40,765 nt of DNA from Pseudobdellovibrionaceae bacterium (GTDB lineage: Bacteria > Bdellovibrionota > Bdellovibrionia > Bdellovibrionales > JAMPXM01). Within the stretch, counting starts at the first letter, position 1. Each line of letters opens with the position of its first letter. The notes under the pieces were generated by a model that did not search any database, had not been told where the DNA came from, and saw only the letters and a program-made list of their open reading frames with translations. Position numbers and translations under genes: made by a program. Positions 1 through 40,765 of the stretch are shown here, piece after piece. Location of the stretch: contig CANHQR010000031.1 in the NCBI GenBank assembly GCA_947462815.1, forward strand, positions 1-40,765, in the 5' to 3' direction.

Positions 1-1449
1 CCTTTTTCTTGGCCGAGCTTTCATCGATCCATGCCAAAGTGGCTCAGTCATCGGCTTGCACTTCCGACGCTCATTGAAGAGGAGCTCACCTTCAAGGGGC
101 CCATCTATTTTCTCAAACACCATCTTTCACATGCCGCCTCGGCTTTCTACCCATCTCCCTTCGAGAGTGCCGCGATCCTCACGGCTGACGGCGTTGGCGA
201 GTGGGCGACTCTATCGATCGGCAAGGGCGAGGGTCGCCGAATTCAAATTGAACGCGAGATTCACTATCCCCATTCGCTCGGCCTGCTCTACACCGCGGTC
301 ACAACCTTTCTGGGCTTTGACGCTCACGGCGGCGAAGGCAAAACCATGGGCCTTGCGGGTTACGGAGATCCTAAGTCCTACCGAGATCAACTCAAACAGG
401 TCGCACGGCTCAACGATGACGGCAGTTTCGTTTTGGATCAAAGTTTCTTCGCATTCCGATATGGCCGCCGTATGTGGAGTTCGAAATGGGAGAAGCTTTT
501 CGGCCGACCACGCGCCACGAGCGAGCCTTGGGAGCAGCGACACTATGACTTGGCAGCGGCCTGCCAAGAGTTCGTGGAAAATTGCTTCATCTTGAATGCC
601 CGCTTGCTGCAAAATTCCACCGGTCTTAAGAACCTTTGCTTAGCCGGCGGTGTGACTCTCAACTGTGTGGCGAATGCAAAGATCCTCAACCAAACAGACT
701 TCCAAAACATTTTCGTGCAACCCGCAGCGGGTGATGCCGGTGGCTCGGTAGGCTCGGCTCTTTGGGTCCAACATCAGCTCCAGGCGGACTGCGAACGACA
801 GGCGATGTCGCACGCTTACCTGGGGCCTGAGTACTCGAAACGAGAAATCGAGCGCGCCCTCAAAGCGGCTAAGGTCTCTTACCAAGAAATGGACGAAGCA
901 TCACTGTGCCGATTCGTCGCCCAAGCGGTCCATAGAAACAAGGCCATAGGATGGTTTCAGGGACGCATGGAATTCGGGCCTCGAGCTCTCGGCAATCGCT
1001 CAATTATCGGCAATCCAACCTTTGCGGGCATGAAGGATATTCTCAATCAACGAATAAAAAAACGAGAAGCCTTCCGCCCTTTCGCGCCAATTGTTCTTGA
1101 GGAGCATGCCAGCAAGTACTTTGATCTCGAAATACCGTCACCCTATATGTTGCTCGCCCCTCAAGTGCGGCACGAGGCGCAGAGTCGCGTTCCGGCGATC
1201 ACGCATGTCGATGGTACCGCGCGGGTGCAAACTTGTGACAAGTCTTCGAACCCGCGCCTGCGCCGGCTGATCGAAGAATTTCAATCGCTCTCTGGCGTTC
1301 CGGTGATCATCAACACCAGCTTTAATCGCAAGGGGGAACCCGTCGTCTGCAAACCCGAACATGCGATTGATTGCTTTAAGCATACGCAGATGGATTTGTT
1401 AGCGATCGGCGATTTCATCGTTGAGAAATCGATGGGCCCCGAAGCATGA
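1..1449 (+). CDS. NodU/CmcH-family carbamoyltransferase, 5' end outside window
   Basis: Enzymes of this family transfer a carbamoyl group from carbamoyl phosphate, through a carbamoyl-adenylate, to a hydroxyl of a sugar or natural product. The Kae1-like N-terminal part shows the HHLSHA metal/nucleotide motif and a TADGVGEW segment; the middle has LCLAGGVTLNCVAN. The C-terminal carbamoyltransferase domain shows MEFGPRALGNRSI, FRPFAPIV, VDGTARVQT and VIINTSFNRKGEP. The frame is open from base 1 (PFSWPSFHRS precedes the first ATG at 31), and family members are usually about 550-610 residues, so I infer that roughly 90-120 N-terminal residues lie upstream. The stop codon overlaps the next ATG (ATGA), which implies translational coupling to the radical SAM gene. 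The acceptor is unknown; a polysaccharide or a small-molecule product are both possible. The family call is very sure, the substrate is not. Confidence 0.93.
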   Translation, partial: PFSWPSFHRSMPKWLSHRLALPTLIEEELTFKGPIYFLKHHLSHAASAFYPSPFESAAILTADGVGEWATLSIGKGEGRRIQIEREIHYPHSLGLLYTAVTTFLGFDAHGGEGKTMGLAGYGDPKSYRDQLKQVARLNDDGSFVLDQSFFAFRYGRRMWSSKWEKLFGRPRATSEPWEQRHYDLAAACQEFVENCFILNARLLQNSTGLKNLCLAGGVTLNCVANAKILNQTDFQNIFVQPAAGDAGGSVGSALWVQHQLQADCERQAMSHAYLGPEYSKREIERALKAAKVSYQEMDEASLCRFVAQAVHRNKAIGWFQGRMEFGPRALGNRSIIGNPTFAGMKDILNQRIKKREAFRPFAPIVLEEHASKYFDLEIPSPYMLLAPQVRHEAQSRVPAITHVDGTARVQTCDKSSNPRLRRLIEEFQSLSGVPVIINTSFNRKGEPVVCKPEHAIDCFKHTQMDLLAIGDFIVEKSMGPEA

Positions 1450-2669
1450 GCGATACGTCGGTCGATGAGCTTTTGAAATCGAAGCATCTTTGTATTTTGC
1501 CCTGGGTGCACGCTGCTGTGTGGACGGATGGGCGAGTGATCCCTTGCTGTATTAATCAGGATTACTCATTCGGCCACACCCACCAGATGAGTCTTGAGCA
1601 AGCCCTCGACTCGGACGCCGCCAACGCCTTTCGCGCCCAAATGTTGGCCGGGAGCTTGCCATCGAGTTGCTACCGCTGTTCACAACCCGAGCAAGAGTTT
1701 GGCTCGCTCTCCTACCGCCAAGACATGAACCGACGCTTTCAGCACCATGCCGAACTGATTCGCCAGACAGACCCAGATGGTCGCCGACGCGTACGGCGAA
1801 GTGTTTACCTCGATGTTCGCTTTTCGAACCTCTGCAACCTCGCCTGTATCATGTGTGATGAAATCAACTCGTCTTCATTTGCACAAATTGAGCGGACAGC
1901 AGGCCGCTATGATGGGCCGACCGTCAGGCGGGCTTTCCCTTCTCCGCAAGACTTTTGGAGTTTTTTTGACCAGCACATCGCAGACTTCGAAGAGATCTAC
2001 TTCTGTGGCGGCGAACCCATCCTACTCGCCGAACACGAGCAACTGCTTGAGCGACTTCTTCGCGCCGGGAAGACTCGCATCCATCTTCGATACAACACCA
2101 ACTTGAGTCGACTCTCAGCGGGATCCTCGGGCTATAATGTCCTCGAAATGTGGCGTCAGTTTGAACGCGTCTCGGTCCATGCTTCGATCGATGCCTTTGG
2201 TGAGCTCGCGCAGATCATTCGGCGCGGTACCAACTGGGATCAAATTGAGAAGAACCTACAGGCTGTTTTTAGCCTATCGCAGGCTTACCCAGGCGTTTCG
2301 CTCGCCATCACACCTACGGTGCAAATTCTGAATGCACTTCATTTGACCGATCTCTATCGGCACCTTCGTTCTCGGGGGGCTCTGGCCGACAGCATGGTGT
2401 CTCCGAATTTACTTATGTTTCCGTCGCATTTCTCGATTCAAAATCTGAGTCGAAACGAGAAATCGCGGGTCATTGATTCTTGGGATCGGCTCGCGCAAGA
2501 GGCCAATCAGGCGCCCGAAGGCGCTCATCTACGGGCGCGACTTGATGAAATGAAAACCTATATGTTGCTACGCGACTCGCGCGATGAGGATCTTTCGAAG
2601 CTTCGAGCCTGGTTGGATCAAACTTCATCCCTGGGGCACGCCGAGGTTCTTCGCCGGGCCGGTCTGTGA
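1446..2669 (+). CDS. Radical SAM protein with N-terminal SPASM/twitch-like cysteine domain (first copy)
   Basis: A 407-residue protein. The radical SAM core carries CNLACIMC, with C130, C134 and C137 as the expected [4Fe-4S]/SAM ligands (CxxxCxxC), followed by GGEP at 188-191. Before the core lies a cysteine-rich segment with C16, the C34-C35 pair and C75-x2-C78. These resemble ligands of an auxiliary Fe-S cluster (SPASM or twitch type), but placed at the N-terminus, as in 'twitch domain-containing radical SAM' proteins. Such enzymes use the 5'-deoxyadenosyl radical to modify peptides or small molecules; the substrate here is unknown. The start overlaps the carbamoyltransferase stop by 4 bp, so both probably act in one pathway. 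The enzyme encoded at 3670 has the same architecture. The family call is strong; the function is not predictable. Confidence 0.9.
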   Translation: MSDTSVDELLKSKHLCILPWVHAAVWTDGRVIPCCINQDYSFGHTHQMSLEQALDSDAANAFRAQMLAGSLPSSCYRCSQPEQEFGSLSYRQDMNRRFQHHAELIRQTDPDGRRRVRRSVYLDVRFSNLCNLACIMCDEINSSSFAQIERTAGRYDGPTVRRAFPSPQDFWSFFDQHIADFEEIYFCGGEPILLAEHEQLLERLLRAGKTRIHLRYNTNLSRLSAGSSGYNVLEMWRQFERVSVHASIDAFGELAQIIRRGTNWDQIEKNLQAVFSLSQAYPGVSLAITPTVQILNALHLTDLYRHLRSRGALADSMVSPNLLMFPSHFSIQNLSRNEKSRVIDSWDRLAQEANQAPEGAHLRARLDEMKTYMLLRDSRDEDLSKLRAWLDQTSSLGHAEVLRRAGL

Positions 2670-2907
2670 GTTGAGCTTGGCGGGGAGGAGCGATCAGGAG
2701 TCACCCGCCGTACACGGATCACTCAAACCCAACGAAGGTCTTGTTTTTCAAGCCCGCGCGGAGCTGAAGGAGGGCTTTGATCGCTTCCTTCGTGACACAA
2801 AGTCGGGCGACTTCAACTCTCGACGGCTCGACTTTGGCCCAAGTTCGGTGCATCAAAAGCTTCTCGATCTGCCTCACAAAATCTCTGTTTTCGACCGAAA
2901 AGAAAGC

Positions 2908-3459
2908 ATGTTCGGCATCGTGCGCAAACTGGTAATTTCGTCTCAGCGATTCCTCGGTGTTCTCGAGGTCAAGCGATGTGTCGTCCTGTGTTCACTGCTC
3001 CTGATTTGGCTCCCCGTTGCGATGGCCCAAACGCCTCAGACTCAAGGCGTGGCGCCTGCGGCTCAGGCGCCGGCAAATCCCGCAACAGCACCGGCTGCCA
3101 TCGATCCCGATCAGTCAGCGACACCCGTGCCCAATCCACTGATCCTGAGACGTTTCGATAACGCGGCCTTTGAGGCAGCGCAAAAAGCCCAACGACTGAT
3201 TCTACTTGTCTTTACATCTGCCGACTCACCGACGTGTCGGATCCAGGTTCCCACTCTCACCAAAGTGATGGCGGAAGCCGAGTTTCGGGGTATCGAGGTT
3301 TTTCAAGTCGATCTCGCATCGCAACGCGATGTCGTGGAGAAGTTCGGAACCCCGAGCGCGTCATCGATCGTCAGCTTCCGGGGAACTCGCGAAGTCGTAC
3401 GGTCCCAAGGCATGGTGAAACCCTCGGCGATCCGCCGCCACTTGCGCCTCACGTTTTGA
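2908..3459 (+). CDS. Exported thioredoxin-fold protein with a single cysteine
   Basis: A predicted 183-residue protein. I chose ATG 2908 because it places a signal peptide at the N-terminus: hydrophobic stretch around residues 24-38 ending ...VAMA, with cleavage likely before Q41. An Ala/Pro-rich linker (about 44-75) follows, then a thioredoxin-like fold from about 85 (ILLVFTSADSPTC, then VFQVDLAS). The frame stays open upstream into the radical SAM gene, so a longer product cannot be excluded. The usual WCxxC is replaced by DSPTC, keeping only C110, and the usual cis-proline position reads as serine, so disulfide exchange by the normal mechanism is unlikely. It may be a structural or one-cysteine member acting in the periplasm. 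It lies between two radical SAM genes on the same strand; whether it belongs to their pathway is inference. Confidence 0.7.
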   Translation: MFGIVRKLVISSQRFLGVLEVKRCVVLCSLLLIWLPVAMAQTPQTQGVAPAAQAPANPATAPAAIDPDQSATPVPNPLILRRFDNAAFEAAQKAQRLILLVFTSADSPTCRIQVPTLTKVMAEAEFRGIEVFQVDLASQRDVVEKFGTPSASSIVSFRGTREVVRSQGMVKPSAIRRHLRLTF

Positions 3460-3506
3460 CGCTTCAGTTTCCCTCATCTGAAATGAGCCGACCATAATCG
3501 CCAGCC

Positions 3507-3610
3507 AAAACGATTGGCCAAAACGATTGGCCAAAACGATTTGCCAGAACGACTGGCCAGAACGACTGGCCAGAACGACTGGCCGGAACGACTGGCCGGA
3601 ACGACCGAAC
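3507..3610. repeat. 13-bp tandem repeat, about 8 units
   Basis: Three units near AAAACGATTGGCC (3507, 3520, 3533) are followed by three AGAACGACTGGCC (3546, 3559, 3572), one GGAACGACTGGCC (3585) and a degenerate last unit (3598-3610). The units change in blocks along the array, as expected from successive duplications. Most unit boundaries carry TGGCCA or TTGGCCAA, a palindrome recurring every 13 bp. Since 13 is not a multiple of 3, the array has no constant reading frame. It fills most of the gap between the thioredoxin-like gene and the second radical SAM gene. Confidence 0.95.
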
Positions 3611-3669
3611 AGTTCGCCGCATCGAATCTGCTGTCGAGGCGAATCCAAGGATGCTAGCCTGATTTCCAA

Positions 3670-4902
3670 ATGTCTCCCAGTTACTGCGTCATGCCTTTCA
3701 ATAGTCTCGAGATCACGCCCAATGGGACCTGCTTGGTCTGCTGTAAGATTGCTCGTCCAATCCAACGGCCAGACGGAAAGGCCTACAATCTTCTCGAGAA
3801 CTCCATCGATGAGGTTTGGAACTCTGAAGACCTTCGCCATCTTCGACAACGTTTCCTTTCTGGTGAACGCCCCGAGGAATGCCAACTTTGTTGGACTGAA
3901 GAAGACGCCGGTACCTACAGCCTGCGCCAACAGTCCAACGCGCTTCTCAAAGATCGGCGAGATTCTCCGACCGTTGAGTATTTGGTTCTCAAGCTTTCCA
4001 ACCTTTGCAACTTAAAGTGTCGAATTTGCAATTCGGAGTGGTCGACATCATGGGCCGCAGAAGATTCGCAGTTTCAGACTGTATCACCGGACGTCACTCT
4101 TGATTTGCGAGCCCGCTCTGCTCCCAAGTTGCGAGAGGAAAATTTGGCCGCAATTCGTGCATGGATGCCCAGCCTGCGGCGGGTTCTCATCTACGGCGGA
4201 GAACCCTTTCTGAACAAGGAAGCCTTCTCGCTCCTCAAGGAGCTGATTGATCACAATCACGCTCAGCACGTCTCGATCACCCTGAACTCTAACGGCAGCG
4301 TCTTTGACCCGAAGTGGATCGAAGTTCTTCGAAAGTTTGAGCGTGTCGATCTTTTTCTGTCGATTGACGATGTGGGTCCACGCTTCGAGTATCAGCGCAA
4401 GGGCGCAAAGTGGAATGTCGCAGCCTCTAATTTCGAGAAATTCAATCAGGTCTCCCAAGATAACTCGAATTTTAAGGTCGGGGTCTTTGCCTCGATCAGC
4501 CTCTTCAATGTGTTGACGATTCGAGACCTTCTCGATTGGACACTTGGCTTTCCGCACGCTCGCGTTGAACTCTACAATCTGATTCATCAGCCTCGCGAGT
4601 TTTCCATTCGGAATCTCCCGCCAGACATCAAATCGATGGCGATGGAATATCTCCGTTCAATTGATCTCAATCGCTACAATGTCGGTTTTGCCGATAGCCA
4701 GAATGCGATCGCAGGCTTTATCAAGCTTCCGGCCGATTCCGGATTCCAAGATGCCAACAATGCGATGGAGAGGATCGTGCGAAAGCTGGATGAGATTGAT
4801 CAACGCCGGGGCGAGAGTTTCTGCCAGATCTTCCCGGAAATGTTCGCAGCACTCGTCAAAGCGGGCGCCTATCCTGGTTTTCAAGCCTCACAAAATACTT
4901 GA
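3670..4902 (+). CDS. Radical SAM protein with N-terminal SPASM/twitch-like cysteine domain (second copy)
   Basis: A 410-residue paralogue of the enzyme at 1446-2669. The radical SAM motif is CNLKCRIC (C113, C117, C120) and GGEP lies at 175-178. The N-terminal auxiliary-cluster-like region has C6, C21, C24-C25 and C71-x2-C74, in the same order and spacing style as the first copy. Having two such enzymes beside a carbamoyltransferase suggests successive or alternative radical modifications of one product; that is inference. The ATG at 3670 is only weakly supported by an AAGGA about 17 bases upstream, and the 13-bp repeat array ends 60 bases before the start. The stop codon overlaps a stem-loop that could terminate transcription. 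Family assignment is secure, substrate unknown. Confidence 0.9.
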   Translation: MSPSYCVMPFNSLEITPNGTCLVCCKIARPIQRPDGKAYNLLENSIDEVWNSEDLRHLRQRFLSGERPEECQLCWTEEDAGTYSLRQQSNALLKDRRDSPTVEYLVLKLSNLCNLKCRICNSEWSTSWAAEDSQFQTVSPDVTLDLRARSAPKLREENLAAIRAWMPSLRRVLIYGGEPFLNKEAFSLLKELIDHNHAQHVSITLNSNGSVFDPKWIEVLRKFERVDLFLSIDDVGPRFEYQRKGAKWNVAASNFEKFNQVSQDNSNFKVGVFASISLFNVLTIRDLLDWTLGFPHARVELYNLIHQPREFSIRNLPPDIKSMAMEYLRSIDLNRYNVGFADSQNAIAGFIKLPADSGFQDANNAMERIVRKLDEIDQRRGESFCQIFPEMFAALVKAGAYPGFQASQNT

Positions 4903-4922
4903 GGGGCTCAACGGCCCCTCAA
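4899..4922. terminator. Stem-loop between convergent genes
   Basis: TTGAGGGGC (4899-4907) pairs perfectly with GCCCCTCAA (4914-4922) around a 6-base loop. It lies at the stop codon of the second radical SAM gene and 45 bases past the end of the convergent lipoprotein gene. On the minus strand it is followed by GTATTTTG, a modest U-tract, and on the plus strand by no clear U-run. It therefore fits best as terminator of the minus-strand gene and perhaps works both ways. Confidence 0.6.
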
Positions 4923-4966
4923 AATCCGAAACTGCGACGTTTAAAGGATCTTGGTCAGCGACGACC

Positions 4967-6001
4967 TCAGCTACCTCGCGGTGGCTGAGCGGGCTGGGCC
5001 GGCTGCTGCACGCAATAGTCGTAAATATCCACCGTGAGCTCACCCGCTTTCACCGTGTGGAGGATATTTCCCGGCTTACCTTGTGTTTTCGGGGGATTAG
5101 GATTCGAGACGAAGCTCGAAGGCCGATAGGCATTCAGATCTGCCGAAAATCGAAACTGACCAGCGCTATTGATCGTCATCATCAAGTGTGGCGTCTCGGC
5201 CAAACCGGAGCGCATTTCGCGAATTTTCGCCGCCATATTTTTATCCCACCACTCCTTGTACTTCGCAGAAAGCGGAATGGCGGAGTGCGGAACTGACCCA
5301 TTGAGAAAGCTGATGGGATGATCCAAGTCGCTGATCGGCATTTGTGCGAGGCGCTTGTCGCCCTGGTAGAGGAACATCATCCGCGGACGAACGTCCTCGT
5401 TGAACTTCACCTCAAATTTTCCCATCGACGTCACCACCGTCGCGGTTTCTTCTTTAATATTCACGACCCGCATCGGGACGACCTTGCGATTGCAGGGATT
5501 GATCTGCACCGGACCGACCACAATATTCGAGTTTTTCTTGGCCGAGTTCGTCTCCTGCAAATTCGCGTAAGTCGAATCCATCGTGGAATAGATCCCCAGA
5601 CCGAAATCCAAACCGACCTCAGCCGCGATTGCATTGGCTCGCTCCGCGAGCTGCGTGAGAGTCATCCCCGGCTTGATCTCTTCATCCATGGCATCTTGAA
5701 ACGTCTTGGCTGTCGATGATCCCGCAACGATGTAGGTATTGCCGGGCGCAACGCCCATCAAAAACCCGCCCGGAGGGATGAAGACGTTCGGCGCTGCAGT
5801 TCTTGGCGCAGGGGCACGAGGGCCTTCGCCTTGTGCAGCAGGCGCCGTCGGTGAACTCGGTTGAGCACCAGGAGGTGCTACGGCCGCCTGTTGGGCGTTC
5901 TTTTTGGTGCAAGCTGCACCGAACATAGAGGCCGCACAAATCGCCACAAGACCAAAGCTGATTGGTCGATTTAAAGACTGGATTGTTTCAGTACGACGCA
6001 T
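4967..6001 (-). CDS. Predicted lipoprotein of unknown function
   Basis: A 344-residue protein that I do not recognise. It has a lipoprotein signal: hydrophobic residues 14-28, then FGAAC with lipidated Cys at 31. An Ala/Pro/Gln-rich linker runs from about 36 to 70. The mature part has regularly spaced hydrophobic strands and a few cysteines, including one in QINPCNRKV. A Pro/Gln-rich tail ends the protein. The ATG at 6001 is preceded by a strong GGAGGGGG ribosome site. It is transcribed on its own, convergent with the second radical SAM gene and in the same direction as the nuo operon, from which 222 bases separate it. An outer-membrane or periplasmic location is likely; the role is unknown. 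Confidence 0.8.
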   Translation of the reverse strand: MRRTETIQSLNRPISFGLVAICAASMFGAACTKKNAQQAAVAPPGAQPSSPTAPAAQGEGPRAPAPRTAAPNVFIPPGGFLMGVAPGNTYIVAGSSTAKTFQDAMDEEIKPGMTLTQLAERANAIAAEVGLDFGLGIYSTMDSTYANLQETNSAKKNSNIVVGPVQINPCNRKVVPMRVVNIKEETATVVTSMGKFEVKFNEDVRPRMMFLYQGDKRLAQMPISDLDHPISFLNGSVPHSAIPLSAKYKEWWDKNMAAKIREMRSGLAETPHLMMTINSAGQFRFSADLNAYRPSSFVSNPNPPKTQGKPGNILHTVKAGELTVDIYDYCVQQPAQPAQPPRGS

Positions 6002-6172
6002 GGGTCCCCCTCCAACAAATTTGTGAGTTCAGCTCATTAGTTTTCTGAAGCTGAGGCCGAATGTCCATCGAGAATGACGGTTCGGCTTAAGTTAAGGTAG
6101 CGGGTCGGGCGCGCGAAGATGAGGCCATCGAGGAACACGGGAACCCTCGCATTCGACGCTGGACTCCGAAGG

Positions 6173-6206
6173 CGAGCTGCGCCCTAAAATCAAGGATCGC
6201 AGCTCG
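6173..6206. repeat. Inverted repeat downstream of nuoN
   Basis: CGAGCTGCG (6173-6181) and CGCAGCTCG (6198-6206) form a perfect 9-bp stem with a 16-base loop, 17 bases past the nuoN stop. No U-tract follows on the minus strand, so it is not a canonical intrinsic terminator. It could stabilise the 3' end of the nuo mRNA or end transcription weakly. Confidence 0.5.
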
Positions 6207-6223
6207 AGTTGGATTGAAATGAT

Positions 6224-7708
6224 TTAGGAACGGCCCAAGATGGCCGATTTCAGTGCCGACAGAATGGGCGACGAAAACAATCCCATGACAATGATCAGGA
6301 TGGCTGATCCAAAAAGCGTGAACCTCGTCATGATCTGCTTATTCATCTCAACATGGGGTGCGTCGTCTCCCTGCATGTACATCAGGACGATTGGCCGCAG
6401 GTAGTAATAGACCGAAACCACCGAATTCAATACGCCCCAGATCGCCAGCCAATAAAAGTTCTGCTCGATCGCCAAACTGAACAGGCCGAATTTGCCGAAG
6501 AAACCCAGGAGGGGCGGAACCCCGGCGAGCGAGAAAAGAACGATGGCCATACATCCTGCGAGAACAGGATGTGTGCGGCCCAAGCCCCGAACGTCGTCAA
6601 CCTGAAGGGCCTGGCCAACGCTCTTTTCGAGCAGAGCGACGAAGGCAAAGCTTCCAAGCGTCATGATGGAATAGGCCAACAGGTAAAATAACACGACGAT
6701 GCCCGCAGCACTCGCCACGCCTTGTGAATCACCGAAACCCGCAGCGACAACGCCGACCATCAAGTATCCGGAATGCGCGACGGATGAGTACGCCAACATT
6801 CTTTTGAAATTCGGCTGCATGATCGCAGCGGCGTTACCGACCAGCATCGTCAATGCGGCCAACCATGAAATGACCTCTTTGAGAGGTACGGAATGCTGGT
6901 AACCGGTCGATTGAAACAGGCGCAGGATCGCAACGAAGGTCGCCGCCTTTACGGCTGTCGCCATGAAGGCCGTAACTGGAGTCGGCGCGCCTTGGTAAAC
7001 ATCGGGAGTCCAAAAGTGGAAAGGAAACACGGACACTTTGAACGCGAAACCTAAAACGACAAAGATAATGCCGATCAAAAATAGATGATTTCGGCTTTCC
7101 AAAAGTGGCCCGACCTGCTCCATCAAACCCGGGAACTGCGTGGTTCCTGCGGTGCCGTAGATCAGCGCGATCCCGTAGAGGAAAATCGCCGAAGCGAAAC
7201 TTCCCAATACAAAGTACTTGAAGGCCGCTTCTTTCGATAGAACCGTCTCACGACTCATCGCGATCAACACATAAAGGCAAAGAGACATCGTCTCAATTCC
7301 TAAGAAGGTGACGATCAAGTCGTTGGATAAAACCACAATCAGCATGCCGATCAGGCTACCGAGCAACAAGAAGACCTTCTCCGAGAAAAGCTTCGACTGT
7401 GTCTCGACATGATCGTGCATCATGAAAATGGAGAAGGCGCCGGAGACCAAAACAATGATCGACGCCCATAGCGCCAAACCGTCGGACACAAGGGCCTTGT
7501 GGAAGCCAAACTTGCTACCGCCTAAAAAGGTGATCGCCAGGCCGAGCGCGGAGGCAACGGCAATGAAACCATAAGCCGTCGTCACAAAGGGATGTGGCTC
7601 TCGGTTTCCAGAGAACACCTTGAGCATCACGGGCACAAGACTCGCGGCCAAGAGAGCCAACATGGGTGCCGCGATTAAATAGCTGCTGATTCCAAGTGCG
7701 TGATTCAT
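6224..7708 (-). CDS. nuoN: NADH-quinone oxidoreductase subunit N
   Basis: One of the three antiporter-like, proton-pumping membrane subunits of respiratory complex I. The 494-residue product is of normal length and is almost wholly made of about 14 transmembrane helices. Family hallmarks are the conserved acidic helix (FLGIETMSLCLYVLIA) and the proton-channel region (PFHFWTPDVYQGAPTPVTAFMATAVKAA in part). It is the last gene of the nuoA-H-J-K-L-M-N operon, and its ATG overlaps the nuoM stop (ATGA), so translation is probably coupled. It acts in the cytoplasmic membrane together with the other membrane subunits encoded here. The identity is secure. Confidence 0.97.
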   Translation of the reverse strand: MNHALGISSYLIAAPMLALLAASLVPVMLKVFSGNREPHPFVTTAYGFIAVASALGLAITFLGGSKFGFHKALVSDGLALWASIIVLVSGAFSIFMMHDHVETQSKLFSEKVFLLLGSLIGMLIVVLSNDLIVTFLGIETMSLCLYVLIAMSRETVLSKEAAFKYFVLGSFASAIFLYGIALIYGTAGTTQFPGLMEQVGPLLESRNHLFLIGIIFVVLGFAFKVSVFPFHFWTPDVYQGAPTPVTAFMATAVKAATFVAILRLFQSTGYQHSVPLKEVISWLAALTMLVGNAAAIMQPNFKRMLAYSSVAHSGYLMVGVVAAGFGDSQGVASAAGIVVLFYLLAYSIMTLGSFAFVALLEKSVGQALQVDDVRGLGRTHPVLAGCMAIVLFSLAGVPPLLGFFGKFGLFSLAIEQNFYWLAIWGVLNSVVSVYYYLRPIVLMYMQGDDAPHVEMNKQIMTRFTLFGSAILIIVMGLFSSPILSALKSAILGRS

Positions 7709-9357
7709 CGGCCTACCCCCGCCCCCGTCATGTTTGCCTTCGCGGTGACTTTAGAGTCCGCTTCCTGTGTTTCTGGCAACAAAGTCCCCGGCAAAACACT
7801 CGCCGAGCGATTCACCGCATCTCCCATCGTCTGAACGCCAAGCTGGTAGGCGTCCTTGTTCTGCATCAAGTGATCGATCGAAGACTTGGAATACTTCAAA
7901 AAGTGATTCGGCAATAGTCCCATCCAGAAGATCAACACAAGCAAAGGAGCCATCACCACGATTTCGCGAACGCTCAGGTCGTGGAGCGGATGCTTTTCAT
8001 CTCGAACGAGTTCACCCTTCTCTCCAAAGAAAACACGCTTGAACATCCACAGCATGTACACAGCACCAAAGATCACGCCGGTGACGGCGATGGCGCCGAT
8101 CAGCTTGGACGCTTGAAAGCTTCCAAGGAGAATGAGGAATTCCCCAACGAAACCATTCGTCATGGGGACCGCAATGCTCGATAGCGTCACGATGAAGAAG
8201 ATGATCGTGTAAATCGGAAGAACCTTAGCCAGACCCCCATACTTTTCGATTTCGCGCGAGTGGGTTCGCTCATAGATCATGCCGACCAACAAGAATAACG
8301 CCCCTGTACTGATACCGTGATTGAGCATTTGGTAGAGTGCCCCGGTCATACCGTAGGTATTCATCGCAAAAATTCCGAGCATCACATAGCCCATGTGCGA
8401 GACCGAAGAATAGGCCACCAATTTCTTGATATCGGGCTGAACCATGGCGACCAACGCACCGTAAACGATGCCCACCGCGCCAAGGAACAAGAAGACCCAG
8501 CCAAAATGTTCGGCGGCCTCGGGGAACATGGGAATCACGAATCGCACGAATCCGTAGGTTCCCATCTTCAACATCACGCCCGCCAAAACCACAGATCCCG
8601 GCGTCGGTGCTTCCACGTGAGCATCCGGCAACCAAGTGTGAACCGGGAACATCGGCACCTTGATCGCAAACGCAGCGGAAAACGCGAAAAAGAGGAGGGC
8701 CTGGGGCGACATCAGACCATCAGCCGTGAACGGCAACTTAAGCTTATACAGTTCGAGGACATTGGCCGTGAAGTATCCCAAGCCTTCGGTGTCGCGAGCC
8801 GCAAACATCAAATAGATGATCGCGAGCAGCATCAATACTGATCCCGCCATCGTGTAGATGAAAAACTTCATTGAGGCATAGACACGCCGAGCTCCGCCCC
8901 AAATGCCAACGATGAAATACATCGGCACGAGAGAGAGTTCGAAGAAAACGTAGAATAAGACCAGATCCATCGCGACGAATGAGCCCAACATCGCGGTTTG
9001 CAAAGCGAAGAGAGCCACATGAAAGGCCTTCACCTTTTGTTCGATCGCATTCCAAGATCCGAGAACCACAATGGGAAGCAGGAAGGTCGTCAGCAGAATG
9101 AGCCACAGCGAGATTCCATCGACACCGATGAAGTAGGAAATACCAAATTCGGGGATCCAGCTGTGCTGTTCAACCAGCTGTAAGGCCGGCGTACTCGCAT
9201 CGTAGTACTTGAAGAGCAAGAGGCTCACGCCAAACTGAATCAGCGATGCGACCAATGCCATCGGCCGCACGCCGCGGTTTCCGGGCATGAGGGCCATCAA
9301 CGCCGCAAACAACAGCGGCATGAAGACAATCAGAGACAGAAGCGGCATTTGCGCCAT
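7705..9357 (-). CDS. nuoM: NADH-quinone oxidoreductase subunit M
   Basis: The second antiporter-like subunit of complex I. The 550-residue protein has about 14 membrane helices, the conserved glutamate helix FFELSLVPMYFIVG and the lysine/proline signature around KVPMFPVHTWLPDAHVEAPT. The C-terminal roughly 50 residues beyond the last helix are polar and make it slightly longer than the typical 500-residue NuoM. A GAGGAGG ribosome site precedes ATG 9357, ten bases after the nuoL stop. It overlaps nuoN by 4 bp. The product acts in proton translocation in the cytoplasmic membrane. Confidence 0.97.
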   Translation of the reverse strand: MAQMPLLSLIVFMPLLFAALMALMPGNRGVRPMALVASLIQFGVSLLLFKYYDASTPALQLVEQHSWIPEFGISYFIGVDGISLWLILLTTFLLPIVVLGSWNAIEQKVKAFHVALFALQTAMLGSFVAMDLVLFYVFFELSLVPMYFIVGIWGGARRVYASMKFFIYTMAGSVLMLLAIIYLMFAARDTEGLGYFTANVLELYKLKLPFTADGLMSPQALLFFAFSAAFAIKVPMFPVHTWLPDAHVEAPTPGSVVLAGVMLKMGTYGFVRFVIPMFPEAAEHFGWVFLFLGAVGIVYGALVAMVQPDIKKLVAYSSVSHMGYVMLGIFAMNTYGMTGALYQMLNHGISTGALFLLVGMIYERTHSREIEKYGGLAKVLPIYTIIFFIVTLSSIAVPMTNGFVGEFLILLGSFQASKLIGAIAVTGVIFGAVYMLWMFKRVFFGEKGELVRDEKHPLHDLSVREIVVMAPLLVLIFWMGLLPNHFLKYSKSSIDHLMQNKDAYQLGVQTMGDAVNRSASVLPGTLLPETQEADSKVTAKANMTGAGVGR

Positions 9358-9367
9358 GGGCGCCTCC

Positions 9368-11308
9368 TCACTTCAAAACGTAGAACATTACCGCAACCGC
9401 CCCGAGAGCGATATACAGTGCGTACTGTTGCAGGTTTCCAGACTGGAGCGTTCGAGCCGTCGAGCCAACGCCGCGAACCAAATCGCCGACGACGAAGGTT
9501 GCCTTATCGATGATATTCACGTCGACAAAGGCCCAAAGCGCACGGCTGGCGTTAATCAATGGCTGAATAATCTGGGCTCCGTAGAACTCGTCCACCATCA
9601 GCTTGTTCTCGACAAAACGATGCAGTCGAGGAAACAGGCTGACAAACTTCGCGGGTCGCGATGGATCCAAGACATAGAAAGAAAACGCGGTGACTGCGGA
9701 TAAGCCCGCAATCGACACCGAGATTCCCATGAGGATCCACTCCATCGTCGTCGCGTGCTTCATCTCAGCGGTCATTGGCACGGCGGCGATCGAACCCTTC
9801 AGCCAATGCTCGAGCCAATTTCCAGGATGACCGGGAAGGATTTCCCCAATCACGTGGGGAATGCCCATAAATCCACCGATGGCCGACAAAACAGCCAGGA
9901 CGATGAGCGGAATCAACATCGACGGGCCAGCCTCGTGAGGATGAACTTTATGAGCGTCAAAGCGGCTCTTTCGCCAGAAGGTCAACGCCATCAATCGAGT
10001 CATGTAAAAGGCGGTTGTGGCCGCGCCAATTAGGCCTGCCAACCAAAACCATTGCGACCCGCGTTCGCTCGCGAAGGCGTACCACAAGATTTCGTCCTTC
10101 GAGAAGAATCCGGCAAACGGGGGAATGCCGATGATCGCAATCCAACCGATGAAGAAGGTCGCATGCGTGATGGGCATGTACTTCTTGAGTCCGCCCATTT
10201 TTCGAATGTCCTGCTCCTCGTGCATTCCATGGATGACAGATCCAGAGCCCAAGAACATCAGCGCCTTGAAGAAAGCATGAGTCATGAGGTGGAACATCGC
10301 CGCGCCAAAGGCGCCAACGCCGCAGGCGAGGAACATGTATCCCAGCTGTGAAACCGTCGAATAGGCGAGCACCTTCTTGATATCGTTTTGAGCTAAGCCG
10401 ATGACCGCCGCCATCAAAGCCGTGATCGCACCGATCGTCGCCACAACCGCCATGGCGTTCGGAGCCAACATGAAGAGTGGGCTCAAGCGGATGATCATAT
10501 AAACGCCGGCGGTCACCATGGTCGCGGCGTGGATCAGGGCCGAAACGGGCGTCGGGCCTGCCATCGCGTCAGGCAGCCATACGTAGAGAGGGACCTGGGC
10601 CGACTTACCCGTCGCGCCGATAAAGAGGAAAAGACAGGCCAAAGTGATCGGGCCGGTCCAGCCTGTTTCGACGGAAAACGCACTCAACTTCGAAATGATC
10701 TCGGCAAAGTTGAGTGTTCCGAACAAACCAAAGATCACAAAGATACCGAGCAAAAATCCTGCGTCACCGATTCGGTTCGTGACGAAGGCTTTCATGCCCG
10801 CGGCCGCCTTTTCCTTATCAGAGAACCAGAATCCGATGAGCAGGTAAGAGCAAAGACCGACGCCTTCCCAGCCCACAAACATCATCAGCAGGTTGTCGCC
10901 GAGGATGAGCAACAACATATTGAACAAGAACAGGTTCAAGTAAGCGAAATACTTTGAGGGCCGCTCGTCATGCGACATGTAGCCGACAGAGAAGAGATGA
11001 ATGAGAGTGCCGACGCCCGTCACAACCAACACCATGAGAGCGCTGATCCGATCGATCACAAAGCTCACATCAATACTCAGCAGGTCCATCGCGGCCCAGG
11101 TGTAGAAGTTCGCCTGAATGGCGGTCGGAGCCCCTTCGCCAAACAGTCGGGAAACCGCGACAATCGACATCGCAAACGAAACGGCCGCTGCGCCCGTCGC
11201 CACAGTACCCGCCAACATGTAGTTCTTGGATTTCCAGCGGAGGCCGTTGAAGAGGAACCCGATCAGCGGCGCGAGCAACAATACTGAAAAAATAAGTTCG
11301 GGTTTCAT
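9368..11308 (-). CDS. nuoL: NADH-quinone oxidoreductase subunit L
   Basis: The distal antiporter-like subunit of complex I. At 646 residues it matches the NuoL length class, longer than M and N because of the C-terminal lateral helix. It carries the conserved MFVGWEGVGLCSYLLIGFW helix and the channel signature GKSAQVPLYVWLPDAMAGPT followed by PVSALIHAATMVTAG. The start at 11308 follows an AAGGGA ribosome site that overlaps the 3' end of nuoK (gap of 3 bases). It is a membrane protein that pumps protons within the complex. Confidence 0.97.
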   Translation of the reverse strand: MKPELIFSVLLLAPLIGFLFNGLRWKSKNYMLAGTVATGAAAVSFAMSIVAVSRLFGEGAPTAIQANFYTWAAMDLLSIDVSFVIDRISALMVLVVTGVGTLIHLFSVGYMSHDERPSKYFAYLNLFLFNMLLLILGDNLLMMFVGWEGVGLCSYLLIGFWFSDKEKAAAGMKAFVTNRIGDAGFLLGIFVIFGLFGTLNFAEIISKLSAFSVETGWTGPITLACLFLFIGATGKSAQVPLYVWLPDAMAGPTPVSALIHAATMVTAGVYMIIRLSPLFMLAPNAMAVVATIGAITALMAAVIGLAQNDIKKVLAYSTVSQLGYMFLACGVGAFGAAMFHLMTHAFFKALMFLGSGSVIHGMHEEQDIRKMGGLKKYMPITHATFFIGWIAIIGIPPFAGFFSKDEILWYAFASERGSQWFWLAGLIGAATTAFYMTRLMALTFWRKSRFDAHKVHPHEAGPSMLIPLIVLAVLSAIGGFMGIPHVIGEILPGHPGNWLEHWLKGSIAAVPMTAEMKHATTMEWILMGISVSIAGLSAVTAFSFYVLDPSRPAKFVSLFPRLHRFVENKLMVDEFYGAQIIQPLINASRALWAFVDVNIIDKATFVVGDLVRGVGSTARTLQSGNLQQYALYIALGAVAVMFYVLK

Positions 11309-11311
11309 GGC

Positions 11312-11635
11312 TTATCCCTTCAAGTGCTCAAAATAGCGGATGTTCACTTCACGGAAGCGCTTAAAGATCGTCACCGCGAGGGCCAACCCCACCGCAGCCT
11401 CTGCTGCGGCGATGGTCATCACAAAGAAGACCATCGCCTGCCCATCCATGTTATCCCGGAACCGACTGAACGCGATGAAGGTGAGGTTGACCGCGTTCAG
11501 CATGAGCTCGATCGACATCATCATGACAATGACGTTTCGTCGCATGAGCACGCCGAGCATGCCAATGGCAAACAGTGCCGCAGACAGCGCTAAATAGTGG
11601 CTTAAGCCAACGTCGATCAGACTATTCATCGGCAT
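11312..11635 (-). CDS. nuoK: NADH-quinone oxidoreductase subunit K
   Basis: A small, three-helix membrane subunit of complex I, homologous to MrpC/NDUFB ND4L. The motif LSHYLALSAALFAIG opens the protein and MMMSIELMLNAVNLTF holds the conserved membrane glutamate. The open frame extends to 11671, but I prefer ATG 11635: GAGGGAGG lies 5 bases before it and the resulting 107 residues match the usual 100-105. A second ATG lies at 11629. With this start the gene overlaps the end of nuoJ by 14 bases in another frame. Confidence 0.95.
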   Translation of the reverse strand: MPMNSLIDVGLSHYLALSAALFAIGMLGVLMRRNVIVMMMSIELMLNAVNLTFIAFSRFRDNMDGQAMVFFVMTIAAAEAAVGLALAVTIFKRFREVNIRYFEHLKG

Positions 11636-12158
11636 GCGTGCCTCCCTCGATCCGCGACAATGCGACAGCACCGATTGCGATGATCAACAACAACACGCCC
11701 ATGGCTTCAAAGGCGAAGACGTATTTTCCGAAAAGCAATTGCGCCAAAGCTTTTGTCGAGACCGTTCCATCGACATGAGCCGCCAAGCTCGTGCCCAACA
11801 AAGTGTCGGCCGAATTATAAATGGCCGCGAGGAAGGCTCCGGTCATAAGGCCGACCGCGACGAGCTTCATGAAACCGGCGACGGCTCCTCGGCTAAACGC
11901 CTTGATCTCGGACTTCAGGTCAAAGAGCATGAGCACCATCACAAACAAGACCATCACGGCGCCTGCATAGACGATCAGCTGAACTCCGGCGACAAACCAG
12001 GCCTGCATGGAGGCGTAGAGCCCCGCGAGACTCACCATGGTGAGCGCCAAGCAAAGAGCCGAATAAATCGGGTTCGTCATAAGCAGTACGCCAAGCGCGG
12101 ATGCCAACGACAGCCCCCCGAGAATGTAGAACAACAGGTCTTGCGCAGTGAGGGTCAT
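11622..12158 (-). CDS. nuoJ: NADH-quinone oxidoreductase subunit J
   Basis: A complex I membrane subunit (ND6 homologue) with about five helices in 178 residues. The start region FYILGGLSLASALGVLLMTNPIYSAL and the VGVQLIVYAGAVMVLFVMVLML-like segment (here 'AGVQLIVYAGAVMVLF') are characteristic; the latter forms the pi-bulge helix that links quinone reduction to pumping. A GGGGAG site precedes ATG 12158. It follows nuoH by 33 bases, the position where nuoI normally sits in nuo operons, so nuoI is absent here. Confidence 0.96.
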   Translation of the reverse strand: MTLTAQDLLFYILGGLSLASALGVLLMTNPIYSALCLALTMVSLAGLYASMQAWFVAGVQLIVYAGAVMVLFVMVLMLFDLKSEIKAFSRGAVAGFMKLVAVGLMTGAFLAAIYNSADTLLGTSLAAHVDGTVSTKALAQLLFGKYVFAFEAMGVLLLIIAIGAVALSRIEGGTHADE

Positions 12159-12191
12159 TTCATCTCCCCAGTCAGGCGTTTCTCACGCCGA

Positions 12192-13349
12192 TCAACTCTG
12201 GAACAGCCACAAAATCACAGCCGTCGCGCAGGCGTTGAACAACGCCCACGGCAACATGGTCTTCCAACCCAAATCCATCAACTGATCATAACGGAAGCGC
12301 GGCAGGGTCCATCGCACATGAATGAACACCCATAAGAACAACAACACGCGCAACAAAAGCGAAACGTGATAGGTCACGGCCGTCAAAATCTGCGAGAGGT
12401 TTCCCTCTCCGACATACGATGCAAAGAACGCCGTCACTTCAGCGGGCGTCACGCCTGGGATGTTGTAGCCGCCAAAGTAGAAGGTCGCGAGCAAACAGGA
12501 GGCCACCAACATGTGCCCATATTCACCGATATAGAACATCAGGAGCTTGAAGCCGGCATACTCCGTATGAAACCCTGCCACCAATTCGCCTTCAGCTTCG
12601 GGCAAGTCGAAGGGCAATCGATTGGCTTCAGCAAATGTCGCGGCAAAGAAGAGCAGGGCGCCGAGTGGCTGGTAGAAGATTCCCCAGTTCGGCAGGAAGC
12701 TCCAAACCTGCTGCTGTCCCATAAAGTTGAAGGTCAGAGGCCCCTGCTGCTGAGCGACGATTTCCGTAAAGCTAAAGGTTCCATAGACCATCAGAATGCC
12801 GACCAAGGACAATGAGAGCGCAAGTTCGTACGAAATCGCCTGAGCTGAGGCCCGCAGCGCACCCATGAGCGAGTACTTGTTTGAGGATCCCCAGCCGGCC
12901 ATCAAAAGCGAGTACACGCCGAGCGATGAAATACCGAGGATGAAAACGATGCCGATCCCCAAATCATAGCCCTGCAAAACGAAGTTATAAGGGCCCCAAT
13001 TTTCACCCTGAAGGGTGATGGGCACAGATAATGGGATCGACGCAAACGAGAGAGCGCCGGGAAGCAGCGCCATAATGGGTGCAAAGTAATACATGAAGGC
13101 GACGCCCTTCTTGGGGCGGAACTCTTCCTTGAAGAGGAATTTCACCGCGTCAGCTAACAGCTGCAGAAGGCCCAGGGGACCCACTCGGTTAGGTCCGTAT
13201 CGGTTTTGAATGAAGGCGGATCCGCGGCGCTCAACCCACACCAAAAGCGGTACGAGTTGCACCATCAACAGGAACAACGCGAACATCTTGATCACGTTGA
13301 TGATCGTCTCGGTCGAATCGACTCCCAATCCCAGTTGAATTTGCGGCAT
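12192..13349 (-). CDS. nuoH: NADH-quinone oxidoreductase subunit H
   Basis: The membrane subunit that anchors the peripheral arm and forms part of the quinone chamber (ND1 homologue), with about eight helices. Signatures are VWVERRGSAFIQNRYGPNRVGP near the N-terminus and FAEANRLPFDLPEAEGELVAG followed by FHTEYAG. The frame is open to a TTG at 13361, but ATG 13349 is better: it lies 2 bases after the nuoA stop with GGAAG 6 bases upstream, giving 385 residues. The tail after the last helix is short, with no fusion to NuoI. Confidence 0.96.
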   Translation of the reverse strand: MPQIQLGLGVDSTETIINVIKMFALFLLMVQLVPLLVWVERRGSAFIQNRYGPNRVGPLGLLQLLADAVKFLFKEEFRPKKGVAFMYYFAPIMALLPGALSFASIPLSVPITLQGENWGPYNFVLQGYDLGIGIVFILGISSLGVYSLLMAGWGSSNKYSLMGALRASAQAISYELALSLSLVGILMVYGTFSFTEIVAQQQGPLTFNFMGQQQVWSFLPNWGIFYQPLGALLFFAATFAEANRLPFDLPEAEGELVAGFHTEYAGFKLLMFYIGEYGHMLVASCLLATFYFGGYNIPGVTPAEVTAFFASYVGEGNLSQILTAVTYHVSLLLRVLLFLWVFIHVRWTLPRFRYDQLMDLGWKTMLPWALFNACATAVILWLFQS

Positions 13350-13351
13350 AT

Positions 13352-13732
13352 TCACTTCCAATCCAGCGCTTTCGATTTCACTTCCCAGATCAGTCCGATC
13401 ACGAATAGGCCCACGAACACGCCCATAACTCCGAGCATGTAACCGCCGCTACCGTCTTTGAGGCTGTCCATATACTGAATCGCCCAGGGGTACATGAAGA
13501 TGATTTCGATATCGAAGAGAATGAACAAAATCGCCGTCAGATAAAAACGTACAGAGACTTTCGTGTCTTTGGTTTCTTGACCTGGCAGACCACACTCGTA
13601 GGGCATTTCTTTGGCGGCCGACTTGATGACTTTGCGTGGGCCCAATAGACCTGTGCCCACGATCAAAAGTGCACCAAACGTTAGAACCATGACGGCGAGA
13701 ATGAGAACCGGCAAAAGCGCGCCCGAAGACAT
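13352..13732 (-). CDS. nuoA: NADH-quinone oxidoreductase subunit A
   Basis: The first gene of the operon, encoding a 126-residue, three-helix complex I subunit (ND3 homologue). The loop motif MPYECGLPG contains the conserved cysteine that lies at the quinone site in the active/deactive transition region, and FYLTAILFILFDIEIIFMYPWA is the classic second helix. A GGGAG ribosome site precedes ATG 13732. The promoter at 13823-13851 would give a leader of about 85 bases. nuoB, which normally follows nuoA, is replaced by nuoH. Confidence 0.97.
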   Translation of the reverse strand: MSSGALLPVLILAVMVLTFGALLIVGTGLLGPRKVIKSAAKEMPYECGLPGQETKDTKVSVRFYLTAILFILFDIEIIFMYPWAIQYMDSLKDGSGGYMLGVMGVFVGLFVIGLIWEVKSKALDWK

Positions 13733-14170
13733 GCTTCACTCCCTTTGGCCGCGAGCGCTTTTTCGCTGCGGGCAAATCGTTGTTTCTCGAGCTGCATCCC
13801 GAGGAGATCTTGGCTTGGCTCAGTTATATCCATGCGTCGAAGAGATTCCAAGGACTGAGAATTCAAGGAATTGCCGCATCGCGCGTGAGCCCGCCGAAAT
13901 TCTGTTTTCGACCGGTCTCCTGACTTAAAAATTCAAAATCCGGCGGTACTTCCAATCCTGTCGTGCCGCCCGTAGCACTTTAGAAAATTTGGATCGGCAT
14001 TTGCGTCTCGGCGCGATTCCAGTCAAGTTGCTAGCTCGAAACTTGATCTCAGGCAGGCCGTGTCCCGCTGAAACGAAGCCGGCCAAACATCGCCAACGAC
14101 ACAAGCGTTCGAATTCAGCTTTAGTTTTAAGCATGAATAGCCATCACATCACGGGAACGAAGCCATTAAA
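13733..14170. other. Divergent intergenic region nuoA / mfd
   Basis: The 438 bases between the divergent nuo operon and mfd contain no convincing gene; short open frames here show no ribosome site or recognisable sequence. The left part holds the nuo promoter. No clear promoter for mfd was found in the right part, which is A/T-richer near 13925-13990 and 14105-14170. Confidence 0.7.
13823..13851 (-). promoter_or_regulatory. Candidate sigma70 promoter of the nuo operon
   Basis: Read on the minus strand: TTGGAA (13851-13846; 4 of 6 to the consensus -35), a 17-base spacer and TATAAC (13828-13823; 5 of 6 to the -10). Transcription would start near 13816, about 85 bases before the nuoA ATG. The spacing is ideal; the call rests on consensus match only. 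Confidence 0.55.
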
Positions 14171-17100
14171 ATGACGATGAATCCCCCATTTCGTGAAGCT
14201 GAACTGAGTGCCGAGGCGGCGACGGCCATCTGGTCGGCACTTCAGCGTGCTCATGATTTGGGCGACTTTCGACTCAAGGTGAATGGAACGGCTTCACCCG
14301 AAGCCATCGCCCTGCTGTTCGCTGAGCAAGATCGGGTCTTGTGGCCACTTCCTGTATTGATCTTCGCAGACTCTTCGCAAGAGGAGGCCTTTGCCACGGC
14401 GATGCGATTCTTCCAACCCGAGGCCCAATGTCTGTCGTTGCCCGAGTTCGATGTCTCGCCTTACTCAGGCCTCTATCCAAACCCCCGCGTCGTCGCAAGG
14501 CGTAATGCCTGGCTGTTCCATCTTGCAAGCCCACCCCCCGCGACGAAGCCCAGCTATCTCACCGCTACGGTCACCGCCATTGGCCAGCTTTGCCTACCCA
14601 AAAAGTCGCTCCTGAACTCCCAACTCAAGTACCGAAAATCTGAAGAGCTTCCTTCAAACTTAAGCGAAACTCTCCATCGACTTGGATACTCAAACACGCC
14701 CCTGGTTGAAGACGTTGGCAGCTTTGCCTTGCGGGGCTCGGTGGTGGACATCTTCTCTCCGGCCCACCCGTGGCCATTACGCTTTGATCTCTTCGGCGAT
14801 CAGATCGAGTCCATTCGACACTTCGACCCACAAACTCAAAGATCATTCGACCAAGATCTCACGACCGCCCACATCATTCCTGCACGTGAATTCATCCTCG
14901 ATGACGAAAGCCGCCAGCGAGCCGCGAATGCTTATCGTCGTATGACTTTGGATCGCGACCAGCTCAGCGATCGCGACCAAGTCCTGCAATCACTCGCTCT
15001 CGGTCACACCTTCCCCGGCATCGACTTTTTAATGTCGCTCTTTCACTCGGAAGCTGAAACTCCGCTCGATTACCTGACCGCCAAGCATCTACTTTGCTGG
15101 GTCGATCCAATCGGGATCGCCCAAACGCACGATCGACACCTTGAGACTTTGCAACGTGAACACGCTTCCAACATGGACTCCGCCATCAATCCTCTGCCGG
15201 CTATGATCTACCGAAGCATGGATCAGTGGCCCCGTCCCGACACTTCGCTCTCCCTCGAGTTCTCTCGTTTGGCGATTGACGACGCGCCCGATACCCCTCG
15301 CCTCAACTCCGACGAGGTCGACAACGGAAAACCCCCTACTCCGAGTTTTCCGAGTTTCCCTGTCGTGTTCCCGCCTCCGACTCCACAAAGTCCGGCGGGA
15401 GCCGAGGCCATTCAGAGAGTTCGCAACTGGCTTCAAAGCGGCGATCGAGTTTTGGTCGCTTGCGGTACGCAAGCCCAGATGGCTCGTGTCACGAGCCTGC
15501 TCGATCGCGCCGAGATACGACATCGAGCCTACATCACAGAAAGCGCCGAACATCAGCTCCAACAAAGGGTCGAGAATAGAGGGAATGACCGAAGCGGCGC
15601 CGGTCTGCTCGAAGAACTGAGTCCGAACGGCTCCGAAGTGGCTTTGATCAGCCGACCTCTCCATGAAAGCCTGCGAATTCCTTCAGCGAAGCTCGTGCTG
15701 CTGAGGGATGAAGACTTTCTTGGCTCGAAACATCGCCGACGTTCCTCCGCGACCTCGCACCAAGACACCTATAAGGACGTTACCGCTCATCTCGCGTTTC
15801 AAGATTTGAATCCGGGCGATCGCGTGGTGCACATGCAACACGGCATCGCCGTCTATGAAGGCCTCAAGCGCATGCAGGTCGGCGGGATTGAAAGCGAATT
15901 CCTAGCCCTGTCTTATAAAGATAGCGACAAGTTGTATTTGCCGATTTACCGGATCGGCCAGATTCAAAAGTATTCCGGCCCAGGGGGCGAGGCTCAGCTT
16001 GATAAGCTGGGTGGCACAGGTTGGGCCAAAACGAAGATTCGCGTTCGCCATCATCTGCGAGAGATCGCCTCCGAACTCTTGCGCCTGTACGCCATGCGCT
16101 CGCAAACTCAACGGCTCCCCTTTCCTCATGACGAGAAAGCTGATGCGGAGTTCGAAGCTTTTGAGGCCACGTTCCCCTACGATGAGACCGACGACCAGCT
16201 CAAGGCCATTGAAGCCATCTTGCATGATCTCTCGAGCGAGAAGCCGATGGACAGGTTGGTTTGTGGCGACGTCGGCTTCGGCAAAACCGAAGTCGCCATG
16301 CGCGCCACCTTCAAGGCGATACAAGGGAAGCGTCAGGTCGCCGTATTGGCACCAACCACGGTTCTCAGCTTTCAGCATTTCGAGACATTCACCCGCCGAT
16401 TCAAAGATTGGCCCGTAGTCATCCGCGCCCTCAACCGCTTCGTTCCACCCCAACAAGCTCGGCAGACTCTTCAAGATCTCAAAGAAGGCCGAGTCGACAT
16501 CTTGATCGGCACCCACCGCTTACTTTCCAAAGATGTCGCCTTTAAAAATCTCGGACTGCTGGTCATCGATGAAGAACAGCGTTTCGGGGTCGGACATAAG
16601 GAACGAATCCGCAAACTCCGCATTGGAGTGGATACGCTGACCCTCTCGGCAACGCCGATTCCGCGCACTCTCAATATGAGTCTTGTGGGCATTAGAGACT
16701 TAAGCCTCATCAACACGCCGCCCAGTGATCGCCTACCGACTCGCACTTTTGTTTGCAAATTCGACGAAGAAACCGTGCGCCGCGGGATTTTAAACGAGAT
16801 CCATCGAGGCGGCCAAGTTTTCTATCTCCATAACCGCGTTCAATCGATCTATAGCGTCGCCGACGAGCTTCGAAAACTTGTTCCCGAAGCGCGAATTCGC
16901 GTCGGTCACGGGCAAATGCAAGAACACGAGCTTGAAGAAACCATGCTCGCATTTTTCAACCACGAAATTGATGTTCTGCTCTCCACGACGATCATCGAAA
17001 GCGGCATCGACAACCCTCGTGCCAACACCATGTTCATCGATCAGGCTCACACCTTCGGCCTCAGTCAGCTCTATCAGCTCCGGGGTCGCGTCGGTCGCTC

Positions 17101-17809
17101 CAAAGAGCGCGCCTACTGCTATCTTCTGATCCCGCCGAACAAACGCCTCGATGCAGATGCGCAAGAGCGCCTCAAGGTTATTCACGAGAACACGGCCCTT
17201 GGCAGCGGGATCACCATTGCCCATCACGATCTCGAACTGCGCGGCGCTGGAAATTTGCTGGGCGAAGACCAAAGTGGTCATGTCGAAGCCGTTGGCTACG
17301 AGACTTATCTCGAATTGCTCGAAGAAACTCTGCGTGAGCTCAAGGGCGAAGAGGTCACAGAGCGCGTGGACCCCGACATCAACGTGCGGATTCCGGCTCT
17401 TATTCCCGATCAGTACATGCCTGATCTTCGCATTCGCCTAGCATGGTACCGAAGGTTCGCTTCCATTCAGACTCCCGAAGACGTGGATCAGCTCGAGGGA
17501 GAGTTGCGCGATCAGTTTGGCCGCCCACCCGAAGAGGTTCTCAATCTTCTAGGTCTCATGCTGATCCGTTCACTCTGTCGTGAGCTACACATTCGCGATC
17601 TCAGCTCTGGACCAAAGGCGATCTCGCTAGCCTTCACCGAGCATACGCCGCTGCCCCCCTCAGAGATCGTGGCTCTCGCCGCCCGTGAGAAGGGCCGAGT
17701 TGTTCTTACGCCCGATATGCGCGTGAACATCAAGCTTGAGGCTATCACTTGGCCTAAGATCTACGACGAGCTTCTCGCACTTCGGCGCCTCTGCCCCTCT
17801 CTGACCTAA
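14171..17809 (+). CDS. mfd: Transcription-repair coupling factor Mfd
   Basis: An ATP-driven translocase that removes RNA polymerase stalled at DNA lesions and recruits UvrA. Its 1212 residues run in the usual order: a UvrB-like N-terminal module (FDVSPYSGLYPNP; SVVDIFSPAHPWPLRFDLFGDQIES in part), the CarD-like RNA-polymerase-binding domain from about 546 (DRVVHMQHGIAVYEGL), RecG-like helicase domains with Walker A GDVGFGKTE near 699 and DEEQRFGV near 800, then the TRG motif region and a C-terminal UvrA-masking domain. It is slightly longer than E. coli Mfd (1148); a Pro-rich stretch near residues 370-412 accounts for some of this. The ribosome site is weak; a second ATG lies 6 bases on. Confidence 0.97.
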   Translation: MTMNPPFREAELSAEAATAIWSALQRAHDLGDFRLKVNGTASPEAIALLFAEQDRVLWPLPVLIFADSSQEEAFATAMRFFQPEAQCLSLPEFDVSPYSGLYPNPRVVARRNAWLFHLASPPPATKPSYLTATVTAIGQLCLPKKSLLNSQLKYRKSEELPSNLSETLHRLGYSNTPLVEDVGSFALRGSVVDIFSPAHPWPLRFDLFGDQIESIRHFDPQTQRSFDQDLTTAHIIPAREFILDDESRQRAANAYRRMTLDRDQLSDRDQVLQSLALGHTFPGIDFLMSLFHSEAETPLDYLTAKHLLCWVDPIGIAQTHDRHLETLQREHASNMDSAINPLPAMIYRSMDQWPRPDTSLSLEFSRLAIDDAPDTPRLNSDEVDNGKPPTPSFPSFPVVFPPPTPQSPAGAEAIQRVRNWLQSGDRVLVACGTQAQMARVTSLLDRAEIRHRAYITESAEHQLQQRVENRGNDRSGAGLLEELSPNGSEVALISRPLHESLRIPSAKLVLLRDEDFLGSKHRRRSSATSHQDTYKDVTAHLAFQDLNPGDRVVHMQHGIAVYEGLKRMQVGGIESEFLALSYKDSDKLYLPIYRIGQIQKYSGPGGEAQLDKLGGTGWAKTKIRVRHHLREIASELLRLYAMRSQTQRLPFPHDEKADAEFEAFEATFPYDETDDQLKAIEAILHDLSSEKPMDRLVCGDVGFGKTEVAMRATFKAIQGKRQVAVLAPTTVLSFQHFETFTRRFKDWPVVIRALNRFVPPQQARQTLQDLKEGRVDILIGTHRLLSKDVAFKNLGLLVIDEEQRFGVGHKERIRKLRIGVDTLTLSATPIPRTLNMSLVGIRDLSLINTPPSDRLPTRTFVCKFDEETVRRGILNEIHRGGQVFYLHNRVQSIYSVADELRKLVPEARIRVGHGQMQEHELEETMLAFFNHEIDVLLSTTIIESGIDNPRANTMFIDQAHTFGLSQLYQLRGRVGRSKERAYCYLLIPPNKRLDADAQERLKVIHENTALGSGITIAHHDLELRGAGNLLGEDQSGHVEAVGYETYLELLEETLRELKGEEVTERVDPDINVRIPALIPDQYMPDLRIRLAWYRRFASIQTPEDVDQLEGELRDQFGRPPEEVLNLLGLMLIRSLCRELHIRDLSSGPKAISLAFTEHTPLPPSEIVALAAREKGRVVLTPDMRVNIKLEAITWPKIYDELLALRRLCPSLT

Positions 17810-17876
17810 GTTCAGTTTCGGTCGAGCCCGACTACGGTGCCCAGCCCGCGCCACCAGAGCCTATTAAAATATGTGA

Positions 17877-19616
17877 ATGAGGCTGCAGAAGGCGGCGCGC
17901 TATCTTGGAGTGCTTGCGATCTCATTGATTTGGGGACAAGCCGAACTCTATGCGCGAGAAGCAAAGCAAGAAACAAAGTTGGATGGTCTCGAGAGTCGGC
18001 TCGGGCAGCTGCTCATGTTGGGCTTTATTGGAAGTGAATGTACGCCCCAGCTTCAGAAGTTGATTCGCACCAACAAACCCAGTTCGCTGATTTTGTTTTC
18101 TCGGAACATTAAGACGCCGCGCCAAACACTGAAGATGCTGGAGTGCGCCCAAGCGACGGCCAAGAAGGCGGGGATCCCGCCCCTTCTGATCGCCGTGGAC
18201 CAAGAAGGCGGCAATGTCATTCGCATTAAACAAACTCCACCTATGCCGAGCGCGCTCGCCCTAGCGCGCACTCAAGATCCAGAGTTTGCACGGCGAATCG
18301 CCTATGCGACAGGTCAGTTGATGCGGGCCCTTGGTATCAACACCAATCTCGCTCCTGTGGTCGACGTCTCCGATCCTGAAACCGACGAGTTCATTGGTAC
18401 GCGCTCATATGGAGGCTCACCCGAGACCGTCGCCCGCTTCGCGGTAGCGTTCGCCCAAGGGCTCCAACAAGCTCAAATTCTTCCGGTCGCCAAACACTTT
18501 CCAGGCCACGGAGACGCTTCCGGTGATTCGCATCTCGGTTTCGCCGAGAATCAGTCCACACTCGAGCAATTGAAAGCTCGCGATCTACAGCCATACGCCC
18601 AGCTGCAAGAGAAGCTCACTCAACCCTGGGCGGTTATGCTGGCCCATGTGGCTTTCCCAAAAGTCGATCCCAGCAAACGGCCCGCAAGCTTCTCCACCAA
18701 ACTTGTCCAGGATTTGCTTCGCAAAGATCTGCGCCTCCCTGGGCTTGTGATTACTGATGACATTCAAATGTTGGGCGCGTCGAAGACCTTGAGCTTAGGC
18801 GAGCGCGCTGTCGAGGCACTGAAGGCCGGCTCAGACCTTGTCATGGTCTCCTATGCGCCCAAGGCCCAACTTGATATCATCACGGCCATACGACGCGCCC
18901 TTCAAAGCGGCGAGCTCTCTCGCGAGCGTGTTCGTGAAGCACTTGGTCGCATCGAGGCCGCTCAGGCCGTGTATGCTCAGGCCGTGCCGCGACCCAAAGA
19001 GCAACCCGAGCAAGTGCTTCGGCTCGCCCTTAAAAATCCGGAATTTCAACTCATCAGCGATGGAGTTCTACAAACGCTACTTCGCCAACATCAAAGCGGT
19101 CGGTCGCCCGCCACATCTCGCTGGATCGAGCTTCAGTCCCATGATCCGATCTTCGTTCTGACTCCCCGAACCCTCTTTGCGGACCAAGTGAGGCGCGGCT
19201 TTAAGGCTCGTGGGAGTCAGCGAAACATTAGATTTCTCAGACTGGACGCAACCCAACGTGCGACGAACTTGCGATCGTTTCGCGCCTCTCCCGAGTCACC
19301 CATAATTGTCTATGCCTCTGGAAAGGGGCCAGCGGCAGAGCTCAAAAACTATCCCGAGGAATTTCGAGCTCGGATGCGAGTCATCAATGTCGAGTCGCGC
19401 GCAGCCCTCAAGGGGGTCCGCGACTTCTTTGAAATCATCGAAGTGAATTATCGCCATCCGCAGCTTGGCGAGTTGATCGCCAGCCACTTCATCGAGCCGA
19501 CACGCGCTGAAGCTTCAACGCCGGTACGCCTAGAAAACTCGCGGAGATCTCTAGCAAACGTCCCGAACCAAGGCGAAGGCCCATCGGCATCGCGACCGTC
19601 GCCAACCTCTCCGTAA
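17877..19616 (+). CDS. Exported glycoside hydrolase family 3 protein (NagZ-like), with C-terminal extension
   Basis: The 579-residue protein begins with a signal peptide (hydrophobic residues 8-20; cleavage likely near 26), followed by a GH3 catalytic domain to about residue 350. Motifs are ILFSRN, AVDQEGG (108-112), KHFPGHG (206-212), the GDSH loop with the NagZ-type Asp217/His219 dyad, and VITDD with nucleophile D294. NagZ removes N-acetylglucosamine from muropeptides. Here an exported location suggests action on peptidoglycan fragments or other beta-N-acetylglucosaminides in the periplasm or outside. About 230 residues follow the barrel, reminiscent of GH3 second domains but unidentified. 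The ribosome site is poor; TAAAAT at 17865-17870 would place transcription start at the ATG. It follows mfd by 67 bases and its 3' end overlaps a convergent ORF. Confidence 0.9.
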   Translation: MRLQKAARYLGVLAISLIWGQAELYAREAKQETKLDGLESRLGQLLMLGFIGSECTPQLQKLIRTNKPSSLILFSRNIKTPRQTLKMLECAQATAKKAGIPPLLIAVDQEGGNVIRIKQTPPMPSALALARTQDPEFARRIAYATGQLMRALGINTNLAPVVDVSDPETDEFIGTRSYGGSPETVARFAVAFAQGLQQAQILPVAKHFPGHGDASGDSHLGFAENQSTLEQLKARDLQPYAQLQEKLTQPWAVMLAHVAFPKVDPSKRPASFSTKLVQDLLRKDLRLPGLVITDDIQMLGASKTLSLGERAVEALKAGSDLVMVSYAPKAQLDIITAIRRALQSGELSRERVREALGRIEAAQAVYAQAVPRPKEQPEQVLRLALKNPEFQLISDGVLQTLLRQHQSGRSPATSRWIELQSHDPIFVLTPRTLFADQVRRGFKARGSQRNIRFLRLDATQRATNLRSFRASPESPIIVYASGKGPAAELKNYPEEFRARMRVINVESRAALKGVRDFFEIIEVNYRHPQLGELIASHFIEPTRAEASTPVRLENSRRSLANVPNQGEGPSASRPSPTSP

Positions 19617-20100
19617 ATTCCGCTTGAGCCAAGTCCTCAGAACCTGGCCAACTCTCCCATCCTAATCGAGCTTTGGATTCGGAGTCTCGGCGAACAACGA
19701 CCATCTTTGTCTGAAGGTCCTCGTTGGATTTCCCGAGAAACTGCGTGGGGAAGGCGAAACACTCGCCTTCCGAGCCCCAAGAAAGTTCTATCGCTCTCCA
19801 TATCTCCGTAGGTGCCCATAGGGGCGAGGACCAACTCCGCTCGGCCTTCTCCTCACCCGCTCTCCAAATCGCCTTGAGCGCCTCACCCTGCCGATGAGTC
19901 TCTAGGCTCGAACGATGATGCTTGATCTGCGAAGCCAGCAGGCCCCCCGTCACCTCATAGCGAAGATGACTTTCCACTTCGCGATGTGACCCGACCCGCA
20001 CATCCAGTTCGACATGGGCTCGAAGCATCCATTGATCGATTTCAAAAATAGAAAAGCCCGAGGTCAAATACTCCTCGGGCTTTTGCTGAATCAGGCGCAT
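19489..20100 (-). CDS. Hypothetical protein downstream of atpC
   Basis: A possible 203-residue protein that I do not recognise. In favour: ATG 20100 lies 7 bases past the atpC stop with a GAGG site 5 bases upstream, and codon use on this strand looks like that of the neighbours. The sequence has alternating hydrophobic and charged strands (YEVTGGLLASQIKHHRSSLE, FAFPTQFLG, KMVVVRRDSE) and no signal peptide or cysteine pair, suggesting a beta-rich soluble protein. Against: a strong terminator sits inside its first 17 codons, and its last 128 bases overlap the end of the convergent GH3 gene. A shorter start (M25, at 20028) would put it past the terminator but without an evident promoter. If it is real, its expression probably depends on read-through. 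Confidence 0.5.
   Translation of the reverse strand: MRLIQQKPEEYLTSGFSIFEIDQWMLRAHVELDVRVGSHREVESHLRYEVTGGLLASQIKHHRSSLETHRQGEALKAIWRAGEEKAERSWSSPLWAPTEIWRAIELSWGSEGECFAFPTQFLGKSNEDLQTKMVVVRRDSESKARLGWESWPGSEDLAQAEFTERLATVAMPMGLRLGSGRLLEISASFLGVPALKLQRVSAR
20052..20084. terminator. Strong bidirectional intrinsic terminator after atpC
   Basis: AAAAGCCCGAGG (20052-20063) pairs perfectly with CCTCGGGCTTTT (20073-20084): a 12-bp stem with a 9-base loop, GC-rich core and A/U flanks on both sides. It begins 24 bases past the atpC stop and would end the atp operon on the minus strand. It could also stop plus-strand transcription coming from the GH3 gene. Confidence 0.88.
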
Positions 20101-20107
20101 GCCATCC

Positions 20108-20536
20108 TCAATGTGTCGAGTCCGTACCCTTCACGAGTGTACGACGAAGCTCGGCACGGGCTTGCTTGCGGCGATACTTTTCCAAGCTCTCCGGATCCAA
20201 TTCACCAGAATCGATACGGTCTTGAGCCAGTTTCCAAGCTGCGAGGGCTCGATCTGCATCAATCTCATCCGGACGTTCTGCCGTCTCCGCCAAAACATTC
20301 ACACCAAAGGCGTTCACTTGGCAGTAGCCCCAGCTTACCGCGACGATCTTGAGCGTTTGGCTGCCCTTTTCGCGATACTTCAACACACCCGTCTCAAGCA
20401 AAGTCATGAGAGGAGCATGCCCGGGCAAAATATTGAGCTCCCCCCGATGGCCAGGAACAAACACCTCATCGACCACAAGGTCGACGAGCAGCTTTTTCTC
20501 TGGCGTCACAAGCGTCAGCTTCAGCGCATCAGCCAT
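20108..20536 (-). CDS. atpC: ATP synthase F1 subunit epsilon
   Basis: The epsilon subunit of the F1 central stalk couples rotation to catalysis and can inhibit ATP hydrolysis. The 142-residue protein has the N-terminal beta-sandwich (LTLVTPEKKLLVDLVVDEVFVPG; GELNILPGHAPLMTLLETGVL) and a C-terminal helical hairpin rich in Ala, Glu and Arg. AAGGAG lies 7 bases before ATG 20536, eleven bases past atpD. It is the last subunit gene of the operon and is followed by the terminator at 20052-20084. Confidence 0.97.
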   Translation of the reverse strand: MADALKLTLVTPEKKLLVDLVVDEVFVPGHRGELNILPGHAPLMTLLETGVLKYREKGSQTLKIVAVSWGYCQVNAFGVNVLAETAERPDEIDADRALAAWKLAQDRIDSGELDPESLEKYRRKQARAELRRTLVKGTDSTH

Positions 20537-20547
20537 GGGTCAACTCC

Positions 20548-21957
<1,410 letters not shown>

Positions 21958-22839
21958 TCAGGCTTTCAAAGCTTCCGCACCGCTCGTGATCTCGATCAAC
22001 TCGGTCGTGATCGCAGCTTGGCGGGCCTTGTTGTAAGTCAAAGTTAAACTCTTAATCATTTCACCGGCGTTCTTGGTCGCATTCTCCATGGACGTCATGC
22101 GCGCGCCGTGTTCGGCGGCAACAGACTCAGAGAGACAGCGGTACACCTGCACATTGAAGTGCTTCACGATCAGCTGCTCGATGAACTCTTCCGGCGAGGG
22201 TTCAAAGATCATATCAGCAGGAAATCCGCCTTCGCCTTTACCAAGAGTTGCTGCGGCATCGATATCGATGGGCAACATCGTTTCGGCGACGACGGTTTGC
22301 TGAATAGCAGACTTGAATTCATTATAGATGAAGCGAACCTCATCATATTCGCCAGACTTGTACTGATTCATGACATTCTCGGCGATTTTGGCGGCCATCT
22401 CATACGAAATGTCCTTCGCCATATTGAGAATGGTGTCGATTCCGACGATGCCGCGCCGACGGAAGTAGTCAGCACCCCGACGGCCAATCAACAGGAAGTC
22501 GATTTTCTCGTACTTGTCTTTGTTCGCCTTAAGATAGCGCTCGGCGAACTTCGAAACGTTGGTATTAAATGCGCCGCAAAGACCGCGGTCACTCGTGATG
22601 ACCACCACTAAGACCTTTTTCGGATCATCCGAGCGAGTCAAAAGCGCGTGTTCAATCTTCTTCGTGAGGGCGATATCCGCAATCATACCCAACAAAGTGT
22701 GGGCATAAGGACGCATATTCACGATGTTCTGCTGGGCACGGCGGAGCTTAGCCGCCGAGACCATCTTCATCGCTTTGGTGATCTGCTGCGTATTCTTCGT
22801 CGAGTCGATACGCAGCCGAATGTCCTTCAAGCTTGGCAT
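21958..22839 (-). CDS. atpG: ATP synthase F1 subunit gamma
   Basis: The rotating central-stalk subunit. The 293-residue protein has the two terminal coiled-coil helices: MPSLKDIRLRIDSTKNTQQITKAM at the start, and MTSMENATKNAGEMIKSL with LTYNKARQAAITTELIEI at the end. In between lie TSDRGLCGAFNTN and a Rossmann-like core. AAGGA lies 8 bases before ATG 22839, eleven bases after the atpA stop; the stop overlaps the atpD ribosome site. Confidence 0.97.
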   Translation of the reverse strand: MPSLKDIRLRIDSTKNTQQITKAMKMVSAAKLRRAQQNIVNMRPYAHTLLGMIADIALTKKIEHALLTRSDDPKKVLVVVITSDRGLCGAFNTNVSKFAERYLKANKDKYEKIDFLLIGRRGADYFRRRGIVGIDTILNMAKDISYEMAAKIAENVMNQYKSGEYDEVRFIYNEFKSAIQQTVVAETMLPIDIDAAATLGKGEGGFPADMIFEPSPEEFIEQLIVKHFNVQVYRCLSESVAAEHGARMTSMENATKNAGEMIKSLTLTYNKARQAAITTELIEITSGAEALKA

Positions 22840-22850
22840 TTGCCCAATCC

Positions 22851-24371
22851 TTACTTCTTAGAGGGCTCAAAGACTGCTTTGAACTCCGTCAGAGCTTCGT
22901 CCAATTGCTTCTTCAGCGGCTTCACAGTCTTTTGCTTGTTCAATTCGTCCATCAACGACTTGTACTTCTGGTTCATGAACTCCGACAGTTCGCGCTCAAA
23001 GCGACGAACATCGAATTCGCCAATGTCATCCAAGTAGCCGTTAGTTGCCGCGTAGATGGTCACCACCTGATCGATCACGCCGTAGGGGCTGTACTGAGCC
23101 TGCTTGAGCAATTCCACAAGGCGGCGTCCGCGAGCCAGCTGCTGTTGCGATGTCTTGTCGAGGTCCGACGCAAACGCAGCAAATGCCTCGAGGGCGCGGA
23201 ACTGAGCCAGTTCAAGCTTCAACGTACCCGCGACTTCTTTCATCGCCTTGATTTGCGCTGCTCCACCGACGCGAGAGACTGACTTACCAACGTTCACGGC
23301 GGGACGGATACCTTTGTAGAACAAGTCGGCTTCCAAGAAGATTTGGCCATCCGTGATCGAGATCACGTTCGTCGGAATGTAAGCCGAGATGTCACCGGCT
23401 TGAGTTTCAATGATCGGAAGGGCCGTGAGTGAACCGCCGCCCTGATCCTTCGACATTTTAGCGGCTCGCTCGAGCAATCGCGAGTGGAGATAAAACACGT
23501 CGCCGGGATAAGCTTCGCGGCCTGGAGGACGTCGCAGAAGCAGCGAAAGCTGACGATAGGCCTGGGCCTGCTTTGTCAAATCGTCGTAGATAATCAGGGC
23601 ATGACGGCCGGTATCGCGGAAATATTCCGCCATAGCGCAACCCGCGTAGGGCGCCAAAAACTGAAGCGGAGCTGGATCAGAGGAGGTTGCCGCGATGACT
23701 GTCGTGTATTCCATCGCGCCGGCGGCACGAAGGCGCTCAACAACTTGAGCCACTGTGGATCGCTTCTGGCCGATCGCCACGTAGAAGCAGTGAACGTTCT
23801 GGCCCTTTTGGTTTATGATGGTGTCGAGAGCGATGGTCGTCTTGCCGGTCTGTCGGTCGCCGATGATCAATTCGCGCTGCCCTCGACCGATCGGGATCAT
23901 CGAGTCAATCGCCTTGATGCCCGTTTGTAGAGGCTCGTGAACAGACTGACGATAAACGATACCCGGAGCTTTCAGTTCCACGACGCGGGAGTGCTCACTC
24001 TTGAGCGGGCCACGTCCGTCAATGGCCTGGCCGAGTGCGTTCACGACGCGGCCGAGGAGGGCTTCGCCGACCGGCACCTGAACGATTTTCTTTGTTCGCT
24101 TTACGGTATCGCCTTCCTTAATGCCTCGGTCTTCACCGAAGATCACAACGCCAACCGAATCGTTCTCGAGGTTCAAGACCATGCCGAGGGTCTCGCCGGG
24201 GAATTCGACCAGTTCGCCCGCCATTGCGGTTTCGAGGCCGTAGACACGCGCCACGCCGTCACCGACGGAGAGAACGGTGCCCGTCTCGCTCATCTCAACA
24301 GACTTCGAGTAGCCTTTGATTTGCTCTTTGAGAATCTTGCTGATCTCGTCAGCGCGAATTTGCAATTCCAT
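22851..24371 (-). CDS. atpA: ATP synthase F1 subunit alpha
   Basis: The non-catalytic nucleotide-binding subunit of F1, 506 residues as usual. It shows the beta-barrel segment [20 protein letters not shown], Walker [40 protein letters not shown]-type region and the signature [20 protein letters not shown] 24371 lies 2 bases after the atpH stop, so translation is probably coupled. It binds delta at the top of F1 and forms the hexamer with beta. Confidence 0.98.
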
Positions 24372-24373
24372 GG

Positions 24374-24919
24374 TTAGACCATTCTCCTGTTCAATTCCTC
24401 AGACAAACGTTTCAAATGCGAGGCCACCGAATCATCAAAGGTGTAGCTGCCTACCTGAGCAACCAAACCGCCGATTACAGATGGATCAACTTTATAATTC
24501 AGAATCACTTTCGTCGCGAGAACACGCTCAATACTCTGTTCGAGCTGTTGACGTTCCGCCGGGCCGAGTGCTGTCGCCGAGCGGACCACGCCTCGCGACA
24601 CGTTGTGAGCGGCGTCGAGCTCCGCCTGAAAAGCTTCGACAACCGCCTCGAAAATGCCGAGGCGGTTCTTACCCGCCAGAAGCTGGAGAAACTGAAAGAC
24701 TTCTTTGGATAGGCCTTTTTGATCCATGGCCGTCTTGATTGCCGCCACCTTGTTGTCCGCAGAGACAAGCGGAGAATTGGCAAACTCAAGCACCTCGGGT
24801 TGTTGAAAAATCGGCACCAAAGCACGCAGATCCGACAAGACTTGTTCTTGTACGCGGTGATCGACGGCGAGCTCAAAAAGAGCTTTGGCGTAGCGCTTGG
24901 CCAGCGTTGTGGGTCTCAC
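24374..24919 (-). CDS. atpH: ATP synthase F1 subunit delta
   Basis: The peripheral-stalk subunit that joins alpha to the b/b' dimer. The 181-residue protein begins [15 protein letters not shown], the family's first helix, and has a C-terminal domain with [19 protein letters not shown] and the ending [15 protein letters not shown] preceding [11 protein letters not shown]. The start is GTG at 24919, in a GTGA overlap with the atpF stop. Confidence 0.96.
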
Positions 24920-25500
24920 TGATTCACCACCTGAATTTTCTCGACGAATTCTGTTTGAAGACGTTTTTGATCTTGTTCCTGAATCTTGTCGGCCAGGATT
25001 TTTGTTGCGAGCTGCACCGACTGAGAAAGCATCTCTTGGCGAAGCGCAAACTTGGCTCTTTCCAATTCGATCTGCGCGGTTCTCTGTGCCTCAGCGCGGA
25101 GCTTTTCACTCAGCTCACGCGCCTCGACAAGGACGCGCTGGCGCAGAGCTTCAGCTTCTGCACGAGCTTCCGCGATGGACTGAGCACTCGTGGATTCAAG
25201 CTTTGTGAGGCGTTCCTGAATCTCGCGACGCTTGCTTTCGGCCTCATGCTTTTGGGCTTCGGCGCGCTTGAGGGCCGAATTGTAGTTCTCAACTCGTCCT
25301 TCAAAGAAGCTGCGAACTGGTTTTCGAAGCAGGTAAAACAGCAACGCGACATACAGTCCAAAGTTCACAACCTGAAGCCAGAGAACAGTTGGGATTCCGT
25401 CGTGGTGCTCACCGCCGGCGGCGGCCAGAGCCGTTAACGCCAGCGGAAGAGTCAACAACAACACAAGACCAACAACAGGAAGAGCGCGAGTGATTTTCAC
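24916..25500 (-). CDS. atpF: ATP synthase Fo subunit b
   Basis: The membrane-anchored peripheral stalk subunit, 194 residues. It has two hydrophobic segments: residues 6-28, signal-peptide-like and ending in LTALAAA, and the true anchor around 42-60 (WLQVVNFGLYVALLFYLLRKP). A long charged coiled coil from about 65 follows. Its GTG start overlaps the b' stop (GTGA). The extra N-terminal hydrophobic segment is known in deltaproteobacterial-type b subunits and may be cleaved. It probably pairs with the b' protein next door. Confidence 0.94.
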   Translation of the reverse strand: MKITRALPVVGLVLLLTLPLALTALAAAGGEHHDGIPTVLWLQVVNFGLYVALLFYLLRKPVRSFFEGRVENYNSALKRAEAQKHEAESKRREIQERLTKLESTSAQSIAEARAEAEALRQRVLVEARELSEKLRAEAQRTAQIELERAKFALRQEMLSQSVQLATKILADKIQEQDQKRLQTEFVEKIQVVNQ

Positions 25501-25943
25501 AGCGAAATCTCCTTGCCTGCCATTTTGCTAGCAATCGTCGCCGTGACAGTTGGCACCTCAGCCACAAGGGACTGTTGGGCCTTCGCCATCTCGCGAGCAA
25601 TTTGTTGACGAGACTTCTCGATCTCTTGGGCCGCTTCTTGGCGTGCTGTCGCGACCATCTGATCGTAGGCACGCATCGCCTCAGAGCGACTTTTGTCGTA
25701 TTCGCCGCGAATCGTGCCAGAAATCTGTTTCGCCTTGGTTTCGAACTCGGCCTGAATTTGGGCCGCCTCATCGAGAAGTCTCGAAGCGTTCTCTTCGCTT
25801 CCAACAGTTCGAGCTTCCCGCTCCTTCAAGGCCGACATGTACGGCTTGAAGACAAGCTGGGAAAGAGCCAGATATGCGACAAAGAAGCATGCCATGTGTG
25901 CGAAGAGCATGCTGTTAATGCCAAGCTGGGTTAGCAGTTCCAT
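25497..25943 (-). CDS. atpF': ATP synthase Fo subunit b' (second b-type subunit)
   Basis: The first gene of the atp cluster here: 148 residues with one N-terminal membrane anchor (SMLFAHMACFFVAYLALSQLVF, about 11-32), the PYMSALKERE turn and a long Glu/Lys/Ala coiled coil. It is a distinct paralogue of the following b subunit, so the stalk is probably a heterodimer as in cyanobacteria and many proteobacteria outside the gamma group. The ribosome site before ATG 25943 is weak. Subunit a and c genes, which usually precede b, are absent; upstream lies a bactofilin gene. Confidence 0.92.
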   Translation of the reverse strand: MELLTQLGINSMLFAHMACFFVAYLALSQLVFKPYMSALKEREARTVGSEENASRLLDEAAQIQAEFETKAKQISGTIRGEYDKSRSEAMRAYDQMVATARQEAAQEIEKSRQQIAREMAKAQQSLVAEVPTVTATIASKMAGKEISL

Positions 25944-26019
25944 CGGCGATGTCCCACCCGCGCTAAGGCACGAGCTACCTCATTGCACATCACCGCTAGA
26001 CTTCGATTTCGATCTCGGC

Positions 26020-26057
26020 GTGGGCCGAAGCCCACAATGGCATGGGGCTACGCCCAC
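26020..26057 (-). promoter_or_regulatory. Possible alternative-hairpin leader before the atp genes
   Basis: Read on the minus strand, GTGGGC (26057-26052) comes first, then GTGGGC (26035-26030), TTCG and GCCCAC (26025-26020). The second and third form a perfect stem closed by a C(UUCG)G tetraloop, an unusually stable RNA fold; the first copy could compete for the same partner. It lies about 80-115 bases before the atpF' start. No U-tract follows, so it is not a simple terminator. A regulatory role is inference. Confidence 0.3.
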
Positions 26058-26198
26058 AGCATTTTCACAAATTCGCCTGAGCGGCGTTTATGCGACGAAA
26101 ATCTCAACCGATTTCGCAGCGGCCCGATGCACAAAGATGCAAAAAGTCGTGCGTGTTCAATTAGGTGTCGGGGAGTTAGCACCTGAGTCGGAAGAGGG

Positions 26199-26723
26199 TC
26201 AAGGGTTTTGCCTTGAGGGTTCAACGGTTGGCGACGGAGATCGACGCACTTTGACCTCAGTACCCACGGGATCCGGCATGCGAGATGCGCCTTCAAAGGT
26301 TACGCCCTCATCGATTCGCAAGCTCGGTGTGGTGACGCTGCCTTTGAAACTCGCAGGTGGATGCATAATGACGCGGCGTCGTGCGCTCATGTTGCCTTCA
26401 AAGTGGCCGGAAATCACGACGACGTCGGCCTCGACGTCCGCAAAAACGCGGGCGCCAGGATGAATCACAAGTGTATCTTGGGTGAAGATTTCGCCATAAA
26501 ATTCTCCACCAATTCGAACCACGCCCTCAAAGGTCAATTTGCCTTCGAATCGGGCACCTCGATCGAGCAGCCCAGTGACCCGAGTATCAGCTAAGCTCGG
26601 TTCTTCCTGGAAGGGTGGAAAAATTCGCGGCCCCCGACGGCCCGGCGCAGGTAGACGATCCAACGAACCCGCCGAAAGATCGGCCGACTCCTGCCCGGTG
26701 GATGGGGGCGACTTTTGCGACAT
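26199..26723 (-). CDS. Bactofilin (polymer-forming cytoskeletal protein)
   Basis: Bactofilins form membrane-associated filaments from a right-handed beta-helix without nucleotides. In this 174-residue protein the core spans about 50-150 (LLDRGARFEGKLTFEGVVRIGGEF, GEIFTQDTLVIHPGARVFADVEADVVVISGHFEG in part), with the repeating G-x-hydrophobic pattern. Both termini are Pro-rich and disordered. GAGGAG lies 8 bases before ATG 26723. It lies 51 bases after parB on the same strand, so it is probably in the parAB operon. Bactofilins in Myxococcus organise ParABS zones, which makes a segregation role plausible here. Confidence 0.92.
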   Translation of the reverse strand: MSQKSPPSTGQESADLSAGSLDRLPAPGRRGPRIFPPFQEEPSLADTRVTGLLDRGARFEGKLTFEGVVRIGGEFYGEIFTQDTLVIHPGARVFADVEADVVVISGHFEGNMSARRRVIMHPPASFKGSVTTPSLRIDEGVTFEGASRMPDPVGTEVKVRRSPSPTVEPSRQNP

Positions 26724-26774
26724 GGTCTGACTCCTCGATCGCAGGGTTGCAGTGGGCTCAGGCTAAGCTGAGCC

Positions 26775-27848
26775 TTAGGATTTGGTCCAACCCTTTCGCA
26801 TGCGCTCGATGATCTCGGTCAGCTGCTCGTCCGAGTGGAAATGTATCGAAATTCGGCCCCTGCCCTCGAGATAGTCGAGGCTGACCTTCGTTCCGATCAT
26901 TTTCTGCAGACTCGTGGCTAGGCCCTCGGCCAATTGCTTGGCCACGGGCGCTGATCCACCGAGTTCAACTTGGGGTTTATTGTGCTTAGCCGCCTTTTGG
27001 GCTTGAACCATTTTCTCCAAAGCACGAACGGAGAGGCGCTCGCGTACGACTTCCTTCGCGAGGTTGATCTGTTCGGCCATACCGTCCACGGCCAACAAAA
27101 CCTTGGCATGACCAGCCGACAACTGGCCGCCTCCCACCATCAGCTTAACCTCAGGAGGCAAGGTCAACAAACGAAGAACGTTCGCAACCGATGACCTCTC
27201 TTTGCCGAGGCGATCGGCCACATCCTGCTGCGTGAGTCCATAGCGGGACATCAGGAGATCATAAGCATCGGCTTCTTCGATCGGGTTGAGATCCGCTCGC
27301 TGTATGTTTTCGAGGATGGCCAACTCTAAGGAGTTTTGTCCCTCGACCTGCTTGAGAATGACGGGAACTTCCCTCAAACCCGCAAGCTGGGCCGCTCTCC
27401 ATCGGCGCTCACCTGCGATGATTTCAAATTCTCGTTCTGAGAGACGCCGGGCAACGATTGGCTGCAAGATACCTTTTTGTCGAATGCTCGCGGCGAGCTC
27501 CTGGAGGGCTGCATCTTCGAAAACTTGGCGAGGCTGCTGCTCATTGGCCTTGAGACGTTCAATTGGGATATTCCAGATGCGTTGAGTTTCGGGAAGAGCT
27601 GAGGCCACCTCGGTCGTCGCTCGCGGAGTCGTCGAAGGCGTGGCCGCCGTCACGGAGCTGGGGGTCGAGTTTTCGCCCGCAATAGACGCTTGTGCCACTG
27701 GCGAAACGACCTCGGTGGCTTCAACGGCTTCGCCGAGAAGGCTACCCAAACCACGGCCAAGGCGCGGTTTGGACTTTGCGGGCTGAGCCGGTATGCTTGC
27801 ATTCGGGTTTACGTTCGGGTTTGAAAAATGGTTATTAACTTCAGGCAT
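26775..27848 (-). CDS. parB: Chromosome partitioning protein ParB
   Basis: A CTP-dependent DNA clamp that loads at parS and spreads. Family features: N-terminal basic RLGRGLGSLLGE, the CTP-binding boxes around QPIVARRL and GERRWRAAQLAGL, ENIQRADLNPIEEADAY, and the helix-turn-helix LTQQDVADRLGKERSSVANVLRLL. The C-terminal dimerisation domain ends in a short Leu/Ile-rich segment. A 60-residue Ala/Ser/Thr/Pro linker separates the N-terminal tag from the core. The frame is open to 27896, but ATG 27848 has GGAGGG 5 bases upstream and overlaps the parA stop, giving 357 residues. Its likely targets are the parS sites at 28878 and 29489. Confidence 0.97.
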   Translation of the reverse strand: MPEVNNHFSNPNVNPNASIPAQPAKSKPRLGRGLGSLLGEAVEATEVVSPVAQASIAGENSTPSSVTAATPSTTPRATTEVASALPETQRIWNIPIERLKANEQQPRQVFEDAALQELAASIRQKGILQPIVARRLSEREFEIIAGERRWRAAQLAGLREVPVILKQVEGQNSLELAILENIQRADLNPIEEADAYDLLMSRYGLTQQDVADRLGKERSSVANVLRLLTLPPEVKLMVGGGQLSAGHAKVLLAVDGMAEQINLAKEVVRERLSVRALEKMVQAQKAAKHNKPQVELGGSAPVAKQLAEGLATSLQKMIGTKVSLDYLEGRGRISIHFHSDEQLTEIIERMRKGWTKS

Positions 27849-28689
27849 TTGGTCCCTCCGCATACGGGATGGAGTTTGAATTTTCCTGAGTCGCATGAGC
27901 TGCCGGAGTTTGGTTAGCCAGACCCATGACCTTGAGGTCGAGCTCCTCCGCTAACTCGATATACTTCTGCGCACCAACAGACTTGGGCTCGTATTCGAGA
28001 ATGCTTTGGCCATGCGATGGGGCCTCGGAGAGGCGAACATTTCGGGGAATGATGGCTTTGAAGACTTTGTCACCAAAGTGATTCTGGATCTCACTCACGA
28101 CCTGGTGGCTCAAGTTGTTCGATGCCGCAAACATGGTCAACAAGATGCCTTCGATTCGCAGTTCGGGATTGATGTTCTTCTTTACCAATCCCGCTGTAGT
28201 AAGGAGCTGCGAGAGACCCTCGAGGGCGTAGTACTCGCACTGAAGAGGCACTAGGAAAGTATGAGCAGCCGCAAGACCGTTCAGAGTGAGAAGTCCGAGC
28301 GAGGGTGCGCAATCGATGAGGATATAGTCATAGTCCGCAGCAACTTCGGTGACCGCGTCCTTCAGACGAAATTCACGACGCTCGGCGGCAACTAGCTCAA
28401 GTTCAGCACCGACGAGGTCTTGAGTGGCCGGCACGACAAATAAGTTCTCGATTGCCGTCGGCTGAGCAACTTGGCGAATACTCATTTCACCAATGAGGAC
28501 GTGATAAACGTTAGCTTCCTGATACTCGTGCTTCTTGAGTCCGAGACCAGATGAAGCATTTCCCTGGGGGTCGAAATCGATCAAGAGCACTCGGCGGCCC
28601 CTGTGTGCAAGTGCGGAGGAGAGATTGACTGAGGTCGTAGTTTTCCCTACGCCACCCTTCTGATTTGCGACGCAAATGATCCGCGCCAT
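27841..28689 (-). CDS. parA: Chromosome partitioning ATPase ParA
   Basis: A Walker-type ATPase that binds DNA non-specifically as a dimer and moves ParB-parS complexes. The deviant Walker A KGGVGKTT lies at 11-18, followed by LIDFDPQGNASSGLG and YDYILIDCAPSLGLLTLNGLAAA. The frame extends to 28788, but ATG 28689 has GGGAGG 4 bases upstream and begins MARIICVANQ, the standard family start, giving 282 residues. A longer Ala/Asn-rich tail precedes the stop, which overlaps parB (ATGCCTGA). Confidence 0.97.
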   Translation of the reverse strand: MARIICVANQKGGVGKTTTSVNLSSALAHRGRRVLLIDFDPQGNASSGLGLKKHEYQEANVYHVLIGEMSIRQVAQPTAIENLFVVPATQDLVGAELELVAAERREFRLKDAVTEVAADYDYILIDCAPSLGLLTLNGLAAAHTFLVPLQCEYYALEGLSQLLTTAGLVKKNINPELRIEGILLTMFAASNNLSHQVVSEIQNHFGDKVFKAIIPRNVRLSEAPSHGQSILEYEPKSVGAQKYIELAEELDLKVMGLANQTPAAHATQENSNSIPYAEGPNA

Positions 28690-28800
28690 GCTGCCTCCCG
28701 ATTTTGGTGTTCGCCGTTTTAGCGGCCAAAGTTGAAATAGGATCAATCCTGGCGCTTCGAATTGGTCGATTGGCCGGAGTCCGATCACTCAAACCCCGTT

Positions 28801-28829
28801 AATAAAACCTCTCATTGAAGTAATTTCAA
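28801..28829 (-). promoter_or_regulatory. Candidate promoter of parA-parB-bactofilin
   Basis: On the minus strand TTGAAA (28829-28824; 5 of 6 to the -35 consensus) is followed after 17 bases by TTTATT (28806-28801; 4 of 6 to the -10). The start would be near 28794, about 105 bases before parA. The parS at 28878-28893 lies about 50 bases upstream of the -35, so ParB binding could influence it. Confidence 0.4.
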
Positions 28830-28877
28830 CTCATTTTGGCCACTGAAGAGGCCGATAAGGCGTTGGGTCGTCATGAA

Positions 28878-28893
28878 TGTTCCACGTGGAACA
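28878..28893. other. parS centromere site 1
   Basis: TGTTCCACGTGGAACA, a perfect 16-bp palindrome and a known parS variant (the Pseudomonas-like form of the TGTTTCACGTGAAACA consensus). Flanking bases extend the dyad to 22 bp (28875-28896). It lies between parA and the divergent lipoprotein gene. Confidence 0.95.
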
Positions 28894-28918
28894 TTCAATT
28901 GGAGAGCCGGGCATTCAA

Positions 28919-29488
28919 ATGAGCGATCAAGTGATAAGCATGAACACTCAAAATGTCGTCACGCCTCCGCGCAAGCGTGCCATCTGGATAGCCCTCCTGA
29001 GCTTGCTGACTTGCCTTAGCGCTTGCTCTCGCCCAAACCCAGAGCCCGAAAAGCTTGATCCCATCTATTTGGATCTAAAAGCTGAAGAAGCGAAGGCGCA
29101 AACTGCGGTCGAAGTCCTCAGTGAGGAGATCAAAGCCGCAAAGGATGAGCTGGCGAAGCTGCCGCCGAGAGATCCAGGGCGAAGGAAGGCCGAGCAAGAC
29201 CTTCGGAATCGGGCATCTCAACTCGTTCAAGTCGAACAGATGCAGCTCTACTACCAGATTCGCGCCAAACAAAGGGTTGCCTACGCAAGGGAAGAATATC
29301 TAAAGGCCTTCGAACGTGATCAGCCTTGGCCAAAGCCAGAGGACTTTGATGCTTACAAGAAGTCGAAGGAACTGCGGGCAGTCGACAAGAACTGGGGAAG
29401 CAGGGTACCAAAACAAACTCGATACAATAAGACACCTGAGGCCGATGTAAAGAAACAGCTCGAGGACGCCCAGAAGGCTCCGCACTAA
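28919..29488 (+). CDS. Predicted lipoprotein between two parS sites
   Basis: A 189-residue protein that I do not recognise. It has a basic N-region (PPRKR), a hydrophobic segment from about 21 to 32, and lipobox CLSAC with lipidated Cys36. The rest is strongly charged and helical (Glu/Lys/Ala-rich, about 45-125), likely a coiled coil, with a Lys-rich tail. The frame is open from 28877, but the earlier residues (FHVEH) are only a translation of parS, so I chose ATG 28919. ATG 28940 is also possible; neither has a strong ribosome site. It is the only plus-strand gene between mnmE and the atp genes and interrupts the usual rsmG-parA adjacency. Its stop codon abuts parS site 2. Confidence 0.75.
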   Translation: MSDQVISMNTQNVVTPPRKRAIWIALLSLLTCLSACSRPNPEPEKLDPIYLDLKAEEAKAQTAVEVLSEEIKAAKDELAKLPPRDPGRRKAEQDLRNRASQLVQVEQMQLYYQIRAKQRVAYAREEYLKAFERDQPWPKPEDFDAYKKSKELRAVDKNWGSRVPKQTRYNKTPEADVKKQLEDAQKAPH

Positions 29489-29504
29489 TGTTCCACGTGG
29501 AACA
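29489..29504. other. parS centromere site 2
   Basis: The same perfect palindrome as site 1, TGTTCCACGTGGAACA, 611 bp away. It is fitted between two convergent stop codons: TAA of the lipoprotein gene ends at 29488 and the rsmG stop begins at 29506, leaving one spare base. Confidence 0.95.
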
Positions 29505-29505
29505 A

Positions 29506-30180
29506 TTAGGCCTTTCGAGTTGCCTCAACCACCACGCCAACTTGGTCAATGCCAGGAATCGTGTATTTTCCGATGGGCTGACAGTCCCAGACGCCAAAGG
29601 TCTGACTTGGTAGCTCAGCGAGCTCCTTAGTCCATGACTCGGACTTCATCATCAGAATCCTCCCGCCCTGAGGAAAAATCCCACGGCATAACAACAGGGT
29701 CTTCGATATCGCGCCAAATCCACGTGAAACCGCGAGCTGGACCTTTTGGTCTCCAAGTTTCTCAACATCTTTCTTAAGCACACTCACATTCTTCAGACCC
29801 ATCGCTTGTGAAACGTGCTTGATGAACTCAAGCTTTCTTTCATCCCGGTCAACGCATACGAAACTTCGAGAATTATGCAGCGCGGCTAGAATCACGCCAG
29901 GAATCCCATTGCCTGAACCAAAATCATAGATCGTGGCCGACGGACCCAACTTGTCATCCACCACACGACTACACAATAGAGCGTCGCCCACATGAACCAA
30001 ATGTGCTTTCGGAAGGGTAGCCGCACTGACCAGGTTCAAAGCCCGACTGAAACGTTGCAACTCCCGAAGATAAACATGAAGAGACTCGAGTGTCTCCGAG
30101 CTTAAATGAGGATGAAGAATGGGCAGAGCGATCCTCGCGTCATCTAACGCCGGGAGGCCTAAATTGACTGGTTTACTCAT
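29506..30180 (-). CDS. rsmG: 16S rRNA (guanine-N7)-methyltransferase RsmG
   Basis: Methylates N7 of G527 in 16S rRNA using S-adenosylmethionine. The 224-residue protein has the SAM-binding motif IYDFGSGNGIPGVILAALH, then FVCVDRDERKLEFIKHV and a later VSRGFGAISKTL segment typical of GidB. The N-terminal helical part (LRELQRFSRALNLVS) corresponds to the family's NKxxNLT region. GGAG lies 8 bases before ATG 30180. It follows mnmG by 57 bases, the classic gidA-gidB order near the origin. Confidence 0.96.
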   Translation of the reverse strand: MSKPVNLGLPALDDARIALPILHPHLSSETLESLHVYLRELQRFSRALNLVSAATLPKAHLVHVGDALLCSRVVDDKLGPSATIYDFGSGNGIPGVILAALHNSRSFVCVDRDERKLEFIKHVSQAMGLKNVSVLKKDVEKLGDQKVQLAVSRGFGAISKTLLLCRGIFPQGGRILMMKSESWTKELAELPSQTFGVWDCQPIGKYTIPGIDQVGVVVEATRKA

Positions 30181-30237
30181 GTCGACCGCTCCTTACGAAA
30201 CTTACCTGCTTCATCGCAAGCATTGCCGACAAACCCA

Positions 30238-32157
30238 TTAACTCGGATCACTTCCCGCGCTAATACCTTTGGAAGATCTCTGAGTCGCAAGAATCTGCAC
30301 GAGCAGGGCCTGAATCGCCGATGGGTTTACGCCGCTCAACCGCGAAGCCTGTCCCAAAGTTGTCGGTCTCTTTTCGGAAAGTTTCTCAATTTCCTCGCGC
30401 GACAAACCACGCACCTTCGAAAAATCTAGCCCATCGGGAATACGAATCTGCTCACTCCGACGCGTCTGCTCCAACGCTTGGCGCTCTCGCTCAATGTATC
30501 CCGAATACTTCACATCGATCTCAATCGCATCGAGGTTGAGGGGAGAATCGATACCTTCTATTGAAAAACCTAGGTGACCCAACTCCTCGAACCCAACTTC
30601 AGGTCGGCGCAGCAACTCTTCAGCCGTCGCGGGCTTCAAGAGTCGCGCCGTCTTGACCTGGTCGAGTCGCGTCTGTGTCGCTTCATTTGGAACGAAAACA
30701 TGATCCTTCAACCGGCGCTTCAGAGCCTCGCGAGAGTCGACTAGTCGGCTCATCTCCACGCGCAGTTGCGGCGGCGCGATACCTACTTCCGTTCCAATCT
30801 TCCATAGTCGATCTAGCGTGTTGTCCTCTCGTAAATGCATTCTGTGTTCCGCACGACTGGTGAACATTCGATAGGGTTCACGCGTGCCCTTCGTGACTAA
30901 GTCATCAATCAGGACACCAATGTAGGACTCATCTCGACCCAGAACCAAGGGCTCCTGATCTCGAACCTTTCGAATTGCATTGATACCCGCGATCAGGCCT
31001 TGGCCCGCGGCTTCTTCATAACCACTGGTGCCGTTAATCTGACCCGCTAAGAACAAGTTCCCGATTTGCCGAGTCTCGAGAGAATGCTGAATCTGCGTCG
31101 GTTCAAAGAAATCGTACTCGACTGCGTAGCCGAAACGATGAACCTGAACCTGCTCGAGTCCAGGAATGGTACGAAGCATTTCCAACTGAACCTCTTCAGG
31201 AAGACTGGTCGAGATTCCTTGCAAATAGATCCAGTCCGTCGACAAACTCTCCGGCTCCAAAAACGTTTGATGCCCGGTGCGCTCCACAAACCGCGTGACC
31301 TTGTCTTCAATGCTGGGGCAGTAGCGAGGCCCACGGCCCTCGATGTGGCCAACAAACATCGGGCTTTTGTCGAGGTTCTTGCGAATGATCTCATGCGTGC
31401 GCTCGTTCGTGTAACTGAGCCAGCATGAAACCTGCGGCAACTTAAGCCCTTCGCTCCGAACCGAAAATGGGAAGAACTTTTCGTCTCCCTTTTGCTCCTG
31501 AGTTTTTGACCAATCGATCGAGCCCGCCTTCAGTCGCGCGGGTGTACCGGTCTTCAAACGCTGAACTGTAAAGCCAAAATCTCGAAGCTGATCCGAAATC
31601 CCGATGGTCGCCGGGTCTCCGGCTCTCCCGCCCGGAATCTGCTCAAGTCCGATATGCATCACGGCCCGCATGAAGGTTCCTGTTGTCAGGACCGTGGCCT
31701 GAGCTCGGATCTCTGAACCGTCGTGCAAACGTACACCCGAACAGCGGGTCACCCCACTGGTGCCGGCCTCCAAGATCAAAGACTTCGCTTCACCTGAGAG
31801 AACTCGGAGATTCTGCTCCGAACGGACGACTCGGGTCATATGATGGCCATATAACTCCTTATCACATTGAGCCCTCGACCCGCGAACGGCCGGCCCTTTC
31901 TTCGAATTCAATCTCTTAAACTGAATACAGGTTTCGTCAGCCGCAAAGCCCATCTCGCCACCCAAGATATCGATCTCACGGACGATGTGGCCCTTCGCAA
32001 GCCCACCGATGGAGGGATTGCAACTCATGTAGCCAATGCGGTCGAGATTCACGGTGAGTAGGCAGGTCGACAACCCTGAGCGCGCCGAGGCCAACGCGCT
32101 TTCCAGGCCCGCATGACCAGCGCCCACGACAATGATATCAAAATCAAACCCGCGCAT
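30238..32157 (-). CDS. mnmG: tRNA uridine-5-carboxymethylaminomethyl modification enzyme MnmG
   Basis: The FAD/NADH-dependent partner of MnmE, which installs the cmnm5 group on U34 of certain tRNAs. The 639-residue protein has the dinucleotide motif VVGAGHAG (10-17), the CNPSIGG box with the catalytic cysteine, EYDFFEPTQIQHSLET, and FLAGQINGTSGYEEAAGQG. The frame runs on to a TTG at 32196, but ATG 32157 has GAGAAGG 5 bases upstream and starts at the usual place. It follows mnmE by 57 bases, so both subunits of the complex are likely produced together. Confidence 0.97.
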   Translation of the reverse strand: MRGFDFDIIVVGAGHAGLESALASARSGLSTCLLTVNLDRIGYMSCNPSIGGLAKGHIVREIDILGGEMGFAADETCIQFKRLNSKKGPAVRGSRAQCDKELYGHHMTRVVRSEQNLRVLSGEAKSLILEAGTSGVTRCSGVRLHDGSEIRAQATVLTTGTFMRAVMHIGLEQIPGGRAGDPATIGISDQLRDFGFTVQRLKTGTPARLKAGSIDWSKTQEQKGDEKFFPFSVRSEGLKLPQVSCWLSYTNERTHEIIRKNLDKSPMFVGHIEGRGPRYCPSIEDKVTRFVERTGHQTFLEPESLSTDWIYLQGISTSLPEEVQLEMLRTIPGLEQVQVHRFGYAVEYDFFEPTQIQHSLETRQIGNLFLAGQINGTSGYEEAAGQGLIAGINAIRKVRDQEPLVLGRDESYIGVLIDDLVTKGTREPYRMFTSRAEHRMHLREDNTLDRLWKIGTEVGIAPPQLRVEMSRLVDSREALKRRLKDHVFVPNEATQTRLDQVKTARLLKPATAEELLRRPEVGFEELGHLGFSIEGIDSPLNLDAIEIDVKYSGYIERERQALEQTRRSEQIRIPDGLDFSKVRGLSREEIEKLSEKRPTTLGQASRLSGVNPSAIQALLVQILATQRSSKGISAGSDPS

Positions 32158-32214
32158 ATGGGCCTTCTCACTTAGTTCAAAGCCAAAATTAGACAACGAG
32201 AATCGGCCGATCGA

Positions 32215-33624
32215 TCATTTACCGAGACAAAACTCTTTGAACACTCGGTCGATGACCTGCTCGTGGAATTCTTTACCCAGGAGCCGATGGATCTCCTGCA
32301 CACCCGCCTTGAGTTCAAATGCCACGAGCTCAGGGCTGGCTTCCTTTTCGATGAGAAGCAGGGCCTTTCGCAAGGCCTCCTGAATTCTTTCTAGGCTTTC
32401 AACATGCCGAGCCTGCGTGACCAACACATCATCGCCCGATCCGCCACGCAGGCTCCGACGGTAGGCCTGTTCGATTCCGACCAGCAACTGCTCAAGACCC
32501 TGCTTAGATGCGGCAGAGATCCAAAAACTGCGACTGGAAATTCCAAGGGCCTCCGCCTCGGCCTCCGAAGCCGCCGTCCATTCTCCGCTCTGATCCAAAT
32601 CGACCTTATTGAAAACGTAAACTTCGCGGGAATGGCCACTGCGAACGAAGTCACCGAGGCGATTGCGCCAATCCGGCGACGATAGATCCAAAACTACGAC
32701 GACGAAGTCCGCCTCCGCCCGTGCCCTTAGACTTTTCTCGATTCCCAATTGCTCCGCGACACTTTCGGATTCACGGAGCCCAGCCGTATCCATCCATCGA
32801 AGATCGAGACCCCTAAAACGACTCTCTACCTCTATCAAATCACGGGTCGTTCCGGCTTCCGGTGTGACGATGGCACGATCCTCTCCGACAAGCGCATTCA
32901 GAAGACTGGATTTACCCGCATTCGGAGCGCCGACCAGCGCAACTCGAAGGCCTTGGGCAACGACCCGACCCTGCTGATAGGAATCGATAAGCCTCTGAAG
33001 CTGATCCCTGAGCTGCTCCCCTCGGGTCCGAAGTTCAATCGAGGGCTTCAACTCGATTCCCTCTGAGGAAAAATCGATCGCCGCTTCAATATGGGCACCC
33101 ATCCAAAGCAGCGTATCCTCGATCTCGCTGTAATGACGAGAGAGCTCGCCCTTGAGATGCCGAAGAGCCACTCTCGAAGCCTCTCGAGAGCGAGATTCGA
33201 TGGCTTCAAGCACAGCCTCTGCCTGCACAAGGTCCATACGTCCATTCACAAAGGCGCGGTAAGTAAACTCACCAGGCTGCGCCAATCGTGCGCCAAGGCC
33301 CAGAATCGATTGCAACACTCGTTCTGGTAAATCGATTCCACCATGGGTGGAGATCTCCACGGACTCCTCACCCGTGAAGGAGCGCCCCTGAGCGAAAGTC
33401 GTGAGCAAGACCTCATCGAGGACTTCCGAAGGATTCTGAGGATCAATCAGGCGACCAAAGTAAGCCCGATGCGACTCAATCTGTTGAGGAAGGAACGGCG
33501 CGAGCTTACGAATGAGGGCCCAAGCTTGAGGGCCCGAGACGCGCAAAACAGCGATGGCCCCGATTCCCGGGGCCGTCGAAAGGGCAGCGATGACATCTTG
33601 GTCTCCAGCCCTTAGGGAAATCAC
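32215..33624 (-). CDS. mnmE: tRNA modification GTPase MnmE
   Basis: A GTPase that works with MnmG on wobble uridine. It has an N-terminal tetrahydrofolate-binding domain, a helical domain and an inserted G domain with G1 GAPNAGKS (232-239), GTTRD (258-262) and DTAG (279-282). It ends FCLGK, carrying the conserved C-terminal cysteine. At 469 residues it is slightly longer than E. coli MnmE. The start is GTG 33624, only 2 bases after the jag stop and without a strong ribosome site, so translation is probably coupled to jag. Confidence 0.96.
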   Translation of the reverse strand: MISLRAGDQDVIAALSTAPGIGAIAVLRVSGPQAWALIRKLAPFLPQQIESHRAYFGRLIDPQNPSEVLDEVLLTTFAQGRSFTGEESVEISTHGGIDLPERVLQSILGLGARLAQPGEFTYRAFVNGRMDLVQAEAVLEAIESRSREASRVALRHLKGELSRHYSEIEDTLLWMGAHIEAAIDFSSEGIELKPSIELRTRGEQLRDQLQRLIDSYQQGRVVAQGLRVALVGAPNAGKSSLLNALVGEDRAIVTPEAGTTRDLIEVESRFRGLDLRWMDTAGLRESESVAEQLGIEKSLRARAEADFVVVVLDLSSPDWRNRLGDFVRSGHSREVYVFNKVDLDQSGEWTAASEAEAEALGISSRSFWISAASKQGLEQLLVGIEQAYRRSLRGGSGDDVLVTQARHVESLERIQEALRKALLLIEKEASPELVAFELKAGVQEIHRLLGKEFHEQVIDRVFKEFCLGK

Positions 33625-33626
33625 GA

Positions 33627-34253
33627 TTAGATAGTTTCTGCCGCTTCTTCGCGATCATCGGCCTCTTCGCGAGAAGCATTCTTAGCTGCGTAGATCTTGA
33701 TCTTCTTAAAGAGTCCGTTACCGATGGACCGGCTGCGAACGCGTTCATCTCCGGCCAAGTGCTGGTGGACGGTTTTGCGATCTTTAGCTCCCAAAGGTCG
33801 CATATACTGCGACTTGCCGGTCTCCAAGACTTCATCTTTAAGGCGGTCAGCCATTTCCACGAGCGACTTTGTCGATTCATCTCGGAAGCCATTCGAATCA
33901 AAAATCACTTCGATACGCTCATCGGGAACTTGATGTTGCAAAGCACGTTTCATAAAGAGTTGAAGGGCGTCCAGCAAGGCGCCGTCCTTCTCCGTGAGAC
34001 TCTCTTCGTCCGGGCCTGTGAGGTCGACGAAAATGTCCATGCCTTCTGCGGTCTTTTCCTCAGTAATGTGCGCGTCTAACTCTAAACCCGCACGCTCCAA
34101 GACCCCGTACAATGTATCCTCAACGAGCGCACGAGGATCGCGATTCCCGATCGAGTCGCTGCGATCGGCTCGACGTCCGCCGCCCTCAGCGCCTGGTTTT
34201 TCGGAATTGCCGCTCGAGCCGCCTCCAAAAAGCTTGCTAAAAAATCCTGACAT
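33627..34253 (-). CDS. jag: R3H-domain RNA-binding protein (Jag/KhpB-like)
   Basis: A 208-residue protein in the conserved yidC-jag-mnmE order. The KH-like part lies at about 45-130 (VEDTLYGVLERAGLELDAHI, FVDLTGPDEESLTEKDGALLDALQLF) and is followed by the R3H domain (MRPLGAKDRKTVHQHLAGDERV, with the R...H pair). Jag/KhpB proteins bind RNA and influence cell division and envelope genes in Gram-positives; their role in Gram-negatives is poorly known. The standard N-terminal Jag_N domain is replaced by a short Gly/Ser/Arg-rich segment after MSGFFSKLFGGG. An acidic, Arg-rich tail ends the protein. Confidence 0.9.
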   Translation of the reverse strand: MSGFFSKLFGGGSSGNSEKPGAEGGGRRADRSDSIGNRDPRALVEDTLYGVLERAGLELDAHITEEKTAEGMDIFVDLTGPDEESLTEKDGALLDALQLFMKRALQHQVPDERIEVIFDSNGFRDESTKSLVEMADRLKDEVLETGKSQYMRPLGAKDRKTVHQHLAGDERVRSRSIGNGLFKKIKIYAAKNASREEADDREEAAETI

Positions 34254-34432
34254 CGACCCCTACCTTTCTGCCGGAGAGAACCGGCTCCACCAAACGCTCC
34301 AACCCCCGGAGCATCGAATACATAGTCCACATCTCAAACCGGGCGATCGGTAACACTCGAAAAATCGCCGCCAATTCGAAACATCAGACGCGCTCGCCGC
34401 CGAAACTCCGGCCGGCGAATCGCCGTCATCCT

Positions 34433-36127
34433 TCAAGCCTGTGCCGCTTTCATGGCCTGAGCTGATTTAGGCTCACGCATAAATGCCTTTTGTTGGGCGA
34501 TGCCGAAGAGCGTGCTGATGAGGATATAAAGCGCCAAACCACTCGGAAGGGCAATCATGAAAATCGCAAAGATCAGCGGCATCCACTTCAAAATCTTAGC
34601 CTGTTGTGGGTCCGAAATCGGCGTCAACTTTTGTTGGAAGAACATCGCGATCGCCATCAGCACAGGTAAAACATAAAAGGGATCTTTGGAGCTCAAATCC
34701 GTAATCCACAACATGAAGGGCGCGCGATACAATTCGATGGACTGAGCCAAGACCTGGTAGAGTGCGAAAAACACCGGTAACTGAAGCAGCATAGGCAAGC
34801 ATCCGCCCAACGGGTTGGCACCCTTGTCCTTCATAAGCCTCATGACCTCTTCGTTCATCCTTTGCGGATTATCCTTGTACTTCTCGCGCAGGCTGGTCAT
34901 CTGCGGTTGAATCTCCTGCATCACCTTCATGGACTTATAGGAGTAGTAATTGAAGGGAAGTACGAGAACGCGCACCACCAAAGTCATACCGATGATCGCG
35001 ATTCCCCAGTTGTTGAAAATGCCATGGAAAAAGCGGAGCAACCAAAGAAGGGGGTCAGCGAACATACCAAAGAAGCCGAAATCAATCACGCGCTTGAGCT
35101 CGGCATCAGCTGCAGCCAGGGTCTTGGTGTTCTTAGGACCAATGTAAGCAATATTCCTTACAACAAAACTCTGATCACGATTGATCGGCTTATACTCAAG
35201 AAAACCAAGAGCCTGATCCTGGCCCTGCAGCGGCATGAGACTAAAACTCGGCAGAATGGGGGAACGATCCGCCATAGCCGCGGTAAAGTAATGAGACGAT
35301 ATGGCCGCCGCCGTGACAGACTTCGTATTGAGTGACTCATACATCTTCGCCATCGATTCAGGATGAGTTGTATCGATGATGGCTCGGGAGTCTTTCCCTT
35401 CGTGCCGAACGTACCAATCATAGTAATCGTAACTGGGGGCGAAGATGCTGGAAGCTGCGGGCGGTTGAACCTTGTCGCCGATGGCGATTCTAAACCCTGG
35501 GAATTGCGTCAGATCGCCGCGCGCTTCTGTTTCAATTTCAAAAGCCACACTCTCGACACCGCTCGAAGCGTGCGTGTGCTTTTTAATTGCGATCCGTTTG
35601 AAGACTTCATAGCCCACAAAGCTCGCCCGCCCCTGAATCAGTTCGGCCTGCCGCTCCGTGAATGAGAATGCAATAGGGGCCTTTTCACCCACAAGCCAGG
35701 TGCTGAAAAGTGCTTCTTGGCCCGCGCCCAACACGATCGGCTCATCTTTCCGAGTCTTGTACTGGGCGACCGTGAGCTGCATGAGACCCAGCCCCGCACT
35801 CGTGACTTCACCTTTCAAAGTGCCTGTGTCGAGAGCGAGCTTCTCCGCGATCAAAGCCGCCTCCGGGGTCTGATTCACCGCCGCCGGAGAAGCCGCCTCG
35901 ATGGGTACACCGGAGTTGGTCGCCACGGCCGCATTCGAATCTCCCATCGCGGAGGTACCCGGGCTCGTTGGGGCCGCCGCCGGAGCCACAACTTTGGGTT
36001 GCGGATACGTGCGCTCCATATAGTACGACCAACCAGCCCAGCTCAGTCCGATAGCGATCAGAGCGATGATCGTACCTCGATCCAAAAAATTTGCGTTGCC
36101 GCTTTGTTGGGGAGTTTGTCCGAGCAT
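34433..36127 (-). CDS. yidC: Membrane protein insertase YidC
   Basis: Inserts membrane proteins alone or with Sec. The 564 residues follow the Gram-negative layout: an N-terminal helix (about 16-34), an Ala/Pro-rich linker, a large periplasmic domain (about 90-350), and the conserved five-helix insertase core. The core includes NWGIAIIGMTLVVRVLVLPF with the hydrophilic-groove arginine, LREKYKDNPQRMNEEVMRLMK, LGGCLPMLLQLPVFFALYQVL and a Gln/Lys-rich end. The YidD stop is 1 base before its ATG, and GAGAGG lies in the overlap. Confidence 0.97.
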   Translation of the reverse strand: MLGQTPQQSGNANFLDRGTIIALIAIGLSWAGWSYYMERTYPQPKVVAPAAAPTSPGTSAMGDSNAAVATNSGVPIEAASPAAVNQTPEAALIAEKLALDTGTLKGEVTSAGLGLMQLTVAQYKTRKDEPIVLGAGQEALFSTWLVGEKAPIAFSFTERQAELIQGRASFVGYEVFKRIAIKKHTHASSGVESVAFEIETEARGDLTQFPGFRIAIGDKVQPPAASSIFAPSYDYYDWYVRHEGKDSRAIIDTTHPESMAKMYESLNTKSVTAAAISSHYFTAAMADRSPILPSFSLMPLQGQDQALGFLEYKPINRDQSFVVRNIAYIGPKNTKTLAAADAELKRVIDFGFFGMFADPLLWLLRFFHGIFNNWGIAIIGMTLVVRVLVLPFNYYSYKSMKVMQEIQPQMTSLREKYKDNPQRMNEEVMRLMKDKGANPLGGCLPMLLQLPVFFALYQVLAQSIELYRAPFMLWITDLSSKDPFYVLPVLMAIAMFFQQKLTPISDPQQAKILKWMPLIFAIFMIALPSGLALYILISTLFGIAQQKAFMREPKSAQAMKAAQA

Positions 36128-36391
36128 TTATACCTCTCGAGTCTCTAGATCCGGTACGGGGTCCCATCCAAATCGGCCACCAGGACGACACGCACACAAA
36201 CGGCGAATCGCCAAAGAACCGCCTCGCCACCAACCGTGGCGCAAAATAGCCTCTTCTGCATAGCAAGAGCAGCTGGGCTCAAATCGACAAGAGCCGCTGA
36301 GCCACAATGAACCAAAAACGCGATACACTCCGACTGCCAAGAGCAACGCTTGTCCAAGCACCCAATTCACCCAACCCAACCCACTCTGCAT
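36128..36391 (-). CDS. yidD: Membrane protein insertion efficiency factor YidD
   Basis: A small membrane-associated protein that helps YidC-dependent insertion. The 87 residues have an N-terminal amphipathic or membrane helix (WVLGQALLLAVGVYRVF), then CRFEPSCSCYAEEAILRHG, RRLCACRPGGRFGWDPVPD. These cysteines and the GxDPVP motif define the family. It lies between rnpA (103 bases upstream) and yidC (stop next to its start), the usual cluster order. Confidence 0.94.
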   Translation of the reverse strand: MQSGLGWVNWVLGQALLLAVGVYRVFGSLWLSGSCRFEPSCSCYAEEAILRHGWWRGGSLAIRRLCACRPGGRFGWDPVPDLETREV

Positions 36392-36494
36392 GGGCCGAGT
36401 TCATAGCACAGCCCAATCGGCAAGGCGAAGCTTTCACCCCTAAGATGTAAGATAATTTTGGCAAACGGGTGCATGACCATGCGAAGCGAGCGAC

Positions 36495-36983
36495 TCAAGA
36501 GTCTTTCGAGTCCTTCGAACGCCCCGGAAGCTGAATGAAGGAGACGGGCTGTGGTCGATCCAACTGGCGCTTCAAGCGACGATTCAGTTCACCCCAAGCA
36601 CGCTCGAGCTGGCGGTCAAACTCATCGCGTTTGAGATCGCCCAAATCCCGGCGTTGCGAGGATCTCGGCCGCTCCTGAAATCTGAAGTTAATCTCGGCTA
36701 AAGGAGTCGATTCAGAATCGACAAAATTCTGGATCCTAGAGCGTAGCCACTCTCGGAGCCATCGTTTCAGACGATTGCGAACCACCGCTGAGCCAACTGC
36801 CCGCGGAAGCGTCCAACCACAGCGAAATTCTGAGGCCGGAGCCACATGTAAGACGAGCCATTCCGTGGCGGGAACGCGAAACCCTCGCCGAAGAGTTCGA
36901 AGAAATTCAGAACGGCGTTTAAGCGTAGGGAGGCGACCGGATCGACGGTTCGCATGAGCCTTTTTTATCGAGTTAGAGCTCAC
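36495..36983 (-). CDS. rnpA: Ribonuclease P protein component
   Basis: The protein subunit that helps the RNase P RNA bind pre-tRNA. It opens with the family's [18 protein letters not shown] segment, and the RNR motif appears as [21 protein letters not shown]. The 162 residues exceed the usual 110-130; the last 40 (from about 120) are charged and end in a Ser/Lys/Asp tail. The start is GTG 36983, in a GTGA overlap with the rpmH stop, so it depends on rpmH translation. Confidence 0.94.
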
Positions 36984-37144
36984 TTCGCAGCGGCAGTTTT
37001 TCCGCTGACCGCAACGACGAGGCGTTTGCGACCTTTAGCGCGGCGACGAGAGAGGACCGCACGACCCGAAGCAGTTTCCATACGAGCGCGGAAACCATGG
37101 GTATTTTTGCGACGACGGCGACTGGGTTGATACGTACGTTTCAT
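36980..37144 (-). CDS. rpmH: 50S ribosomal protein L34
   Basis: A 54-residue ribosomal protein: [19 protein letters not shown], then [16 protein letters not shown], almost the whole family signature. The frame is open to 37180, but ATG 37144 with AGGAAG 6 bases upstream gives the standard product. It has a C-terminal extension of about 9 residues ([10 protein letters not shown]-like). As first gene of the rpmH-rnpA-yidD-yidC cluster it borders the origin. Confidence 0.97.
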
Positions 37145-37947
37145 GACACACTTCCTTAAATTACGAGCCTCAATTCGCAAATTGAAACTCGAGCATTGAT
37201 CAAGAGGATCGACCCATCAGAACCACCGCAGATTCCAAAAGAACCCTTGGTCGATCGGCCTTCGACGCCACGTTCTCACACAACTCCAAAGAGCCGCGTT
37301 CAGAACCAGCCATCGGCGCACTTCTTAGAGCAATTTGCCCCGAACGGAAAGCAAACAATAAAAAGAGGTGCCAAAAGTCCGAACGCCAGACGCCTTGAGC
37401 GCCTAACGAACCGATTGAGGGGGCTAAAAGAGCACAGCGCAGCGCGAGCGTCAAGGTGTTGAAAAGCAGGGCGGCCACTGTTATCAACCTCGAGCCCTCA
37501 AAGTCGATCTGAGCTCGAACATGTGGATAAAGCACAGCTCGAGCTAAATCTCGGTTATTGAAGGCGGACTGCTGTGGAAATCGCACGATCCTCTTGAAGA
37601 TCTGTGCGATTCGGAAAGCTCGAAGATTGAGGGGAAAATCGACGAGACAGTTTGCGACAGAGTCACAACAAGCTGTGGAAAACCTTGGACTTAGCCTCAA
37701 TTCAGGAAGCTGTCCAAGTCGTGAGAAGAGGACCTCATGGGTTATTATACCGATGAGCCAATTGGTGGACGAGGAGATCAATTAAATCCTCCACGAGATC
37801 GACCAACAGCTGTACCGAAGAAAGCTGATCCTCGAAGTGAGAGGCTTGGGGATCGCTGGATCGGGATGGGCAGTCGGTGTGGCTCGGATTGAAAGAGCGG
37901 CTGGAGCTCGAGGCGGACTTTCCGGCGAATCGCGAGGGGGCGAGACG
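37145..37947. other. rpmH-dnaA intergenic region, upstream part of candidate bipartite oriC
   Basis: The 803 bases between divergent rpmH and dnaA lack a convincing gene. They hold a cluster of DnaA-box-like 9-mers: TTATCAACC (37481-37489, two mismatches), TGTGGATAA (37522-37530, perfect on the minus strand), TGTGGAAAT (37573-37581, two mismatches) and TGTGGAAAA (37674-37682, one mismatch). Promoters of rpmH and dnaA must also lie here; I found none with both good elements. TTATTATAC at 37742-37750 could be a dnaA -10 region but has no partner. Confidence 0.65.
37522..37530 (-). promoter_or_regulatory. Perfect DnaA box
   Basis: TGTGGATAA is the exact complement of the DnaA box TTATCCACA. It is the only perfect match I found in either intergenic region next to dnaA, about 420 bases before the dnaA start. 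Confidence 0.8.
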
Positions 37948-39552
37948 ATGGATTCAAATTCAAATTCTTTCTTAAGTTCCACACTTGCAAGCGGTCAATT
38001 CCCGCTTCTGGATCAACGCCTGGAACAAAACCCCGAGACGCCGCAGGCCGATCTCCAGGCCCAAGGGTCCTCAGCGCAAATACACGATCGAACTGTTGAG
38101 ACCACCTCCGCCACGATGGAGCGCACAAGCGCGATCGACGCCGGCTTCTGGCGCAAAGTTGTCGACAATCTATCGGCAATGAACCCCGAGAATAAACTTT
38201 TCCGAACTTGGCTTTCTGCCACATCTTTGGATGATCTCGAACCCACCGAGTCAGGTGTGCGTTTTGTGATCGGCGTGCCTTCGAATTTGCATAAGAACTT
38301 CATCGAAGGCTATCTCGATCGTTTTTTGCCCGAGATTCGTGCTCATTACCCCGGGCCATTTTCGATTGAGATCCGAGTCACCAATAAGACGGTAGCACAA
38401 GAGCCAACGACAGTGGATGAGTACCTCTATCAACAGGAGCAGCAGCACTTCCGCACCGAACATCGTGAGGACGGCATCGACCATCCAGCACATACCTTGG
38501 GTCCTAAACCAGCTCCGTCGATGAATGAGCCTCGCCCCGATATGACATTTCAGACCTTCGTTGTCGGAAGCACGAATGAGTTCGCTTACACAGCGAGCCG
38601 CGCGATCGCCGAACAACCTAGCTCACTTTACAACCCGCTCTTTCTCGTCGGACCCACTGGTCTCGGTAAGACGCATCTTCTATTTGCGATTTGGAACCAA
38701 CTCCGCGCGAGCTTTCCACAACTTCGCGTCACGTATGTTGCCGCTGACAGATTTCTCTCGGAGTTCCTCAAACATTTACGAAAGAACACCGCCTACGAGT
38801 TTCAACAGAAGTATCGCGAACAATGCGATGTGCTTTTGATTGATGACATCCACATCTTGAGTCGCGGTGAACGAATTCAAGAGGAGTTCTTTCAGACCTT
38901 CAATCACTTCTCTCTGAGCCGTAAACAGGTCGTCGTGACCTCAGATCGCCTTCCACGCGATATCGCAGGTCTTGAAGACCGGATTCGCACACGCCTTGAG
39001 GGCGGCCTGATTGCGGACATCAAGATGCCGGACTTTGAAACGCGCCTCTCTATTCTTCGCTCCAAGGCCGAGTCAAAGCGCTTACCTATTGATGAATCAG
39101 TGTTGCAATACATTGCGAAAGTCTCGAAGCGCTCCGTCCGCGAGCTCGAGGGTAATCTCAATAAGATCGAGATTTTGGTGAGCCTGTATAACAAACCAGT
39201 CACCTTAGAAAGCGCGAAGCAAGTGCTCGCCCTTGACGCTGAAGGCAACCAAATTTCCATGGAAGATATCGAAAAGTTGGTCGCCGACTTTTACAAGCTT
39301 CGCGTCAATGATCTCCGGGGATCCGCACGTCCAAAGCCTATCGTGACTGCAAGACAAGTTGCCATGTTCCTGATCAAGAAGAACTTGCCGAACAAATCGC
39401 TTGTGGAAATTGGTCGACACTTCGGTAATCGAGATCACACGACCGTGATGAATTCTCTGGAACGCATTCAAGATCAAGTGATCACCAATTTGGATTTAAA
39501 GAGAGATATCGACGATTTACAGGGGAGAATCCACAACATCACAGGGGTGTGA
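37948..39552 (+). CDS. dnaA: Chromosomal replication initiator DnaA
   Basis: The AAA+ initiator that binds DnaA boxes and melts the origin. Domain I starts near residue 62 (FWRKVVDNLSAMNPENKLFRTWL), and a flexible domain II follows. Domain III has Walker A GPTGLGKT (235-242), DVLLIDDIHIL and the sensor/arginine region. Domain IV ends with the DNA-binding signature GNRDHTTVMNSLERI (about 493-507). The frame is open from 37837. I chose ATG 37948, which has a GAGGGGGCGAG purine tract upstream; it leaves about 56 Ser/Gln/Glu-rich residues before domain I. ATG 38116 would start nearly at domain I but lacks a ribosome site. Confidence 0.96.
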   Translation: MDSNSNSFLSSTLASGQFPLLDQRLEQNPETPQADLQAQGSSAQIHDRTVETTSATMERTSAIDAGFWRKVVDNLSAMNPENKLFRTWLSATSLDDLEPTESGVRFVIGVPSNLHKNFIEGYLDRFLPEIRAHYPGPFSIEIRVTNKTVAQEPTTVDEYLYQQEQQHFRTEHREDGIDHPAHTLGPKPAPSMNEPRPDMTFQTFVVGSTNEFAYTASRAIAEQPSSLYNPLFLVGPTGLGKTHLLFAIWNQLRASFPQLRVTYVAADRFLSEFLKHLRKNTAYEFQQKYREQCDVLLIDDIHILSRGERIQEEFFQTFNHFSLSRKQVVVTSDRLPRDIAGLEDRIRTRLEGGLIADIKMPDFETRLSILRSKAESKRLPIDESVLQYIAKVSKRSVRELEGNLNKIEILVSLYNKPVTLESAKQVLALDAEGNQISMEDIEKLVADFYKLRVNDLRGSARPKPIVTARQVAMFLIKKNLPNKSLVEIGRHFGNRDHTTVMNSLERIQDQVITNLDLKRDIDDLQGRIHNITGV

Positions 39553-39891
39553 ATAACTTCGCTGTGGATGTTCAGACCGCTCGCTGAGCCTTCGATACGG
39601 CTCCACAACAGGCCTGTGGCTCGAACGTGGAGAGAGCGTGGATCTCGCGTATTAATCGAGGATAAGACCGTAAAACCGAAATCGTGAAGCGCCAGAATTC
39701 TATCGAAAGTTGGTTTCTCGAATTCAAAAGTGGAGAACTCAACGTCATCGTGGATTAAGCCGTGTAAGAAGCTGCGAACCTAATTGTGGAGGAAAGTCTT
39801 CGACATTTTAGAGCGACTTAAATGCGACTTAGCGAAGAACTCCTACACGGATAGAAGGTCGTGAATCTCAGTACTTAGCAAGTAAATGGCG

Positions 39892-39940
39892 ATTCCCACA
39901 CCCCTTACTACTACTAATAAGATTTTAAAAATATATATAA
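39892..39940 (+). other. Candidate basal unwinding element with DnaA-trios
   Basis: In order: the degenerate DnaA box ATTCCCACA (39892-39900), CCCC (39901-39904), four trinucleotides TTA-CTA-CTA-CTA (39905-39916) plus ATA, then an almost pure A/T run to 39940. DnaA-trios read 3'-(G/A)AT-5' on the complementary strand, exactly what these give. The order box, GC-rich spacer, trios, A/T tract matches that described for Bacillus subtilis. Confidence 0.7.
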
Positions 39941-40089
39941 GAAGAACAGGAAACCTGGCTCGAGCGATGATGCAGCGACACAAAATCTAACTCAGAAGCC
40001 AATGCGGAATTCGATAAAAAAAACCGCAACAAAAGCTAGGGAACACTGTAAACCAAATGACCACAGAAAATGAGCCCAGAGAACCAAGT

Positions 40090-40117
40090 CAAAGGAACGA
40101 AGCCAAAGGAACGAAGC
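40090..40117 (+). repeat. 14-bp tandem duplication carrying the dnaN ribosome site
   Basis: CAAAGGAACGAAGC occurs twice in direct succession (40090-40103 and 40104-40117) and ends at the base before the dnaN ATG. Each copy has AAAGGA; the second lies 7 bases before the start, the first 21. Confidence 0.9.
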
Positions 40118-40765
40118 ATGATGATCGAAGTCGAAAAACGAGATTTGCTGAATCTTCTGGCGAAGACACAAAACATTGTCGAGAAGCGAAACACCATGCC
40201 GGTGTTGGTCAACGTTTTGCTTCAAGCAGGTGAAGGTTTTCTCAAGGTTTTCGCGACAGACTTGGAAGTCAGTTTGACGGATCAGATCCCGACACTGAAA
40301 GAGAAAACGGGCAAGGTCGCAGTTTCAGCGAAGAGCCTTTTTGAGATCATCAAAGAGTTGGATGATGCTCCCGTGACTCTCACGAAAAAAGACAACAACT
40401 GGCTTGAAATCAAACAACGCCGTTCAGTCTTTAACCTCGTGGGAATTGCAGCTGAGGAGTATCCAGTTTTCCCATCTTATTCGACAAAGGATTTCATGAA
40501 AGTATCGGCAAAGACTTTTGCCGATATGATCGAAAAGACTATCTACTCGGTCTCTAACGACGAAACTCGCTATTACTTGAATGGCGTTTTCTTTGAGCGA
40601 TTACAAAACGACGGGAAAGCAGCCTTCCGTATGGTTGCGACAGATGGCTTCCGATTGTCTGTTGTGGACCGTCAGATCGAAGAGTCGAAGGCAGCTTTCC
40701 CCGCATCAGGCGTCATCATTCCACGCAAAGGTTTGTTTGAGATCCGTAAACTTCTTGAAACTTCG
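40118..40765 (+). CDS. dnaN: DNA polymerase III sliding clamp, beta subunit (3' end outside window)
   Basis: The ring-shaped clamp that tethers DNA polymerase to DNA. 216 codons are present of about 366-375 and run without a stop to the last base. It begins MMIEVEKRDLLNLLAKTQNIVEKRNTMPVLVNVLL in part, the family's first strand and helix. FATDLEVSLTDQIP and the second-domain segment YYLNGVFFERL with MVATDGFRLSVVD are diagnostic. ATG 40118 has AAAGGA 7 bases upstream. A second ATG follows directly. It lies downstream of the candidate origin as in most bacteria. Confidence 0.97.
   Translation, partial: MMIEVEKRDLLNLLAKTQNIVEKRNTMPVLVNVLLQAGEGFLKVFATDLEVSLTDQIPTLKEKTGKVAVSAKSLFEIIKELDDAPVTLTKKDNNWLEIKQRRSVFNLVGIAAEEYPVFPSYSTKDFMKVSAKTFADMIEKTIYSVSNDETRYYLNGVFFERLQNDGKAAFRMVATDGFRLSVVDRQIEESKAAFPASGVIIPRKGLFEIRKLLETS

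Follow-up and report, generated by a model that had tools for sequence, protein, structure and literature searches.

The replication origin of Bdellovibrio bacteriovorus was described by Makowski et al. in 2016 (PMC5124646) and contains four GAT trios near box 1, separated from it by a short GC-rich stretch and lying within the unwound DUE. P1 nuclease mapping with a mixture of the organism's own DnaA and E. coli DnaA gave about 55 bp of unwound DNA, and the in vivo start of replication was placed in the DUE by RIP. Opening by B. bacteriovorus DnaA alone was only faint, and the authors noted that the factors which stimulate it had yet to be identified.

Here we describe the corresponding region in a 40,765-nucleotide stretch of DNA (the window), contig CANHQR010000031.1 of the Pseudobdellovibrionaceae assembly GCA_947462815.1, which comprises 107 contigs and 3.43 Mb; the contig stops within dnaN. 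Like the B. bacteriovorus oriC, the locus occupies a dnaA-dnaN gap, carries DnaA boxes inside the 3' end of dnaA and has a GC-rich spacer and GAT trios beside the DUE-proximal box. It differs from that oriC in a gap of 568 bp rather than 232 bp, an insert of approximately 187 bp, and TTA and ATA as its first and fifth trios. The element is a further case of a known kind, since the trios and opening site of B. bacteriovorus were already published in 2016. With the B. subtilis BUS it shares the succession of box, spacer and 3'-GAT-5' trios, further DnaA boxes and a homologous DnaA (PMC6669920, PMC8287927, PMC10721633), whereas it has a single weak box where B. subtilis has two in tandem, one of them strong, the equivalent of DnaA residue N187 is a serine, and the relatives keep an IHF-like site upstream. 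The E. coli oriC, with its IHF-assisted ssDUE recruitment, resembles the locus in having an IHF site in the DUE-proximal box region, and an IHF-alpha gene is present here as well (PMC10380432). Unlike this locus, the E. coli origin relies on TT[A/G]T(T) motifs in the DUE (PMC10380432); here the use of IHF would be a reading of the sequence, and the site in the window is degraded.

The trio array and its conservation

Read directly from the window, positions 39892-39940 are ATTCCCACA-CCCC-TTA-CTA-CTA-CTA-ATA followed by an A/T tract (Table 1). The order of box, GC spacer, trios and A/T tract that a first-pass annotation of this DNA had pointed out is present letter for letter, and its placement in the dnaA-dnaN gap is borne out by the flanking genes, which match TIGR00362 and TIGR00663. 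On the minus strand, from box 1 outward, the array is 3'-AAT-GAT-GAT-GAT-TAT-5', in keeping with the BUS definition, which sets a minimum of three 3'-NAN-5' trios in a row (consensus 3'-GAT-5'). The features that define a Bdellovibrio-type oriC, namely a site between dnaA and dnaN, a DUE adjoining box 1 and boxes at the 3' end of dnaA, are likewise found in the window. Of all 40-mers in the window, 39904-39943 has the lowest stability, at 0.97 kcal/mol per step (1.14 for the runner-up), and (C/T)TA x4 has a single occurrence in the 40,765 bp with both strands scanned. Allowing at most one mismatch, CCCNTACTACTACTA matches once in the 3.43-Mb assembly, compared with four matches for a reversed control pattern, and the control rate gives a chance expectation of about 7e-4 in the 568-bp gap.

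Table 1. Features of the dnaA-dnaN region, numbered from the first letter of the window and listed with the basis for each.
Feature	Positions	Strand	Basis and remarks
dnaA, replication initiator	37951-39552	+	TIGR00362
DnaA box GAATCCACA inside dnaA 3' end	39527-39535	+	Same place (-25 from stop) in all eight relatives listed
DnaA-box-like sites at dnaA stop: TTATTCACA (39548-39556), ACATCCACA (39563-39571)	39548-39571	-	
Insertion of ~187 bp peculiar to this genome, directly after dnaA stop	39557-39742		Aligned to nine gaps from the same family; boundaries may be off by several bp
Remaining DnaA-box region with poorer boxes: TAATCCACG (39749-39757), TCCTCCACA (39785-39793)	39743-39865		Alignable with relatives
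Degraded copy of IHF-like site, TCTCAGTACTTAG	39866-39878	+	Two mismatches to WATCARNNNNTTR; position conserved in order and phylum
Trio-proximal DnaA box 1, ATTCCCACA	39892-39900	+	Sequence, alignment, box scoring
C-rich spacer CCCC, box 1 to trios	39901-39904	+	Sequence, alignment
DnaA-trio array: TTA CTA CTA CTA (39905-39916), ATA (39917-39919)	39905-39919	-	Sequence, conservation
A/T tract	39920-39942		With trios, lowest-stability 40-mer of the window
dnaN, truncated by contig end	40121-40765	+	TIGR00663; MIEVE start at 40121

DnaA similarity places the window in Bdellovibrionota; the closest records that carry a name are MAGs labelled Bdellovibrionales, Bdellovibrionota and Bdellovibrionaceae. 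A scan of genome contigs returned few near relatives, two of these records being fragments of one MAG, together with distant phyla. We pulled dnaA-dnaN gaps from relatives, giving 54 other complete gaps of the order and, with the window, 55 order members. All 54 keep the order of box, C-rich spacer, CTA-type trios and A/T tract, and information content across the gap peaks in the trio columns, with 2.3-2.6 bits at the first C of each trio. The first-pass annotation had named conservation of the trios in related gaps as a check on its reading, and trinucleotides that drift while their neighbours are kept as grounds for giving it up; those grounds are absent, because nothing else in the gap is as well conserved as the trio columns. 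In 52 of the 54 relatives the first trio begins 160-166 bp past the dnaA stop, an order-wide regularity that comes from these data and corresponds to no published criterion. Both the trio design and the fixed distance from the dnaA stop hold across the order.

For the wider phylum, 60 further loci were fetched, of which 39 came from other orders and had dnaN found alongside; a CTA-type array (at least 12/16 match) is present in 19 of these 39. Those 19 and one locus cut before dnaN form a 20-sequence phylum set, in which two loci, L108 and L116, are doubtful by their surroundings. CTA-type trios are mostly absent from the gaps of one family of the phylum (f15). In two loci of this family, L130 and L135, the dnaA-dnaN gap instead pairs a DnaA box with trios of ATA type (3'-TAT-5'), and most of the family's other gaps have no clear array.

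We consider it very probable that the oriC of this chromosome has its basal unwinding element at 39892-39942. This is the reading that the first-pass annotation had put forward, and it gains from the unbroken order in 54/54 gaps, from the arrays in 19/39 loci of other orders and from the B. bacteriovorus trios inside the P1-mapped DUE (PMC5124646). For opening and strand use we infer the following course, which parallels the B. subtilis model for the oligomer on the trios and for melting (PMC6669920, PMC10721633). DnaA at box 1 and the upstream boxes would nucleate an ATP-DnaA oligomer, which would cross the C-rich spacer, engage the 3'-AAT/GAT-5' trios on the minus strand and stretch that strand. 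The duplex would then melt at approximately 39904-39943, and the helicase would be loaded there. The element would place the chromosome opening site of an uncultured predator-group genome to the base.

DnaA and its boxes

By E-value, the best PDB match of the window's DnaA is 8btg, a B. subtilis-type DnaA chain, and in this alignment the B. subtilis arginine finger R264 corresponds to R348, the ISM residue I190 to L273 and N187 to S270. The arginine finger is kept among the oligomer residues, as is a hydrophobic residue at the I190 position. In B. subtilis it is N187 that touches the adenine of the trio (PMC10721633), and its replacement by serine in the window's DnaA counts against reading the element as a basal unwinding element.

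Box 1 has three mismatches to TTATCCACA, the E. coli consensus, and one to the Bdellovibrio consensus NN(A/T)TCCACA, and it lacks the T conserved at position 4, a further point against the unwinding reading. The first-pass annotation had also counted three mismatches, a number that stands when TTATCCACA is the reference, and had called such a box unusual for anchoring, which is ruled out by the mismatch counts across the 55 order members: the best box at a spacer of 3-5 has at least two mismatches to TTATCCACA in 49 of them and at least three in 25, making a weak anchoring box common in the order. The published BUS search rule looks for a box no more than 16 bp upstream of trio 1 and, for a sole box, tolerates up to two mismatches (PMC8287927); it is strict about the standard box but admits a species-specific consensus where one is known. 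Scored with TTATCCACA, the window has no box of two or fewer mismatches within 16 bp of the trios, the nearest being ATTCCCACA at 4 bp, so under the E. coli consensus the locus falls outside the sole-box rule; 31 of the 55 order members fall within it. The weak trio-proximal box is no contradiction, because strand separation on scaffolds in B. subtilis work depended on just one box of the pair, the upstream one (PMC8287927). Since box 1 is weak throughout the order, DnaA probably needs help to reach it.

The box inside the 3' end of dnaA (Table 1) has counterparts in boxes 7 and 8 of the B. bacteriovorus oriC, which likewise lie within the 3' end of dnaA (PMC5124646). A second box-like stretch (TTATCCAC or TTTTCCAC) was observed directly upstream of the trio-proximal box in L088, L093, L097, L109, L110 and L128. 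This tandem arrangement, which is B. subtilis-like, is frequent outside the order and mostly missing in Bdellovibrionales.

A conserved IHF-like site upstream of the trios

A motif matching the IHF consensus WATCARNNNNTTR holds a fixed place in the order, -40 to -38 from trio 1; on the other strand, for comparison, the consensus reads TAAnnnnTTGATW (PMC10380432). In a position scan of the region, this is the sole place with a low mean mismatch (1.8, the next best being above 3.2). The mean mismatch is 1.61 at -39 for 44 order clusters and 1.95 at -40 for the 20 other-order sequences, and with the position taken over from the order set, 15 of those 20 have at most two mismatches. Of 3000 permuted patterns, none equalled this in the order; for the phylum set the rate was about 1 in 3000. 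An alignment built without reference to the motif has the closing TTA of the site nearly invariant. The copy in the window, TCTCAGTACTTAG, is not significant when taken alone, as chance often gives two mismatches. IHF-alpha exceeds its curated cut-off in the source genome and in 111 of 114 phylum genomes. The source genome encodes four HU/IHF-family proteins (L082-L085), one being an IHF-alpha over the cut-off and one an IHF-beta-like protein below it, with the two others nearest IHF-beta and HU.

In the part of the literature on the Bdellovibrio origin that was covered, we found no mention of an IHF-like site, and a conserved site of this kind in the oriC neighbourhood of Bdellovibrionota is apparently unreported. 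It offers a testable answer to the question of stimulating factors left by Makowski et al. (PMC5124646). The most likely aid for DnaA in reaching the weak box 1 would be a bend that IHF (or HU) introduces between that box and the ones upstream. We put forward a putative IHF (or HU) bend at the site approximately 40 bp before trio 1 as this helper step only tentatively, judging its chances to be nearly even. Across the phylum an IHF bend could plausibly assist opening, and in the window lineage this step may be weakened.

As an alternative to an IHF site, the motif at -40 might be bound by a different protein or give DnaA an additional contact, with a mere resemblance to IHF, a reading that we rate only slightly below the IHF one. 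In its favour, the motif varies at positions 2-4 (T/A, T, T/C), whereas the TTA that ends it is nearly invariant. Against it, none of the 3000 permuted patterns rivals the IHF pattern in the order, almost every phylum genome has IHF-alpha, and the DUE-proximal box region of E. coli also contains an IHF site (PMC10380432). Taking the motif as an IHF site, origins in much of Bdellovibrionota may combine Bacillus-type trios with an E. coli-type IHF site at a fixed place approximately 40 bp before trio 1, the weak box 1 being loaded via the IHF bend, and the window lineage, with its degraded site and its insertion, may have weakened or replaced the IHF step. We offer this wider scheme as a conjecture standing a little short of an even chance.

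Departures of this genome from its relatives

Several features set this genome apart within the order. Trio 1 (TTA) and trio 5 (ATA) each depart from a C that is 98% conserved, which weighs somewhat against reading the element as the unwinding site. The trios lie 352 bp from the dnaA stop, farther than in any of the 54 order relatives; this does not exclude membership of the Bdellovibrio type, because the spacing of approximately 163 bp is not a published criterion. Outside the insertion that follows the dnaA stop, the gap aligns with those of same-family relatives. The insertion itself contains three CCACA/TGTGG cores against 0.38 expected (Poisson P 0.007). We also considered whether it might be a repeat copied from elsewhere and rejected this, as a 517-bp piece of the gap compared with its own genome matches only itself (E 0.001 or better). 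In the conserved part of the gap, the boxes are poorer than in the nearest relatives.

Three good DnaA boxes lie upstream of dnaA (37522-37530, 37573-37581 and 37674-37682), one of them a perfect TTATCCACA; two of the three match TTWTCCACA, a pattern with no other occurrence in the window. Together with the poorer gap boxes, the insertion and the substitution of two near-invariant trio positions, this would suit an origin that is decaying in the gap while initiation takes place mainly elsewhere, for example at the boxes in 37522-37682. We regard such a displacement as highly improbable: four trios and the A/T tract persist, no other (C/T)TA x4 array is found in the window, and its least stable 40-mer is still in the gap. 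Moreover, dnaA autoregulation or a bipartite origin are possible roles that would account for the upstream boxes just as well. It is also very unlikely that the trios are a generic A/T-rich melting tract, with a CTA repeat that has no role and a DUE opened by DnaA torsion from the upstream boxes, for while the segment is the least stable of the window and box 1 a weak one, conservation is strongest at the C of each CTA, a base that raises stability, and the A/T tract beyond the trios is conserved mainly in composition.

At the far end of the gap, a 14-bp direct repeat, CAAAGGAACGAAGC, occurs twice at 40090-40117, directly 5' of the likely dnaN start and overlapping the likely ribosome-binding site.
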